A DNA stretch of 64,000 bases, taken from the NCBI RefSeq assembly GCF_021531315.1, contig NZ_JAFBIQ010000006.1, positions 1-64,000 of the forward strand. The letters run 5' to 3'. The notes under the pieces were generated by a model, which did no database searches, was not told the origin of the DNA, and saw nothing but the letters and a program-made list of their open reading frames with translations. The stretch comes from Oscillibacter valericigenes. GTDB lineage: Bacteria; Bacillota; Clostridia; Oscillospirales; Oscillospiraceae. Position numbers and translations under genes: made by a program. Positions 1 to 64,000 of the stretch are shown one piece after another (position 1 is the stretch's first letter; each line of letters begins with the position of its first letter).

Positions 1-36
1 CTGGAGACGGCCCGGAAAGATAGGTAGCGCCAACAC

Positions 37-66
37 AAAAGCGGCGGTCATTCGACCGCCGCTTTT
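37..66. terminator. Intrinsic terminator hairpin
   Basis: A perfect 13-bp stem (37-49 with 54-66) and a 4-nt loop, flanked by A- and T-rich arms, so it could end transcription on either strand. It probably terminates a gene lying before the window. Confidence 0.75.
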
Positions 67-80
67 GGCTTTTGGGGAGA

Positions 81-109
81 TGGACAAACACGCCCTACTT
101 TGCTATACT
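81..109 (+). promoter_or_regulatory. Sigma-A-type promoter for the TraX-like gene
   Basis: TGGACA (81-86), a 17-bp spacer and TATACT (104-109) closely match the vegetative consensus. The site lies 34 bp before the start codon at 143. Confidence 0.65.
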
Positions 110-142
110 GTTAAGCAGCTTACGGACAGAAGGAGACTCTTG

Positions 143-880
143 ATGAAAAAACAGTTTGACCTGAGCGCCGCGGCGCTGCATATCCTCGCTATGGCGTTCA
201 TGCTGATGGACCACCTATGGGCGACGCTGCTGCCTGCGCAGGCATGGCTGACGCATGTTGGGCGGATCGCATTCCCGATTTTTGCCTTTATGGCGGTGGA
301 GGGATACTTCCACACACGCAGCTTCAAGCGCTATGCGCAGCGTATGCTGCTCTTTGCCGTGCTCTCGGAGGTGCCGTTCGATCTGATGTACGGCGGCACA
401 GTGTTTTACCCCGTGCATCAGAATGTGATCTGGACGCTGCTGCTCGGCCTGCTCGGCATCCGGCTGATGGAAGCGGTGCGGGCAAAGGGGAAGCGCTGGG
501 CGTATGTCCTGACCTGCGCGGCGGTTGTTGCACTGGGCTATGTGATCGGTATGCTCAGCATGGTGGACTACTACGGCGTGGGCGTGCTGACGGTGTTTGT
601 GTTCTACTTTTTCCGCGAGCGGAGATGGTGGGCCCTGCTCGGGCAGATCGCGGCGCTGTATTGGCTGAATGTGGAGCTGCTCGGCGGGCAGATGTTCCTG
701 CTCACGCTTTTCGGACGGGAGATGGAGCTGTGCGAGCAGGGGCTTGCGCTGCTGGCCCTCGTGCCCATTTGGCTCTACCGCGGACGGCAGGGTCACCACA
801 GCAAGGTCTTTCAATACGCCTGCTATGCCTTTTATCCCGTGCATATGCTGGTGCTGAGCCTGCTGCTGAGAATACAATAA
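143..880 (+). CDS. TraX-like multi-pass membrane protein
   Basis: A 245-residue protein with about eight hydrophobic segments. It resembles the TraX family, named for the F-plasmid pilin acetylase but common as a chromosomal membrane protein of unknown substrate in Firmicutes. The N-terminal part has the family-like pattern HILAMAFMLMDHLW followed by GRIAFPIFAFMAVEGYFHT. The ATG at 143 is chosen because AGGAG sits at 131-135; the open frame begins earlier, but without a ribosome binding site and across the promoter at 81-109. It is transcribed alone, between the terminator at 37-66 and the hairpin at 890. Family membership is likely; an acetyltransferase activity is only inferred. Confidence 0.8.
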   Translation: MKKQFDLSAAALHILAMAFMLMDHLWATLLPAQAWLTHVGRIAFPIFAFMAVEGYFHTRSFKRYAQRMLLFAVLSEVPFDLMYGGTVFYPVHQNVIWTLLLGLLGIRLMEAVRAKGKRWAYVLTCAAVVALGYVIGMLSMVDYYGVGVLTVFVFYFFRERRWWALLGQIAALYWLNVELLGGQMFLLTLFGREMELCEQGLALLALVPIWLYRGRQGHHSKVFQYACYAFYPVHMLVLSLLLRIQ

Positions 881-889
881 AATCAGAAA

Positions 890-939
890 ACTCCCCCTGC
901 GCGGCGCATAGAGTAGAGCAAACGCCGGACAGGGGGAGT
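890..939 (+). promoter_or_regulatory. Hairpin that contains the Shine-Dalgarno of the next gene
   Basis: ACTCCCCCTG (890-899) pairs with CAGGGGGAGT (930-939), with an inner CGGCG/CGCCG pairing. The right arm holds GGGGGAG, the only plausible ribosome binding site for the start at 945. The stem could lower translation of that gene or simply end the upstream transcript; there is no T-run. Confidence 0.45.
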
Positions 940-944
940 GCTTT

Positions 945-2036
945 ATGCGGACAAAACAGGCGGTATTGATGTGCGGAGAGCAAATCGCGCACTATAACAG
1001 GAGACTCGTGCGGGAGTTGGGCACGAGGGCGCAGCTTTGGGATTTGACTTCGCTCTGCGCGACGGGGGCGCGGTGTGGCGTCAGTGTGCGTCGCACGAGC
1101 CTGCGCGCGGAGCCGATGGAAACGCCGCGCCCCGCGCGGGAGGGCGACCGATACGACGACGCGCTCCAGCTTACCGCACTGCTGCCGAACGAGCCGCTGG
1201 CGCTTTTTGAGCAAAGCGCGGATGGGCGCTTTTACCGCGCTGTGAGTTCATATTACGCGGGATGGGTGTCGGCGTCGGACATCGCGCTGTGTAAGGAGCT
1301 TGACTGCTGGCGCGCGGCGCAGGAGGGCAGCTTCCTGCGCGTGACCGGCAGCAGCGTTACGCTCTGCCGCGATCCCTATGAGCCACGGGTCTCCGGCGCG
1401 GTGCTGCCGATGGGGACGCGCGTTCCGCTCGCCGCGCCGCCGGGGACGCTGCGCGCGCTGCGCGGGCGCATGTGCTATGATAACTACCTTGTGCGCCTGC
1501 CGGTGCGCGGCGCGGAGGGGGCGCTCGAATACGCCGAGGCGATGGTGCCGCTGGCCGCCGATGTGTGCGTGGGCGACCTGCCCTACACGCGGGAAAACCT
1601 CGCCGCGCAGATGGAAAAGACGCGCGGCGAGGTCTACGGCTGGGGCGGTATGCTCGGCGGGCGGGACTGCTCCGCGCTGGTAGGGGACATTTACCGTTGC
1701 TTCGGCTTCCGCCTGCCGCGCGACGCGGCGGGACTGGCGCTGCTGCCAGGCGCGGAGGATGTATCGTCGCTTTCGCCAAGGGAAAAGTACGCGCGGCTGT
1801 GCGCGCTTCCAATCGGGACGATCCTCTATTTCCCGGGGCATAGTATGCTCAGCTATGGGACGGCGGAGGATGGCGAGCCGCTGTGCCTGAGCGCCGCGGG
1901 GAACTTCCTGCCGCCGGGGAGCGCGGGCGGGGAACGCCGCGCGGTGAACAGCGTGGCGGTGACGCCGCTGACGGTGGTGCGGGCGAACGGGAGGACATGG
2001 CTCGAGTCGCTCACAAGGATCATTTCCATTCCATAA
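945..2036 (+). CDS. SH3-domain NlpC/P60 cell-wall peptidase
   Basis: A 363-residue predicted gamma-D-glutamyl-diamino-acid endopeptidase that would cut peptidoglycan stem peptides. An N-terminal stabilising region (about 1-60) precedes SH3-like segments (about 60-210). The C-terminal NlpC/P60 domain has the catalytic cysteine in GGRDCSALV (C242) and the histidine in FPGHSMLSYG (H299). The architecture resembles NlpC/P60 proteins with SH3b1-type domains. No clear signal peptide is seen, so export is unexplained. The ATG at 945 follows GGGGGAG at 932-938, itself inside a hairpin. The downstream hairpin at 2040-2067 separates it from the convergent pseudouridine synthase gene. Family call is secure from the motif order; the physiological role is not known. 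Confidence 0.82.
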   Translation: MRTKQAVLMCGEQIAHYNRRLVRELGTRAQLWDLTSLCATGARCGVSVRRTSLRAEPMETPRPAREGDRYDDALQLTALLPNEPLALFEQSADGRFYRAVSSYYAGWVSASDIALCKELDCWRAAQEGSFLRVTGSSVTLCRDPYEPRVSGAVLPMGTRVPLAAPPGTLRALRGRMCYDNYLVRLPVRGAEGALEYAEAMVPLAADVCVGDLPYTRENLAAQMEKTRGEVYGWGGMLGGRDCSALVGDIYRCFGFRLPRDAAGLALLPGAEDVSSLSPREKYARLCALPIGTILYFPGHSMLSYGTAEDGEPLCLSAAGNFLPPGSAGGERRAVNSVAVTPLTVVRANGRTWLESLTRIISIP

Positions 2037-2039
2037 GGA

Positions 2040-2067
2040 AGCGAGAGCCGACACATCGGCTCTCGCT
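2040..2067. terminator. Bidirectional terminator-like hairpin
   Basis: A perfect 12-bp stem (2040-2051 with 2056-2067), loop CACA, lies between two convergent genes. No strong T-run follows on the plus strand. Confidence 0.6.
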
Positions 2068-2073
2068 CTCAAT

Positions 2074-2727
2074 TTAGTTTTCTGCAAACTGCTCCCACGG
2101 AAAGGCGCGCGGGGGCATGGTCTCAAAGGCGAGCGGTGCGTTTGTTTCAGGGTGGCGGAAGGCAAGGCGGCAGCTCCACAGCGCCGCCGTGCAGCCGCGC
2201 TCACGGCTGCCGTATTTGCCGTCGCCGAGCAGCGGGTGGCCGCGCGAGGCAAGCTGGCAGCGGATCTGATGAAAGCGTCCGGTGTGCAGCGTTACGCGCA
2301 GAAAGGAGGCGGGGGAGCCATTGATCTCCGTGCTTTGCAGCACGCAGTAGTCCAGCAAGGCCTCCTTGACGCCGCGGCGCGCGGAGGCGACGACATAGGA
2401 CTTCTGCTTGAGGGAGTCCTTGAACAGCAGGTCGCGCAGCTCGCCCGCCTCGGGCGTCGGAATACCCGCGCAGACGGCGAGATATTCCTTTTGCAGCGTC
2501 CGCTCCTGCACCTGACGGCTCAGCGCGGCGGCCGCGCCCGCCGTGCGCGCCCATACCATCACGCCGCCGACCGCGCGGTCGAGCCGATGGACGCAGCGGA
2601 GCGTTTCCGCCCTGCAAGGGAGCGCCTCGGCGAGCAGGAGCGGCAGCTCGTGCTCGCACTCGACGCCGATCGGCTTGCGGCAGACGAGAAAGCCGCGCTC
2701 GGCGTGAAGAATAAGAGAACGGTCCAT
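2074..2727 (-). CDS. RluA-family RNA pseudouridine synthase
   Basis: About 217 residues. It isomerises uridine to pseudouridine in rRNA or tRNA. The catalytic aspartate lies in the family motif HRLDRAVGG; the later motifs TGRFHQIRCQLAS and HPLLGDGKYG also fit RluA. There is no N-terminal S4 domain, so it is a short RluA-type enzyme. The ATG at 2727 is used; a TTG at 2736 in frame would overlap the greA stop codon by three bases. It is cotranscribed with greA, 5 bp downstream. Which base is modified cannot be told from sequence. Confidence 0.85.
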   Translation of the reverse strand: MDRSLILHAERGFLVCRKPIGVECEHELPLLLAEALPCRAETLRCVHRLDRAVGGVMVWARTAGAAAALSRQVQERTLQKEYLAVCAGIPTPEAGELRDLLFKDSLKQKSYVVASARRGVKEALLDYCVLQSTEINGSPASFLRVTLHTGRFHQIRCQLASRGHPLLGDGKYGSRERGCTAALWSCRLAFRHPETNAPLAFETMPPRAFPWEQFAEN

Positions 2728-2732
2728 CGCGC

Positions 2733-3236
2733 TCAAAAGCTGCGCAGCGGCGCGCTGCCGTCGTCCGTCTGCTTTTCGATGGAGAGGATCTCGGCGTGAT
2801 AGCTGTTCGTGTCGCTCACGCGGACGGTCACAGTCTCACCGACTCCTTTGCCGAGAATGGCCCTGCCGACGGGGGACTCCTTGCTCACAAGGCCGCGCAG
2901 GGCGTCGCAGCGCACGGTGGTCACGATCTGAAAGACCTTTTCCTTCCCCAGCTCGACCATGCGCACCGTCACCTTATCGTACAGCCCGACCTCGTCGGCA
3001 GAGGAACGGTCTTCGATCACGTGTGCCGAGGCGATCATGCGCTCTAAATAGCGGATGCGGCTTTTGTTGCGGTTCTGCTCCTGCTTGGCCGCCTTGTATT
3101 CGTAATTTTCGCTCAGGTCGCCGAAGGCGCGCGTGCGCTTGACCTCCTCGATCAGCTCCGGCATCAGGCGGAGCCGTCGGTCGTCCAGCTCCTCCTGCAT
3201 TTTTCGGATGTCCTGTGCGGTCAGCTCGTCGTTCAT
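2733..3236 (-). CDS. greA: Transcription elongation factor GreA
   Basis: A 167-residue GreA/GreB-type factor that rescues backtracked RNA polymerase by stimulating transcript cleavage. The N-terminal coiled coil carries the characteristic GDLSENYEY stretch with the acidic tip residues, and the C-terminal part has the FKBP-like GreA domain containing SPVGRAILGK. The length is typical for GreA (about 158-167). The ATG at 3236 follows a GAAAGGA-like ribosome binding site. A near-consensus promoter lies at 3273-3301. The gene heads a two-gene unit with the RluA-type synthase. Confidence 0.93.
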   Translation of the reverse strand: MNDELTAQDIRKMQEELDDRRLRLMPELIEEVKRTRAFGDLSENYEYKAAKQEQNRNKSRIRYLERMIASAHVIEDRSSADEVGLYDKVTVRMVELGKEKVFQIVTTVRCDALRGLVSKESPVGRAILGKGVGETVTVRVSDTNSYHAEILSIEKQTDDGSAPLRSF

Positions 3237-3272
3237 GGTTGCGTTTCCTTTCGCTTGCGTTTTCTTTTCCCC

Positions 3273-3301
3273 ATTGTAGCGAAAATGCGCGGCGGGCGCA
3301 A
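3273..3301 (-). promoter_or_regulatory. Promoter for greA
   Basis: Read on the minus strand: TTGCGC, a 17-bp spacer, then TACAAT, 37 bp before the greA start. It is arranged back to back with the plus-strand promoter at 3353-3381. Confidence 0.65.
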
Positions 3302-3352
3302 GGGGCGCGATGCGATTTTTTTGCGCCGCGCATAAGGAATGGAAACTTCCGG

Positions 3353-3381
3353 TTGTAGAATGGCGGGAAGTGTGATAAGAT
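3353..3381 (+). promoter_or_regulatory. Promoter for the NifX-thioredoxin gene
   Basis: TTGTAG (3353-3358), a 17-bp spacer and TAAGAT (3376-3381), followed by AAAGGAG and the ATG at 3418. Confidence 0.55.
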
Positions 3382-3417
3382 AGCCTTAACTTTATAACAA
3401 GCAAAGGAGACATTTCT

Positions 3418-4167
3418 ATGAAGATCGCAATGCCGCAGCGGGACGGCGTTCTCTTTGAGCATTTCGGCCGCGCGAAGGAGTTCGTCATCTACACCGTCAC
3501 GGACCTTGACCCCGTCACGAGCGAGGTCATCGCGCCGGAGGACCTCAGCCACGAGGCGGTCGCCCGCGCGCTCAAGGAGCGCGGCGTGGAGGTCGTTCTC
3601 TGCACCAGCATCGGCGAGCACGCGAGAGCGGCGCTGGAGGGCGAGCACATGCTCGTCTTTTCCGGCATCACCGGCGGCACGGACGATGTGCTCGAGCGCT
3701 TTTTGCAGGGCGAGCTGGAGTCGTCGGACGGCGAGTTCGCCTCGTCCGGCTGCGGGGGCTGCTCCGGCGGCTGCTCGGCGGGGGGCTGCGGGGGCTGCTC
3801 CGGCTGCGGCGGGGCCGAGCGCGAGCCCTATGTGGAAACGCGCACCTTCACCGACATCGTGACGCTCACGAGCGAAAATTTCCAAAGCGAGGTGCTCGAC
3901 GATCCGGCGCTCATGCTCATCGACTTCTGGGCGGAGTGGTGCCAGCCCTGCCGGATGCTCGCGCCTGCCTTTGAAGAACTCAACCGTGAGGAGCCGCAGG
4001 TCAAGTTCTGCCGCGTCAATGTCGACGAGCAGGGCGAGCTGGCGCAGATGTTCGGCATCGAGTCTATCCCGACGCTCGCGGTCGTGCAGGACCGCCACAC
4101 GCTCACCGGCTCGGTGGGGCTGCGCAGCAAGGACGAGATCCGCGCGATGCTCGACGGCTGCAAATAA
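3418..4167 (+). CDS. NifX/NifB-like domain fused to thioredoxin
   Basis: A 249-residue fusion. Residues 1 to about 105 resemble the dinitrogenase iron-molybdenum cofactor (NifX/NafY/MTH1175) fold, which binds metal clusters. Residues 110-132 form a Gly-Cys-rich linker with six cysteines (112, 115, 119, 124, 127, 130). Residues about 143-249 are a thioredoxin domain with active site WCQPC (174-178) in place of WCGPC, and the cis-proline in ESIPTLAVV. Strong promoter and AAAGGAG support the start. The next gene, 11 bp downstream, encodes a ferredoxin:thioredoxin-reductase-like protein, so the pair may be a small ferredoxin-linked redox module. No nitrogenase genes are nearby, so a cofactor role in nitrogen fixation is unlikely. 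Domain calls are strong; the substrate is unknown. Confidence 0.85.
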   Translation: MKIAMPQRDGVLFEHFGRAKEFVIYTVTDLDPVTSEVIAPEDLSHEAVARALKERGVEVVLCTSIGEHARAALEGEHMLVFSGITGGTDDVLERFLQGELESSDGEFASSGCGGCSGGCSAGGCGGCSGCGGAEREPYVETRTFTDIVTLTSENFQSEVLDDPALMLIDFWAEWCQPCRMLAPAFEELNREEPQVKFCRVNVDEQGELAQMFGIESIPTLAVVQDRHTLTGSVGLRSKDEIRAMLDGCK

Positions 4168-4178
4168 GGGAGGAAAGC

Positions 4179-4376
4179 ATGAAAATTCGTTACAACGAGG
4201 ATGCAGAGGCCGTCGCGCGCCTGCGCGAGGCGCTGGTCAAGCGGGAGCTGTACTGCCCCTGCCGTCTGCCGAAGACCGAGGACAACCGCTGCATGTGCAA
4301 GGAATTCCGCGAGCAGATCGCCGATCCGGCGTTCGAGGGCTACTGTCACTGCAGGCTGTATTATAAGGAAAAGTAA
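4179..4376 (+). CDS. Minimal ferredoxin:thioredoxin reductase catalytic-chain-like protein
   Basis: Only 65 residues. Three Cys-X-Cys pairs are visible: CPC (26-28), CMC (38-40) and CHC (56-58). The catalytic chain of ferredoxin:thioredoxin reductase has CPC, CPC and CHC pairs that hold a 4Fe-4S cluster and the redox disulfide. Spacing here is shorter between the first two pairs than in the plant and cyanobacterial enzyme. GGAGG precedes the ATG. It lies 11 bp after a thioredoxin-containing gene, which supports a role in reducing that thioredoxin with ferredoxin electrons. Functional reductase activity is inferred. Confidence 0.75.
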   Translation: MKIRYNEDAEAVARLREALVKRELYCPCRLPKTEDNRCMCKEFREQIADPAFEGYCHCRLYYKEK

Positions 4377-4405
4377 GAGACACGAAAGCGGGAGGTGAAG
4401 ATCTC

Positions 4406-5782
4406 GTGCCGCACAGATCGGCCGCGCGGTTGTACCGCGCGGCAGGCAAGCACGGCGCGCTGCTGAACGGCGCGCCGCTGTCGACACTGCTCTATTTTGC
4501 GCTGCCCATCATTCTGGGCAACATTTTCCAGCAGCTTTACAGCATCGTGGACGCGATCGTCGTGGGAAAATTCCTCGGCGACCTGCCGCTGGCGGGCATC
4601 AGCGTCGCCGCGCCCATCGTGGATGTGGCGAACGCGCTGGTCATCGGCGGCACCATCGGCGTCGGCGTGCTGTGCGCACAGCTTTGCGGCGCGGAGGACT
4701 GGGGGCGGCTGCGCGGCATGAACGCGATGGCGCTCCTTGGCGGCGCGGTGCTGACGCTGGCCATCGCCGCGCTCGGCGTCGGCTGCTCAATGCCGCTTTT
4801 GCGCGCGCAGGGCACGGAGGAGGCCGTCTGCCGCGAGGCGGCGGTCTATCTGCGGATCGTGTTCGCGGGGCTGCTCTGCTGCTTTCTCTACAACTACTAC
4901 GCCGCCATGCTGCGCTCCTGCGGCAACTCGCGCACGCCCTTTGTCATTCTGCTCGTTTCCTCCACGCTCCACGCGCTGCTCGATGTGCTGTTCGTCGGTG
5001 TGTTCGCGTGGGGGATCCGCGGCGTGGCATATTCGACGGTGCTCTGTCAGGCGTTTTCCGCCGCGTGGTGCATCCTCTACGCCGAGCGGCGCTGTCCGCC
5101 GCTGACGCTTCGGCGCGGCGAGCTGCACTTTGAGCGCAGAATGGGCGCTGCGGTGCTCTCCTACGCATGGGCGGCGGCGCTGCAGCAGGCGGTGGTGTGC
5201 ATCGGACGGCTGCTGGTGCAGGGGATGCTGACGCCGCTCGGCACCAACACGGTGACGGGCTACAATATGTCGCTGCGCGCCGAGCAGTTTCTGTTCTGCT
5301 TCTCGCAGGGCATCAGCGCGGCGATGGTCGTGGGACTGTCGCAGAACCTCGGCCACGGCAACAAGGCGCGCGTGCGGCGCTTTTACAGCGTCGGCGTGCG
5401 CGTGGAGCTTGCGCTGATCGCCGCGCTCGGCACAGCGTGCTACCTGTTTTCGGCGCAGCTCGTTGGCCTCTTTTCCGACAATGCCGAGGTCGTCGCCGCG
5501 GGCGCGCGCTACACGGGCACGATGGCGTATCTCTACCTCTTCGCCTTCCTCGGCGAGGTCATTCAGGGCTTTTTCCGCGGGCTGGGGCGGCTGCGGCTGA
5601 CGATGGTAGCGTCACTTTTGCAGGTGGCGCTGCGCGTGGTGCTCTCGTACCTCCTGATCCCTGTGTGGGGACTGTACGGCGTCTGTGCGGCGGTCGTGAG
5701 CGGATGGGTGCTGCTGGTGCTCATCGAGGGTGGTTACAGCATCCAAACGGCGCGGGCGCTGACCGCGGCGAAAAGAGAATAA
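4406..5782 (+). CDS. MATE-family multidrug/Na+ efflux transporter
   Basis: A 458-residue protein with about 12 transmembrane segments in two homologous halves, typical of MATE exporters that extrude organic cations or drugs using Na+ or H+. The opening LYFALPIILGNIFQQLYSIVD and the following VVGKFLG region are characteristic. It starts with GTG at 4406, seven bases after GGAGGTGA. It follows the two redox genes by 29 bp and ends at a perfect hairpin terminator. The substrate cannot be predicted. Confidence 0.88.
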   Translation: MPHRSAARLYRAAGKHGALLNGAPLSTLLYFALPIILGNIFQQLYSIVDAIVVGKFLGDLPLAGISVAAPIVDVANALVIGGTIGVGVLCAQLCGAEDWGRLRGMNAMALLGGAVLTLAIAALGVGCSMPLLRAQGTEEAVCREAAVYLRIVFAGLLCCFLYNYYAAMLRSCGNSRTPFVILLVSSTLHALLDVLFVGVFAWGIRGVAYSTVLCQAFSAAWCILYAERRCPPLTLRRGELHFERRMGAAVLSYAWAAALQQAVVCIGRLLVQGMLTPLGTNTVTGYNMSLRAEQFLFCFSQGISAAMVVGLSQNLGHGNKARVRRFYSVGVRVELALIAALGTACYLFSAQLVGLFSDNAEVVAAGARYTGTMAYLYLFAFLGEVIQGFFRGLGRLRLTMVASLLQVALRVVLSYLLIPVWGLYGVCAAVVSGWVLLVLIEGGYSIQTARALTAAKRE

Positions 5783-5784
5783 CG

Positions 5785-5816
5785 AAAATAAGACGGCTTT
5801 TGAGCCGTCTTATTTT
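5785..5816. terminator. Bidirectional intrinsic terminator
   Basis: A perfect 14-bp stem (5785-5798 with 5803-5816), loop TTTG, with A- and T-rich ends. It serves the MATE gene and overlaps the stop codon of the convergent pseudouridine synthase gene. Confidence 0.88.
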
Positions 5817-6694
5817 ATCAGCCTCTCCATGTCCTCCGGCAGCGGCGCGGTGAAGTGCAGCGCCTCCCCCGTGAGCGGGTGGGTGAACCACAGCGCATAG
5901 GAATGGAGTGCGGGTCGCGCGATGAGCGCTTTGTCCTCCGTGCCGTAGAGCCAGTCGCCCGCGAGCGGACAGCCGAGCGAGGCCATGTGGACGCGGAGCT
6001 GGTGGGTGCGTCCGGTCAGCGGCGCGAGGCGCAGGAGCGTCAGGCCGCCGTGGTAGGAGAGGACCTCATACTCTGTCCGCGAGGGGAGACCGTCGGGGGA
6101 GACGCAGCGCTTGACGAGCGAGCCTTCGGCGCGGGCGATGGGCGCGTCGATGACGCCGCGCGGCGGCATCACATGACCGACGGCGAGGGCGCGGTACTCG
6201 CGCCGCAGCGCCTCGGAGTGCAGCGCGCGGCGCAGCAGCTCGTGAACATAGCCGGACTTGGCCGCGATGAGCAACCCCGAGGTGCACTTATCGAGTCGGC
6301 TGACGAAGTGCGGCACCGTCCCCGCGCCGAGATAGGCGACGAGCGCGCCGGCGAGGTTCGGTGCGGCGAGGTCGGTGGACATCGGGTGCATGGCAAGCCC
6401 CGCGCGCTTGTTGAGCACGAGCAGGTCCTCGTCCTCGTAGACGATGTCGAGCGGCAGGTCGAGCGGAGCGACGTCCGTTTCGCGCGGCGCGCGCTCGGAG
6501 AGCGTGACACACACCTCGTCGCCGGTGCGGACGAGGGCGTTGACACGAACGCTTTCGCCGTTGAGGGTGATCGCGCCCGCGCGCCACTTGAGCGTTTTGA
6601 GCAGCGTGGAGGAAATGCCCAGCTCGCCGCGCAGCAGATGCTTGAGCGGCCACCCGTCATAGGCGGCGGGAACGGTGCAGTGCAGGACGCGCAA
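5810..6694 (-). CDS. RluA/RluD-family pseudouridine synthase
   Basis: A 294-residue pseudouridine synthase with an N-terminal S4-like RNA-binding segment (about 15-75) and the catalytic domain. The catalytic aspartate is in SRLDKCTSGL, where the usual HRLD histidine is replaced by Ser. Later motifs PLTGRTHQLRVH and LAGDWLYG fit RluD-type enzymes. The start is TTG at 6694 with GAGGAGGGG eight bases upstream. It is transcribed divergently from the glycosyltransferase gene. Target RNA is unknown. Confidence 0.87.
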   Translation of the reverse strand: MRVLHCTVPAAYDGWPLKHLLRGELGISSTLLKTLKWRAGAITLNGESVRVNALVRTGDEVCVTLSERAPRETDVAPLDLPLDIVYEDEDLLVLNKRAGLAMHPMSTDLAAPNLAGALVAYLGAGTVPHFVSRLDKCTSGLLIAAKSGYVHELLRRALHSEALRREYRALAVGHVMPPRGVIDAPIARAEGSLVKRCVSPDGLPSRTEYEVLSYHGGLTLLRLAPLTGRTHQLRVHMASLGCPLAGDWLYGTEDKALIARPALHSYALWFTHPLTGEALHFTAPLPEDMERLIK

Positions 6695-6789
6695 GGGGAT
6701 CCCCTCCTCTTTGAAAAGTTTACGACCAGTATATCATTCGGCAGAGAAATATGGTATACTATTTTCAGAATTTTTGCAGGAGGTGCGCT

Positions 6790-8178
6790 GTGGATAAACA
6801 CACGATCTGCCTTTTGAACGACTCCTTCCCGCCCGTCATCGACGGCGTGGCGAACGCCGTGGTGAACTATGCGGAGAACATCGAAAAGCATTACGGACAC
6901 GCCGTGGTGGTCACGCCCGCCGTGCCGGGCGCAGACGACAGCGGCTATCCCTTTCCGGTCGTGCGCTACCCGAGCATTGATACACGCAAGCTCGTCGGCT
7001 ATGTCGCGGGCTACCCCTTCTCGCCGGAAACAGCGCTGCGGCTGCGCGAGGAGAAGGTCGAACTGCTGCACACGCACTGCCCCATCGCCTCGGCGATCCT
7101 CGCGCGCTCACTGCGCGAGACTGTGGACGCGCCGCTGGTACTGACCTACCATACAAAATTCGACATCGACATCGCCAAGGCGGTCAAGAGCAGGCTTCTG
7201 CAGGAGAGCGCGATCCGCGCCCTCGTGCAGAATGTGAGCGCCTGCGACGAGGTGTGGGTGGTGAGCCGCGGCGCGGGGGAAAATCTGCGCTCGCTCGGCT
7301 ACGAGGGCGAGTACACTGTGATGGAAAACGGCGTGGATCTGCCGCGCGGGCGCGTGAGCGAGGCGGCCATCGCCGCGGCGACGGCGGGCTATGACCTGCC
7401 GCAGGGCGTGCCGCTGCTCCTCTTTGTCGGGCGGCTGATGTGGTATAAGGGCCTGCGCATCATTCTCGACGCGCTTTGCGCCCTGCGCGCGCGGGGGCAG
7501 GACTTCCGCATGGTGTTCATCGGCGCGGGCGGTGACGAGCGGGAGGTCCGTGCGAGCGTGGAGGCGCTGCGGCTGAGTGACTGCTGCTTTTTTGCAGGCG
7601 CCATTGCCGACCGCGAGCGTCTGCGCGCGTGGTACAGCCGCGCCGACCTCTTTTTGTTCCCCTCGACCTTCGACACCAACGGCCTTGTCGTGCGCGAGGC
7701 GGCGGCGAGCGGCTGCGCGAGCGTGCTCATCGCGGGCAGCTGCGCCGCCGAGGGCGTGTGCGACGGGCAAAACGGCTTTCTCATCGAGGAGAACGCCGAG
7801 AGCCTGTGCGCGAAGCTCACCGCGCTCTGCGATAAGCGCGAGGCGATGCGCCATGTGGGCGAGAACGCCATGCGCGAGCTGTATCTTTCGTGGGAGGACG
7901 CGGTCACGCGGGCCTGCGCGCGCTATGAGCTCGTGCTCGAGCGCTACCGCAGCGGAGGCTATCCCAGACATGAGCGCCTGAGCGACGAATTTTTCAATGC
8001 GCAGGGCGAGCTGATGGAGGCCATGAGCTATGTATCCGAGATGCGGGACGGGACCGAGCGGCTCGGACGCGAGCTGCGCGAGGGCTGGAGCGAGGCGTGT
8101 GAGGCGCTGCGCGAGGGGCTCAAAAAAGGAAGATACAAATGTCAAGAGGAAATTAGACAGTTGAAGAAAAATAATTGA
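6790..8178 (+). CDS. GT4-type glycosyltransferase, 3' end replaced by phage integration
   Basis: A 462-residue GT-B fold glycosyltransferase of the family that includes lipid-anchor glycosylating enzymes of Firmicutes. It has the N-terminal NDSFPPVIDGVANAV motif, the donor-binding LFVGRLMWYKGL, and the FPSTFDTNGLVVREAAASG sugar-nucleotide site. GTG at 6790 follows AGGAGGT; an extended -10 (TGGTATACT) ends at 6760. The last 14 codons come from an integrated filamentous phage. Without it, the gene would end in TAG directly after GLKKGR, giving 448 residues. The acceptor, possibly diacylglycerol, is inferred only from the family. A C-terminal helical tail follows the catalytic domains. Confidence 0.87.
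   Translation: MDKHTICLLNDSFPPVIDGVANAVVNYAENIEKHYGHAVVVTPAVPGADDSGYPFPVVRYPSIDTRKLVGYVAGYPFSPETALRLREEKVELLHTHCPIASAILARSLRETVDAPLVLTYHTKFDIDIAKAVKSRLLQESAIRALVQNVSACDEVWVVSRGAGENLRSLGYEGEYTVMENGVDLPRGRVSEAAIAAATAGYDLPQGVPLLLFVGRLMWYKGLRIILDALCALRARGQDFRMVFIGAGGDEREVRASVEALRLSDCCFFAGAIADRERLRAWYSRADLFLFPSTFDTNGLVVREAAASGCASVLIAGSCAAEGVCDGQNGFLIEENAESLCAKLTALCDKREAMRHVGENAMRELYLSWEDAVTRACARYELVLERYRSGGYPRHERLSDEFFNAQGELMEAMSYVSEMRDGTERLGRELREGWSEACEALREGLKKGRYKCQEEIRQLKKNN
8119..8135 (+). repeat. attL: left 17-bp direct repeat of the prophage
   Basis: CTCAAAAAAGGAAGATA is repeated exactly at 15691-15707. This copy lies in the 3' end of the glycosyltransferase gene. The final TA of the core plus the next host base G would make the original TAG stop; here the next base is phage C, giving TAC. 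Confidence 0.85.
8149..8161 (+). repeat. Left terminal inverted repeat of the prophage
   Basis: GAAATTAGACAGT here matches the reverse complement of 15663-15675 (GAAATTGGACAGT) at 12 of 13 bases. The copies lie 13 and 15 bp inside the two direct repeats, so they may be recombinase or transposase binding arms. Confidence 0.5.
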
Positions 8179-8182
8179 TGAT

Positions 8183-8245
8183 GTAACACAAGGACACGCA
8201 CTGTGCAGATCTGATCGAAGCCGCAGCGTAGCTTGTCTGTGTTAC
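8183..8245. repeat. Module-boundary palindrome 1
   Basis: 63 bp, starting GTAACACA and ending TGTGTTAC, with AGATCT in the centre. It lies 5 bp after the glycosyltransferase stop codon. First of four related elements, and the longest. Confidence 0.75.
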
Positions 8246-8260
8246 AAAATCTCTTTACCA

Positions 8261-8358
8261 CAAAGAGAAAAGCTCCTGTAAAGCGGCTTTCGCGGCATAA
8301 GGCCCAGTCTGCGGACTGGACTTATTCCACGGTCCGCTTGACAGGGCTTTTTCTTTGC
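8261..8358. other. Long imperfect hairpin, candidate phage origin or packaging signal
   Basis: A stem of about 24 bp pairs 8261-8286 with 8334-8357, allowing a few bulges. Inside it, CATAAG/CTTAT and CAGTC/GGACTG pairings continue the fold. In filamentous phages such structured intergenic DNA holds the packaging hairpin and strand origins. The position, in the longest non-coding stretch of the element, fits this role; the function is inferred. Confidence 0.55.
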
Positions 8359-8373
8359 GCCTTCAGTGAGCAA

Positions 8374-8409
8374 GTGAATCGCGCGAGCGCTATGCGCTCT
8401 TCGATTCAC
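8374..8409. other. Second intergenic hairpin
   Basis: GTGAATCG (8374-8381) pairs with CGATTCAC (8402-8409), with an inner GAGCGC/GCGCTC stem. It lies just before the ribosome binding site of the RHH gene and could act in replication, packaging or repression. Confidence 0.5.
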
Positions 8410-8436
8410 CAATACTTACATCTTGGGAGGGCAACT

Positions 8437-8754
8437 ATGGCAACGAAGAACAATATCCGCAGTATCCGGTTCTCTGACGAAATGGTCGAGCTGATCGACC
8501 GGCAGATCGGAGACACCTTCACGCAAAAGTTTGAAAACCTCGTCACCAAATGCGTGTGGGAGCTGCCGAACAGAGAAAAGCAGCTGAACGACATTGAAGC
8601 GCAGATCAAAAGGGAAAGGGAGCGGCTCCACAAGCTCGAACGAGCAACGGAACAGCTCCGACAGCTGGAAAACGATCTGCAAACCACACAGCACTATTTC
8701 AAATTCGTCGAGCGGCGGGCAAAGGCCATTGCCGAAGCGGCAGAAGAAATGTAA
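8437..8754 (+). CDS. Ribbon-helix-helix/coiled-coil phage protein
   Basis: A 105-residue protein. The first 45 residues fit a ribbon-helix-helix DNA-binding fold (IRSIRFSDEMVELIDRQI), and residues about 46-95 form a charged coiled coil. GGGAGG precedes the ATG at 8437; the longer open frame upstream lacks a ribosome binding site and crosses the hairpins. It probably regulates phage genes or helps partition or replication. RHH proteins bind inverted repeats, so the four palindromes of this element are candidate operators. Its stop codon lies within palindrome 2. Confidence 0.7.
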   Translation: MATKNNIRSIRFSDEMVELIDRQIGDTFTQKFENLVTKCVWELPNREKQLNDIEAQIKRERERLHKLERATEQLRQLENDLQTTQHYFKFVERRAKAIAEAAEEM

Positions 8755-8803
8755 CACAAAATACCCAGCCGGCCCAGCTGGCTGCGGCGTCGGAATGTGT
8801 TAC
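8751..8803. repeat. Module-boundary palindrome 2
   Basis: 53 bp, GTAACACA to TGTGTTAC, with an inner CAGCC/GGCTG stem. On the reverse strand it carries GACGCC five bases inside the end, as do elements 3 and 4. The TAA of the RHH gene is part of its first GTAACAC. Confidence 0.8.
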
Positions 8804-8817
8804 AATAAAAAAAGCCA

Positions 8818-8843
8818 TTCCCCGCGGGTCCTCCCGCGGGGAA
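8818..8843. terminator. GC-rich hairpin between RHH and transposase genes
   Basis: A perfect 11-bp stem (8818-8828 with 8833-8843), loop TCCT. A run of seven T follows it on the minus strand, so it could stop minus-strand transcription; on the plus strand it has no T-run. Confidence 0.55.
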
Positions 8844-8888
8844 CTGTTTCAGATCAAACGCTTTTATTCAGGGATAACTTGGAGGGCT

Positions 8889-9887
8889 ATGATGAAAAAG
8901 CAGTGCTACATGACCGCGGGAGAACGGCACCAGCTCGAAGCCATGCGGAGGAATAAGATACCGATTGCGGAGATCGCGCGGCAGCTGAACCGAAGCCGAC
9001 AGACGATATACAATGAGCTTCGGCGCGGAAGCTATCTGCATACGGTCGATTATCAGGACGTTGTGCGCTACTCCGCCGACAAGGGACAGGCGATCCGCGA
9101 GCTGGCGTCAAAGTGCAAGGGCCGCAGGATCAAGACGGAGAACGACGCCGACTATATGGACTTTCTCGAATACATGATCTTAAAGGGAAAGTATTCTCCT
9201 GCGGCGGCATTGGCCGAGGCCAGAGTGGTGGGCTACACCACGACGATTTGTGTAACGACACTGTATAGCTACATATCGAAGCGGAGATTTTCGAAGCTCC
9301 GCGACATAGACTTGCCGGAAAAGGTTAGGCGGAGACAACGGAAGAAGAGCGAAGAGCCGAGGATCGCGCACAAGGACTATCCGAGTATTGAGGTCCGGCC
9401 CGAGCACATCGGCCAGCGGTCAGAGGGCGGGCATTGGGAGATGGACTTAGTTGTTGGCTGCCGTGGCTCCAAGGCTGTGCTGCTCACGCTGACCGAGCGC
9501 CGGAGCCGACAGGAGATCATTATGAAGCTGCCGGATCGGAGAGCGGAGACGATCCGCAGGGCTATTGACCGGCTGGAGCGCAGAACACCGCAGTTCCGGC
9601 AGAAGTTCCGCAGCATCACCACGGACAACGGCAGCGAGTTCCTGCAATATGAGCAGCTGATCCGGAGCGTCCGCGGTGGGACAAGATTTCAAGTCTACTA
9701 CTGCCATAGCTATGCGGCGTGGGAAAAGGGAAGCAATGAAAATCATAACCGCATGATACGAAGATTCTTTCCCAAGGGGACGAATTTTGACAAGGTAAAG
9801 CCCTCGGAGGTCAAAGCGGTGCAAGACTGGATGAACAATTACCCGCGCAAGATATTGGGCTGGAAAAGACCCAGTGAAATAGCGTAA
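8889..9887 (+). CDS. IS30-family DDE transposase
   Basis: 332 residues. An N-terminal helix-turn-helix (about 8-46, EIARQLNRSRQTIYNELRRG) precedes the DDE catalytic core with D186 (HWEMDLVVG), D246 (TTDNGSEF) and E284 (KGSNENHNRMIRRFFPKGT), all intact. GGAGG lies six bases before the start. The gene lies between palindromes 2 and 3 and its stop codon is inside palindrome 3. No other recombinase is present, so it is the best candidate for phage integration. IS30 elements usually make 2-3 bp target duplications, unlike the 17-bp repeat here, so a separate IS insertion or a host recombinase remains possible. Confidence 0.9.
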   Translation: MMKKQCYMTAGERHQLEAMRRNKIPIAEIARQLNRSRQTIYNELRRGSYLHTVDYQDVVRYSADKGQAIRELASKCKGRRIKTENDADYMDFLEYMILKGKYSPAAALAEARVVGYTTTICVTTLYSYISKRRFSKLRDIDLPEKVRRRQRKKSEEPRIAHKDYPSIEVRPEHIGQRSEGGHWEMDLVVGCRGSKAVLLTLTERRSRQEIIMKLPDRRAETIRRAIDRLERRTPQFRQKFRSITTDNGSEFLQYEQLIRSVRGGTRFQVYYCHSYAAWEKGSNENHNRMIRRFFPKGTNFDKVKPSEVKAVQDWMNNYPRKILGWKRPSEIA

Positions 9888-9935
9888 CACAAAAATAGAC
9901 GCCAGGCTCTTCAGCTGCAAGATCTGCTGTGTTAC
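9884..9935. repeat. Module-boundary palindrome 3
   Basis: 52 bp, GTAACACA to TGTGTTAC, with GACGCC and a CAGCTG core. The TAA stop of the transposase lies within its first GTAACAC. Confidence 0.8.
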
Positions 9936-9940
9936 GAAAG

Positions 9941-9982
9941 AGCGGCGGGGCCCGTGCGCTTCCGCATCGGTCCCCCGCCGCT
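9941..9982. terminator. Strong hairpin between convergent phage genes
   Basis: AGCGGCGGGG (9941-9950) pairs with CCCCGCCGCT (9973-9982), and the interior also pairs. It separates the plus-strand transposase from the end of the minus-strand structural operon and could terminate both. Confidence 0.65.
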
Positions 9983-9985
9983 TAC

Positions 9986-10261
9986 TTACTCGATCCCAAG
10001 CACAGGGATCTTGCGCAGGATCCACATGACGCCCGCATAGATATGCTCAAAGTTGACCACCAGCACCACCAGCGGCAAAAGGACCTTCACCAACGGCAAC
10101 GGAACAAAAAAGCCGATCAGTGAACAGTTATCAAAAACAAGGTCAAAGAAATTGCCGAGAGCAGAAACAACGGCCTGCGGCATATCCGGCAAAACATCGA
10201 GGATATTCAGAACAGCGTTCAGCACCTGAACGCCGAGATTTCCTAACGCTTCGACCAACAT
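9986..10261 (-). CDS. pVI-like phage membrane protein
   Basis: A 91-residue, very hydrophobic protein with about two membrane segments. Its start codon overlaps the stop of the pIII-like gene (TGATG), so it should be translationally coupled. Size, hydrophobicity and position after the adsorption-protein gene match pVI-type minor coat proteins of inoviruses. No specific residues confirm this, so the assignment rests on context. It is the last gene of the minus-strand structural operon, before the hairpin at 9941-9982. Confidence 0.6.
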   Translation of the reverse strand: MLVEALGNLGVQVLNAVLNILDVLPDMPQAVVSALGNFFDLVFDNCSLIGFFVPLPLVKVLLPLVVLVVNFEHIYAGVMWILRKIPVLGIE

Positions 10262-11958
10262 CAGTTCCGCTGCACCTCCTTGAGCTTTTTATAGCACAGA
10301 TGCAGAAACGCCACGACGAGCATACCGGAAACGACCGTCTTATAGATCATGTAAACCGTCTGCATCTGAGCGCTGCTGACCGCCGACTTCAAATTATATT
10401 CACCGGCTGCAATAATGGTCTTATTCTGCCATTCGACCGCATCCCATCTCAAAACAGGCTCCTGCTCTTCAAGTGTTGCCACGGTGCCGACAAAATCAGC
10501 AAGGACGGTAAACGGATAGGTCAGCAAGCCCATACGCCCCTGATATGTCGCTGTAATATCTGCAACAAACTCCGCAGCATAACCCTCGCGAGGAACAAAA
10601 AGTGCCTTGATCTTCTCGGCTATGGCAGCGGGCAGGGCCTTGATTGCGTCGATGATGCTTTGCAGCCAGCCCCAAAGGGTAGTAAAGAAAGCGCCTATCT
10701 TCTCGGCGATCTGAGCGGGGAGAGCAACAATACTTTGCCATATCCGCTTGAGCCAGCCGAAAAGGCCGAGGCCCTCCGTATCTGTGCCGGGATTGATAGA
10801 CGGTTTTGTGTCCGGCTGCGTGCCGGGGTCTACAATCTGAGAGCCGGAGGGCTTGACTTCAAGCTCATTTTGAGAAAGGCGCTTTAGAATTTCCTGCGCC
10901 AAGGCGTCAACATCAAGAGCTTCAGCGGGTGCGGCACCGGGTATCACCATTGGGACCGTCTCGGCACCTTCGGCAGGCAGAACAGGCGCCCATTTGCCGG
11001 GGAGGGCCAGCGTGGCAGAGGGAGCAGGAGCCGGAGCGGTTTCCATGCCAGTAAAAACAACGCCGGGAACGTAATTACAAACAATATCCCACTTAGCGCT
11101 ACCATCGCTTTTCTGATGCCACCTATCAACCGCATTAGGGCCTAAAAAAACGCGAGTAACATATGCACCAGTTTCAAGCCCCGTTTCGACATTAACATAA
11201 CCATGAATTTTAACATAAGCACCGAACCCATCAAGGCTTAAAGAAATAGGTCTCTCGTTTGACCACAAAATTAAATAAGGACGATCCATATACTGCGTCA
11301 TAAGTGGCCCAGGATGATAAACAGCAACCTTATATTTAGCATCAACGATTTCTTGATATGCATTAAAATAAAGTTCACTATCATCAGGATACCGCTTAGC
11401 AGCTTCACTGTAAGAAAAATATGCAAGAGACAGCGCTTTATCGAGGACATTCGCCGCAGTCACAGAACCGGAACCGCCAGCCGGAGACGGAACAATCGGC
11501 ACAGGCTCCTCCACACCGGGCTGCACTCCGAGCTCTTTGCCGAGCCATTCAACAAACTCGCAGACCTTTTCAAACAAGGCACCCGCCATAAGCCACGAAA
11601 GCCCTTTCATATCCGGGCCGGAATTACCGGGGTCCGGCGTTATGCTATTGCGAAAGTTATCCATACCACCAGCCGACCACTCGGCGAAGCCGGAATAAGG
11701 GTCCTCGGCAGATGAGCCATGCTGATAGTTCCACTGTTTTACCTTGGGCTTGATAATATCCGAAAAAGTCCCCGCATCTATGTTATTAAGCCAAAAGCGA
11801 TAGCCGCCATAGGCCATGACCGCCACAATAGCAGAAACCACAATAGCAGCATCGTCCACGAGCACGATAGCCTTTGCCTCCGGTGGCCGATAGACGAACG
11901 CGCCGAGGGTAAGAGAAAGGCAGAGAGCCAGCGCAATGTATCTGTTTGTATCTTTCAT
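10261..11958 (-). CDS. pIII-like secreted adsorption/attachment protein
   Basis: 565 residues. A signal peptide (about 1-30, ending in PPEAKA) is followed by a globular domain, a Pro/Ala-rich linker (about 307-350), a second linker (about 368-395), an amphipathic region with a repeated LPAxIAEKIxAxF unit (413-425 and 442-454), and a C-terminal membrane helix (about 535-555) with a basic tail. This order is that of inovirus pIII/adsorption proteins: exported, linkers between domains, C-terminal anchor. AGGAGG precedes the ATG. It lies after two small membrane-protein genes and overlaps the pVI-like gene. The receptor is unknown, and residue-level similarity to known pIII proteins is not visible. 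Confidence 0.65.
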   Translation of the reverse strand: MKDTNRYIALALCLSLTLGAFVYRPPEAKAIVLVDDAAIVVSAIVAVMAYGGYRFWLNNIDAGTFSDIIKPKVKQWNYQHGSSAEDPYSGFAEWSAGGMDNFRNSITPDPGNSGPDMKGLSWLMAGALFEKVCEFVEWLGKELGVQPGVEEPVPIVPSPAGGSGSVTAANVLDKALSLAYFSYSEAAKRYPDDSELYFNAYQEIVDAKYKVAVYHPGPLMTQYMDRPYLILWSNERPISLSLDGFGAYVKIHGYVNVETGLETGAYVTRVFLGPNAVDRWHQKSDGSAKWDIVCNYVPGVVFTGMETAPAPAPSATLALPGKWAPVLPAEGAETVPMVIPGAAPAEALDVDALAQEILKRLSQNELEVKPSGSQIVDPGTQPDTKPSINPGTDTEGLGLFGWLKRIWQSIVALPAQIAEKIGAFFTTLWGWLQSIIDAIKALPAAIAEKIKALFVPREGYAAEFVADITATYQGRMGLLTYPFTVLADFVGTVATLEEQEPVLRWDAVEWQNKTIIAAGEYNLKSAVSSAQMQTVYMIYKTVVSGMLVVAFLHLCYKKLKEVQRN

Positions 11959-11961
11959 GCC

Positions 11962-12129
11962 TTACCTCCTCCAAAAGAGAGAATACAGAAACCACGCCGC
12001 CAGCATCACGCCGACCGCAAAGGTGATCTCTGCGAGCCGGTCCAGCGATACCGTGAGCGTTTCAAAATACGGCGAAAGCTCATCTATGGTCATGCCGACA
12101 TACTCGGTATAAGCAACAACTTCATCCAT
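11962..12129 (-). CDS. Small single-span phage membrane protein (55 aa)
   Basis: A 55-residue protein too short for standard gene finding. It has an acidic N-terminal half, one membrane span (about 35-51, ITFAVGVMLAAWFLY) and a basic C-terminus ending FWRR. The start ATG overlaps the previous stop as TGATG, so translation is coupled. It may be a minor coat protein like pVII or pIX, or a second coat subunit. Confidence 0.6.
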   Translation of the reverse strand: MDEVVAYTEYVGMTIDELSPYFETLTVSLDRLAEITFAVGVMLAAWFLYSLFWRR

Positions 12130-12269
12130 CAGAACCGCACACGCTCCTTTCCGGTCACCATGCCGACAAAGGCATTGAATAAACGGCTTGCGAGACCGCA
12201 GGCGATGACCAGCGGGCAGCTGACGCCCATAAAGCCGACGAGCGTATCAATCACGCTTTGATAATCCAT
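12129..12269 (-). CDS. Small phage membrane protein (46 aa)
   Basis: A 46-residue protein starting at ATG 12269 after AGGAGGGGG. It is hydrophobic through its middle (LVGFMGVSCPLVIACGLA) with a basic C-terminus (GKERVRF). It overlaps the end of the Zot gene by 19 bp and is coupled to the following 55-residue gene. A minor virion protein is likely by position. Confidence 0.6.
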   Translation of the reverse strand: MDYQSVIDTLVGFMGVSCPLVIACGLASRLFNAFVGMVTGKERVRF

Positions 12270-13093
12270 TTGTCCCCCTCCTTGTCCTGAATTTGCTTTT
12301 CCGCGCCAACAAATTTGCCGCGCTCCACAACACGCGACGTATCATACCGCGCATACATGGACGGTGAATGAAACCATACAAATTTCTCCTTGACCTCCCC
12401 TGAAATATTCGTGCCGGTGCTGTCGTCGCTCTCCAAGCTGTCACGGTCCAGCAGAGCATTGACCTGAATACAACCCATGTAATTCTTGCAGAGCATAACG
12501 CTTGAAAACTGTTCCCGCAGCGGCTTTGCCATACGACCGAACACCTGCGAGGTCGCAATGATATGCTTTCTCTGCTTCCGCTGCTGACTGATCTGCGTGA
12601 TAACTTCAATGTTGATGTTCTTGCTTTCGAGGCTGTTCATATAAAGCTGTATCTCATCCACGAAGAAGATCACGCCGCACTCACCGTTGCTATACCGTTT
12701 GAAATCATCGTTGTCGCAAAACTCAAAAACACGGTTTTCTGCAAGGTAACGCTGCTCATACTCCGCAAAAGCCTCCTCCGACATTTCAAATTTACCGTCT
12801 TTGATGAAGTTTGTTTTATCCTGATTGACAAACCACTCAAAAAAGGTAACGATGGGATAATCGGCAAGAGCCACATTGGTCACGAGCTTTGCATGAGGAT
12901 ATGCGTCCAGCAGCTTATAGACATAGTTGACCGCCGAGAGCGTCTTGCCCGTACCCTGTCCGCCGACGAAGATCGCCAAGCCGTCAGGGTCGAAATAATC
13001 AGGGTGAGCGCGTCGGAAACCGGCCTTATAGCGCAGCCAGTCGCGCAGGATAACAGGCCGCTTGCTCTCGCGGCACAATTCTTTTTCCAGCAT
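12251..13093 (-). CDS. Zot/pI-type assembly ATPase of filamentous phage
   Basis: 280 residues. It powers filamentous phage assembly and extrusion at the membrane. A Walker A motif GGQGTGKT (44-51) and a Walker B FFVDE (143-147) are clear, followed by QISQQRKQRKHIIATSQVFGRM, typical of the Zot domain (hallmark inovirus gene). The ATG at 13093 follows GGAGG by eight bases; the frame is open further upstream but lacks a start signal. No clear C-terminal membrane helix is seen, unlike many proteobacterial pI proteins. This is the strongest single marker that the island is an inovirus. Confidence 0.88.
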   Translation of the reverse strand: MLEKELCRESKRPVILRDWLRYKAGFRRAHPDYFDPDGLAIFVGGQGTGKTLSAVNYVYKLLDAYPHAKLVTNVALADYPIVTFFEWFVNQDKTNFIKDGKFEMSEEAFAEYEQRYLAENRVFEFCDNDDFKRYSNGECGVIFFVDEIQLYMNSLESKNINIEVITQISQQRKQRKHIIATSQVFGRMAKPLREQFSSVMLCKNYMGCIQVNALLDRDSLESDDSTGTNISGEVKEKFVWFHSPSMYARYDTSRVVERGKFVGAEKQIQDKEGDKWIIKA

Positions 13094-13163
13094 TTTCCAT
13101 ACCTCCAAAAGCATTAAAAAAGGGAGCGTGAAGCCGAACGGATTCACGCCCCCAGCGCGAGGG

Positions 13164-13367
13164 TTAGACGCTGATTTTGCCCTTCTTGAGCGCAGCGGAG
13201 AAAGAACGAACGACCTTGCGACCACCGAACCAAGCAAGAACGAACGCCATTCCGGCGCCGACACAGCTACCGATCAGAGTAAGGACATCACTCGCGGAGA
13301 CGGAACTCTGAAGAGTAGAGAGCAGGGACGCGACATTGAAAACGGCCTGACTGGTCTCTTGAAACAC
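13164..13367 (-). CDS. Major coat-like protein (pVIII-like)
   Basis: 67 residues with a short polar N-terminus, one membrane span (about 27-46) and a strongly basic tail (GGRKVVRSFSAALKKGKISV), the plan of inovirus major coat proteins whose tails face the DNA. The gene directly precedes the Zot gene. The start is uncertain: GTG at 13367 overlaps the Shine-Dalgarno-like AGGAAGGAG, and no better start is seen. No clear signal peptide is visible. Confidence 0.65.
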   Translation of the reverse strand: MFQETSQAVFNVASLLSTLQSSVSASDVLTLIGSCVGAGMAFVLAWFGGRKVVRSFSAALKKGKISV

Positions 13368-13406
13368 TCCTTCCTGTAATTAGAATAAAAAGGGAAGCTC
13401 CCTTTA

Positions 13407-13480
13407 TGGTTGCGGGAAGTGGATTCGAACCACTATTTCAAGGGTGAGAACCTTGCGAGCTGCCGTTACTCCATCCCGCC
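13407..13480 (-). tRNA. tRNA-Glu(CUC)-like gene inside the prophage
   Basis: A complete cloverleaf can be drawn: acceptor GGCGGGA/TCCCGCA, D-arm with GAGT/GCTC, anticodon stem CAAGG/CCTTG with loop TTCTCAC (anticodon CTC), T-arm AGTGG-TTCGAAT-CCACT, and an encoded ACCA end. Pair 1-72 is G-A, a mismatch. It lies upstream of the coat gene on the same strand. A small AAGGGA/TCCCTT hairpin follows it. Confidence 0.8.
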
Positions 13481-13595
13481 ATATTGGCCGACTAAGCGCC
13501 CAAACCTCCATCGGCAGCCATAGACAAAGAACCTGTCATGCTACCATTGCGCCGATCCGCGATATATGATAAACTCCTTTCGAGGAGGGATAAAA

Positions 13596-14123
13596 ATGCA
13601 AATCTTTATTGTTGCTGCACTTCTTGGATTTATTTTCTTTGTCATTCAAGCAATTCAGAAGAAGCAGCCATCTACCGGAGCACCAAAAGCGGAAACCATT
13701 GAGGAACTACCGAATGCGGATACCCCGCTGCCCATCGCCGGAGCCTACCAAAAGAAATGGCTTTTGACCTACAATGAAAAGGATGCTTTCAAGAAGATCA
13801 AAGCAGTCACCGATGAAATCAGCTGCTATACGTTTTCCAAGGTGAGACTGCTCGATCTGCTTGAGCCAGTAAAGGGAAACACAAAGTACAAAACATATTT
13901 CTACAAGGTGCAGGCGAAGCACGTCGACTTTGTGATACTGGATGAAAAGCTCGTAGCCCGTTGTATCATTGAGCTGGATGATGCCAGCCATGACGCCGAA
14001 GAGCGGAAAAAACGAGACGAGTTTGTAGATGAGGTATTAAAGAGCGTCGGCTATCAGATCATCCATACCCGCGCCGTGACCGAAGAAGTACAACAGCAGA
14101 TACGAGAGATCATGAAAACCTAA
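13596..14123 (+). CDS. Membrane-anchored DUF2726-like protein
   Basis: 175 residues. One N-terminal membrane helix (about 3-18), a Pro/Glu-rich linker, then a domain resembling DUF2726, a restriction-endonuclease-like fold. Conserved acidic and basic positions are visible in VDFVILDEKLVARCIIELDDASHD and the following KRDEFVD. GAGGAGGG precedes the ATG at 13596. It is encoded opposite to the structural genes, beside palindrome 4, like a cargo or moron gene. A role in superinfection exclusion or host DNA processing is possible but unproven. Confidence 0.65.
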   Translation: MQIFIVAALLGFIFFVIQAIQKKQPSTGAPKAETIEELPNADTPLPIAGAYQKKWLLTYNEKDAFKKIKAVTDEISCYTFSKVRLLDLLEPVKGNTKYKTYFYKVQAKHVDFVILDEKLVARCIIELDDASHDAEERKKRDEFVDEVLKSVGYQIIHTRAVTEEVQQQIREIMKT

Positions 14124-15149
14124 TCCCCTTGTGTAACACAGTTTTGCTGCAGCGCCAGCGCGCCGGCGTCAAAAACTGTGTTACGCTTTTCTCCGAACAG
14201 CCTTTCGACCCTTTGACACAGCACGTCAAATTTGTGCTGCTTGATAAGCTGCTCATACTTCGGATTCGGAGCAACCTCGCGCTCCTGTATCATGCGCTCA
14301 AACTCATAAAGCCCATACATCTGAATGCAGGCGTCAATGGCGTTTCCCGCCTGATTGACCACATACCGCTTACAGCGCTCCTCGTTGTACTCCATGCCGG
14401 GCGCGGTATAAATGCTGATCTGCTCGGCGTCCTCGACGAGATCATACCAATAGTCCTTCATCGGCCAGCGCCATTTGTTGCTGTCGGTATCCGGCTCGAC
14501 ATAGCGAAGATAATTGAGCAGCACACCGGCAAAGGCTTCACCGATCGGCAGCGGGATCATGCTGAACTGAATCGCGCGATCATCGCGCATCTGAATTTCA
14601 ACACGGTTCCAATGCTCGCCCTGCTTGCCACGCTCGGCAGCCTTATCGTAAATACGGACGAGTACCTTGCTTTGCGGGCTTCCGATCTGAATGCTTGTAC
14701 CTTTGGAGCTGACGAGGCATTCCCAATAGTCAGACTTACTGACATACATTCCGCATTGCGTATCCTGCGAAACTTCACCGATGTCCAGTATACCGGAATG
14801 GTCGTCATAGGCCACGTCAAGGCGCGTGATCTTCAAAGCAAAAGAGCGGATGAAGTCAAATAGCTTCCGCCACTTTTTCATAGCGTTGGTTTCCAGCGTA
14901 GAGAGCGTTTCAAAGGTGCGGCAGCCTTGGCCGGACATCTCGCACCATACGCCCATATCGGGACGGCCATTGTAATGAATGGAGATGCAGGAGAAGTATT
15001 TACGGTCCTGATAACCCTTTGCACCCCTTGGTATTCGTCCACGGTACATGGGAGAGGCCGAGCGCATCCATGATCTGTTCAGGCGTGTGTATTTTTGAGG
15101 TAAACGACAGCCAGTCGTATAGAACGATATTATCCGCTTTGCTATCCAT
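14120..15149 (-). pseudogene. Phage replication initiator (Rep_trans-like), frameshifted
   Basis: The main frame (15067 to 14120) carries a rolling-circle-type Rep: YFSCISIHYNG, then LDVAYDDHSG, and KVLVRIYDKAAERG. The expected N-terminus (DSKADNIVLYDWLSFTSKIH, then HVPWTNTKG) lies in another frame from 15149. The frames join at a GGGG run near 15029-15032; removing one G restores a continuous protein of about 342 residues. This may be a true mutation, a sequencing indel at a G run, or a programmed frameshift. A downstream ATG at 15067 could still give a shorter product lacking the first motif. Rep would nick the phage origin and start rolling-circle replication. Confidence 0.75.
14133..14184. 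repeat. Module-boundary palindrome 4
   Basis: 52 bp, GTAACACA to TGTGTTAC, with GTTTTG/CAAAAAC next to the ends and GACGCC on the reverse strand. It encodes part of the C-terminus of Rep (NCVT) and separates the DUF2726 gene from rep. Confidence 0.8.
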
Positions 15150-15180
15150 AAAGAGTGCCCCCATGCCTCTTTTGTAGGTA

Positions 15181-15234
15181 GTGCCCCCCTGTTAGCGGGG
15201 GGGGGGGCACGCCGGAGGGAGCTACCCTCCGGCG
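15181..15234. other. Tandem hairpins with an 11-G tract
   Basis: GTGCCCCCC pairs with the G-run and CAC (15181-15210), next to a perfect 10-bp stem (15210-15219 with 15225-15234). They lie between the small upstream gene and rep on the minus strand. They may be a rho-independent stop, an origin hairpin or a slippery G tract; no T-run is present. Confidence 0.5.
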
Positions 15235-15253
15235 CTTTCTCGGGACCTGTGAC

Positions 15254-15586
15254 TTACAGGGAGACGGACTCCATCGAGACGACTTCGCCGGTAGAAACGG
15301 CCATAGCGACACGCTTCTTTTCGTCAAAGAAGAGATTACAGACCTCCATCGGATTGATGTTCTTCCACACGGCATCCGAGGCGCATTTGAGCTTCTGTGC
15401 CTTCAGACCGGAGGCGGTGTAAGTATCCGACTTATAGGAGCTGACCGGCGAGAGGACGAAAAGCTGATAGTAAGGGCGCTGAACGTTGACCTTCTTGCCG
15501 TTGGCATCCTCTTCCTCGGTATCCATTAGGCCCTGTGCCCAACCTACCACGAGGTATTCATTTTCCTTGAAGCTGTATTCGCTCAT
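15254..15586 (-). CDS. Small phage protein upstream of Rep, possible ssDNA-binding protein
   Basis: 110 residues, soluble, without membrane segments. It has alternating beta-type patterns (EYLVVGWAQG, PYYQLFVLSPV, VAMAVSTGEVVSMESVSL). In many inoviruses the small gene beside rep encodes a ssDNA-binding protein (pV-like) that coats new strands; size and position fit. No family motif is recognised, so the function is inferred from context. AGAGAGG precedes the ATG at 15586. Confidence 0.5.
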   Translation of the reverse strand: MSEYSFKENEYLVVGWAQGLMDTEEEDANGKKVNVQRPYYQLFVLSPVSSYKSDTYTASGLKAQKLKCASDAVWKNINPMEVCNLFFDEKKRVAMAVSTGEVVSMESVSL

Positions 15587-15626
15587 ATAGAGCCTCTCTT
15601 TCTGCGCATATAGCGCCCTATAAAAT

Positions 15627-15666
15627 CAGTCCGGACAGAGCAGCTGCAAGGGTGCCGTCTGGACTG
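15627..15666. other. Right-end hairpin of the prophage
   Basis: CAGTCCGGACAG (15627-15638) pairs with CCGTCTGGACTG (15655-15666) at 10 of 12 positions plus wobble. Its loop shares CAGCTGCAAG with palindrome 3. It lies against the right inverted repeat. Confidence 0.5.
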
Positions 15667-15675
15667 TCCAATTTC
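15663..15675 (-). repeat. Right terminal inverted repeat of the prophage
   Basis: Reverse complement GAAATTGGACAGT, 12 of 13 bases identical to 8149-8161, and 15 bp from the right direct repeat. Confidence 0.5.
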
Positions 15676-15690
15676 ATTGTAGAATCTGCC

Positions 15691-15707
15691 CTCAAAAAAG
15701 GAAGATA
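15691..15707 (+). repeat. attR: right 17-bp direct repeat
   Basis: Exact copy of 8119-8135. The base after it (G15708) completes the TAG that would end the uninterrupted glycosyltransferase gene. Host sequence resumes here. Confidence 0.85.
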
Positions 15708-15799
15708 GGCTTTGCCCGTATTCCCACTGGAATTTTCCGGCAGGATATGCTATACTCTAAACTGTATCTGTATTTTTTGCGCAAAGGAGCGTGAATGCT

Positions 15800-16630
15800 T
15801 TGACCTGGCTTTCCGCCGTTATCATGGGATTGGTGCAGGGCGTCGCCGAATTTCTGCCCATTTCGTCCTCGGGGCATTTGGCCATCGCCGAGCACCTGCT
15901 GAATATGCAGGGGGCGACGGAGATCCCGCCGTTTTACGATGTGCTGCTCCACCTCGGCACGCTGGTGGCGGTGTTCATCGCCTACTGGGATGAGATCTAT
16001 GAGATGATCGTGGAGTTTTTCATCGGAATCGGCGATCTGATCCATCGGACTACACCGAAGACCGTGCCGCCCGCGCGGCGCATGATATTGCTCGTCATCA
16101 TCGGCACGCTGCCGCTGTTCGCCATGGTGCCGTTCCGCCGTTTTTTTGAGGGCCTGGGCGACAATATGTACTTCATCGGCGGCGCGCTGCTCTTCACCGG
16201 CTGCCTTCTTTTTGTAAGCGACCGCGTGCGCCGCGGCCGCAAGACGGAAAAGACCGCAAGGCTTGCCGATGCGCTCGTTGTCGGCCTCGGGCAGGCCGTC
16301 GCGCTCTGCCCCGGCGTGTCCCGCTCTGGCATGACCATCACCACGGGCTGCTTTATGGGCTTCGAGCGGAAATTCGCCGTGCGATTTTCCTTCATCCTCT
16401 CCATTCCCGCCATCCTCGGCGCGAATATTTTGAGCCTCAAGGACGCTGTTGACGCGGGAATCGATTGGTCGGAAATGCCGATGTATCTCATCGGCGTAGC
16501 CGTTGCGGCGGTCACGGGGTATCTGTGCATCAGGCTTTTGAAAATGATCGCCGACCGCGGGCGCTTCGGCGCCTTCGCCTACTACTGCTGGCTCGTCGGC
16601 GCGCTGGTGCTCATCTTTACGATCGTTTAA
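15800..16630 (+). CDS. uppP: Undecaprenyl-diphosphatase UppP/BacA
   Basis: About 276 residues, eight membrane segments. It recycles the lipid carrier by removing a phosphate from undecaprenyl pyrophosphate, and its overexpression gives bacitracin resistance. The diagnostic motifs are GLVQGVAEFLPISSSGHL near the N-terminus and PGVSRSGMTITTG in the middle. TTG at 15800 is chosen because AAAGGAG at 15783-15789 gives normal spacing and the N-terminus then matches the family; a GTG at 15791 is in frame but too close to that site. An extended -10 (TGCTATACT) lies at 15748-15756. ftsK follows after 10 bp. Confidence 0.93.
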   Translation: MTWLSAVIMGLVQGVAEFLPISSSGHLAIAEHLLNMQGATEIPPFYDVLLHLGTLVAVFIAYWDEIYEMIVEFFIGIGDLIHRTTPKTVPPARRMILLVIIGTLPLFAMVPFRRFFEGLGDNMYFIGGALLFTGCLLFVSDRVRRGRKTEKTARLADALVVGLGQAVALCPGVSRSGMTITTGCFMGFERKFAVRFSFILSIPAILGANILSLKDAVDAGIDWSEMPMYLIGVAVAAVTGYLCIRLLKMIADRGRFGAFAYYCWLVGALVLIFTIV

Positions 16631-16640
16631 GGGGTAAGCT

Positions 16641-19205
16641 ATGGCAACGCAGAAGAAAGCATCGTCCGGCAAGCGGACGACGACAAGTAAAAAGACGACG
16701 GGCAAGCGCGCCACCGCGCCGAAGAAACGCCCCATCCGCCGCGAGGTCGGCGGCGTGGTGTGCCTCGTGCTGGCGCTGTGCATCGCGTTCAGCTACTTCC
16801 AGCAGGGCGGCTGGCTGCTCGACCAGCCCGCGGCGCTCTGCCGCGGCCTTGTCGGCTACGGCTACTATGCGGTCGCGCCCGTGCTGCTGCTCGTGAGCTA
16901 TATCCTGCTCTTCCACCGCGGGCGGAATGTGACCGCCTGCGTGGTGGGCGCGGCGCTGCTGCCGCTGCTGCTCGGCGCGATGCTCCACCTCGTGCTGTGC
17001 AAGACGGATTATGACGGCGTGGAGGGCATTGCAAAGCTCCTCTGGCGCAGCGGCCTTGCGCTGGAGTCCGGCGGCCTCTTCTCCGCGACGCTGGCGATCA
17101 TGCTCGTGAAGCTGGTGAAGAAAACGCTCGCGATGATCCTGCTTGCGGTGCTGTTTGTCACCTTTTTGATGCTGGCGCTCCGCCTGACGCCCGCCGCCGT
17201 GCTCGAGGCGGTGCGCGCGCATGAGCGCATCCCCTATGAGCCGGAGGACGAGGAGGAAGAGGTGCCGCCCGCGCATCCCGCCGCGGCAAAGCCCAAGACG
17301 CGCATCGACATCCCGCTCGACGGCGAGAAGCGCGAGGCACCGAGGAAGGAGGGCAGGCTCTCCGGCTTCTTTGCCCACAAGCCCGACGATGTGCGCACGC
17401 CGGACGAGCTGCTGAGCGCAAAGGCCGCGGCCGCAGAGACCGCTCCCGCGCCTACGATCGTTTCCACGCCTGTTTCCGCGCCTACGCCTGCGGTCGAGAC
17501 GGCACCGAGCGAGCCGAGCATTCCGCCGACCGCGAGCGCGCCCCCCGCTGTCGCCGCGGCGAATGTGCCGATGAAGTCCACCGCGCCGGAGGAGGTCGCC
17601 GCCGAGGCCGAGAAGGTCGCCGGCGAGATCGAGACCGAACTGGAGCAGGACATTCCCGAATATACCTTCCCGCCCATCACGCTGCTCGACGAGGGCAGCG
17701 CGGGCAACGCGAGCGAGGCGGGCGCAGAGCTGCGCAACAATTCCCGCCGCCTTGCAGAGACCATCAAGAGCTTCGGCGTGGACGCAAGCGCGGGCGAGGT
17801 CGTGCGCGGGCCGAGCGTCACACGCTATGAGTTCACACTCGATCAGGGCGTGAAGCTCTCCAAGATCACGAACCTTGCCGACGACATCGCCCTTGCGCTC
17901 GGCGCATCGGGCGTGCGCATCGCGCCGATCCCTGATAAAATTTCCGTCGTCGGCATCGAGGTGCCCAATAAGCTCGTCACCGCTGTCCATATCCGCGAGG
18001 TGATCGAGTCGCGCGAGTTCACGCAGCATAAATCCGCCGTCGCCTTTGCCGTCGGCAAGGACATCGCGGGCCACAACATCATCGGCAACATCGCCAAGCT
18101 CCCTCATGTGCTCATTGCCGGTACGACCGGCTCGGGCAAATCGGTCTGCACAAACTCGCTCATCGTCTCGCTGCTCTATAAGTCCACGCCCGACGAGGTG
18201 CGCTTTATCATGGTCGACCCGAAGATGGTCGAGCTTGCGCCCTACAACGGCATCCCGCACCTGCTCATTCCGGTCGTGACCGACCCGAAGAAGGCGGCGG
18301 GCGCGCTGCAATGGGCGGTCTATGAGATGATGAAGCGCTACAAGCTCTTCTCCGAGCATAACGTCAAGGACCTTGCGGGCTACAACGCCCTCACGGCAGC
18401 GGACGACACGCTCAAAAAGCTGCCGAGCGTTGTGGTCGTCATCGACGAGCTGGCTGATCTGATGCTCGTTGCGGCGAAGGAGGTCGAGGAGTCGATCTGC
18501 CGCGTGGCGCAGATGGGACGCGCGGCGGGAATGCACCTCGTCATCGCGACACAGCGCCCGAGCGCGGACGTCATCACAGGTTTGATGAAGGCCAATATCC
18601 CCAGCCGCATCGCCTTCGCGGTCGCCTCCTCGCTGGAGTCGCGCATCATTCTCGATACCACCGGCGCGGAGAAGCTGGTCGGCCGCGGCGATATGCTCTA
18701 CGCGCCGCTCGGCGAGGGCAAGCCCCGCCGCGTGCAGGGCTGCTTCATCTCCGCCGAGGAGATCGACCGCGTGGTCGGCTTCGTCAAGGAAAACGGCACC
18801 GCGCAGTACGACGAGAGCGTCATCAGCAAGATCGAGGAGAACGTCGCCGAGAAGGAACGGGGCGGCAAGGGCGCGCCTGCCGGCGCGGCACCCGAGCCGG
18901 CCGCCGACGAGGGCGACGAGCTGCTGCCCGCCGCCGTCGACGTGGTGATGGAGACGGGGCAGGCATCCGTTTCGATGCTCCAGCGGCGGCTGAAGCTCGG
19001 CTACTCCCGCGCGGCACGCATTGTCGACGAGATGGAAACGCGCGGCATCGTGGGTCCGTTCGAGGGCTCGAAGCCGCGCCAGCTACTCATCACGCGCGAG
19101 AAGTGGGAGGAGATCAAAATGCGCGGCGGTCTCGGCGCGATGAGTGCGGCGGCCATGGCCGAGCAGGAGGCGGAGGAGCCGCCGGTCGAGGAGGAAATTC
19201 CGTAA
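16641..19205 (+). CDS. ftsK: DNA translocase FtsK/SpoIIIE
   Basis: 854 residues. It pumps chromosomal DNA through the division or sporulation septum. A basic N-terminus is followed by four membrane segments (about 35-185), a long Pro/Ala/Glu linker (about 195-345), the beta domain, the alpha RecA-like motor with Walker A GTTGSGKS and Walker B VVVIDELADLM, and the C-terminal winged-helix gamma domain (about 760-820) that reads polar DNA sequences. Length is near the usual 750-900. GGGGT precedes the ATG weakly. It is probably cotranscribed with uppP. Confidence 0.93.
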   Translation: MATQKKASSGKRTTTSKKTTGKRATAPKKRPIRREVGGVVCLVLALCIAFSYFQQGGWLLDQPAALCRGLVGYGYYAVAPVLLLVSYILLFHRGRNVTACVVGAALLPLLLGAMLHLVLCKTDYDGVEGIAKLLWRSGLALESGGLFSATLAIMLVKLVKKTLAMILLAVLFVTFLMLALRLTPAAVLEAVRAHERIPYEPEDEEEEVPPAHPAAAKPKTRIDIPLDGEKREAPRKEGRLSGFFAHKPDDVRTPDELLSAKAAAAETAPAPTIVSTPVSAPTPAVETAPSEPSIPPTASAPPAVAAANVPMKSTAPEEVAAEAEKVAGEIETELEQDIPEYTFPPITLLDEGSAGNASEAGAELRNNSRRLAETIKSFGVDASAGEVVRGPSVTRYEFTLDQGVKLSKITNLADDIALALGASGVRIAPIPDKISVVGIEVPNKLVTAVHIREVIESREFTQHKSAVAFAVGKDIAGHNIIGNIAKLPHVLIAGTTGSGKSVCTNSLIVSLLYKSTPDEVRFIMVDPKMVELAPYNGIPHLLIPVVTDPKKAAGALQWAVYEMMKRYKLFSEHNVKDLAGYNALTAADDTLKKLPSVVVVIDELADLMLVAAKEVEESICRVAQMGRAAGMHLVIATQRPSADVITGLMKANIPSRIAFAVASSLESRIILDTTGAEKLVGRGDMLYAPLGEGKPRRVQGCFISAEEIDRVVGFVKENGTAQYDESVISKIEENVAEKERGGKGAPAGAAPEPAADEGDELLPAAVDVVMETGQASVSMLQRRLKLGYSRAARIVDEMETRGIVGPFEGSKPRQLLITREKWEEIKMRGGLGAMSAAAMAEQEAEEPPVEEEIP

Positions 19206-19217
19206 AAGCAGGAAAAA

Positions 19218-19249
19218 ACAGCGCCTCACGGGAAACCGTGGGGCGCTGT
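19218..19249 (+). terminator. Hairpin after ftsK
   Basis: A 14-bp stem (19218-19231 with 19236-19249) with one T-G wobble and loop GAAA, 12 bp after the ftsK stop. No T-run; a smaller hairpin at 19304-19322 with a later T-run may finish termination. Confidence 0.65.
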
Positions 19250-19405
19250 CGTCATCCGTTCGAGAGCTTTTTTCGTCCTCGCACAATGGCTTAGACGAGG
19301 GAGACGGGAAAAAAGTTCCCGTTTCGGCAAAAAAATTTTTTCACACGGACGCGCTGTGCGCGCATAGGCTGAGATGAACAAAACGGCAGGCAGGGAGGCG
19401 AGGCG

Positions 19406-19846
19406 ATGGCCTATTCCGACCGCGAGCTGCTCGCGCGGCTCATCGAGTGCGAGGCGGGCGGCGAGGGGGAGCGGGGCATGAAGGCGGTGGCGAGCGTGGT
19501 GATGAACCGCGTGAACGCCGCGGGCGGCGAATACGCCCGCGTGGGGCAGGGCAGCATCCGCAGGATCATCATGCAGCCGGGTCAGTTCGTCTGCGCGAGC
19601 GAGACAGAGCGCGGCGCGTACAACCCGCAGAACATTTACAATATGCGCCCGACAGACACCCACTATTCCATCGCGGATTGGGCGATCGCGGGCAACCGAC
19701 TTATGGGGCTGGGCGAGGCGCTGTGGTTTTTCAACCCCTTCTCCGACACCTGCCGGGGGAATTTCCCATCCGGCGTCGGCGTGTTTCTCACGCGCATCGG
19801 CAACCATTGCTTTTATGATCCCACAGACGCCTACTACGATACATAG
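19406..19846 (+). CDS. cwlJ: CwlJ/SleB-type spore cortex hydrolase
   Basis: 146 residues covering only the Hydrolase_2 catalytic domain, with the signature LIECEAGGEGERGMKAVASVVMNR containing the catalytic glutamate. Lacking a signal peptide and a peptidoglycan-binding domain, it matches CwlJ (about 142 residues) rather than secreted SleB. CwlJ sits in the coat and degrades cortex during germination. The next gene encodes a GerQ-like protein, and in Bacillus subtilis cwlJ and gerQ form an operon with GerQ needed for CwlJ localisation. GGGAGG lies shortly before the ATG. Confidence 0.82.
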   Translation: MAYSDRELLARLIECEAGGEGERGMKAVASVVMNRVNAAGGEYARVGQGSIRRIIMQPGQFVCASETERGAYNPQNIYNMRPTDTHYSIADWAIAGNRLMGLGEALWFFNPFSDTCRGNFPSGVGVFLTRIGNHCFYDPTDAYYDT

Positions 19847-19854
19847 GAGACAAA

Positions 19855-20388
19855 ATGCAAGGCTGGAAAGGAATCGACGCTATGATCGAGCTCACGCGCT
19901 GCGGCGCACAGGACAACGACCGATACCTCCCCGCGGTGACGACGCAGGGGAACGCGAGCACCTATCAGACCATGATCGACAACAGCAGCGTGCAGACCGC
20001 AGAACCGCAGCCGTCCGCCGACGGACAGAGCGGGCAAACGCCGCCGACCGCGCCCGACGCTGTGATGGGGGCGCAGCAGATCGCTCCCGGTCTCGGCCCG
20101 CTGCCTGCCGCCCCGAACGGCATGAGCGTGGCGGAGCAGATCCTCCACAGCTCGTGGAAGAGCCTGATGGCGCGCAATGTGGGGCGCAGCGTCATCGTCA
20201 GCTTTCTGATCGGCACGCAGAATACCATCGTCACCCACGGCATCCTCTACGAGGTCGGCAACGACTACATCGCACTCTATCAGCCCGACGAGCGGAGCTA
20301 CATCAGCGCGGATCTCTACTCCATTCGCTTTATGGAGTTTCTGCCCGAGATCACGCAGACGAACTCAAAGCAGCAGCGTCAGCAATGA
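19855..20388 (+). CDS. gerQ: GerQ-like spore coat protein
   Basis: 177 residues. The N-terminal 90 residues are low-complexity (Gln, Pro, Ala), followed by a compact domain from about 91-168 with the GerQ-like pattern VIVSFLIGTQNTIVTHGILYEVGNDYIAL. GerQ is a coat protein needed for CwlJ function. AGGAG lies eight bases before the ATG; the gene starts 9 bp after cwlJ, so the two are one operon. A perfect terminator follows. The domain match is by eye; context makes it convincing. Confidence 0.72.
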   Translation: MQGWKGIDAMIELTRCGAQDNDRYLPAVTTQGNASTYQTMIDNSSVQTAEPQPSADGQSGQTPPTAPDAVMGAQQIAPGLGPLPAAPNGMSVAEQILHSSWKSLMARNVGRSVIVSFLIGTQNTIVTHGILYEVGNDYIALYQPDERSYISADLYSIRFMEFLPEITQTNSKQQRQQ

Positions 20389-20390
20389 GG

Positions 20391-20417
20391 AAACGGCAGG
20401 GCAAGGCCCTGCCGTTT
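20391..20417. terminator. Intrinsic terminator after gerQ
   Basis: A perfect 12-bp stem (20391-20402 with 20406-20417) ending in TTTT, loop AAG. It lies between convergent genes and its A-rich left arm could serve the minus strand. Confidence 0.82.
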
Positions 20418-20439
20418 TGCTCTCTGTATGCGGCGGCGC

Positions 20440-21234
20440 TTACGCGCCGATGGCGTAAGAGTTGCCGTAGAAAGCCTCCTCCGTGACACCCGCGAACACG
20501 GCGTCGGGACAGTGCATCTCGGCGGCGACGCCGGTGCAGAACACATCAAAGCGCCAGCCCGCGTCGGTGCGGAGCAGCACGACGGGGAAGGTGAGCGTGA
20601 ACTCATAGCTCGTCTTCGTCCGCTCGTCGCGTTCCTCATAGCTCTCGCCCTCTCGCGGGTAGGGATAGGAGTAGTGCGCCGTCACCGTGAAGTCGATGCG
20701 CTCGTCCGTTTGCCCGACAAGGGTGAATTCGTCGGGAAAGACATTGTTATAATACTGGCCGCCGTAGGAGCAGTCGAGGATATAAAGCGCCCCGTCATGC
20801 TCAACATAGACGGGGGTGTCGTTGAGCTCAGACCAAAGGCGGTCGGTGAACACGCCGTGGACCACGCGGTCGAAGTCGGCCCAGCTCCAGCGGCTGTGGG
20901 AGCTGATGTAGGTGCAGTCCGAGCCGTCGGGGGTGTAGGTGCTGTACGCGTCTAAGGGCGCGCCGGGCGCGGGAAATTTATAGTCGATGCCTGTCGTCTC
21001 GCCGCCGAACATGGCGTCGTAGAGCGCGGCGGCCTGCCGATAGAGCGTTTGCTGCCGCGCATCGAGAAAATCGGGTACGGCGCGCGAAAGCGCACGCTCG
21101 TCCAGCGGAACGTCCTCGTCCGTGAGGCAGTAGTCCGCGGTATCGGGAGTCTCCGGCTCGAGCGGCTTCGCCTTGCAGCCCGCGAGGGCAAAAAGTGTCA
21201 GCACCGCGAGCGCGGCGAAGAGAAATCGTTTCAT
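20440..21234 (-). CDS. Uncharacterised lipoprotein
   Basis: 264 residues. A lipoprotein signal peptide with lipobox LAGC (cysteine at about residue 20) indicates attachment to the outer face of the membrane. The remainder is acidic and aromatic-rich, without a family I recognise; the last third looks like a beta-rich NTF2-like or SnoaL-like fold (VVLLRTDAGWRFDVFCTGVA), as in many clostridial lipoproteins. It lies 18 bp downstream of queH on the same strand and may share its transcript. Confidence 0.75.
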   Translation of the reverse strand: MKRFLFAALAVLTLFALAGCKAKPLEPETPDTADYCLTDEDVPLDERALSRAVPDFLDARQQTLYRQAAALYDAMFGGETTGIDYKFPAPGAPLDAYSTYTPDGSDCTYISSHSRWSWADFDRVVHGVFTDRLWSELNDTPVYVEHDGALYILDCSYGGQYYNNVFPDEFTLVGQTDERIDFTVTAHYSYPYPREGESYEERDERTKTSYEFTLTFPVVLLRTDAGWRFDVFCTGVAAEMHCPDAVFAGVTEEAFYGNSYAIGA

Positions 21235-21252
21235 GCTCCTGAACTCCTTTGC

Positions 21253-21819
21253 TCATTCTCCGGCAAAGCGCGTGCGCGCCTTGTCGATCTTTTTTTCGTA
21301 ACGCTCTTCCTCGGAGAAGATGCAGCCGCAGTATTTTTGCAGATAGAGCCCCATTTCGCGCGCCTTTGCCTGTCCGGCGCGGAAGCCAGGGCGAAAGTCG
21401 CGGTAGAGGAACGCCACGCCGTATTTTTTCGCCATCGTTTCGCCGACCGTCCGCAAAAGCTCGTGGTTTTGATAGGGCGAGATGAGCAGCGACGAGGTGA
21501 AGGCCCCGTAGCCGTGCTCCGCGGCGTATTTTGCCGCCGTGCCGAGGCGGAGGGTGTAGCAGTGCGCGCAGCGGCGGTCGATGTCGGCGGCGACGGCGCG
21601 GACGAAGCCGCGCAGGCCGTAGTCCTCTAAGATATGCACCTCGACCTGCTCGCGCTCCCCGTATTCAAGCAGCGTCGAGCGGCGCAGGTCGTACTCCGTC
21701 CACGGGTGGATGTTCGGGTTGAACCACAGCGACACCGGCTCGACGCCCTCGCCGCGCAGCGTGTCCACACAGTAGACCGAGCAGGGGGCGCAGCAGGAAT
21801 GTAACAGAATTTTGTCCAT
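21253..21819 (-). CDS. queH: Epoxyqueuosine reductase QueH
   Basis: 188 residues. It performs the last step of queuosine synthesis, reducing epoxyqueuosine in tRNA; QueH is the cobalamin-independent form. The N-terminal HSCCAPCSVY and the central CAHCYTLRL cysteine motifs, plus YCGCIFSEEERY near the C-terminus, match the iron-sulfur and metal ligands of QueH (old DUF208). Length is typical. The start at 21819 follows AGGAAG. It is divergent from the methyltransferase gene. Confidence 0.9.
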   Translation of the reverse strand: MDKILLHSCCAPCSVYCVDTLRGEGVEPVSLWFNPNIHPWTEYDLRRSTLLEYGEREQVEVHILEDYGLRGFVRAVAADIDRRCAHCYTLRLGTAAKYAAEHGYGAFTSSLLISPYQNHELLRTVGETMAKKYGVAFLYRDFRPGFRAGQAKAREMGLYLQKYCGCIFSEEERYEKKIDKARTRFAGE

Positions 21820-21899
21820 AGGCTTCCTCCCACAAAGCGCAGATCAGCAAAGGAAAGTTTAACATATTGTAAAGCCTTTGACAATGCCCTCTTTTTCGA

Positions 21900-21929
21900 T
21901 TGACGAACGGCGTGGCAGTATAGTATAAT
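21900..21929 (+). promoter_or_regulatory. Promoter for the methyltransferase gene
   Basis: TTGACG, an 18-bp spacer and TATAAT (21924-21929), one of the best promoters in the window, 49 bp before the start at 21978. Confidence 0.75.
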
Positions 21930-21977
21930 ACAGTGATTTAGTATGCGGCGCAGTGCGCCAAGAAGGAGAAGGAGCCT

Positions 21978-22841
21978 ATGTGGATCGCGGACAAGTGGGA
22001 GGATTACGAGCTGCTCGACTGCGGCGGCGGCGAAAAGCTGGAGCGCTGGGGGAAGCAGATCCTCGTGCGGCCCGACCCGCAGGCCATCTGGGAAACGCCG
22101 CACGCGAACCGCGGCTGGAAAAACGCGCAGGGGCGCTATCATCGCTCCGCCACCGGCGGCGGGCATTGGGATAAGGAGAGGCTGGCCGAGCAGTGGCAGA
22201 TGCGCTACCGCGACCTGACATTCCAGTGTAAGCCGATGAACTTCAAGCATACGGGACTTTTCCCCGAGCAGGCGGTCAACTGGGATTTTGCGCGCGAGAA
22301 GATCGAAAATGCGGGGCGCCCCATCCGCGTGCTGAACCTCTTTGCCTACACGGGCGCGGCGAGCGTCGCCTGCGCCAAGAGCGGCGCGAGCGTGTGCCAT
22401 GTTGACGCGGCGAAGGGCATGGTCGCATGGGCGAAGGAGAACGCAAAGGCCAGCGGCCTTGCCGAAGCGCCGATCCGATGGATCGTGGACGACTGCGCGA
22501 AGTTCGTCGAGCGCGAGCTGCGCCGCGGCAGGACCTACGACGCCATCATCATGGACCCGCCGAGCTACGGGCGCGGCCCCGGCGGCGAGGTGTGGAAGCT
22601 GGAGGATAACCTCTTCCCCTTTGTCAAGCTCTGCGCGCAGGCGCTGAGCGACAAGCCGCTTTTTGTCATCATCAATTCCTACACCACGGGCCTTGCGCCC
22701 TCGGTGCTTGGCTATATGCTCCACCTGCTCGTTGCCGAGAGGTACGGCGGCAGGGTGACCTGGGACGAGCTGGGCCTGCCCGTCACCGAAACGGGGCTTG
22801 CGCTGCCCTGCGGCGCGACCGGACGCTGGTGCAGCGAGTAA
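21978..22841 (+). CDS. SAM-dependent methyltransferase (RlmI/YccW-like)
   Basis: 287 residues. The domain resembles the catalytic half of 23S rRNA m5C methyltransferases such as RlmI. SAM-binding motif I is VLNLFAYTGAASVACAKSGA, motif IV is IIMDPPSYGRG, and HVDAAKGMVAWAKENA gives the acidic ribose-binding residue. No N-terminal PUA domain is present. GGAGAAGGAG precedes the ATG. It may modify rRNA, but the substrate is not shown by the sequence. The ECF transporter genes begin 18 bp after it, so it may share their transcript. Confidence 0.82.
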   Translation: MWIADKWEDYELLDCGGGEKLERWGKQILVRPDPQAIWETPHANRGWKNAQGRYHRSATGGGHWDKERLAEQWQMRYRDLTFQCKPMNFKHTGLFPEQAVNWDFAREKIENAGRPIRVLNLFAYTGAASVACAKSGASVCHVDAAKGMVAWAKENAKASGLAEAPIRWIVDDCAKFVERELRRGRTYDAIIMDPPSYGRGPGGEVWKLEDNLFPFVKLCAQALSDKPLFVIINSYTTGLAPSVLGYMLHLLVAERYGGRVTWDELGLPVTETGLALPCGATGRWCSE

Positions 22842-22858
22842 ACAAAGGAAGAAAGATT

Positions 22859-23728
22859 ATGTCAACCATGCTGCAAACCGAAAATCTGACCTATTCCTAT
22901 CCCGCGGGCGAGGAGAACGAGCAGCCGACGCTTGCGCTCGACGGCGTGACGCTTGCCATCGAGCGCGGGAGCTTCACCGTTGTCCTCGGCCACAACGGCA
23001 GCGGGAAATCTACGCTCGCCAAGACCTTCAACGCGGTGCTGCTGCCCTCGGGCGGCCATGTGTATGTAGACGGCATGGACACCGCGGATGAGGCGCTGCT
23101 GCTGGAGATCCGCCGCCGCGTGGGCATGGTGTTCCAGAACCCCGACAACCAGATCGTCGCCAATGTGGTGGAGGAGGATGTGGCCTTCGCGCCCGAAAAC
23201 CTCGGCGTGGCGACCGACGAGATCCGACGGCGCGTGGACGATGCGCTCCGCGCCGTCGGCATGGAGAAGTTTGCCGCGCACGCGCCGCACCTGCTCTCGG
23301 GCGGACAAAAGCAGCGCATCGCCATCGCGGGAGTGCTTGCGATGCGGCCGCAGTGCATCGTGCTCGACGAGGCGACCGCCATGCTCGATCCCGTCGGGCG
23401 CGGCGAGGTGCTTACGACCATTGAGCGGCTGAACCGCGACGAGGGCATCACCGTTGTGCTCATCACCCACCACATGAACGAGGCGGTGAACGCCGACCGC
23501 GTGGTCGTGATGAACGACGGCCGCGTCGCCATGGACGGCGCGCCGCGCGAGGTGTTCGCGCAGGTGGAGCGGCTGCGCGCCATCGGACTGACCGTGCCGG
23601 ACACGGTGGAGCTTTTATACGAGCTGCGCGGCGAGGGCTGCGACCTGCCGCTCACGGCCATCACCGTGGACGAGTGCGCCGAGGCCATCGTGCGCTGCTT
23701 TGGAAAATCGGCAAAAGAGGACAACTGA
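22859..23728 (+). CDS. ecfA1: ECF transporter ATPase EcfA1
   Basis: 289 residues. It is the first ATP-binding subunit of an energy-coupling-factor module that drives vitamin uptake together with exchangeable S components such as RibU at 31.6 kb. Walker A GHNGSGKST, signature LSGGQKQR and Walker B CIVLDEATAML are present; the Walker B glutamate is intact. The ATG at 22859 follows AAAGGAAG. The order ecfA1-ecfA2-ecfT-truA is the common Firmicute arrangement. Confidence 0.93.
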   Translation: MSTMLQTENLTYSYPAGEENEQPTLALDGVTLAIERGSFTVVLGHNGSGKSTLAKTFNAVLLPSGGHVYVDGMDTADEALLLEIRRRVGMVFQNPDNQIVANVVEEDVAFAPENLGVATDEIRRRVDDALRAVGMEKFAAHAPHLLSGGQKQRIAIAGVLAMRPQCIVLDEATAMLDPVGRGEVLTTIERLNRDEGITVVLITHHMNEAVNADRVVVMNDGRVAMDGAPREVFAQVERLRAIGLTVPDTVELLYELRGEGCDLPLTAITVDECAEAIVRCFGKSAKEDN

Positions 23729-23729
23729 G

Positions 23730-24596
23730 TTGAACGAGATCATTCGTATTGAAAATCTGACGCATACCTACGGCGAGGGTACGCCGTTCCGCCGCAGCGC
23801 GGTGGAGGATATGTCGCTTGACATTTACCGCGGGGAATTCCTCGGCCTGATCGGCCATACGGGCAGCGGGAAATCAACGCTGATCCAGCATTTCAACGGC
23901 CTTTTAAAGCCGACGGCGGGCCGTGTGCTGCTCGACGGGCAGGACATCTGGGCCGAGCCGAAGAAGATCCGTGCCGTGCGCTTTCGCGTGGGGCTGGTGT
24001 TCCAGTATCCAGAGTATCAGCTTTTTGAGGAAACGGTCTACCGCGACATCGCCTTCGGCCCAACCAACATGGGCCTGAGCGGCGAGGAGCTGGACCGCCG
24101 CGTACATGATGCGGCGCGCTTCGCGGGCCTGGACGAGGGGCTGCTGCAAAAGTCGCCCTTCGCGCTCTCGGGCGGACAGAAGCGCCGCGTCGCCATCGCG
24201 GGCGTGATCGCCATGGAGCCGGAGGTGCTGGTGCTCGACGAGCCGAGCGCGGGGCTTGACCCGCGCGGGCGCGAGGAGCTGCTGTCCAACATCCGCGCCT
24301 ATCACGCGGAGCGCGGCAACACCGTCGTGCTCGTCAGCCATTCCATGGACGAGATCGCGCAGAACGCCGACCGCATCGTCGTCCTCTCGGACGGCCATGT
24401 GCTCATGAGCGGCGCGCCGCGCGAGGTCTTTGCCCGCGCGGACGAGCTGGTCGCGGCGGGGCTTGATGTGCCGCAGGTCACGCGCGTCGCCATGGCGCTG
24501 CGCGCGAAGGGGCTGCCCATCGATCCCGCGGTCTACACGGTCGCGGAACTCAAGGCCGCGCTCCTTGCGCTGCGAAGGGGGGGAGCGGTATGCTGA
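23730..24596 (+). CDS. ecfA2: ECF transporter ATPase EcfA2
   Basis: 288 residues when started at the TTG at 23730, just after the ecfA1 stop codon; an earlier in-frame TTG at 23700 would overlap ecfA1. It has Walker A GHTGSGKST, signature LSGGQKRR and Walker B VLVLDEPSAGLD, and forms the asymmetric ATPase pair with EcfA1. The FQYPEYQLFEETVYRDIAFGP stretch after the Q-loop is typical of EcfA2. The stop overlaps ecfT by 7 bp. Confidence 0.93.
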   Translation: MNEIIRIENLTHTYGEGTPFRRSAVEDMSLDIYRGEFLGLIGHTGSGKSTLIQHFNGLLKPTAGRVLLDGQDIWAEPKKIRAVRFRVGLVFQYPEYQLFEETVYRDIAFGPTNMGLSGEELDRRVHDAARFAGLDEGLLQKSPFALSGGQKRRVAIAGVIAMEPEVLVLDEPSAGLDPRGREELLSNIRAYHAERGNTVVLVSHSMDEIAQNADRIVVLSDGHVLMSGAPREVFARADELVAAGLDVPQVTRVAMALRAKGLPIDPAVYTVAELKAALLALRRGGAVC

Positions 24597-25390
24597 AGGA
24601 CATCACCCTCGGACAATTCTTCCCTGGCGACACGCTCGCCCATCGGCTCGACCCGCGCACAAAGCTGATCGCGACTGTGCTTTACATTGTTGCCATCTTT
24701 CTGGCAAAGGGGCCGGTCGCCTACGGCCTGCTGATATTGACGCTGATCGTCTCCGTGCGCATCTCGAAGGTCAGGGCGAGGGTGCTCTTCCGCGGCTTAA
24801 AGCCGGTGCTGTTCATCATCGCCTTCACCGCAGTGCTGAACCTGTTCTATACCCCCGGCACGGTGATCGCGCAGTTCTGGATCTTCCACATCACGCGCGA
24901 GGGCGTGATCACCGCCGTCGCCATGATGCTGCGCATCTCGCTGCTGATCATGGGGACCTTCCTTTTGACCTACACCACCAGCCCCATCCGCCTGACCGAC
25001 GGGCTGGAGAGCCTGCTCGGCCCGCTCAAGAAGTTGGGTGTACCGGTGCATGAGCTGGCGATGATGATGTCCATTGCGCTGCGCTTCATCCCGACGCTCA
25101 TCGAGGAAACGGACAAGATCATGTCCGCCCAGCGCTCGCGCGGCGCGGACTTTGAAAGCGGCAACCTGCTCCAGCGCGCCAAGGCGCTCATCCCGCTGCT
25201 CGTGCCGCTGTTCGTCAGCGCGTTCCGCCGCGCCGATGAGCTGGCGACGGCAATGGAGTGCCGCTGCTACCACGGCGGCGAGGGGCGCACGAAGCTCCAT
25301 GTCCTGCGCTATGAGGCGAGGGACTATCTGGTGCTGGCGTTTTACGCCGCGCTGTGCGCGGCGATGGTCGCGGTGAAAAGATTTTTCTAA
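24590..25390 (+). CDS. ecfT: ECF transporter membrane subunit EcfT
   Basis: 266 residues with about five to six membrane segments. EcfT couples the two ATPases to substrate-binding S components. The cytoplasmic coupling helices contain the diagnostic AQRSRGADF and AMECRCYHG motifs (the two Ala-Arg-Gly-type signatures). It overlaps ecfA2 by 7 bp and is followed by truA after 23 bp. Confidence 0.92.
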   Translation: MLKDITLGQFFPGDTLAHRLDPRTKLIATVLYIVAIFLAKGPVAYGLLILTLIVSVRISKVRARVLFRGLKPVLFIIAFTAVLNLFYTPGTVIAQFWIFHITREGVITAVAMMLRISLLIMGTFLLTYTTSPIRLTDGLESLLGPLKKLGVPVHELAMMMSIALRFIPTLIEETDKIMSAQRSRGADFESGNLLQRAKALIPLLVPLFVSAFRRADELATAMECRCYHGGEGRTKLHVLRYEARDYLVLAFYAALCAAMVAVKRFF

Positions 25391-25413
25391 AATTCAAAAA
25401 AAGGACACAGATC

Positions 25414-26169
25414 ATGCGGAACATTGCGCTAAAATTGATGTATAACGGCACGGCCTATCATGGCTGGCAGATGCAGCGCAGCGAGGCGAGCGTGCAGGAA
25501 ACGCTCCAGCGCGGTCTTTCGATGGTCTGCGGCGAGAAGGTCAGGCTCACAGGTGTCGGACGCACGGACGCGGGCGTTCACGCCGAGCGCTATGTGGCCA
25601 ATTTCCGCACGAGCTCCCGCATCCCCATCGACCGCCTGCCCTTCGCCGTCAACACCCACACGCCCGAGGACATCGTGGTGCGCGAGGCGCTGGAGGTGGC
25701 AGAGGATTTCAATGCCATCGGCTCGTGCCTGAGGAAGGAATACACCTACCGCATCTACAATTCGCGCATCAAGAACCCTTTTTATGTCAACCGCGCGTAC
25801 TTCTATCCCAAAAGGCTCGACGAGGCCGCGATGGATGCGGCGGCGCGGGCCTTTGAGGGCACGCACGACTTCCGCGCCGTGCGCTCGGTCGGCACGGAGA
25901 CCAAGACTACAATCCGCACCGTGCATTACTGCCGCGTGACGCGCAGCGGCGAGCTGCTGGAGCTGAAGGTCTGCGCGGACGGCTTTCTCTACAACATGGT
26001 GCGCGCCATCACCGGCACGGTGCTCTACGCCGCCGAGGGAAAGCTCACGGCGGAGGACATCCCGAAGATACTCGACGCCGGCGACCGCACGCTCGCCGGC
26101 CCCACGGTGCCGCCGGGGGGGCTTTACATGACAAGACTATGGTATGAGGATGAACGGCTCAATGACTGA
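25414..26169 (+). CDS. truA: tRNA pseudouridine synthase A
   Basis: 251 residues. It makes pseudouridine 38-40 in the tRNA anticodon stem. The catalytic aspartate is in VGRTDAGVHA; YNGTAYHGWQ near the N-terminus and FLYNMVRAITGT near the C-terminus are standard. The ATG at 25414 is preceded by AAAGGACA. It is the fourth gene of the ECF operon, as in other Firmicutes. Confidence 0.95.
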   Translation: MRNIALKLMYNGTAYHGWQMQRSEASVQETLQRGLSMVCGEKVRLTGVGRTDAGVHAERYVANFRTSSRIPIDRLPFAVNTHTPEDIVVREALEVAEDFNAIGSCLRKEYTYRIYNSRIKNPFYVNRAYFYPKRLDEAAMDAAARAFEGTHDFRAVRSVGTETKTTIRTVHYCRVTRSGELLELKVCADGFLYNMVRAITGTVLYAAEGKLTAEDIPKILDAGDRTLAGPTVPPGGLYMTRLWYEDERLND

Positions 26170-27346
26170 CAAGGAAAACCTCTCCCGCGAGGAGCTGCGC
26201 GCGGACCGCGCGGCGCCCGCGCGCCACGGCGCGCTGCACCGCATCGCCATGCTGGTGCTGGTGCTTGCCGTCGTGCTGGGGGCGGTGCTCGCCGCGGCCT
26301 ATCTCGACCTCTCCAATTTTGACAGCCTGCGACGCGCGCTGAGCTATCATAAGGCCGATGCCGCGAGCGAGAATACCTATTCCTACGACAATGACCGAAC
26401 GAACCGCTTCGCCCTGCTCGGCGACCGGCTGATCGTTGTTTCCACCACGCGCATGAGCGTGCTGGCGAACGACGGTACGGAGGTCTACGCCAAGGAGGTC
26501 AAGCTGGAGTCCCCCGCCATCGCCGTCGGCGGCAGGACGGCGGCGGTTTACAGCGTCGGCGGCACGGCGCTCTACCTGCTCGGAGAGAAGGGGCTGGTGC
26601 GCGATCTGAGCGCCGAGACCGGCGGGGGCGTTATTTCGGCGCGGCTCAACAGCTCCGACCTGCTCGCGCTCGTGACGGATAAGAGCGGCTACAAGTCCTC
26701 TGTGTCGGTCTACACGGCCGCCGGTGAGCGGGCCTTTACCTTCAATTCCTCCAACCGCTATATGCTCGACGCCTGCGTGGAGCGCAGCGGCAAGCATGTT
26801 GCCGTTGTGACGCTCGGCTCGGAGAACGCCTCGTTCGCCAGCACGATCCGCCGCTATGCGCTCGACCGGGAAACGGCGGTCTCGGAGTGCGTGCTGGACG
26901 ATTCGCTGCTCTATGAGATCGGCAGCTTCGGCGGCACGCTCGTCGCCGTGACGAACGACCGCTTTCTCGCGCTCAGCGCGGACGGCTCGCTTGGCGGCTC
27001 CTACGATTACGCCTATCCCTATCTGCGCGGCAGCACGCTCGGCGGCGCGGACTTCGGTGCGCTCGTGCTCTCGCGCTATCGCTCCGGCAGCGCGGGGCGG
27101 CTCGTCACCGTCGGCGCGGGGGGCAACCTCATCGCCTCGCTCGACACGCAGCGCGATGTGCTGGACATTTCGGCGGCGGGGAAGTATCTCGCGGTGCTGT
27201 ACAGCGACGAGCTGGTCATCTACACCGAGGATCTGAGCGAATACGCCTCGCTCGCCGACACGCAGTACGCCCGCGGCGTGCGGATGCGCGACGACGGCTC
27301 GGCGGTGCTGCTCGGCTCGCGGCGCGGCTGGCTCTATGTGCCGTAA
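26162..27346 (+). CDS. DUF5711-type membrane-anchored beta-propeller-like protein
   Basis: 394 residues. One membrane segment near the N-terminus (about 28-47) anchors a large extracellular region made of repeated short beta-strands, such as LIVVSTTRMSVLANDGTEVY, as in propeller folds. It resembles a clostridial family of unknown function (DUF5711). The start overlaps the end of truA by 8 bp; an ATG at 26144 is also in frame. It lies upstream of a CvpA-like gene, suggesting envelope work, but nothing specific can be stated. Confidence 0.65.
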   Translation: MTDKENLSREELRADRAAPARHGALHRIAMLVLVLAVVLGAVLAAAYLDLSNFDSLRRALSYHKADAASENTYSYDNDRTNRFALLGDRLIVVSTTRMSVLANDGTEVYAKEVKLESPAIAVGGRTAAVYSVGGTALYLLGEKGLVRDLSAETGGGVISARLNSSDLLALVTDKSGYKSSVSVYTAAGERAFTFNSSNRYMLDACVERSGKHVAVVTLGSENASFASTIRRYALDRETAVSECVLDDSLLYEIGSFGGTLVAVTNDRFLALSADGSLGGSYDYAYPYLRGSTLGGADFGALVLSRYRSGSAGRLVTVGAGGNLIASLDTQRDVLDISAAGKYLAVLYSDELVIYTEDLSEYASLADTQYARGVRMRDDGSAVLLGSRRGWLYVP

Positions 27347-27384
27347 TTCGCCGGAAATAGAAGATTTTTTCACTTGAAAGGCGC

Positions 27385-28110
27385 GTGAAAAGCGTGGATA
27401 ATGGTCTTATCATCGATCTTGTTCTTGCCGCTGCGCTGGCGGTGTTTGCCGTTCTCGGCGCGCGCAAGGGGCTGATTTGCAGTCTGATGGCACTTGTGAG
27501 CGTGGTGGTCGCGCTCATCGGCGCGACGCTGCTCACCGCGATGTTCGTCGAGCCGGTCACCGACCTCGTGTTCCCCAAGGTGCAGGAGAAGGTCATCGGG
27601 CAGTTTGAGCGTGACATCCCAACGGCCGCGCTCGCTCCGGAGGGCGACGATCTGAGTGCCGGCGGGCTTTTGCCCGATGAGCTCAGCGAGGCGCTCGGCA
27701 GTGCGCTCGACACGCTCAAGCGCTTCGGCGTTTCGTCCGACGCCATCGACGGCGTGACGAAGGAGGTCGGCGACTCTGTCGCTTCGGCGGCGGAGCGGGC
27801 GGCCTATCTGTTGGTGAAAACGGTGGTGCAGGCGGCGCTGTTCCTCGTGCTTTTCCTGCTGCTGCTTTTGCTGCTCCGCCTGCTCACGCATGGGCTCGAC
27901 CGACTCTTTTCCCTGCCCGTGCTCGCGCAGCTCAACGGCCTCGGCGGCGCGGCGCTCTCGCTCGTCGAGGGCGCGCTGCTCCTTTTCCTTGTTGTCTATC
28001 TCGCGCCGCGCCTTGGCGTGACGTGGTTTGCGGACCATGCGGCGGGGACGCACCTGCTCGCGTGGTTTATGAACAACACCCCGCGATCCATCATCGCATC
28101 TCTCACATAA
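27385..28110 (+). CDS. CvpA-family membrane protein
   Basis: 241 residues with four membrane segments: two near the N-terminus (about 10-55) and two after a soluble loop (about 145-205). This is the plan of CvpA/colicin V production family proteins, which are widespread and poorly understood. The GTG at 27385 is used with AAAGG just upstream; a second GTG nine bases later is possible. clpE-like follows after 16 bp. Confidence 0.75.
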   Translation: MKSVDNGLIIDLVLAAALAVFAVLGARKGLICSLMALVSVVVALIGATLLTAMFVEPVTDLVFPKVQEKVIGQFERDIPTAALAPEGDDLSAGGLLPDELSEALGSALDTLKRFGVSSDAIDGVTKEVGDSVASAAERAAYLLVKTVVQAALFLVLFLLLLLLLRLLTHGLDRLFSLPVLAQLNGLGGAALSLVEGALLLFLVVYLAPRLGVTWFADHAAGTHLLAWFMNNTPRSIIASLT

Positions 28111-28126
28111 CGGAGGTTTCCCAACT

Positions 28127-30430
<2,304 letters not shown>

Positions 30431-30461
30431 GAGAAAAAAGAGAGAAAAGGGGAGGGAGAAC

Positions 30462-30677
30462 ATGAAAAATCCGTTCCGCAAGGACATTGAGCCGCGCTGC
30501 GCCTACTGCGCCAACGGCTCGGCGGTGAGCGAGCGTGAGGTCGCCTGTTCGCGCAAGGGCGTGATGGACAGCGCCGACAGCTGCCGCCATTTCCGCTACG
30601 ATCCCCTGCGCCGCGTGCCGCCGCGCCCCGCCTCGCTCGATCCCAAAGCGCACTCGCCGGAGGAGTTTTCCCTCTGA
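30462..30677 (+). CDS. Small Cys-containing protein
   Basis: 71 residues with four cysteines in two pairs (CAYCANG, then ACSRKG and SCRHFRYDPLRR). The pattern suggests a small metal-binding protein of a conserved clostridial type, but I cannot name a family. GGGGAGGGAG lies before the ATG. It is placed between clpE and the flavodoxin-ferredoxin gene, with 31- and 32-bp gaps, so it is probably in the same transcript. Confidence 0.7.
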   Translation: MKNPFRKDIEPRCAYCANGSAVSEREVACSRKGVMDSADSCRHFRYDPLRRVPPRPASLDPKAHSPEEFSL

Positions 30678-30709
30678 CGGCAAAATATTAAGAGAGAGAA
30701 GGACACATC

Positions 30710-31531
30710 ATGGAAGTCAAAACCGTTTACGCCGTCTACTTCAGCGCCACCGGAAAAACGCGCAAGGTCGTCACGACGCTGGCGAACGCCATTGCGCAGG
30801 CTCTTGACCTTCCGATGGAGACCATTGACTTCACGCTGCCCGCCGCGCGTGAGGAGAGCTATTCCTTTACGGACAAGGACCTCGTCGTGTTCGGCACACC
30901 GACCTACGCGGGCAAGGTGCCGAATAAGCTCCTGCCCTTTGTGCAGACAGGCTTTGCCGGCAACGGCGCGCTTGCCGTGCCGGTCGTGACCTTCGGCAAC
31001 CGCAGCTTTGATAACTCTCTTGCCGAGCTGTGCAGGAGCCTGGAAAATGAGGGCTTCCACACCCTTGCCGCCGGAGCGTTCGCCTGCCAGCACGCCTTTT
31101 CCGATACGCTTGCCGCGGGCCGTCCCGACCACGAGGACATGACCGCGCTCGCGCAGCTCGGCGCGGCGGTCGTGACGAGGCTCGGCAAGCTGACCGAGGC
31201 GCCCGCGCCCATTCAGGTGGACGGCGACGCCGACGCGCCCTACTACCGTCCCCTCGGCCTCGACGGCGAGCCGAAGAACTTCCTCAAGGCCAAGCCGCAG
31301 ACCGACATGGCGAAGTGTACGGGCTGCGGCGTGTGCGCGGCGCTCTGTCCGATGGGCAGCATCAGCCGCGAAAATCCCGCCGAGGTCACGGGCGTGTGCA
31401 TCAAGTGCCATGCCTGCGTGAAGAATTGCCCCACCGGCGCGAAGTATTTCGACGATGAGGCATTCCTCTCCCACAAGGCAATGCTCGAGCGCGATTACAG
31501 CCGCCGCGCCGAGGATAAGCTGTTCCTGTAA
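30710..31531 (+). CDS. EFR1-type flavodoxin-ferredoxin protein
   Basis: 273 residues. The N-terminal flavodoxin domain has the FMN phosphate loop YFSATGKTRK and GTPTYAGKVP; the C-terminal part has two 4Fe-4S ferredoxin motifs (CTGCGVCAALCP and CIKCHACVKNCP). Such fusions move electrons between flavin and iron-sulfur centres in anaerobes; partners are unknown. AGAGAGAAGGA precedes the ATG. A perfect 16-bp terminator hairpin lies 18 bp after the stop. Confidence 0.87.
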   Translation: MEVKTVYAVYFSATGKTRKVVTTLANAIAQALDLPMETIDFTLPAAREESYSFTDKDLVVFGTPTYAGKVPNKLLPFVQTGFAGNGALAVPVVTFGNRSFDNSLAELCRSLENEGFHTLAAGAFACQHAFSDTLAAGRPDHEDMTALAQLGAAVVTRLGKLTEAPAPIQVDGDADAPYYRPLGLDGEPKNFLKAKPQTDMAKCTGCGVCAALCPMGSISRENPAEVTGVCIKCHACVKNCPTGAKYFDDEAFLSHKAMLERDYSRRAEDKLFL

Positions 31532-31549
31532 AGGCAATGCAGACAGAAG

Positions 31550-31585
31550 AAAGGGAAGACCGTCCCGCAGGACGGTCTTCCCTTT
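31550..31585. terminator. Bidirectional intrinsic terminator
   Basis: A perfect 16-bp stem (31550-31565 with 31570-31585), loop CGCA, with AAA/TTT ends. It lies between convergent genes. Confidence 0.9.
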
Positions 31586-31612
31586 GATGTTTTGTGTGTC
31601 ACGCCGCGGGCC

Positions 31613-32248
31613 TTACTTGTGCAGCAGAGGGGAGAGGGGCTTGTAGACCAAAAAGCACAGCGCCACATCGATCATGCCCTTGACGAAGGTGAAGGGCATA
31701 TTGAAGGTCAGCAGACATTCGAGCAGACCGTCTGCCGAGGGGCGGATGGCCTGATACATACCGAGGATCGCCTCGAGCGGCAGATGGTAGCAGACCACAT
31801 AGGCGGGGTAGACGACGAAGTAGTTGAGCGGCACGGAGAGCACCGCCATCAGCAGTGCGCCGATGACCGCGCCGAGCAGCGCGCCCTTACGGGTCTTGTT
31901 GCGCCGATAAATGAAACCTGCGGTGAAGGCGAACACTGCGCCCATGAGGAAGTTGAAGAGCTCGCCCACATAGGCGGAGGAGGTGCCGTGCAGCACGGAA
32001 AAGAGCACGTTTTTGAGGAAAGCGACCGCCACGCCGTAGACGGGGCCGAGCGAGAAGGCGGCCAGCAGCTCGGGAAGGTCGGAGACGTCGAGCTTGACGA
32101 AGGCGGGGATCAGCGCGGGGATGGGGAACTCGATGAACATGAGCACGAAGGCGACCGCCGAGAGCATGGCGGTGACGGTCAGCTTGTGCGTGCGGCTGCG
32201 GTGGATGGCGCGGGGGGAGGGGACGGCGTTGACATTGGATTCGGACAT
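31613..32248 (-). CDS. ribU: ECF riboflavin transporter S component RibU
   Basis: 211 residues, about six membrane segments. It binds riboflavin and works with the EcfA1-EcfA2-EcfT module at 22.9-25.4 kb. The family pattern LTVTAMLSAVAFVLMFIEFPIP and the long KLDVSDLPELLAAFSLGP loop match RibU. The ATG at 32248 follows AAGGAG; a longer frame reaches 32311 without a ribosome binding site. The FMN riboswitch upstream confirms the substrate. It is probably repressed when FMN is plentiful. Confidence 0.93.
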   Translation of the reverse strand: MSESNVNAVPSPRAIHRSRTHKLTVTAMLSAVAFVLMFIEFPIPALIPAFVKLDVSDLPELLAAFSLGPVYGVAVAFLKNVLFSVLHGTSSAYVGELFNFLMGAVFAFTAGFIYRRNKTRKGALLGAVIGALLMAVLSVPLNYFVVYPAYVVCYHLPLEAILGMYQAIRPSADGLLECLLTFNMPFTFVKGMIDVALCFLVYKPLSPLLHK

Positions 32249-32348
32249 AAAAAGACACTCCTTTTGGTCATATTCCTTGAAAGAACGAGTCTTCCAAGGT
32301 GCATGACGCAAAAAGAGCGTGGAAATTGCGTGATAACAGCGCGCAGCA

Positions 32349-32463
32349 CATCTTCTCTCATCCGGACTGTGACCGTCGGTACCGGAATTTCACCGGGTCG
32401 TGCAGCAAAAAAGCCGCTTGCGGACTATGACCGCCGGTGGGGAGTTTCACCCCGCCTCGAAGA
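32349..32463 (-). promoter_or_regulatory. FMN riboswitch (RFN element)
   Basis: On the minus strand the conserved blocks occur in order: GGGGTGAAACTCCCCACCGG, CGGTCATAGTCCGC, GACCCGGTGAAATTCCGG, GACGGTCACAGTCCGGATG and GAGAAGATG. These are the junction sequences of the six-stem FMN aptamer. It controls ribU. No U-run terminator is seen before the start codon, so control may act on translation; ACGCAA/TTGCGT and CCTTG/CAAGG pairings are present in the platform. Confidence 0.95.
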
Positions 32464-32529
32464 CCAGTATTTCAAGTTTGGCTAAAGCATAGCACAGCGC
32501 AGGGAAAAATGCAAGGGGAAATTTTGTTC

Positions 32530-32558
32530 TTTACAAATCGAAACGAATGTTCTACAAT
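32530..32558 (+). promoter_or_regulatory. Promoter for the SLOG-family gene
   Basis: TTTACA, a 17-bp spacer and TACAAT (32553-32558), 28 bp before the ATG. The start region has GGGGAGGGGTAAGG. Confidence 0.7.
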
Positions 32559-32586
32559 AGGGACAGGAATGAGGGGAGGGGTAAGG

Positions 32587-33093
32587 ATGCACGGAAAACC
32601 GGTGAGCTGCTGCTTCACGGGGCACCGTCCGGCAAAGCTGCCGTGGGGAGAGAATGAGAGCGACCCGCGCTGTCTGCGGCTCAAGGAGCGGCTGCGCGAG
32701 GTGATCGAGCGCGCGGCGGAGGACGGCTACACGCACTTCATCTGCGGCATGGCGGAGGGCTGCGACCTCTACTGCGCCGAGGCGGTGCTGGCGCTGCGCG
32801 AGCGGCGCGGCGGGGTGACGCTTGAGGCGGCGATCCCCTGCCCCACCCAGCCGGACAGCTGGAGCGCGGCGCAGCGCGAACGATACCGCCGCATTATTGA
32901 ACGCTGTGACTACGAAACGATGGTGCAGGAGCGCTACTCGCGCGATTGTATGCAGCGGCGCAACCGCTACATGGTCGACCGTTCCTCGCTGCTCATCGCG
33001 GTGCATGACGGACTGCCCGGCGGCACGCGCTACACCATTGAATACGCCCTGCGCCGCGGCGTGAGCATCATTGATGTGCCCATCGAGGAATAG
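32587..33093 (+). CDS. SLOG-family protein (YpsA/DUF1273-like)
   Basis: 168 residues. The opening CCFTGHRPAKLPWG and the FICGMAEGCDLYCAEAVL block match the YpsA/DUF1273 family, whose Rossmann-like SLOG fold binds nucleotide-type ligands; some members influence cell division. The later region MVDRSSLLIAVHDGLPGGTRYTIEYALRRG fits too. A strong promoter and ribosome binding site place the ATG at 32587. It is a single-gene unit between ribU and the ATP synthase operon. Ligand and role are unknown. Confidence 0.8.
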   Translation: MHGKPVSCCFTGHRPAKLPWGENESDPRCLRLKERLREVIERAAEDGYTHFICGMAEGCDLYCAEAVLALRERRGGVTLEAAIPCPTQPDSWSAAQRERYRRIIERCDYETMVQERYSRDCMQRRNRYMVDRSSLLIAVHDGLPGGTRYTIEYALRRGVSIIDVPIEE

Positions 33094-33194
33094 GCGGGCG
33101 GTCCCCGCTGTGCGGCGCGTGGGGGAGAGCGTGAAAGGAGTGCAGATTTGCACAATTATGACGCTAAGAAGCCGTTAAGAAACGAATGCCGGCG

Positions 33195-33223
33195 TTGATT
33201 TTTGGAAGGAGAAAAACTATACT
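33195..33223 (+). promoter_or_regulatory. Promoter of the ATP synthase operon
   Basis: TTGATT (33195-33200), a 17-bp spacer and TATACT (33218-33223). It implies a leader of about 115 nt before atpB. The leader contains a possible 16-codon reading frame at 33262-33312 after AGGAGG, but spacing is long. Confidence 0.7.
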
Positions 33224-33344
33224 GTACGCGGCAAAAGCCACAGGAGGATAAGGAAAAACAGAATGCGGCGGTGTCGGGGAAAAGCGCCCGATGCTGCCGC
33301 TGGAATTTTGTGATGAAAACACTCAAACGGAAGGTGATAACAAG

Positions 33345-34160
33345 ATGGAAAGAAAGAAAAAGCAGCGCTTTGCGCTCGCGTGGCTCGCGGTCACGGCGGC
33401 GCTGCTGGTAAGCTCGCTGCTGGTGCCGTCCGCCGGCCACGAAGAGAGCGTTAGGGCCATGATGTGCGACGCTGTGCTGCACGGGGAGAACCGCTGCGCG
33501 CTTTTCGGCATGCAGGTCAACCCCGCGCTGATCTCCGCCGTGGTCGTGAGCGGAACGCTCCTGCTGGCCGCGGCGCTGATACGGGTGCTGGTGATTCCGC
33601 GCTTTCGCTATGTGCCGGGGCGTCTGCAATCGGCGCTGGAGCTGGCGGTGGAGACTTTCGACGGCCTTGCCAAAACGAACAGCCCGCACCGCAACAGCTT
33701 TCTCGGCGTCTACGCCTTCAGCGCGGGCGTGTACATCTTTATCGGCACGATCTTTGAGCTCTTCGGCTTTCAGACCGTCACCACGAACGGCATATCTATG
33801 GCGCTGCCCGCGCCGCTTTCCGATGTCAACGCGGCGATCTCGCTGGGGGTGCTCTCCTACCTTGTCATTCTATCGGGCGGCATCGCGGGCAACGGCCTCC
33901 GCGGCGTCGGCATGACGCTCAAGGAGTTCTCGCTGCCGCTGTCGATGAGCTTCCGATTATTCGGCGCGCTGCTCAGCGGATTGCTGGTTACGGAGCTGGT
34001 GTATTACTACGCCTCGCTCAGCTATGTGCTGCCGGTGATCGTGGGCGTGCTCTTCACGCTGCTCCACGCGCTCATTCAGGCTTATGTGCTCACGATGCTC
34101 ACCACGCTTTTCTACGGCGAGATGAGCGAGCCGGCCCACCCGAAAACGGCGAAGGCATGA
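33345..34160 (+). CDS. atpB: ATP synthase Fo subunit a
   Basis: 271 residues, about six membrane segments. Subunit a forms the ion half-channels against the c ring. The essential arginine is in SMSFRLFGALLSG. The ATG at 33345 follows GGAAGGTGA. It begins the operon atpB-E-F-(H)A-G-D-C. No atpI or atpZ gene is present upstream; the preceding gene is unrelated. Confidence 0.93.
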   Translation: MERKKKQRFALAWLAVTAALLVSSLLVPSAGHEESVRAMMCDAVLHGENRCALFGMQVNPALISAVVVSGTLLLAAALIRVLVIPRFRYVPGRLQSALELAVETFDGLAKTNSPHRNSFLGVYAFSAGVYIFIGTIFELFGFQTVTTNGISMALPAPLSDVNAAISLGVLSYLVILSGGIAGNGLRGVGMTLKEFSLPLSMSFRLFGALLSGLLVTELVYYYASLSYVLPVIVGVLFTLLHALIQAYVLTMLTTLFYGEMSEPAHPKTAKA

Positions 34161-34224
34161 TGCCGGCGCAAGCGATAGGAACAGAAAAACGATAAAGAAC
34201 GATATATTAGGAGGTTTCCCTGCC

Positions 34225-34608
34225 ATGAACCAGACCAAGAAAAGAACCGCCGCGGCGCTGCTCGCCGCGCTCATCGCTGTGATGACACTGAGCTTTGCGC
34301 TGACCGTCCCTGCGCTGGCAGACGGCCCTGACGCAGAGAGCGCCGTGCAGACGGAGCAGAGCGCCGAGGCTGCCGCGGACAAGACCTCCGGCGCGAAGGC
34401 CTATGCCTCCGCCATCGCCATCGGCCTTGCCGCCGCAGGCGGCGCGGTCGCCATGGCCATGGCGATCAGCAAGTCAGTGGAAGGCATTTCCCGTCAGCCC
34501 GAGGCGGACGGAAAGATCCGCACCACGCTGATGCTCGGCCTCGTGTTCATTGAGACCGCCATCATCTACGCGCTGTTGGTGATCATTCTCATCATCTTTG
34601 TGCTGTAA
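34225..34608 (+). CDS. atpE: ATP synthase Fo subunit c with N-terminal extension
   Basis: 127 residues; usual c subunits are 70-90. Residues 1 to about 32 look like a signal peptide (LSFALTVPALADG), followed by an acidic Ala/Glu-rich segment to about 55. The two-helix hairpin follows, with loop RQPE (90-93) and ion-binding glutamate E110 in FIETAIIYALL. The Gln of Na+-type c rings is replaced by Met while Thr follows the Glu, so the coupling ion is unclear. AGGAGG precedes the ATG. Confidence 0.92.
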   Translation: MNQTKKRTAAALLAALIAVMTLSFALTVPALADGPDAESAVQTEQSAEAAADKTSGAKAYASAIAIGLAAAGGAVAMAMAISKSVEGISRQPEADGKIRTTLMLGLVFIETAIIYALLVIILIIFVL

Positions 34609-34622
34609 GGACGGGGGAGAGC

Positions 34623-35099
34623 ATGAATATCCCGCTGAATATCAACTGGCAGCAGATCCTGCTCCATTTCTTCAATTTTTCCCTCCTTACGGGAGGGCTG
34701 TATCTGCTGCTCTATAAGCCCGTGAAGGATTTTATGCAAAAGCGCGAGCAGCACTACCGCGAGATGGACGCTGCCGCGCAGGAAAAGGAACGCGGCGCGG
34801 AGACGAAGCTCCAAAGTGCCGACGAGCGCCTGTCCGCGCTGGAAAACGAACTGGCGGAGCGGCGCGCGGCCGCCGCCAAGGAGGCGGAGGAGCTGGCGGC
34901 GCGTCAGCGCGCCGCGGCGCAGGCGCAGGCGGACAAGATCTTGACCGACGCCCGCACGCAGGCGGAGCGTGAGCGCGAGCGGATCGTCGCGGACGCCAAC
35001 CGTGAGGCGGTGGCGATCGCCGAGGCGGCCATGGATAAGCTCACCGACGGCGCTTACGACAGCTTTCTTGCCTCGGCGGAAGCGGAGCAGAACGCATGA
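34623..35099 (+). CDS. atpF: ATP synthase Fo subunit b
   Basis: 158 residues. An N-terminal membrane helix (about 8-30) is followed by a long charged coiled coil forming the peripheral stalk. The opening INWQQILLHFFNFSLLTGGLYLLLY is typical. The stop overlaps the start of the next gene (ATGA). With no full delta subunit, the top of this stalk must attach to F1 in an altered way. Confidence 0.93.
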   Translation: MNIPLNINWQQILLHFFNFSLLTGGLYLLLYKPVKDFMQKREQHYREMDAAAQEKERGAETKLQSADERLSALENELAERRAAAAKEAEELAARQRAAAQAQADKILTDARTQAERERERIVADANREAVAIAEAAMDKLTDGAYDSFLASAEAEQNA

Positions 35100-36841
35100 G
35101 CGGCGCAGGGTTGCAGGCGCGGCTCGTCAGCGCGGCCGCGCCCAATGATGCGCAGCGCGAGCGGCTCACCGCCTATCTGGAGAGAAAATACGGGCAGAGC
35201 GTCGAGCTGCTCTGGTGCGAGGACAAGCGCATCGCGGGGGGCTTCCGCATTGAGATCGGTTCAGAGATCATCGACTGGACGACCGGCGGGCGGCTCAGCC
35301 AGCTCAAGGAACGGCTCAGCCGCCTGAGCGCGGCGGGGCAGTCCGTGATCCCGCTCGTGCGCGAGACGGTGGAGAGCTGGGTGCCGGAGGTGCTGGCCTA
35401 CGAGGTCGGCACGGTGCTGACCGTCGGCGACGGCATCGCCCGTGTGGACGGCCTTTCCGGCGCATCCTACGGCGAGATCTTACTCTTTGAGGGCGGCGTG
35501 CGCGGCATGGTGCAGGACCTTGCCGAGCGCTCCATCGGATGCATCCTATTCGGTGACTATGAGTCCGTGCGCGCGGGCGGCGCGGTGCGCCGCACAGGGC
35601 GGACCGCAGGCGTTGGCGTGGGCGAGGGCTGTCTCGGCCGCGTGGTCAACGCGCTCGGCGTGCCCATCGACGACCTCGGCGACATCACGACCGACACCTA
35701 TCGGCCCATTGAAAGTCCCGCGCCCGGTATCCTTGACCGGCAGAGCGTCAACCGACCCATGGAGACCGGTATCCTGTCCATCGACTCGATGTTCCCCATC
35801 GGCCGCGGGCAGCGCGAGCTGATCATCGGCGACCGGCAGACGGGCAAGACCGCCATCGCGGTGGACACCATCCTCAACCAGAAGGGCAAGGATGTGGTGT
35901 GCATCTATGTTGCCATCGGGCAGAAGGCCAGCTCGGTCGCGCAGCTTGCTGCGCTGCTGCGTGCGCACGGCGCGATGGACTATACCTGCATTGTCTGCGC
36001 GGGTGCGAGCGACTTTGCCTCCATGCAGTATATTGCGCCCTATGCCGGCTGCGCTTTGGGCGAATACTTTATGGAAAAGGGGCGCGATGTGCTCATCGTC
36101 TACGACGACCTGAGCAAGCACGCCATCGCCTACCGCGCGCTGAGCCTGCTGCTCGGACGCTCTCCGGGCCGCGAGGCCTACCCCGGAGACATCTTCTATC
36201 TCCACTCCCGCCTGCTCGAACGCTCGGCGCATCTGAGCGCGGCGCGCGGCGGCGGCAGCATGACGGCGCTGCCCATCGTGGAAACGCTCGACGGCGATGT
36301 TTCCGCCTATATCCCGACCAACATCATCTCCATCACGGACGGTCAGATCTACCTGGAAAGCAGCCTCTTTTTCGCCGGTCAGCGTCCCGCGGTCAACGTG
36401 GGCCTTTCCGTTTCGCGTGTCGGCGGCGCGGCGCAGACCAAGGCGATGAAAAAGGCGGTCGGCTCGCTGCGCCTCGACCTCGCGCAGTACCGCGAGATGG
36501 AGGCCTTCACGCAGTTCTCCAGCGACCTTGACGACGAGACCAAGCAGCAGCTCAGCTACGGGCAGAGCCTGATGCGGATGCTGCGTCAGAACCGCTCGCA
36601 CCCATACAGCCTTGCCCAGCAGGTCGTTTTGCTGGTGAGCGCGCTGGGCCATGTGCAGCAGGAGCTGCCGATCGAGCGCATCGAGGCGTTCAACGCCGCG
36701 ATGCTCGCGGACTTTGCTGCACAGCAGAGCATTCTCATGGGCGAGCTGGAGCGGACGGAGACCTTGACGGACGAGGGACGCAGGGCGATCCTCGCGCAGG
36801 CGAGAGAGAGCCTCAAGAGCTTCCTCGCCGCGCAGCGGTGA
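35096..36841 (+). CDS. atpA: Fused ATP synthase delta C-terminal domain and alpha subunit
   Basis: 581 residues, about 75 more than usual alpha. Residues about 7-75 match the C-terminal domain of subunit delta (AtpH): VSAAAPNDAQRERLTAYLE, then GGFRIEIGSEIIDWTTGGRL. The alpha subunit follows from about residue 80, with TVGDGIARVDGL, Walker A GDRQTGKTA (about 245) and the arginine finger region SVSRVGGAAQTKAMKK. No separate atpH gene exists between atpF and atpA, and the helical N-terminal domain of delta is missing. The fusion begins at an ATG overlapping the atpF stop, with no gap or frameshift. Confidence 0.92.
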   Translation: MSGAGLQARLVSAAAPNDAQRERLTAYLERKYGQSVELLWCEDKRIAGGFRIEIGSEIIDWTTGGRLSQLKERLSRLSAAGQSVIPLVRETVESWVPEVLAYEVGTVLTVGDGIARVDGLSGASYGEILLFEGGVRGMVQDLAERSIGCILFGDYESVRAGGAVRRTGRTAGVGVGEGCLGRVVNALGVPIDDLGDITTDTYRPIESPAPGILDRQSVNRPMETGILSIDSMFPIGRGQRELIIGDRQTGKTAIAVDTILNQKGKDVVCIYVAIGQKASSVAQLAALLRAHGAMDYTCIVCAGASDFASMQYIAPYAGCALGEYFMEKGRDVLIVYDDLSKHAIAYRALSLLLGRSPGREAYPGDIFYLHSRLLERSAHLSAARGGGSMTALPIVETLDGDVSAYIPTNIISITDGQIYLESSLFFAGQRPAVNVGLSVSRVGGAAQTKAMKKAVGSLRLDLAQYREMEAFTQFSSDLDDETKQQLSYGQSLMRMLRQNRSHPYSLAQQVVLLVSALGHVQQELPIERIEAFNAAMLADFAAQQSILMGELERTETLTDEGRRAILAQARESLKSFLAAQR

Positions 36842-36847
36842 GCGGCC

Positions 36848-39542
<2,695 letters not shown>

Positions 39543-39554
39543 AAAAGAAAAAGA

Positions 39555-39584
39555 GCGTCGTGCGATGAAGCCATCGCACGACGC
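39555..39584. terminator. Terminator of the ATP synthase operon
   Basis: A perfect 13-bp stem (39555-39567 with 39572-39584), loop AAGC, followed by GTTTCTATTG. The A-rich upstream side allows use by the convergent EamA gene too. Confidence 0.82.
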
Positions 39585-39607
39585 GTTTCTATTGTGTTTT
39601 GCCGTAT

Positions 39608-40573
39608 TCAGATGTCGAATACGCCCATGATGGCGATGCCGATGACCACGAGAGCTATCATCGCATAGTGCTTCCATGAGAGCTTTTCTTTGAGGAAGAG
39701 GCGGCTCCACAGCACACTCGCCGCGCAGTAGGAGCTGATGATGGGCGCGGACATGGCAAGGTGCTCGGTGTCTGCGATGGCATAGATGTAGGCGAATTGG
39801 CCCGCAGTCTCGCAGACCGCGCCGAGGTACTTCGGTACCTCCCTTTTGGGAACAAGGCTGTTCTTGCGGATCAGCACGACATAGATGAAGCTGACGACAG
39901 CAGCGAAGAGGAAGGTCAGCTCATAGGCACAGTTGGCGGAGGCTGCCGCTTGCTTGGCGCACTCCTTCAGTGTGGCATACATGCCGCTGTCAAAGGCTTG
40001 TGCGGTCAGCGTTTCGAGCACGCGGTTGTCCGCGAAGGTGCCCGCCGCGTCGAGCAGGCAGTAGGCCACCGGCAGCGCGAGGGCGAGAAAGCTCTTGGCG
40101 TACTTGCGGTTGCCCTCAGCCTGACGCGCCGCGCGCAGCTCGGGGTCCTCGGTCGCGTCCACCACGCCGAGACCGATCGCGCCGACGCAGACCAAGATCA
40201 CGGCGAAGATGGCGAGCGGAGAGTAGTCCTCGCCGCCGAGGAAGGCGAGCGTCATCACGGCGACGAGCGCGCCCGAGGAATTGCAGATCGGGGAGGAGAC
40301 GGACAGCTCGATATACCGCAGCCCCAGATAGCCGAGCGTCATCGAGCTGATGTAGAGCAGCGACACGGGCAGGTAGGTGAGGATGATAGCAAAGCTGATC
40401 TCCGTCCCGCCGACGAAGATCTCATACGCCGCGTGCAGGCCCATGACGACGCCGACCGCGATGACCATTTTGAGATGGCTGAGCGAATCGTCCTCGTCGC
40501 GGCAGCCGATCTTGGAAAAGAGGTCGCTGCCGCTCCAGCAGAGCAGCGCAATGAGAGAAAGCCAAAACCACAT
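39608..40573 (-). CDS. EamA/DMT-family transporter
   Basis: 321 residues, about ten membrane segments in two halves (EamA repeats), with a long central loop rich in charged residues (about 140-160). Drug/metabolite transporters of this family export or exchange amino acids, nucleotides or sugars; the substrate is unknown. The ATG at 40573 follows a weak AAGGAG. It is a single gene between a terminator and a 140-bp spacer without features. Confidence 0.85.
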   Translation of the reverse strand: MWFWLSLIALLCWSGSDLFSKIGCRDEDDSLSHLKMVIAVGVVMGLHAAYEIFVGGTEISFAIILTYLPVSLLYISSMTLGYLGLRYIELSVSSPICNSSGALVAVMTLAFLGGEDYSPLAIFAVILVCVGAIGLGVVDATEDPELRAARQAEGNRKYAKSFLALALPVAYCLLDAAGTFADNRVLETLTAQAFDSGMYATLKECAKQAAASANCAYELTFLFAAVVSFIYVVLIRKNSLVPKREVPKYLGAVCETAGQFAYIYAIADTEHLAMSAPIISSYCAASVLWSRLFLKEKLSWKHYAMIALVVIGIAIMGVFDI

Positions 40574-40714
40574 ATTGAATTGTTAAACTCCTTTTATCTG
40601 TCAGATTTTTGTGTCAAAAAGCGGACAGAAAGCGGCGGCGGTCTGCGCCGGAAGTGACGGTTGGTGAGGGGAGTCCTTCGGATCAGCATAGCAAGACCCT
40701 CCTAACAAATAGAG

Positions 40715-41998
40715 TCAGGGCAGTGTGACCAGCCCTGCGTCAAGCATTTTCTGAAGCGAGAGCAGCACGCCGAGCTTGGCGTGATACCAGGTCAGGCCCC
40801 CTTGATAGTAGACCGCGTAGGGCGGGCGGATGGGACCGTCGGCGGACAGCTCGATGGAGCTGCCCTGCACGAAGGCGCCCGCCGCCATGACGACCTGCGC
40901 GTCATAGCCGGGCATATCGCCGGGGACGGGGTCTACATAGCTGTCCACCGGTGCGGCGGCCTGGATACCCTTGCAGAAGGCAAGCATCCCCGCGGGGCTT
41001 TTGAGCTCTACGCACTGAATGATGTCGTGCCGCTCCTCGCGCGAGGAGGGGACGACATGAAAGCCGAGGGACTCATACACGGCGGCGGTGAATACCGCGC
41101 CCTTGACCGCGCCGGAGACGACATTCGGCGCGAGGAAGAAGCCCTGATAGAGCGCGGGCATCAGCCCGAGGTTCGCGCCGACCTCCTGCCCCAGTCCGGG
41201 GGCGGAGAGGCGGTAGGCGCAGCGGTCCACGCACCTCTGCGTGCCGGCGATGTAGCCACCGATGGGCGCGAGACCGCCGCCGGGGTTTTTGATGAGGCTG
41301 CCGACGATCATATCTGCGCCGACATCGCTCGGCTCGAGCGTTTCGACGAACTCGCCGTAGCAGTTATCGACCATGACGATGACATCGGGCTTGACCGCGC
41401 GGCAGACGGCGATGGCCTCGCCGATCTGCGCGACCGAGAGCGTCGGACGCGGCTGGTAGCCCTTGGAGCGCTGGATGTGGATGAGCTTCGTTTTCTCCGA
41501 GATCGCCGCGCGGATGGCGGGGAGGTCGAAGCTGCCGTCGTCCAGAAGCTCGACCTGCCGGTAGCTCACGCCGTACTCCGCGAGCGAGCAGGGGGAGGGA
41601 CGGATGCCGATGACCTCCTCGAGCGTATCGTAGGGCCTGCCGGAGACGGCGAGCAGCTCATCGCCGGGCAGCAGGTTCGCGCTCAGCGCGACGGCGAGCG
41701 CGTGGGTGCCGCAGGTGATCTGCGGGCGCACGAGCGCGGCCTCGGTGTGGAAGGCGTCGGCGTAGACGCGCTCTAAATTGTCGCGGCCCTCGTCGTCGTA
41801 GCCGTAGCCGGTCGAGGCGGCAAAATGCGTGGCGTTGACGCGGTTTTTCTGCATCGCGGCGAGCACCTTCGCCTGATTGATCTCCGCGCGCGCGTCGATC
41901 TCGGCAAAGCGGGGAGCGAGCGTTTCGAGTATGTTTTCGCCGTAGGCGAGGACCTCTTCGCTCACGCCGAGGGTCTTGTAAATTTCTGCGGCAGTCAT
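40715..41998 (-). CDS. Methionine gamma-lyase/aluminium-resistance-type PLP enzyme
   Basis: 427 residues, fold type I PLP enzyme of the family often called aluminium resistance or YnbB. The PLP lysine is in IVGSLIKNPGGG, the aspartate in VMVDNCYGEFVE, and the cofactor phosphate site in QITCGTHALAVAL. These proteins are cystathionine beta-lyase relatives probably acting on sulfur amino acids. The start lies one base after the stop of the upstream gene, so both form an operon. Substrate unproven. Confidence 0.85.
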   Translation of the reverse strand: MTAAEIYKTLGVSEEVLAYGENILETLAPRFAEIDARAEINQAKVLAAMQKNRVNATHFAASTGYGYDDEGRDNLERVYADAFHTEAALVRPQITCGTHALAVALSANLLPGDELLAVSGRPYDTLEEVIGIRPSPCSLAEYGVSYRQVELLDDGSFDLPAIRAAISEKTKLIHIQRSKGYQPRPTLSVAQIGEAIAVCRAVKPDVIVMVDNCYGEFVETLEPSDVGADMIVGSLIKNPGGGLAPIGGYIAGTQRCVDRCAYRLSAPGLGQEVGANLGLMPALYQGFFLAPNVVSGAVKGAVFTAAVYESLGFHVVPSSREERHDIIQCVELKSPAGMLAFCKGIQAAAPVDSYVDPVPGDMPGYDAQVVMAAGAFVQGSSIELSADGPIRPPYAVYYQGGLTWYHAKLGVLLSLQKMLDAGLVTLP

Positions 41999-41999
41999 C

Positions 42000-42785
42000 T
42001 CAGTTCTCCTTTTTGAGCGTTTCGGGGAAATCCACGCCGTTGCACTTCAAAACAAAGCGCAGCGGGTAGTCGCGGTCGAGATAGTTTTTCTCAAACCACG
42101 CATAGGTTGCCACGGGCAGACGGCGCAGCTCGGGCGCCTCGCAGCGCAGGGCGTCGAAGACCATGCGGTCGCCTGAGAGCAGCGCGGCGGCGACCTCCAT
42201 CTGTCCCTCCGCGCGCAGGCGGTCGAGGCAGACGTCCATAATGACCGCGCAGGCGCGCTCCTCGTCGGTCTCGGCATAGTCCTCGCGGTGGGCGAGCCAG
42301 TAGAGAAATTCGTCGGGGTCGAGGTCGAGCTGCGTCGTGACCTGCGAGAGCTTGTAGAAGCCCGCGCGGTCGTTCGCGCGGAGCACCTCGATGAGGTAGG
42401 CGATGAGGTTTTCGTCCAGCATCAGGCAGTCGCAGAACACCTCGAAGGCGTGCTTGCCCGCGTCGGGATCGGGGGCGGGTTCGTCCGCTTTTTCGACGGG
42501 CGGTGCTTCCGTCTGCGCTGCGCCGCCGAGCGCCATGCGCGCGAAGAGCGCGCGGGCGAAGTCCTCCTCGTTGAAGCCGTCAAGCAGGCCGTCCGGCAGC
42601 GAGTCGCCCGCAGCATCGGCGCAGCGGCGCACGAAGTCCGGTACGCTGACGCCCTTGAGCGCGGCTTGCAGACTCATCGCGCGCGCCTCGGGTGCTTCGC
42701 CGCTGAGGGCGATGCCCTCGGGCGCGGCGAGCGTACCCTCGCACAGGGCGTTCATGTATTTGAGGTAAAGGTCGCAAAGCTCCAT
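42000..42785 (-). CDS. Uncharacterised acidic protein
   Basis: 261 residues, acidic, helical, without membrane segments or family I recognise. A Pro/Glu linker (about 95-112) separates two helical parts. The ATG at 42785 is used; GGGGGCC upstream is a weak ribosome binding site. It is translationally coupled to the PLP-enzyme gene (one-base gap), which suggests a linked role, but nothing more can be said. Confidence 0.6.
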   Translation of the reverse strand: MELCDLYLKYMNALCEGTLAAPEGIALSGEAPEARAMSLQAALKGVSVPDFVRRCADAAGDSLPDGLLDGFNEEDFARALFARMALGGAAQTEAPPVEKADEPAPDPDAGKHAFEVFCDCLMLDENLIAYLIEVLRANDRAGFYKLSQVTTQLDLDPDEFLYWLAHREDYAETDEERACAVIMDVCLDRLRAEGQMEVAAALLSGDRMVFDALRCEAPELRRLPVATYAWFEKNYLDRDYPLRFVLKCNGVDFPETLKKEN

Positions 42786-42931
42786 CGTGAGGCCCCCAAA
42801 TTTCAAAAGTGGATATAATGTATCATACCGCGCGGAAAAATGCAAGGGCCGCGCTTGCAAGGAGCGGACGGATATGGTATAACATAATGGAAATTCATGG
42901 AAAACAAGCAAATGGAAACGGAGGAAGAAAG

Positions 42932-43165
42932 ATGAAGTGCAGATGCTATACGGCTCTCATGGTCGTTTTGCCGCTGTTTGTCGGCTCAGGAGCGACGACG
43001 GCGCTCCTTGCCCATTTTTTCGGACGGGGACAGGACATCGCGCAGAGTCCGATTTTTATGGCATTGCTTGCGGCTGCGGGAATGGGTTCGGGGATTGCGA
43101 ACCTCTGGAGACTTATCGAGAAGGCGGAAGGAGGAAGCGGTCATGAAGCACAAGCGGAGCCTTGA
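42932..43165 (+). CDS. Small two-span membrane protein
   Basis: 77 residues with two membrane segments (about 8-30 and 42-60). GGAGGAAGAAAG precedes the ATG at 42932. The end overlaps the next gene by 23 bp. No family is recognised; it is one of three consecutive small membrane-protein genes. Confidence 0.65.
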   Translation: MKCRCYTALMVVLPLFVGSGATTALLAHFFGRGQDIAQSPIFMALLAAAGMGSGIANLWRLIEKAEGGSGHEAQAEP

Positions 43166-43355
43166 GGCACTGATCGTCGGCTTTGTGCTGACCATTGCGG
43201 TCAGCTTTTTCAGCACGAAGATAGCGGGAGCTGTGCTCGCCGTGTCGCTTATTCAAATGTTTCTCTTTTACCGCTGCCCGCACTGCGGGTACGGGCTTTA
43301 CAATGTCTGCGGCATAATGCCGAGCTGCTGCCCCAACTGCGGCGAGGATCTGTAA
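43143..43355 (+). CDS. Small membrane protein with zinc-ribbon-like tail
   Basis: 70 residues: an N-terminal hydrophobic region (about 8-43) and a Cys-rich C-terminus (CPHCGYGLYNVCGIMPSCCPNCG) that resembles a zinc ribbon. GGAGGAAG lies upstream inside the previous gene. Such tails are common in small clostridial membrane proteins of unknown function. Confidence 0.7.
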   Translation: MKHKRSLEALIVGFVLTIAVSFFSTKIAGAVLAVSLIQMFLFYRCPHCGYGLYNVCGIMPSCCPNCGEDL

Positions 43356-43394
43356 AGCGAAGCCTGCCGCATCCGCGTGAAGGGAGTGTGAGCC

Positions 43395-43694
43395 ATGCGA
43401 AGGACCCGCCGCAGCGGAGGCTTTTTCCTCTGTCTGCTGCTCAATGTGCTGCTGAATTGGGAGGGCGTCATCCCTGCGGCGCTTTTATTTGCGCTGCACC
43501 GTTGGCGCGGCTGGCCGCTTTGGTGGGCGGGAGCTGCGCTCGCGCTCTGGATCGGCGGGCTGATCGTTTGGATGCTTGTCCTCGGCTGGGCGAGCGACTG
43601 CGGCAGCCGCCGCGACGAGCCGCGGGAGAACAAAAATCCCTATTCCGCCAGGCAGTACCCGAAGAAAGAGCATATCACGGAGCGAAACGAATGA
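43395..43694 (+). CDS. Small membrane protein
   Basis: 99 residues with two membrane segments (about 8-33 and 40-66) and a charged, Pro-rich tail. AAGGGAG precedes the ATG. It closes the cluster of three small membrane-protein genes and ends 16 bp before the convergent GT2 gene. Not recognised further. Confidence 0.6.
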   Translation: MRRTRRSGGFFLCLLLNVLLNWEGVIPAALLFALHRWRGWPLWWAGAALALWIGGLIVWMLVLGWASDCGSRRDEPRENKNPYSARQYPKKEHITERNE

Positions 43695-43709
43695 AGCAAT
43701 GCGCGAGCG

Positions 43710-44789
43710 TCACTGCTCGCGCATTTTCTCAAAGATGGCAAGATTGCTCCGCAGCCGTTCCTCATTCGGCGCAAGCGCGACGGCCTCGCGGCAGGCGGCA
43801 GCGGCGCTTTCCGCGTCGCCGAGGTGGGCGTAGGCGAGCGAGAGCAGGTCGTAGGGGAGGCTCCCCCAGGCGTCCGCCTCGCAGATATAGGTGCGCGGGC
43901 GCTCGGTGATGGCGAGCGCGGCGCGCAGCACATCGACCAGCGCGTACCAGCGCCCCTGCGCGTAGAGGAGCTGCGCGTAGTCCATGTACGGCTCGCGCAG
44001 GTGCGGGGCCTCGGCGACGGCGCGGTGCAGCCAGCGCTCCGCCGAATCGTCCTGTTCAAGCGCGCGCAGGCAGCGGGCGATGTAGCGCATCGACGCGCAG
44101 CGTTCGTCCGCCCAGACGGCGGAGGGCAGCGTCAGGTGCCACGCGAGCGTTTCAATGGCCTTCTGCCACTCGCCGCGGAACATATACTCCCGCCCAAGGT
44201 AATGGCAGTTTCGGTCGTTCTGCGGGTCCTCCCGAACGGCCAGCTCCAGCAGCGGCAGGTATTGCCCGCGGGACTTCGTCTCGTCGGGGTGATGGTCGAG
44301 CTGCACGCCGGCCGCGTCCACGAAGCGCTCCGCGCCCTCGCCGGTGTAGGCAAGCGTCTCATGCACCGGACTTGCCCAGCGGTAGCAGCCGTTTTTGTGA
44401 ATTTTATCCGCCCAGAACACCATGCCCTCGCTGCCGTCTGGCCGAAAGCTCCAGGTGTAGCGGTAGCGGGCGCGGGTGGTGTCCGGCTGCCATGTGCGCT
44501 CCAGCGCGGCGCGCCAGCCGGGGTGGAACTGCTCGTCGAGATCGATGGCGCAGCAGATGTCCGCGTCGGCGGGAATGAGCCCCAGCGACTCATTCCGCGC
44601 CGTATCGAAGCGCCACGGCGCGATGACTGTTTCGCCCACGATGGCCCCGCGTGAGCGCAGACGCTCCACTGTGTCGTCGGTCGAGCCGGTGTCGAGCACA
44701 CAGACATAATCGGCCTCGGACATCGAGTCCATGAAGCGGTCGACGAACTGCGACTCATTTTTGCAGATGGCGTAAACGCATACCTTCAA
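43710..44789 (-). CDS. GT2 glycosyltransferase with TPR-like C-terminal half
   Basis: 359 residues when started at TTG 44789, ten bases after GGGAGG; the N-terminus KVCVYAICKNE then matches the family. The GT-A domain has VLDTGSTDDTVE and the DLDEQF metal-binding motif. From about residue 185 helical TPR-like repeats follow. It is downstream of the collagen-like gene on the same strand, so it may glycosylate that protein on the spore or cell surface, as BclA-type collagens are in Bacillus; this is inferred from position. Confidence 0.8.
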   Translation of the reverse strand: MKVCVYAICKNESQFVDRFMDSMSEADYVCVLDTGSTDDTVERLRSRGAIVGETVIAPWRFDTARNESLGLIPADADICCAIDLDEQFHPGWRAALERTWQPDTTRARYRYTWSFRPDGSEGMVFWADKIHKNGCYRWASPVHETLAYTGEGAERFVDAAGVQLDHHPDETKSRGQYLPLLELAVREDPQNDRNCHYLGREYMFRGEWQKAIETLAWHLTLPSAVWADERCASMRYIARCLRALEQDDSAERWLHRAVAEAPHLREPYMDYAQLLYAQGRWYALVDVLRAALAITERPRTYICEADAWGSLPYDLLSLAYAHLGDAESAAAACREAVALAPNEERLRSNLAIFEKMREQ

Positions 44790-44816
44790 AGCGAATATCC
44801 CTCCCATGCTATGTAG

Positions 44817-44839
44817 GCGGCGCGGAATCTCCGCGCCGC
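44817..44839. other. Hairpin between collagen-like and GT2 genes
   Basis: A perfect 10-bp GC stem (44817-44826 with 44830-44839), loop ATC, no T-run. It may be a weak terminator that lets some transcription reach the GT2 gene. Confidence 0.5.
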
Positions 44840-44854
44840 GTTGCTTTGCTTCTC

Positions 44855-45394
44855 TCAGGTGGCGAGCAGACCCGCCGCGCGCAGGCTTGCGAGCAGCGCG
44901 TTGAGCTGAGCCGCCGTGTTGCCGGGATCGGTGGTGTCTGCGACCGCCGCCGCGGGACGGATCGTCGCCGCGGGGCCGGTGGGGCCGACAGGCCCCTGAG
45001 GACCGTCAGCGCCGACAGGACCGACAGGACCCTGCGGGCCGGTAGGCCCGGTGGGACCGGCAGGACCAACTGCACCGACTGCACCGGCAGGCCCCTGCGC
45101 ACCCTGAAGGCCCTGCGGGCCCATGGGACCCGTGGGACCCTGTGCTCCCTGCGCGCCCGCCGGACCGGCAGGACCCTGCGGGCCTTGCAGACCCTGCACG
45201 CCCTGCGGCCCCGTGGGACCGATGGGACCGGGAACGCCCTGAAGCCCCTGCACGCCCTGCGGACCGGTCGGACCGATCACGCCGTAGGGCGGATACGGAG
45301 GCGGCGGACACGGCGGCGGGCAAGGACGCGGGCAGCACGGATTTTCGCAGCAGCTATTGCCGCAATTACCCTGATAACGATTGATAGCGATCAC
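44855..45394 (-). CDS. Collagen-like repeat protein (BclA-like)
   Basis: 179 residues. A Cys/Pro-rich N-terminus ([19 protein letters not shown]) is followed by about 33 Gly-X-Y triplets, often GPTGPQG and GPAGPAG (about 41-140), then a short Ala/Leu-rich C-terminal domain. Such proteins form triple helices on exosporium or cell surfaces. There is no signal peptide, which suits a spore-surface protein made in the mother cell. Repeats this regular make the gene prone to length change. AAGGAGGGT precedes the ATG. Confidence 0.87.
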
Positions 45395-45472
45395 CCTCCT
45401 TGAGAGCCTTCGGCGGCGCGCCGCCGAGGGCGCAGACCTTTGGCCTGCGGTTCAGTCTATGCGGCGAGACGC

Positions 45473-45502
45473 AAAAAGGTCCCGCCTGCTTGAGGCGGGA
45501 CC
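45473..45502 (-). terminator. Intrinsic terminator of metK
   Basis: On the minus strand a perfect 10-bp stem (45493-45502 with 45478-45487) is followed by TTTTT, about 30 bp after the metK stop. Confidence 0.85.
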
Positions 45503-45532
45503 CTTCAAGGGATATTCTCTTTTGCGCGGCGC

Positions 45533-46711
<1,179 letters not shown>

Positions 46712-46746
46712 AATTCTTTCTTTCCTTTCTTTTCTCGCGGGAGAAC

Positions 46747-46890
46747 AAAAAGCGCTCTGCCGAACCGACAGAGCGCGAAAACTTTTGCTTTCCCTCATCT
46801 TTCGATTCGTTCGACGGATTTGGCACCTTGCATTGCAGGTTGTCGTGGTATCATCGGGCCGTTCCCTCCACCACTCTTGATGAAGTATGA
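46747..46890 (-). promoter_or_regulatory. SAM-I (S-box) riboswitch of metK
   Basis: On the minus strand the S-box blocks appear in order: ATCAAGAG, GGTGGAGGGA, GGCCCGATGA, CAACCTGCA, AGGTGCCAAATCC and GATGAGG. An intrinsic terminator follows (stem 46752-46776, GCGCTCTG/CAGAGCGC, then TTTTT), a normal OFF switch. Confidence 0.95.
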
Positions 46891-46989
46891 ACTTTTGAAA
46901 CTTTGCTACGATATATTTTACCCATGCCAGGGCAGTTTGTCAACCGATTTTTTACGAAGCTGCGCAAATGGAAGCTTTTTCGTGCCCGC

Positions 46990-47136
46990 TCAGTCCGCCG
47001 TCTGGTGCGAGAGGATGCGCCAGTCCTCGCCGCTTTTTTGCAGTGTCAGCTTTCTTGCGGGGTTGCCCGGCAGATAGCCCGCTGTCCACAGAGAAACGGT
47101 ATCGGCGTCCTTTTCACCGTAATAGGGGACGAACAT
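46990..47136 (-). pseudogene. Possible gene remnant or 48-residue protein
   Basis: A 48-codon frame (MFVPYYGEKDADTVSLWTAG to the end LSHQTAD) has host-like codon use and reads like the C-terminal part of a small secreted protein. The frame extends about 14 codons upstream before a stop. No ribosome binding site is seen, so it is probably a decayed gene; a real small gene cannot be excluded. Confidence 0.35.
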
Positions 47137-47191
47137 ACCGGGGGGAAAAGTCAAGCAGCGGCGGAATTTTTGCGGAATTTATAATTTGGTA

Positions 47192-47220
47192 ATGACTTTT
47201 CCCAACACATGGGGTACAAT
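47192..47220 (+). promoter_or_regulatory. Promoter for the rhomboid-like gene
   Basis: ATGACT, a 17-bp spacer and TACAAT (47215-47220). It lies inside the longest open frame and so supports the downstream TTG start at 47258. Confidence 0.55.
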
Positions 47221-47257
47221 GCTGGATAAGCTATTATTGCCACGGGAGGAATCGACC

Positions 47258-48133
47258 TTGAACTCACTTCGCCGCCGCATCGACCGCTTCTGCGTTCTGC
47301 ATCCGAATTTCGGTATTCCGAACCTGATGCTCTACATCGTCATCGGCAACATCGCCTTTTATCTGCTCTCCCTGTTTTCCTCGCTCAACAACACCTCGTT
47401 CTATTCCATTCTCAGCTTCAGCTGGGCGGGGCTCAAGGCGGGGCAGCTCTGGCGGCTTTTGTCGTTCAGCTTCTTGCCGATGGATACCCGACCTTTTTGG
47501 CTGCTCGTGAGCTGCTACTTTTACTACTGGATCGGCTCGACGCTCGAGCGCGAGTGGGGTACGGCAAAGTTCACCATCTACTACCTCAGCGGCGTGCTGC
47601 TCACGGCGCTCGGCGCGGTGCTTACGAGCCTGCTCACGGGCATTGACTATCAGGTCGCGGGCGCGGCGTATGTGAACCTTGCGATGTTTTTCGCCTTCGC
47701 AACGCTCTATCCCGACGCGCAGGTGCTGCTGTTCTTTATCATTCCGATCAAGATCAAGTGGCTCGCCATTTTGGACGCTTGCTACTTCGCGTATATCATC
47801 TTCTTCTGTGCCGCCGCGCGCTACTGGATCGGTGCGGTGCTGCCGCTCGTGGCGCTGCTGAACTTCTTCGTGTTCTTTGCGCCGGAGATCGGGCGCTTTG
47901 TCAAGCGCGAGCAGGTGAGAGGCAAGCAGGCGGCGCACTTCCACAACACCGTCCGTCAGACGCAGCGCGAGCAGGCCACGCAGGGCTACCGCCACAAGTG
48001 CGCGGTCTGCGGCCGCACGGATGCCACGAACCCGGAGCTGCAGTTCCGCTACTGCTCGAAGTGCGCGGGCTATCACTGCTTCTGCACCGACCATATTTTC
48101 AACCATGTTCATTTTACGGACGAGAATCCGTGA
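47258..48133 (+). CDS. Rhomboid-like membrane protein lacking the catalytic serine
   Basis: 291 residues when started at TTG 47258, nine bases after GGGAGG. Six or so membrane segments have the rhomboid order, with the WRLLSFSFLP loop and EREWGTAKFTIYY. The position of the GxSG active site reads VAGAAYV, so Ser is missing and it is probably not a protease. A C-terminal zinc-finger-like tail (CAVC, CSKC, then CFCTDH and H residues, about 243-287) follows. It may act as a membrane scaffold or chaperone like derlins. An HD-domain gene follows after 20 bp. Confidence 0.7.
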   Translation: MNSLRRRIDRFCVLHPNFGIPNLMLYIVIGNIAFYLLSLFSSLNNTSFYSILSFSWAGLKAGQLWRLLSFSFLPMDTRPFWLLVSCYFYYWIGSTLEREWGTAKFTIYYLSGVLLTALGAVLTSLLTGIDYQVAGAAYVNLAMFFAFATLYPDAQVLLFFIIPIKIKWLAILDACYFAYIIFFCAAARYWIGAVLPLVALLNFFVFFAPEIGRFVKREQVRGKQAAHFHNTVRQTQREQATQGYRHKCAVCGRTDATNPELQFRYCSKCAGYHCFCTDHIFNHVHFTDENP

Positions 48134-48153
48134 GCGTATAAGGAGGCTTTTTT

Positions 48154-48717
48154 ATGGCACTGACAAAAGAACAGGCGTGGGAGCTGCTCAACGAGTACAA
48201 CAAGGGCGAATTTCACCTCAAGCACGGGCAGATCGTCGGCGATGTGATGCGCTGGTACGCAAATGAGCTCGGCTACGGCGACGAGGCGGACTTCTGGGAG
48301 ACCGTGGGTCTCCTGCACGACCTCGATTTTGAGCTGTACCCCGACGAGCACTGCATCAAATCGCAGGAGCTCATGCGCGAGCACGGCCTTGACGAGCGTT
48401 TGATCCGCGCGACCGCCAGCCACGGCTACGGCCTGCACTTTGACGGTCTCCCCGAGCCGCAGCACGAGATGGAGAAGGTCCTCTTTGCCGCCGACGAGCT
48501 GACCGGCCTGATCGGCGCGGCTGCCATCATGCGCCCGAGCAAGAGCGTGGACGACCTTGAGGTCAAGTCCGTCAAGAAAAAGTACAAGGACAAGAAGTTC
48601 GCCGCCGGCTGCTCGCGCGAGGTCATCGAGCGCGGCGCGGAGATGCTCGGCTGGGACCTTGATACATTGATCGAGCGCACGATCCTCGCCATGCGCGCGA
48701 GCGAGCATGTGGATTGA
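48154..48717 (+). CDS. HD-domain hydrolase
   Basis: 187 residues with the HD phosphohydrolase signature: KHGQIVGDVM, GLLHDLDFELYPDEH (the HD pair) and a later D in DELTGLIGA. Such proteins cleave phosphoester bonds in nucleotides or RNA; the substrate is unknown. AAGGAGG precedes the ATG. It is followed by a strong terminator and may be cotranscribed with the rhomboid-like gene. Confidence 0.85.
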   Translation: MALTKEQAWELLNEYNKGEFHLKHGQIVGDVMRWYANELGYGDEADFWETVGLLHDLDFELYPDEHCIKSQELMREHGLDERLIRATASHGYGLHFDGLPEPQHEMEKVLFAADELTGLIGAAAIMRPSKSVDDLEVKSVKKKYKDKKFAAGCSREVIERGAEMLGWDLDTLIERTILAMRASEHVD

Positions 48718-48731
48718 GAAAAGGGAAGAGA

Positions 48732-48771
48732 AAAGGGAGCGACCGCTCAAAAGCGGCCGCTCCCTTTTTTG
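48732..48771. terminator. Bidirectional terminator
   Basis: A 17-bp stem (48732-48748 with 48753-48769) with one mismatch, loop CAAA, followed by T's. It lies between convergent genes. Confidence 0.85.
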
Positions 48772-48797
48772 TGCGAAAGGAGCTGTGATTTTTGCGC

Positions 48798-51740
48798 TTA
48801 CGCGAAGAGGTAGCCGTACTCGCCGCGCAGGGTGAAGATCAGCGCCTCAATGTCGACCGGCAGGTCGTTGTCGGAGGTGGAGAGGTCATAGTCGCGCTCG
48901 TCCGCCATGCGGACGCGGACATGCTCGCCGTCGAGGAAGAGGACGCCGGGGTTCGTGCTCTCGGCCATATCCTCCGCCGTCTGGAAGAGGGTGAACTTAT
49001 CGTGGCAGGGCTCGCTGGCGTAGGGGCAGAACTGCGTGCAGTTGCCGCACTCGTTGCACAGCTTGTCGATGTGGACGATCTGGTGGCTCTCGTCGGGCAT
49101 GACGATGGCGACATTCGCGCGGTTCGGGCAGGAGTCGACGCAGTTCTCGCAGATGGTGGAGCATTGCAGGCAGCGCTCGCCCTCGCACTTGCCGCTCATT
49201 CTGAGAATGCCGTGCTTGGCGATGGCGTCGGCCTCGGTGATGAAGGCCTGCGCGGGGATCTCATACTCGTAGGGCGCGCCGATCACAGCCTCGGCAAAGC
49301 GGGCGGCGTCGGCAATGCCCTCGACCACCGTGGCGGGGCCGCGGTGCGCGTCGCCCGCGCAGTACACGCCCTCAAGGTTGGTCTCAAACGCGGGACCCTT
49401 GCGCTCCATCTCGATGCCGTTCGATGCCATGAGGTCGGAATCGACCTGCTCGCCGACCGCGGAGAGCACGAGGTCGCAGGGAATGGTGAACTGCTCGCCG
49501 GACCTCATGGGGCTGCGGCGGCCGCTCTCGTCGGGCGCGCCGAGCACCATCCTGTCGCACAAAAGCTGCCCCTTGGCCTGCTTGACGGGGGCGGCGAGCT
49601 CGATGAACTCCACGCCGTCGGCGATGGCGAGCTGCAGCTCGTGCTCGTCGGCGGGCATGAACTTCTTCGTGCGGCGGTAGAGAATGGTCGCGTGCGCGCC
49701 CATGCGCTTGGCGACACGGGCAGCGTCCATCGCGGTGTTGCCTGCGCCGACGACCACGATGCTGCCGGAGAGGTTGGGCTTGACCTGCTTTTTCTCCTTC
49801 TTCATCCACTCAATGACGCCCTGCACATTGCCCTCGATGTCGAGCTTACCTGCCTTCCACGCGCCGGTGGCGAGGAGGATGTGGGTGTAGCCCATCTCCT
49901 TGAGCTCGGCGACGGAGGGGGCGGGTTTGCCGCACTTGACCTCGACGCCGTACTTCATCATGAGGGCAATGTCCTTGTCGATGGCCTCGTCGCTGATGCG
50001 GAAGGAGGGGATCACATAGCGCGGCACGCCGCCGAGCTTGCGCTCGCGCTCGAAGATGGTGGTCTCGATGCCGGCGCGGCCGCAGAAGTACGCCGCGGCG
50101 ATGCCTGTCGGGCCGCCGCCGACGATGGCGACGCGCTTGCCCTCGATGCGCTCGGGCTGCTTGATAGAGGCCATCAGAGCGTTGTAGCCCTTTTCGGCGG
50201 CAAGGAGCTTGGTGTCGCGGATGTGGACGCTCTCTTCATAGAAGTTGCGCGAGCACTTGCCCTGACAGCGGTGGGCGCAGATGGTGCCGGTGATGAAGGG
50301 CAGGGCGTTCCTCTCCGTGATGAGACGGAGCGCGGGGCCGTAGAGCCCCTTGCGGCACAGCTCGATGTACTCGGGAATGTCCTGCTCGATGGGGCAGCCG
50401 CCCTTGCAGGGGGCGATGAAGCAGTCGAGCCACGGCACCTGCTCGGTGGACTTGCGGCTGGGGAGCGGCTTGATGGGCTTGAGATGGTGATGGTCCGTGC
50501 GGGCCGCGGCGGCGAGGTCGGAGATGGCGGCGGAGTCGGTGCCGGCAAAGGCGCGATACTCCATCGGCTCGACCTTCTCGACCATCTGAAGCAGGCGGTT
50601 GTAGCCGCCGGGCTTCAAAATCGTGGTGGCGACGGTGATGGGCCAAATGCCCGCAGCAAAGAGCTTATCGCAGTTGAAGTACTCCGCGCCGCCTGCGAAC
50701 GAGATGCGCAGCTTGCCGCCGAACGCGCGGGAGATGCGGCTGCACATCTCGATGGTCAGCGGGAAGAGACTGCGGCCAGACATATACATTTCTTCGTTCG
50801 GAAGTTCGCCGCGTGTGGTGTCCACGGGGAAGGTGTTGGAGAGCTTGAGACCGAACTCCAGACCCTCCTTGTCCGCGAGCTTCTGCAAACGCTCGAACAT
50901 CGGCACCGCGTCCTCCCACTGGAGGTCCTCGTTGAAGTGATGCTCGTCGAACACGATGTAGTCGTAGCCCATGGAGTCGAGGATCGTGCGGGCGGTCTTG
51001 TAGCCGAGGATGGTGGGGTTGCACTTGACGAAGGTGTGCAGGTGCTTTTTGGTGAGCAGATAGCTTGCGATGCGCTCGATCTCCTGCGGCGGGCAGCCAT
51101 GGAGCGTGGAGACGGTGACCGAGCGCGAAACGCGCGGGGAGATGTGCGCGATGAAATCGCGCTCGGCGGGGAAGAGCTCGGTGAGGACACGCTTGCACTC
51201 CTTAAATTGCGGCGTCTTGCCCGCATCCATCATGTTGTCGATGTAGCTGTTGACCTTGCGGCCCTTGATGCCGTCTAAGTCATAGCCGACGGACATATTG
51301 AACACGAAGCCGTCGGGATCGCCGAGGCCGTAGACCCTGCTGATGGCCTTGAGCGCACACCACGCCTTGATGTACTCGTCCTGCGCCTGCTGCACGGTCA
51401 GCTCGGTGGACCACTCCTGATTGTAGCCCTCGTCGGCGGCGAGGATGCAGGGGCGCGGCACGCAGGCGGCAAGCTCAGCGCCGTCCATCTTCTGTACGGT
51501 CTTGACCTCGAAGAAGCGCGCGCCGGCAAAGTAGGCGGCGATGATGTTCTGCGCGAGCTGGCTGTTGGGGCCGGCGGCGGGGCCAAATGGGGTCTCGATG
51601 CGCTCGCCGAAGATGGGCAGGCTCTTGCCCGTGGCCTCATATTTCTTGTGGACGCCGAAGATGTCGCCGCTCTGGGCGTACTCGGTCACGATCCAGTTCA
51701 TCAGGGATGCGAACGGAATGGGATACATTTTTTCAGACAT
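48798..51740 (-). CDS. ygfK: YgfK-type putative selenate reductase/flavin-FeS oxidoreductase
   Basis: 980 residues. The N-terminal TIM barrel resembles dihydroorotate dehydrogenase; the middle is a GltD-like FAD/NAD(P) domain with CFIAPCKGGCP iron-sulfur ligands, VAIVGGGPTGIAAAY and VVVGAGNTAMDAA nucleotide-binding loops; the C-terminus has ferredoxin clusters (CLQCSTICENCVDSCP and CNECGNCTQFCP). The plan and length match YgfK of E. coli (about 1032). YgfK and SsnA occur together in clusters linked to anaerobic purine or urate breakdown. AAAGGAGG precedes the ATG. It lies 27 bp after ssnA. Confidence 0.9.
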   Translation of the reverse strand: MSEKMYPIPFASLMNWIVTEYAQSGDIFGVHKKYEATGKSLPIFGERIETPFGPAAGPNSQLAQNIIAAYFAGARFFEVKTVQKMDGAELAACVPRPCILAADEGYNQEWSTELTVQQAQDEYIKAWCALKAISRVYGLGDPDGFVFNMSVGYDLDGIKGRKVNSYIDNMMDAGKTPQFKECKRVLTELFPAERDFIAHISPRVSRSVTVSTLHGCPPQEIERIASYLLTKKHLHTFVKCNPTILGYKTARTILDSMGYDYIVFDEHHFNEDLQWEDAVPMFERLQKLADKEGLEFGLKLSNTFPVDTTRGELPNEEMYMSGRSLFPLTIEMCSRISRAFGGKLRISFAGGAEYFNCDKLFAAGIWPITVATTILKPGGYNRLLQMVEKVEPMEYRAFAGTDSAAISDLAAAARTDHHHLKPIKPLPSRKSTEQVPWLDCFIAPCKGGCPIEQDIPEYIELCRKGLYGPALRLITERNALPFITGTICAHRCQGKCSRNFYEESVHIRDTKLLAAEKGYNALMASIKQPERIEGKRVAIVGGGPTGIAAAYFCGRAGIETTIFERERKLGGVPRYVIPSFRISDEAIDKDIALMMKYGVEVKCGKPAPSVAELKEMGYTHILLATGAWKAGKLDIEGNVQGVIEWMKKEKKQVKPNLSGSIVVVGAGNTAMDAARVAKRMGAHATILYRRTKKFMPADEHELQLAIADGVEFIELAAPVKQAKGQLLCDRMVLGAPDESGRRSPMRSGEQFTIPCDLVLSAVGEQVDSDLMASNGIEMERKGPAFETNLEGVYCAGDAHRGPATVVEGIADAARFAEAVIGAPYEYEIPAQAFITEADAIAKHGILRMSGKCEGERCLQCSTICENCVDSCPNRANVAIVMPDESHQIVHIDKLCNECGNCTQFCPYASEPCHDKFTLFQTAEDMAESTNPGVLFLDGEHVRVRMADERDYDLSTSDNDLPVDIEALIFTLRGEYGYLFA

Positions 51741-51767
51741 CGTTGTTCCTCCTTTGGCTGTGATGGC

Positions 51768-53111
51768 TTAATACTCGCGGTGATTGAGGTCGCCCCAGAG
51801 TTTCTTCGCGGCCTCGAGGATGTGGGCGTTCTCCGCCTCCTCGTCGATGCCCACCAGCTGACGATCCAGCATGAGGGTCTTACCGGCGGCGATGGTGGTC
51901 TGGCACTGACGGCCCGTCATGCCGAAGATCATGTGGCCGTCGATATTCTCGTCGGAGAAGGGGGTGTAGGGCTTGTAGTCCATCACGATGATGTCCGCCG
52001 CGGCCCCGGCCTTCAAAACGCCCAGCGTATCGGGGAAGTACTTCTCGCCGATCTTGGCGTTGTTCTTAAAGAGCATATCCGTGACCTCGCACCAGCCGAC
52101 ATTGGGCAGGCAGTTCTGGCTCCGCTGGGAGCAGAGGGCCACCTTGAGGGATTCGAGCATATCGTTGGTGTAGGCGTCGGTGCCCATGCCCAGCAGGATG
52201 CCCCGCTTGTAGAGCTGGAGCACCGGGCAGATGCCGATGGCGTTGCCCATGTTGGATTCCGGGTTGTTCACCACCATGGTGCCGGTCTCCTGAATGATCT
52301 CCATTTCGGCGGTGTTCACATGGATGCAGTGGCCCAGAATGGTCTTGGGGCCGAGGATGCCGTGGTCCTGCAAACGCTGGATGGGGCGGCGTCCGTAATT
52401 CTGCAAGCTGTCGTACACATCGTTCATGCCCTCGGAGACGTGGATGTGGTAGCCCGTGCGGCCGTTGTTGGCCGCGGCCATGCGGTCAAAGGTCTTGTCG
52501 GAAATGGTGAACAGCGCGTGGCCACCGAACATGGCCGAGAGCATGGGGTCCTTGTTCTTTTCGCATTCCGTGATGAAGTCGGCGTTTTCCTGGATGGCCT
52601 GCAAGCACTTTTCCTCGCCGTCCCGGTCGCTGACCTCGTAGCACAGGCAGGAGCGCAGGCCCAGACGCTTGCTTTCCTCCGCAATGGTGTGGAGGGTGCC
52701 GGGGATCTCACCGTAGCTGGCGTGGTGGTCGAAGATGGTGGTCACGCCCTGCTTGATGGAGTCGATGTAGAGGGCGATGGCGCTGGCCCGTGTGCCGTCC
52801 ATCATCAGATGGCGGTCGATGGCCCACCATGTTCCGTCCAGCACCTCGTAGAAGTTGGTGGGGTTGTTGCCCACGATGGAAAGGCCCCGGGCGAGAGCGG
52901 AGTAGATGTGGGTGTGGGCGTTGATGAGGGCGGGCATGATCACGCCGCCCTTGGCGTCGATGATCTCCGCCTGCGGGTATTTGGCTCTCAGAGCGGCCTC
53001 CTCGCCGACCTCCACGATCTTCGCGCCCTCGTAGGCCACCGCGCCGTGTTCGTAGTAGCCCTGACCCTCCGGGTCGCGGGTGATAAGCCGTCCGTTGGTG
53101 ATGAGCTTCAT
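51768..53111 (-). CDS. ssnA: SsnA-type aminohydrolase
   Basis: 447 residues, amidohydrolase superfamily. Metal ligands are visible in ALINAHTHIYSALARGL, in HIHVSEGM, in LGHCIHVN and in GTDAYTNDM. It is the SsnA family, named from an E. coli stationary-phase gene and found beside ygfK in purine-degradation clusters. AAGGAGG lies before the ATG at 53111. The leader contains a terminator and alternative structures, so purine or redox status may control it; the substrate is not proven. Confidence 0.92.
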   Translation of the reverse strand: MKLITNGRLITRDPEGQGYYEHGAVAYEGAKIVEVGEEAALRAKYPQAEIIDAKGGVIMPALINAHTHIYSALARGLSIVGNNPTNFYEVLDGTWWAIDRHLMMDGTRASAIALYIDSIKQGVTTIFDHHASYGEIPGTLHTIAEESKRLGLRSCLCYEVSDRDGEEKCLQAIQENADFITECEKNKDPMLSAMFGGHALFTISDKTFDRMAAANNGRTGYHIHVSEGMNDVYDSLQNYGRRPIQRLQDHGILGPKTILGHCIHVNTAEMEIIQETGTMVVNNPESNMGNAIGICPVLQLYKRGILLGMGTDAYTNDMLESLKVALCSQRSQNCLPNVGWCEVTDMLFKNNAKIGEKYFPDTLGVLKAGAAADIIVMDYKPYTPFSDENIDGHMIFGMTGRQCQTTIAAGKTLMLDRQLVGIDEEAENAHILEAAKKLWGDLNHREY

Positions 53112-53161
53112 AATGCGTTCCTCCTTGGTGTGATCGTTTTGACTGATACTGCGGGGATAAC

Positions 53162-53260
53162 AAAAGGCGCTTCAAGCGAGTCTCACTCGCCCGAAACGCC
53201 AGCGTTTCTGCCGGAGTGATAGTTTCAGCCCGTGCGCGCAGCACTTCGTTACAGCTATCA
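53162..53260 (-). promoter_or_regulatory. Terminator/antiterminator leader of ssnA-ygfK
   Basis: On the minus strand: a TGATAG/CTATCA closing stem (53255-53260 with 53217-53222) with an inner GTGC/GCAC hairpin, then GAAACGC/GCGTTTC (53193-53208), then a long terminator stem (53166-53200) followed by TTTT. GGCGTTTC cannot be in both the middle and the last stem, so the leader can switch. No known riboswitch class was recognised. Confidence 0.65.
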
Positions 53261-53278
53261 GTCTTGGATTGTGGATTT

Positions 53279-53307
53279 ATTTTACAGGAAAGCGGGAACA
53301 ATTTCAA
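53279..53307 (-). promoter_or_regulatory. Promoter of ssnA-ygfK
   Basis: Minus strand TTGAAA (53302-53307), a 17-bp spacer and TAAAAT (53279-53284). A leader of about 160 nt follows. Confidence 0.7.
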
Positions 53308-53392
53308 TGGAAATTTCGTCAAAATCCGTGAAATGACCGGCGTGAAAACGGAGAAATCGCCCTTGGATTTTTGTGCAAAGCGATAAAAAAAG

Positions 53393-53545
53393 AAAAAAGC
53401 TGCCCCGCAGCGGCCGTGCAGACCCCGTCAAACCTGCACATGAGTTGCAGGTGGGTCGCCTCTGTCCGGTTTTACTGCTTCCAACTTCCAGCCGCAAAAT
53501 GCAGCCGGGAGGCCTGCAAACCACCGGAGCGTACCAGCGTCCCGT
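53393..53545 (-). ncRNA. Candidate structured RNA with terminator
   Basis: A GC-rich non-coding stretch. On the minus strand, TCCGGT/ACCGGA (53523-53528 with 53465-53470) encloses a 9-bp hairpin (53488-53508), followed by a GACCC-CCTGCA/TGCAGG hairpin (53421-53457) and a GCTGC/GCAGC terminator (53399-53411) with TTTTTT. A 6S-like RNA is one guess. The 5' end and promoter are not fixed. Confidence 0.4.
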
Positions 53546-53599
53546 ATGACGAAATGTGGGTTTATAAAGAGCCTGTCACGCACCCCGCAGGGCAGGAGC

Positions 53600-53887
53600 T
53601 TATTCCTCTTCGTCCGCCATCAGCTGCTCCATAAAGAGGTCGTAGACCTCGTTGAGCTCGTCCTCGTCGAGAATGTTCGAGAGCAGCTCCTCGCCGCCGA
53701 TCTGCTCGCTTTTGAGAATGATGAGGCCGTATTCGTCCTCATTTTCCTCCTCGCCCTCTTCCACAACGGGGAAAAAGGCCATGTAGGTCGTGCCGTTGTG
53801 CTCGAGCGCGTCTACATATTCCAGCTCGATGTCGTTGCCCTCGTCGTCCGTCAGCGTGACGAAATTCGGGCCGTAATCTTCACTCAT
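53600..53887 (-). CDS. DUF1292 family protein (YrzB-like)
   Basis: 95 residues, very acidic, with the DUF1292 pattern NFVTLTDDEGNDIELEYVD and the following YMAFFPV. The family often sits beside the Holliday-junction resolvase and IreB genes in Firmicutes, but here it stands alone. GGAGGAGG precedes the ATG at 53887; the upstream frame has no ribosome binding site. Function unknown. Confidence 0.85.
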   Translation of the reverse strand: MSEDYGPNFVTLTDDEGNDIELEYVDALEHNGTTYMAFFPVVEEGEEENEDEYGLIILKSEQIGGEELLSNILDEDELNEVYDLFMEQLMADEEE

Positions 53888-54057
53888 GGGGCTGTCCTCC
53901 TCCAAAGGATTTCCTGTTCGGTGAGTTGAGTATACCCCATTTTTAAGCACAATGCAAGTTTGACATCTGCGGGATTTTGTATTACAATAAATTATCTATC
54001 GCCAAAAGACAGCGGAGCGGAGCACCGCTTTTTCAATTCGCAAAAGGAGGTGGCGCA

Positions 54058-56715
54058 ATGGAAGGGAAACACGAAGCAGCCCGTGCGCCTCAAAGAAAGC
54101 ATAAAAGGAAGAGCCGGACGGGGCGGACGGTGCTGACGGTCATCGGCACGATCCTTGCCGTCGGCGTCTGCACGGCGCTGATGTTCTTCGGCATCTTTAT
54201 GAAATATGTGCACACCACGCTCGAGCCGGTGCTCGATGTGGATATGAGCGCCATCATACTCAACCAGAGTTCGGTCATCTATTATCAGGATAAGGGCACG
54301 GGCGAGTGGAAGGAGCTGCAGAAGATCCACGGCAGCGAGGACCGCACGATGATCGAATACGCCGACATCCCCGACCATGTTTGGCAGGCGCTGGTGTCCA
54401 TCGAGGACGAGCGCTTTTTCCAGCACCACGGCGTGGACTGGAAGTCGACGGGCAAGGCGGTGCTCACCATGCTCACCGGCGGCGGCACCCAGCGCGGCGG
54501 CTCGACCATCACCCAGCAGGTCATCAAAAACGCCACAGGCAACAACCAGCCGACCATCAAGCGCAAGGTGACGGAGATCTTCCAGGCGCTGCGCTTTTAT
54601 AAGAACTATTCGCGCGAGGAAACGCTGACCTTCTACCTCAATCTCGTCTACTTCGGCAACCGCTCCTATGGCATCCAGGCCGCCGCGGAGAACTACTTCG
54701 GCAAGGACGCCAAGGACCTGACCGTTGCCGAGGGCGCGGCCATCGTCGGCATCACGCAGTACCCCTATCTCTACGATCCCTCCCGCCGGGGCACGCTCGA
54801 CAGCGGCATGACCTTCCGCGAGAAGAACAAGGAGCGTCAGGAGCTGGTGCTCTACAAGATGCACGAGCTGGGCTATCTGAACGACACAGAGTATGAGGCG
54901 GCGGTCAACGAACCGCTGGTGTTCGTGTGGGACGACAACTATACGCCCACCTCGAATGCGAAGGATCAGCTGGCGGAGTCGGTGGTCGAGGAATTCGATC
55001 CCTACCTTGTCGAGCAGGTCTTCAACGACGTGGTCGAGGCGCTGCGCCGCGAGAAAAACTACTCCGAAGAGGTCGCCCAGAGGCTGCTCTACACCGGCGG
55101 CTATCAGATCTACGCGACCATTGATCCCGAGCTGCAAAATCTCGTCGAGCAGGTGTATGCCGACACGAACAATCTGCCCTACACCTCGTCCAAGGGCGAG
55201 CAGCTCCAGTCGGGCATGACGATCATCGACAACGCTACGGGCAACATCGTGGCGATGGCGGGGCGCATCGGTGAGCGCACAGGCAGGTTTTTGCTGAACT
55301 ACGCGACCAACACACGCCCCTGCGGCAGCGCCATCAAGCCGATCGCGGCCTACGCGCCGGCGCTCGATGCCGGTGTTATCACGCCGGCAACGGTGCTCGA
55401 CGACTATCCCGTAAGATTGCAGGCGGACGACAACGGCACGAAGAAGGCGTGGCCGAAGAACTCCTACAAGGGCTACAAGGGACTCATCACGCTCCAGACC
55501 GCGCTACGCGTGTCCACCAACACGACGGCGGTGCGCGTGCTCGAGCTGCTGACGCCCTCCGTGTCCTACGATTTTATGACGCAGAAACTCGGTTTCACTA
55601 CGCTCGTCAACGATGACCTCAACTCTGCGGCGCTCGGCCTCGGCGGCCTGACCTACGGTGTGAATACGGTCGAGATGGCGGCGGCGTACTCCGCCTTTGC
55701 CAACAACGGCGTTTACACCAGGCCGCGCACCTATGTCGAGGTGCGCGACAACAAGGGAAACCTCGTGCTGGAGAACAAGCAGGAGTCGTGGGTGGCGATG
55801 AAGGAGTCCACTGCGTACTCGATCAACGAGCTGCTCAAAAACGTTGTGCGCAGCGGCACCGGCACCGAGGCGGCGTTTTCCGGCATGACCATCGCCGGAA
55901 AGACCGGTACGACCTCAAGAAACCATGACCGCTATTTTGTCGGCTATACGCCGTACTACACGGCGGCGGTGTGGATCGGCTACGATCGGAACGCCAGCAT
56001 CCGCGCGAGCGGCAACCCCGCCGCGCAGCTTTGGAACAAGGTCATGAGCAGGGCACATGAGGCGCTGCCCAACAAGGACTTTGAGGGCAACCGCGCCGAA
56101 ATGACGCAGGTGACGGTCTGCACACGCACGGGGCTTTTGCAGGGCGCCGGCTGCGCCGATGTGCAGACGGTTTGGGTGGCGGCGAGCAACGCGCCCGCGC
56201 TGGTGTGCGACGGCCATGTGACGATGGAGCTTTGCACCGAGAGCGGGAAGCTCGCCACCGAATACTGCCCCGCGGAGTGCGTGCAGAGCGTGAACGCCAT
56301 CGATTTTACCGCCGAAAATCTGACGGAGGCATGGGGCTATGAGCGCACGCAGGTCCTCCTGCCGCTCAGTCAGGCGGAGCGCGAGGCATATCAGGCGCAG
56401 CAGGCCGCCGACCCGTCGTTTGTGATCCCGGAGGGCAAGCCCGTTCAGGCGGACGACAGCGGCAGAATACTGAGCGATCTGATGATGCTCGGCACCTGCA
56501 CAGTCCACCGGTATGTTGAGCCGGAGCCGATCCCCGAGGGCGGCTACTACGACGAGTACGGCAACTGGATCCCCGACGGCATGGGCGAGCAGGGAGAGCA
56601 GGTCGATCCCTCCGAGCCGATCGACCCGGATGCGACGGTCGGTCAGACGGATACGGACGGCCGGACGCCGGAGGAGAGGGATTTTCTCAGCTGGCTGCTG
56701 AAAAACACTGCGTAA
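54058..56715 (+). CDS. Class A penicillin-binding protein 1A
   Basis: 885 residues. A bifunctional peptidoglycan synthase: a basic cytoplasmic N-terminus, one membrane anchor (about 25-48), a GT51 glycosyltransferase domain (EDERFFQHHGVDW with catalytic Glu, then GGSTITQQVIKN) and a transpeptidase domain with SAIK (SxxK), STN (SxN) and KTGTT. The C-terminus is a long, acidic, Pro-rich tail. AAAGGAGG precedes the ATG at 54058. A terminator follows. It is convergent with the YtvI-like gene. Confidence 0.94.
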   Translation: MEGKHEAARAPQRKHKRKSRTGRTVLTVIGTILAVGVCTALMFFGIFMKYVHTTLEPVLDVDMSAIILNQSSVIYYQDKGTGEWKELQKIHGSEDRTMIEYADIPDHVWQALVSIEDERFFQHHGVDWKSTGKAVLTMLTGGGTQRGGSTITQQVIKNATGNNQPTIKRKVTEIFQALRFYKNYSREETLTFYLNLVYFGNRSYGIQAAAENYFGKDAKDLTVAEGAAIVGITQYPYLYDPSRRGTLDSGMTFREKNKERQELVLYKMHELGYLNDTEYEAAVNEPLVFVWDDNYTPTSNAKDQLAESVVEEFDPYLVEQVFNDVVEALRREKNYSEEVAQRLLYTGGYQIYATIDPELQNLVEQVYADTNNLPYTSSKGEQLQSGMTIIDNATGNIVAMAGRIGERTGRFLLNYATNTRPCGSAIKPIAAYAPALDAGVITPATVLDDYPVRLQADDNGTKKAWPKNSYKGYKGLITLQTALRVSTNTTAVRVLELLTPSVSYDFMTQKLGFTTLVNDDLNSAALGLGGLTYGVNTVEMAAAYSAFANNGVYTRPRTYVEVRDNKGNLVLENKQESWVAMKESTAYSINELLKNVVRSGTGTEAAFSGMTIAGKTGTTSRNHDRYFVGYTPYYTAAVWIGYDRNASIRASGNPAAQLWNKVMSRAHEALPNKDFEGNRAEMTQVTVCTRTGLLQGAGCADVQTVWVAASNAPALVCDGHVTMELCTESGKLATEYCPAECVQSVNAIDFTAENLTEAWGYERTQVLLPLSQAEREAYQAQQAADPSFVIPEGKPVQADDSGRILSDLMMLGTCTVHRYVEPEPIPEGGYYDEYGNWIPDGMGEQGEQVDPSEPIDPDATVGQTDTDGRTPEERDFLSWLLKNTA

Positions 56716-56729
56716 GCACAAAAACAGAG

Positions 56730-56762
56730 AAAAAGGAAGGCTCAGAGCGGGCCTTCCTTTTT
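56730..56762. terminator. Bidirectional intrinsic terminator
   Basis: A perfect 12-bp stem (56730-56741 with 56751-56762) with A/T-rich ends, between the convergent PBP1A and YtvI-like genes. Confidence 0.82.
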
Positions 56763-57809
56763 TGTGCGCAGCACCTGCGCGACGAGCAGGAGCAGCAGCG
56801 GAAAGAGCACCATGCCCGCAACGCCGAAGGCGCGCTCGCCGAGGTACATCGCCATGAGCGAGGCGATGGGCGGCAGCCCCGCCTGCGCGGCCATGAGCCT
56901 CGGCTCGGTGATGCTGCGCACGGTAAGCGTGCAGAGATAGAGTATAAGGAGCGCGGCCCCGCACGGCGACGAGCCGAGCAGCAGCTCAAGCGCGGCCCAC
57001 GGGATCAGCACCGTGCCGGTACCGAACACAGGCAGCGCGTCCACGAGCGTGATGAGGAAGGCGGCGAGCAGGGAGAAGCGCTCGCCCAGCAGCCAGAGGC
57101 CGGCAAGGAGCTGGCAGAAGGTGAGTGTGCAGAGGATCGCCTGCGCGCGCAGCCAGCGCGCGAGCGAGTGTGTCACGCCATCGCGCCAGAAGCGCAGCCG
57201 TTCTCGTGCGTGCGGGCTCAACCGCCGCTCCGCCGCCGCGCGGAGCGTGGGATAGGAGGCGGCGAGAAAAAATACGGCGAGCAGCGTTGTCGCGGTGAAG
57301 AGCAGCAGAGCGGGCACGGCGGATGCCAGCGAACCGAGTGCCGTGAGCAGCCGCGGCGCCAGTCCGCGGAGCGCAGCACTGCCGTAGGCCGCCCAGTCGG
57401 AGAGCGCGTCGCTCAGCAGCGCGTGCAGCCAGTCGGGGCAGAGCGCGCCGTAGGCACGCAGCCGCGCCATCAGACCGTCAGCCAGCGCGGGGAGGGTATC
57501 GAGAAGTGCGGGGAGCTGGGTGAGAAAGGCGGTTGCCTCGGTGAAAAGCGCCGAGAGCAGCAGCGAGAGCAGCCCGCCGAGCAGAAAGAGCAGAAAGAGC
57601 GTGAGCAGCGCGGCGGAAAAGCCGCGCTTGAAGCGGACCGTGCGGCGCAGGAAGAGAATGGCCGGCTCCATCGCGCGCGCCGCGGCGAGGGCGAGCAGGA
57701 AGGGCAGCAGCCACCAGAGCAGATAGCGGAAAAAGAAGTAGAGCGCGGCGGCGAGCACGGCGTAATAGGCGGCGGTGAGCAGAAAGTCCTTTTTTTGTTC
57801 GCTTTGCAA
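56742..57809 (-). CDS. YtvI-like AI-2E family permease
   Basis: 355 residues, about eight membrane segments. The AI-2E/PerM family motif region LVDALPVFGTGTVLIPWA is present. The size and the N-terminal membrane helices resemble the sporulation integral membrane protein YtvI of Firmicutes, which fits the other spore genes. The start codon is 115 bp from the divergent ACT-domain gene. The transported substrate, if any, is unknown. Confidence 0.82.
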   Translation of the reverse strand: MQSEQKKDFLLTAAYYAVLAAALYFFFRYLLWWLLPFLLALAAARAMEPAILFLRRTVRFKRGFSAALLTLFLLFLLGGLLSLLLSALFTEATAFLTQLPALLDTLPALADGLMARLRAYGALCPDWLHALLSDALSDWAAYGSAALRGLAPRLLTALGSLASAVPALLLFTATTLLAVFFLAASYPTLRAAAERRLSPHARERLRFWRDGVTHSLARWLRAQAILCTLTFCQLLAGLWLLGERFSLLAAFLITLVDALPVFGTGTVLIPWAALELLLGSSPCGAALLILYLCTLTVRSITEPRLMAAQAGLPPIASLMAMYLGERAFGVAGMVLFPLLLLLVAQVLRTKKEGPL

Positions 57810-57853
57810 AAAGACAGCCCTCCCTCCAACGGAATGTTTTGGGAAAGAAATAC

Positions 57854-57882
57854 TTGTTTCCTATCAAAAAGTATGGTACAAT
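57854..57882 (+). promoter_or_regulatory. Promoter for the ACT-domain gene
   Basis: TTGTTT, a 17-bp spacer and TACAAT (57877-57882), 42 bp before the ATG. Confidence 0.7.
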
Positions 57883-57924
57883 GCGTCTATATAAAGACAA
57901 ATGACCGCGAGAGGAAAACAAACT

Positions 57925-58365
57925 ATGGGAACAAAGACAAAATTCTATCTGGTCGCGGCGGACGCGCTGCCGGAGATCTTTCTCAAGGTGGCCGAGGCCA
58001 AGCGGATGCTCCACGCGGGCGAAGTGAACACGGCGGGCGAGGCCGCACGGCAGGTCGGCATCAGCCGCAGCGCCTTTTATAAGTACCGCGACAGCGTCCA
58101 GCCCTTCAACGACATGAAGACCGGCCGCATCATCACCTTCTACGCCCTGCTCAAGGATAATCCCGGCGTGCTGAGCAATGTTCTTTCTATTTTTGCCGGC
58201 TCGGGCGCAAATATACTCACCATCAACCAGAGCATTCCGACGAACGGCTGCGCCGCCGTGACCATCTCGGCGGAGACGAGCGATATGCGCGAATCGCTCG
58301 AGGAGCTCATCGCAAGCGCCGCGGAGACGGCGGGCGTGGTGAAGTTTGAGATCCTTGCGGGCTGA
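57925..58365 (+). CDS. ACT-domain protein (UPF0735/PheB-like)
   Basis: 146 residues. An N-terminal helix-turn-helix-like region (NTAGEAARQVGISRSAFYKYRD, about 35-58) precedes a C-terminal ACT domain (about 70-145, DNPGVLSNVLSIFAGSGANIL). ACT domains bind amino acids, so it probably senses or regulates amino-acid metabolism. The next gene encodes aspartate kinase. The name PheB comes from a neighbour relation in Bacillus and is not evidence of chorismate mutase activity. Confidence 0.85.
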   Translation: MGTKTKFYLVAADALPEIFLKVAEAKRMLHAGEVNTAGEAARQVGISRSAFYKYRDSVQPFNDMKTGRIITFYALLKDNPGVLSNVLSIFAGSGANILTINQSIPTNGCAAVTISAETSDMRESLEELIASAAETAGVVKFEILAG

Positions 58366-58390
58366 ACCCGCGCGGCGCATAGGGCATACA

Positions 58391-58432
58391 ATGAGTCAGC
58401 AGACTGCTTGCAGTTTGCCGACTCATTTTTTC
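58391..58432 (+). terminator. Intrinsic terminator between ACT-protein and aspartate kinase genes
   Basis: A 17-bp stem (58391-58407 with 58410-58426) with one mismatch and one wobble, followed by TTTTTT. It may be simple termination or an attenuator before the aspartate kinase gene. Confidence 0.8.
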
Positions 58433-58453
58433 TGCATAGAGAAGGGGGCTGCT

Positions 58454-59434
58454 ATGAGCCTTATCGTACAGAAATTCGGCGGCAGCAGCGTGCGGGACCG
58501 CGAGCGGCTGCTGCGCGCCATGACTATTGTGAAAAGGGCGTGGGAGCAGGGGGACGAGGTGGTCGTTGTGCTCAGCGCGCAGGGCGACACGACCGACGCG
58601 CTGCTCTCCCGCGCCTGTGAGTTGAGCGACGCGCCGCCGCCGCGGGAGCTGGACGCGCTTTTGGCTACGGGGGAAACGGCGAGCGTAGCCCTCGGTGCCA
58701 TCGCGCTCCATGCGCTCGGCGTGCCGGCGGTGTCGCTCTCCGGCTGGCAGGTGCCGCTGCGGACAAACGGCGCCCACGGCGGCGCGAATGTGCGCGGCGC
58801 GGACACTGCACGGATCCGGCGGGAGCTTGCGGCGGGGCGGGTGGTGCTCGTCGCAGGCTTTCAGGGGATGGACGCGGCGGGGGATGTCACCACGCTCGGC
58901 CGCGGCGGCAGTGATACCAGCGCCGTGGCGCTCGCGGCCTTTCTCAACGCGGCACGCTGTATTATTTATACCGATGTGGACGGCGTTTATACCACCGACC
59001 CACGCGTCTGCCCGACCGCGCGGCGGCTCGCCGCGATCTCCTGTGACCAGATGCTCCGCCTTGCCGCAAACGGTGCGCAGGTGCTCCATGACCGTTCGGT
59101 CGCGCTGGCGATGCGCCATGGCGTGACGGTCGAGGTGCGCGCGTGCGGGGAGAAGAGCGTCGGCACGCTTGTCGTGCCAACGGCGGAGAGCGAGGAGATC
59201 ACAGGTGTCACACGCTCGCGCGACGGGGATCTCACGCGCGTGACGGTTATCGGACGCGCCCTGCCCTCACACGCGGCGGAGAGCGCCGCGCGTGAGGCGC
59301 TGGAGACGGCTGGCATCGCCGTTCTCGGCGTGGAGACAGGGGAGCAAAGGCTTTCGCTGCGGGTGGACAGCACCGCCGCCGACGCGGCGCTCCGCGCCGT
59401 ACACGACGCGCTGCTGCCAGCTATGGAAAAGTAG
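58454..59434 (+). CDS. Aspartate kinase
   Basis: 326 residues. It phosphorylates aspartate, the entry to lysine, threonine and methionine synthesis. The N-terminal IVQKFGGSSV and the middle GRGGSDTSAVALAA are diagnostic, as is IYTDVDGVYTTDPR. The C-terminal ACT regulatory part is short: about one ACT domain rather than two. AAGGGGGC lies before the ATG. A terminator hairpin lies directly upstream, so regulation by attenuation is possible. Confidence 0.9.
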   Translation: MSLIVQKFGGSSVRDRERLLRAMTIVKRAWEQGDEVVVVLSAQGDTTDALLSRACELSDAPPPRELDALLATGETASVALGAIALHALGVPAVSLSGWQVPLRTNGAHGGANVRGADTARIRRELAAGRVVLVAGFQGMDAAGDVTTLGRGGSDTSAVALAAFLNAARCIIYTDVDGVYTTDPRVCPTARRLAAISCDQMLRLAANGAQVLHDRSVALAMRHGVTVEVRACGEKSVGTLVVPTAESEEITGVTRSRDGDLTRVTVIGRALPSHAAESAAREALETAGIAVLGVETGEQRLSLRVDSTAADAALRAVHDALLPAMEK

Positions 59435-59437
59435 ATA

Positions 59438-59483
59438 CCGCGCACAAGAAAGTCCGGCGCGAGCCGGACTTTCTTGTGCGCGG
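59438..59483. terminator. Very long perfect hairpin after aspartate kinase
   Basis: A perfect 21-bp stem (59438-59458 with 59463-59483), loop GCGA. No T-run follows, but the strength of the stem makes termination likely. Confidence 0.65.
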
Positions 59484-59493
59484 AAAACTGCCG

Positions 59494-59522
59494 TTGCAAT
59501 TCCGTGGAAAGTGTGCTATCCT
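59494..59522 (+). promoter_or_regulatory. Promoter for the CNNM/CorC-type gene
   Basis: TTGCAA, a 17-bp spacer and TATCCT (59517-59522), 69 bp before the start. Confidence 0.6.
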
Positions 59523-59590
59523 ATGCTAAACTGGTCTGCGCTGCCGCGGCAGTCAATCTCAACAGACCGGATACTTAGGAGGTTATCTAC

Positions 59591-60943
59591 TTGGACCCTG
59601 CTGACCCGTTATTGCCGAAAATTCTGCTGCTGGTCATACTTATTTTAATCAACGCATTTTTTGCCGCCGCCGAGATCGCGGTCATTTCTCTTTCGGAGAC
59701 GAAGCTGCGCAAGCAGGCAGAGGAGGGCGACAGAAAGGCGAAAAGGCTGCTTGTGCTGATGCAGGCGCCGGACAGCTTCCTCTCCGCCATTCAGATCGCC
59801 ATCACCCTCGCGGGCTTTCTGTCCTCGGCCTTCGCGGCGGACAGCTTTGCCGGTCCCCTCGTGCGCTGGCTGACGGAGGAAAAGGGCGTCACCGCCATCT
59901 CTGCCTCCACGCTCAACACGATCATGGTCGTGCTCATCACGCTCGCTCTTTCGTACTTCAGCCTTGTGCTCGGCGAGCTGGTGCCCAAGCGCATCGCCAT
60001 GAAAAAGACCGAGGCGGTCGCCCGCTTCACGGTCGGCGCGGTGACGGGCGTGGCGGCGGTGTTCCGCCCCATTATCTGGCTGCTCTCAAAGTCCACAAAC
60101 GGCGTGCTGCGGGCGCTGCACATCGATCCCAAGGCCGATGAAGAGGATGTGAGCGAGGACGAGATCCGCATGATGGTGGACCTCGGCGAGGAGCGCGGCG
60201 CGATCGAATCGACGGAAAAAGAGCTGATCGACAACATTTTTGAGTTCAACAACACGACCGCCGAGGATGTGATGATCCACCGCACCGACATGGTGATGCT
60301 GTGGGTCGAGGACACGCGCGAGGAGATCCTTGCCGCCATCCGCTCGTCCGGCCTGTCCCGTTTCCCGGTCTACGAGGAGAATGCGGACGACATCATCGGC
60401 ATCCTCTCCACGCGCGAATATCTGCTCAATGCGCAGGCGGACGAGCCCAAGCCCCTGCGCGAGCTGCTGCGCCCCGCTTACTTCGTGCCCGAGTCCGTGC
60501 GCACGGATGTTTTGTTCCGCGATATGCAGAGCAAGAAGATCCATATGTCCATCGTGGTGGACGAGTACGGCGGCACGAGCGGACTGGTGACGATGGAGGA
60601 CCTGCTGGAGGAGATCGTCGGCAACATCTACGACGAGTTCGACCCGCAGGAGGAAAAGGACATCGAAAAGCTCGGCGACAACCTCTGGCGCATCTCCGGC
60701 TCCTGTGAGTTAGAGCAGGTCGCCGAGGAAACGGGCGTCGAGTTTCCCGAGGACGAGGAGTCCGACACGCTCGGCGGGCTGGTGTTCGCCCAGCTCTCGT
60801 TCATTCCCGAGGACGGCAGCCAGTTCACGGTGGACACCTGCGGCCTGCACATCGAGGTGCAGAGCTTCAACGATCGCCGTGTGGAATGGGCGCTGGTCTC
60901 GCGCCTCCCGCAGGAAAAAAAGAGCGAAGAAGCGGAGGAATAG
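59591..60943 (+). CDS. CNNM/CorC-type membrane protein (hemolysin family)
   Basis: 450 residues. An N-terminal DUF21 membrane domain (four segments, about 8-150), two CBS domains (about 215-335) and a C-terminal CorC_HlyC domain (about 350-435). These proteins are linked to Mg2+ or Co2+ transport; the hemolysin name is historical. The start is TTG at 59591, preceded by AGGAGG. A perfect terminator follows the stop. Confidence 0.9.
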   Translation: MDPADPLLPKILLLVILILINAFFAAAEIAVISLSETKLRKQAEEGDRKAKRLLVLMQAPDSFLSAIQIAITLAGFLSSAFAADSFAGPLVRWLTEEKGVTAISASTLNTIMVVLITLALSYFSLVLGELVPKRIAMKKTEAVARFTVGAVTGVAAVFRPIIWLLSKSTNGVLRALHIDPKADEEDVSEDEIRMMVDLGEERGAIESTEKELIDNIFEFNNTTAEDVMIHRTDMVMLWVEDTREEILAAIRSSGLSRFPVYEENADDIIGILSTREYLLNAQADEPKPLRELLRPAYFVPESVRTDVLFRDMQSKKIHMSIVVDEYGGTSGLVTMEDLLEEIVGNIYDEFDPQEEKDIEKLGDNLWRISGSCELEQVAEETGVEFPEDEESDTLGGLVFAQLSFIPEDGSQFTVDTCGLHIEVQSFNDRRVEWALVSRLPQEKKSEEAEE

Positions 60944-60951
60944 ACAAAAGG

Positions 60952-60986
60952 AAAACAGCGGCTTTGAAAAAAGCCGCTGTTTTTTG
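60952..60986 (+). terminator. Intrinsic terminator
   Basis: A perfect 14-bp stem (60952-60965 with 60970-60983), loop GAAA, followed by T's. It isolates rpoB from the gene before it. Confidence 0.9.
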
Positions 60987-60996
60987 CATTTTGTGC

Positions 60997-61025
60997 TTGA
61001 CTTGTGCGCTTGCTTTTGATAGAAT
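60997..61025 (+). promoter_or_regulatory. Promoter for rpoB
   Basis: TTGACT, a 17-bp spacer and TAGAAT (61020-61025). The leader of about 185 nt runs to the start codon. The usual rplJ-rplL genes are not upstream. Confidence 0.7.
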
Positions 61026-61213
61026 AAGGCGCTTATATGTGAGAGTATGCGCAAAGCGAACCCTCACCCATTGCCATAAGGATAGCACAGGAAACAAAAA
61101 AGCACAAGAGCAGACACGGTATTTTTATCAACAAAGCCGCGCGTATCGCGGCACACCAATACATTCCCCGCCGGAGACAGACCGGTGGGAAAGGAAAGGC
61201 GTGAAGAGCAAAA

Positions 61214-64000
61214 ATGGCCAAAGACAAGCTGTACGGCAAGACACTTCGCAAGAACTTCGCTCGACATGAGGAGATCATGGAGATGCCGAACCTTCTGGAG
61301 CTGCAGAAAAGCTCCTACAAGTGGTTCCTCGAGGAGGGACTGCAGGAGGTCTTCAACGACGTCGCCTCGATCACAAACTATGCGGGCAATCTCGAGCTGA
61401 GCTTCATCGGCTACAAGATGGACGAGGCCCCCAAGTACGATGTGGAGGAGTGCAAGGCGCGCGACGCCACCTACGCCGCCCCGCTCAAGGTCAATGTGCG
61501 CCTGTATAACAACCAGACGCAGGAGATCAAGGAGCAGGAGATCTTCATGGGCGACTTCCCGCTCATGACGCAGTCCGGCACCTTTGTCATCAACGGCGCC
61601 GAGCGCGTGGTCGTCAGCCAGATCGTCCGCTCTCCGGGCGTGTACTACGGCAAGGAGATCGACCTCAAGACCGACCTGCCGCTGCTGACCTCTACCGTGA
61701 TCCCTTACCGCGGCGCGTGGCTCGAATACGAGACCGACGCGAGCGAGGTGTTCTGGGTCCGCATCGACAAGAACCGCAAGCTCCCCATCACCGAGCTGAT
61801 CCGTGCCATCGGCGGTCAGGCCGAGCAGTTTGCCGCGCTCAAGACCGACACCGGCATCCTTGACCTCTTCGGCGACGACGACCGCATCAAGGTCTCGCTG
61901 GAGAAGGACGCCTGCAAGACCTATGAGGAGGCCATGCTGGAGATCTACCGCAAGCTCCGCCCGGGCGAGCCGCCCACGGTCGAGGCCAGCGAGGGCCTTA
62001 TCAAGAACCTCTTCTTCGATCCGCGCCGCTATGATCTGTCCATGGTCGGCCGCTACAAGTTCAATAAAAAGCTCTCTTTGTGGGCGCGTATCCACGGCCA
62101 GAAGCTTGCCTATCCCGTCGCCGACCCGCGCACGGGCGAGATCCTCTTTGACGCCGGCCATGTCATGACCAGCGACGAGGCCCGCGAGCTGGATGCCATC
62201 GGCGTCAATGACGTGACGCTCGATCTTGACGGAAGGACGCTGCGCGTCTTCTCGAACAACATGGTCGACCTTTCCCGCTTCGTGGATTTCGACCCCGCTG
62301 CCGAGTGCGGCATCAAGGAGCGCGTGTGCAAGAGCGTGCTCGACGAGCTGCTTGAAAAGTACGAGGGCGAGGAGCTCAAGGAGGCCATCCGCGACAATGC
62401 CGACCGCCTTGTGCCCAAGCACATCCTTGCCGACGATATTCTCGCGAGCATCAACTACATGAATGCGCTGGCCTGCGGCATCGTCTCCAAGGACGATATT
62501 GACCACCTCGGCAACCGCCGCCTGCGCTGCGTGGGCGAGCTGCTGCAAAACCAGTTCCGCATCGGCTTTTCCCGCATGGAGCGCGTGATCCGCGAGCGCA
62601 TGACCATTCAGGATCTCGACATCGTCACGCCCCAGAGCCTCATCAACATCCGTCCGGTCACGGCGGCGATCAAGGAGTTCTTCGGCTCCAGCCCGCTTTC
62701 CCAGTTCATGGACCAGACGAACCCGCTCGCGGAGCTGACGCATAAGCGCCGTCTCTCCGCGCTCGGCCCCGGCGGTCTGAGCCGCGAGCGCGCCAACATG
62801 GAGGTCCGCGACGTCCATTACAGCCACTATGGCCGTATGTGCCCCATCGAGACCCCTGAAGGCCCGAACATCGGCCTGATCTCCTACCTCGCGACCTACG
62901 CCCGCATCAATGAGTACGGCTTCATCGAGGCGCCCTTCCGCGCCGTCGATCACGCCACCGGCCATGTCTCCGATGAGGTGACCTATATGACCGCCGACGT
63001 GGAGGATCAGTTCATCGTCGGCCAGGCCGCCGAGCCGGTCGACGCGAACGGCTGCCTCATCAACCCGCGTATCACCTGCCGCCACCGCGACGAGATCGTC
63101 GAGGTCGACCGCGAGCGCGTCGACTATATCGACATCTCCCCGCGCATGATGGTCTCCATCGCGACCGCGATGATCCCCTTCCTGCCCAACGACGACGCGA
63201 ACCGCGCGCTGATGGGCGCGAACATGCAGCGTCAGGCCGTTCCGCTGCTCCGTCCCGAGGCGCCCATTGTCGGCACAGGCATGGAGCATAAGATCTGCAT
63301 GGACTCCGAGGTCGCCGTCCTCGCCGAGGGCGACGGCGTGGTGACCAAGATGGATGCGCGCAGCATCACCGTCGCCTACGATGACGGCGAAACGAAGGAA
63401 TACAGGCTCACCAAGTTCCTGCGCTCCAACCACGGCACCTGCATCAACCAGCACCCCATCGTCGAGGTCGGCGAGCGCGTGCACGGAAAGCATATCAACG
63501 AAAACGGCGAGACCGTCGATCCTACCGTGCTGGCGGACGGCCCCGCTACCGATCAGGGCGAGATCGCCCTCGGACGCAACATCCTCGTCGGCTTCATGAC
63601 CTGGGAGGGCTACAACTACGAGGACGCGGTGCTGCTCAACGAGCGCCTTGTCCGCGAGGACCTCTACACCTCCATCCACCTCGAGGAGTACGAGCTCGAC
63701 TCCCGCGATACCAAGCTCGGCCCCGAGGAGATCACCCGCGACATCCCCAATGTCGGCGAGGATGCCCTCAAGGACCTCGACGAGCGCGGCATCATCCGCA
63801 TCGGCGCGGAGGTTCACGCCGGCGACATCCTCGTCGGCAAGGTCACGCCCAAGGGCGAGACCGACCTGACCGCGGAGGAGCGTCTGCTGCGCGCGATTTT
63901 CGGCGAGAAGGCGCGCGAGGTGCGCGATACTTCCCTCAAGGTTCCCCACGGCGAGAGCGGCATCGTGGTCGACGCCAAGGTATTCTCCCGCGAGGCGGGC
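61214..64000 (+). CDS. rpoB: RNA polymerase beta subunit (5' part)
   Basis: 929 codons present; the gene runs off the window. The N-terminus [20 protein letters not shown] and the downstream body fit RpoB. The rifampicin region [20 protein letters not shown] (about 62686-62745) has the usual susceptible residues: Q and D of SQFMDQ, the His of LTHKRR and the Ser of [10 protein letters not shown]. An isolated start, separated from ribosomal protein genes by a terminator and its own promoter, is uncommon; rplJ-rplL usually precede it. The ribosome binding site is weak, so the exact start has small uncertainty. Confidence 0.96.

Follow-up and report, generated by a model that had tools for sequence, protein, structure and literature searches.

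What might the leader RNA upstream of the ssnA and ygfK genes of Oscillibacter valericigenes respond to, and in which direction? In the window (the whole stretch of DNA that was analyzed, 64,000 nucleotides of contig NZ_JAFBIQ010000006.1), this leader occupies positions 53162-53307, and all of the features described for it lie on the minus strand. The original prediction was of a switch-like leader preceding purine-degradation genes, and curated protein models identified the genes with scores over their cut-offs. By homology, ssnA (51768-53111, minus strand) encodes an aminohydrolase of yanthine degradation (TIGR03314, 527.2 bits against a cut-off of 455.5; NF005540, 599.9 bits against 444), and ygfK (48798-51740, minus strand) encodes a yanthine-reducing iron-sulfur flavoenzyme (TIGR03315, 1245.7 bits against 835.3).

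A scan with Rfam covariance models identified the leader as ssnA RNA (RF03031), so that the earlier statement that it resembles no known riboswitch class does not hold. The match, at 53217-53264, scored 69.1 bits against a gathering cut-off of 37.3 (E = 3.3e-17), ran the full length of the model (positions 1-48) and had no nonstandard pair marked. It covers a 48-nt conserved, aptamer-like domain with its flanks and ends at 53217, leaving a gap of 105 nt before the start of ssnA at 53111. No T-box, SAM, FMN, guanine-type, or other Rfam leader was matched at 53050-53650 up to E = 10, and on this ground T-box, SAM, FMN, and guanine-type identities were rejected. The ssnA RNA family reportedly stems from the motif set of Weinberg et al. 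2017. By its match and its conservation, the window leader is a real copy of a known orphan family; a literature search over partial texts, to which the family's presumed source paper did not belong, returned no ligand for ssnA RNA.

The promoter expected from the original prediction was found by consensus scan as TTGAAA-17-TAAAAT at 53307-53279, which would place the transcription start near 53272. Promoter-like sites numbered 2 in 1.5 kb versus 0.7 (SD, 0.9) in shuffles, and terminator-like sites 3 in 1.5 kb versus 1.7 (SD, 1.3); taken alone, the consensus scans of the window promoter and terminator are weak. The fold of the leader had a z score of -2.0, with equal stability in 8 of 200 shuffles. 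The above-chance status of the leader rests on the Rfam match and on conservation.

The core of the RNA (53226-53257) is a hairpin of two helices, P1 (53257-53253 with 53230-53226) and P2 (53244-53241 with 53235-53232), with a conserved internal strand of 8 nt, GUAACGAA (53252-53245), between them and a single G (53231) opposite that strand. The closed stem described earlier corresponds to a helix that we call P0, formed by UGAUAG (53260-53255), which overlaps the P1 5' strand, and CUAUCA (53222-53217), which overlaps the antiterminator strand UCACUC. The antiterminator, taken as the lowest-energy structure at nt 91 with P1 and P2 forced, spans 53183-53219 and has two helices, UCACUC/GAGUGA (53219-53214 with 53188-53183) and GAAACG/CGUUUC (53208-53203 with 53198-53193). 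The intrinsic terminator (53162-53200) consists of a 16-bp stem (53200-53166) followed by UUUU (DNA, TTTTGTT). Its 5' arm shares 53198-53193 and 53188-53185 with the antiterminator, and the two structures are therefore mutually exclusive, as had been proposed.

We propose, with a probability of roughly one-half, that ssnA RNA is a transcription-terminating ON riboswitch for urate or yanthine that controls genes of reductive urate degradation, the polarity being suggested by comparison of leaders and the ligand by the pathway. Control of the terminator in cis by the leader is very probable. ON polarity, as judged from the leaders compared, is probable, and the signal is likewise likely to be a small molecule; that this molecule is urate or yanthine, as the pathway suggests, has about an even chance. 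Family membership, the parts of the leader, its linkage to genes, and the mutually exclusive pairings are established at the level of sequence.

In the proposed mechanism, the nascent RNA would first close P0 (UGAUAG/CUAUCA), which would block P1 and occupy part of the antiterminator strand. Without ligand, the terminator would form and ssnA-ygfK would stay off. The ligand would bind in the P1-P2 domain, where the GNAACG(A/G/U)A strand lies opposite the single G; binding would hold UAG in P1 and so release CUAUCA. UCACUC could then pair with GAGUGA, the terminator would be blocked, and RNA polymerase would read into ssnA-ygfK.

At nt 57 in the stepwise folding of the window leader, P0 led P1 plus P2 with a margin of about 4 kcal/mol (-10.8 versus -6.8 kcal/mol). 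This lead was 3.5 to 4.7 kcal/mol at nt 86 (-22.4 versus -17.8), at nt 98 (-28.4 versus -24.9), and at the end of the leader (-41.0 versus -36.3), so that ligand binding would have to supply some 4 to 5 kcal/mol. At nt 91, P1 plus P2 with the antiterminator (-23.2) was level with P0 (-22.8). When folding at nt 91 was unforced, a third fold, neither P0 nor aptamer plus antiterminator, was lowest (-24.9), and we lowered our confidence in a urate or yanthine ON riboswitch because of it. The finished terminator was some 15 kcal/mol more stable than the aptamer-plus-antiterminator state; the choice between them would therefore have to fall during transcription.

To compare leaders, we surveyed genomes for RF03031 matches at E up to 0.001. 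The window's own genome held one copy. Within the family, 110 of 400 genomes carried the RNA (103 over the cut-off), and within the order 18 of 394 did (16 over). For the class the figure was 6 of 391, where the single match over the cut-off was that of the window, and for the phylum it was 4 of 398, where 2 were over, the window's match being one of them. A scan of named genomes for the core pattern found at least 117 stretches, 80 of them listed; among the matches listed, the hosts were mostly Oscillospiraceae or unclassified Clostridia and included Flavonifractor plautii, Oscillibacter, Intestinimonas, Dysosmobacter, and Pseudoflavonifractor. The ssnA RNA of F. plautii ATCC 29863 (L180) scored 47.3 bits. 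A pattern match in Devosia (L163) had no RF03031 match over the cut-off and was taken as chance. Removal of 3 duplicate loci left 125 oriented matches, from which 10 weak ones, all below the Rfam cut-off, were dropped (L096, L098, L100, L125-L129, L131, and L132), giving 115 leaders; L017, L092-L095, and L097, which also scored under the cut-off, were retained because their core pattern matched. The 115 leaders comprise 76 distinct cores, or 86 with one flanking base per side, and since they come from related species, the counts that follow are not independent.

In these leaders, the first gene under the RNA is ssnA in 108 of 115, NfnA-like in 3, and hyuA in 1, with 3 cut by contig ends. Every ssnA leader with at least 2 kb downstream (63 of 63) has ygfK after ssnA. 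The hyuA locus (L070) matched TIGR02033 at 551.8 bits; the three NfnA-like loci (L076, L089, and L093) have near-identical starts, with the NF004862 assignment coming from a scan of L093 only. Across the 400 family genomes, 105 had both the RNA and ygfK, 19 ygfK only, 5 the RNA only, and 271 neither, so ygfK was over the cut-off in 105 of 110 genomes with the RNA versus 19 of 290 without it. By pattern, 16 of the 124 ygfK genomes have a readable ssnA-ygfK pair without ssnA RNA (in L278, about 200 nt upstream only could be read), which indicates that the pathway does not need the RNA; contig ends cut the locus in 3 of the 19 ygfK-only genomes, and an Rfam scan to E = 0.1 found no ssnA RNA in 8 of the 19.

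In Escherichia coli, reductive urate degradation runs from urate to yanthine through XdhD and from yanthine to ureidomethyl-hydantoin through YgfK together with SsnA (PMC12507026). Yanthine is 2,8-dioxopurine, the product of urate reduction; its role in the pathway and the enzymes were described only in 2025 (PMC12507026). In another report, ygfK and ssnA are among the urate-induced genes common to distant gut bacteria (PMC12990295). One genome (G703) carries three ssnA RNA sites: the first precedes ssnA, after which ygfK, XdhD-like, and YgeX genes follow on the same strand; the second precedes hyuA; and the third precedes an NfnA-like gene, with YgeW some 5 kb away. Its XdhD-like match (G703:C16:16279-18885, L250) contains one in-frame TGA, which could be a sequencing error, a pseudogene, or recoding. 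The window's genome encodes an XdhD-like protein (58 to 59% identity, contig 34), a HyuA-like protein (49%, on the window's contig), and a YgeW-like protein (75%), with no match to YgeX over the cut-off. The HyuA-like gene (G000:C89:82790-84154) lies beyond the window at a distance of about 30 kb from ssnA; no ssnA RNA was seen ahead of it, the genome search having given one RNA, at ssnA.

Since the RNA precedes the yanthine step, hyuA, and an electron-transfer gene, it would most simply sense the input of the pathway, urate or yanthine. The original guess of a purine ligand is in this respect better founded than before, as yanthine is the compound that the E. coli enzymes convert (PMC12507026), with the ligand itself being argued from the pathway. 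A narrower version, to which we give a low probability, is that ssnA RNA is a natural yanthine sensor, an ON switch that would commit gut bacteria to breaking urate down reductively and would coordinate several transcription units. Its terminators would have arisen several times out of strands belonging to the aptamer.

The alternatives to a urate or yanthine ON switch overlap in part, and their odds need not sum to one. The one that survives best, and that we regard as a serious minority possibility, keeps the same RNA and ON logic and assigns another ligand: a later intermediate (ureidomethyl-hydantoin or diureidopropionate), xanthine, or a labile selenium or molybdenum cofactor of the dehydrogenase. 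One site precedes hyuA, which acts on a later intermediate; a selenium-dependent xanthine dehydrogenase (TIGR03311, 1256.2 bits) lies downstream of ygfK in L073; and old selenium names are attached to SsnA and YgfK. Among the 115 leaders (3 unreadable), however, the first gene under the RNA is never a selenium or cofactor gene, and inducers are commonly the inputs of a pathway, which also counts against a different ligand.

Conservation of the core bears on whether a metabolite or a protein is bound. Over the 86 distinct cores, 15 of 35 alignment columns, unpaired ones included, are invariant; the conserved strand has the consensus GNAACG(A/G/U)A, and P1 and P2 are paired in 97.3% of cells. 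The check set by the original prediction, covariation among homologous leaders, did not go against it: two-sided changes occur in 4 of 9 pairs against a shuffled mean of 2.2 (5 of 500 shuffles as high). The covariation score of 0.146 was reached by 0 of 500 shuffles (0.118) and dropped to 0.042 or less on sliding, with the caution that related sequences can surpass such shuffles without structure. With a core this constant, in which two P2 pairs and one P1 pair are unchanged throughout, the covariation evidence is modest. Each of the 61 window-type leaders has a promoter-like site (shuffled mean, 25.3), as do 27 of 53 leaders of other types (shuffled mean, 18.2), and in 41 of the 61 the -10 box ends exactly 21 nt ahead of the aptamer core. 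One genome (G311, L099) has tandem ssnA RNAs at 1636-1683 and 1805-1852; each RNA has a separate terminator arm, paired with strands of that RNA's aptamer (equaled by 5 and by 0 of 300 shuffles), which suggests separate platforms rather than one platform common to two aptamers.

Protein antitermination is exemplified by HutP and LicT, and a protein could recognize a short hairpin in which a single strand is conserved. At 22 of 115 loci, an upstream open reading frame (ORF) on the opposite strand resembles a regulator, which we take to be of the PAS/HTH kind (for example in L009, at -898 to -259 relative to the match); the one that was scanned matched no NCBIfam family. These ORFs were picked by length, which gave many on the wrong strand, and were used as candidates only. 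Binding of the RNA by a protein instead of a metabolite is nonetheless unlikely. Among the 22 regulator-like loci, 1 (L130) is of the window's type, in a search that usually covered up to about 1.5 kb upstream with crude ORF picking; moreover, the core combines a nearly constant unpaired strand with loop letters that vary, as small aptamers do.

We next consider polarity, for which the expression platforms carry the argument in favor of an ON switch. A hairpin with a U-run lies within about 112 nt downstream in all 115 leaders, a count made without a shuffle control and with about nine doubtful picks by eye (L023, L028, L057, L068, L073, L079, L083, L099, and L118); the picks come from a single-hairpin scan that replaced a first scan in which multibranched folds had been allowed. 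In 24 leaders, the picked terminator has a 5' arm that engages 4 nt or more of the aptamer core in pairs. The resulting direct-overlap set was taken as 25, in which L057 looks mispicked and L099 was added by eye. Twelve of the 25 beat their shuffles at up to 5 of 300 (L013, L019, L076, L081, L084, L087, L089, L093, L099, L111, L112, and L120), L114 follows with 11 of 300 shuffles as good, and 12 are indistinguishable from shuffles. The terminator arm uses the P1 5' strand and the conserved strand in L019, L076, L089, L093, and L099; P2 5' through P1 3' in L013, L081, L084, L111, and L120; and P2 3' with P1 3' in L087, L112, and L114. As picked, these terminators take part of P1 or P2 and thus exclude the folded aptamer.

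A second arrangement, the P0 type, comprises 61 of 115 leaders, including that of the window. Because the type was chosen by its CUAUCA-like downstream strand, the informative side is the 5' strand, which consists of six bases reaching into P1, UGRUAG or, in one leader, GGAUAG. All 6 pairs of P0 are kept in each of the 18 distinct sequence combinations of the 61 leaders, and P0 has changed and is still paired in L064 (CUACCA) and in L116 (CUAUCU with GGAUAG). P1 opens with UAG in 61 of 61 P0 leaders versus 9 of 54 others, as would be expected for a strand serving two helices. CUAUCA extends into the strand of the antiterminator, whose helix is CACUC/GAGUG in most leaders and ACACCUAUCA/UGAUGGGUGU in the L008 group. 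P0 thus shares strands with both the aptamer and the antiterminator, such that it would block both, and holding the aptamer would free the antiterminator. Of 91 leaders, 35 had antiterminator helices that passed a shuffle test; in the window's type 23 of 60 did, and P0 passed in 41 of 60 of that type. In the window itself, P0 was better than shuffles (0 of 60), and the inner antiterminator helix was no better (0.45 of 60). Leaders of neither kind number 30 of 115 and have no clear polarity; in 14 of these 30, the best antiterminator helix begins no more than one base away from where P1 ends. The direct overlap and the P0 arrangement both point to an ON switch, as far as coupling can be read from pairing.

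The reverse polarity, in which ligand binding favors the terminator, has precedents: the NMT1 xanthine/urate RNAs turn genes off (PMC7373994), and all four purine riboswitches of Clostridioides difficile, which are guanine-type, are OFF switches (PMC11477304). A test of equilibrium coupling between aptamer and terminator over the 115 leaders classed 32 as exclusive, 25 as antagonistic, 50 as neutral, and 8 as cooperative, and the neutral value for the window (0.02) would also suit an OFF switch; we set this test aside, given poor terminator picks and a finished terminator that wins in the window, and it lends no support to our model. An OFF switch is rather improbable, since direct-overlap terminators consume part of P1 or P2 and could not be favored by a folded aptamer, and since the controlled genes are degradative. 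That the leader is a fixed attenuator without any signal is very improbable: the invariant columns counted above, unpaired ones among them, are ones that a fixed terminator does not need.

As a member of its family, the window copy is ordinary: it shares the full-length model match, the conserved core, and the place before ssnA, and nothing sets it apart. Among characterized systems, a likeness is seen in the NMT1/xanthine riboswitch (PMC7373994 and PMC8266621), which is also a small hairpin with a conserved internal junction and a link to purine catabolism and which binds xanthine and, more weakly, urate. NMT1 differs in being proteobacterial, OFF, and likely translational (PMC7373994), whereas ssnA RNA has a proposed terminator-based ON design, and the conserved strand of NMT1, as numbered in PMC8266621, differs by eye from that of ssnA RNA. 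NMT1 was not among the 7 Rfam matches up to E = 10 at 53050-53650, in an Rfam copy where its presence was unconfirmed by name. Guanine-type purine riboswitches and their xanthine variants (PMC9295807) have purine ligands in common with the ligand proposed for ssnA RNA. Unlike ssnA RNA, the purine-binding RNAs of the guanine type that enter this comparison are built on a three-way junction.

What is new here is a reading of the expression platform, a polarity, and a pathway-based ligand shortlist for an orphan RNA family; the shortlist became possible because the controlled enzymes were characterized only in 2025 (PMC12507026). If urate or yanthine is sensed, the RNA would account for the switching on of urate removal in a group of gut Oscillospiraceae, would bear on gout and uricolytic probiotics, and would offer a ready-made urate or yanthine biosensor.

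Other structured RNAs lie in the same window. By the same scan, an FMN riboswitch (32346-32468, minus strand, 95.4 bits) and a SAM riboswitch (46792-46886, minus strand, 75.3 bits) are likewise leader RNAs, of other Rfam families and with other genes; the SAM riboswitch opens an ORF that by eye resembles S-adenosylmethionine synthetase. A 6S RNA (RF00013, 71.7 bits) occupies 53398-53596, like the ssnA promoter on the minus strand, with about 90 bases between its end and that promoter downstream, and this order, 6S RNA and then the ssnA promoter, is repeated in two loci of the same genus (L005 and L051).
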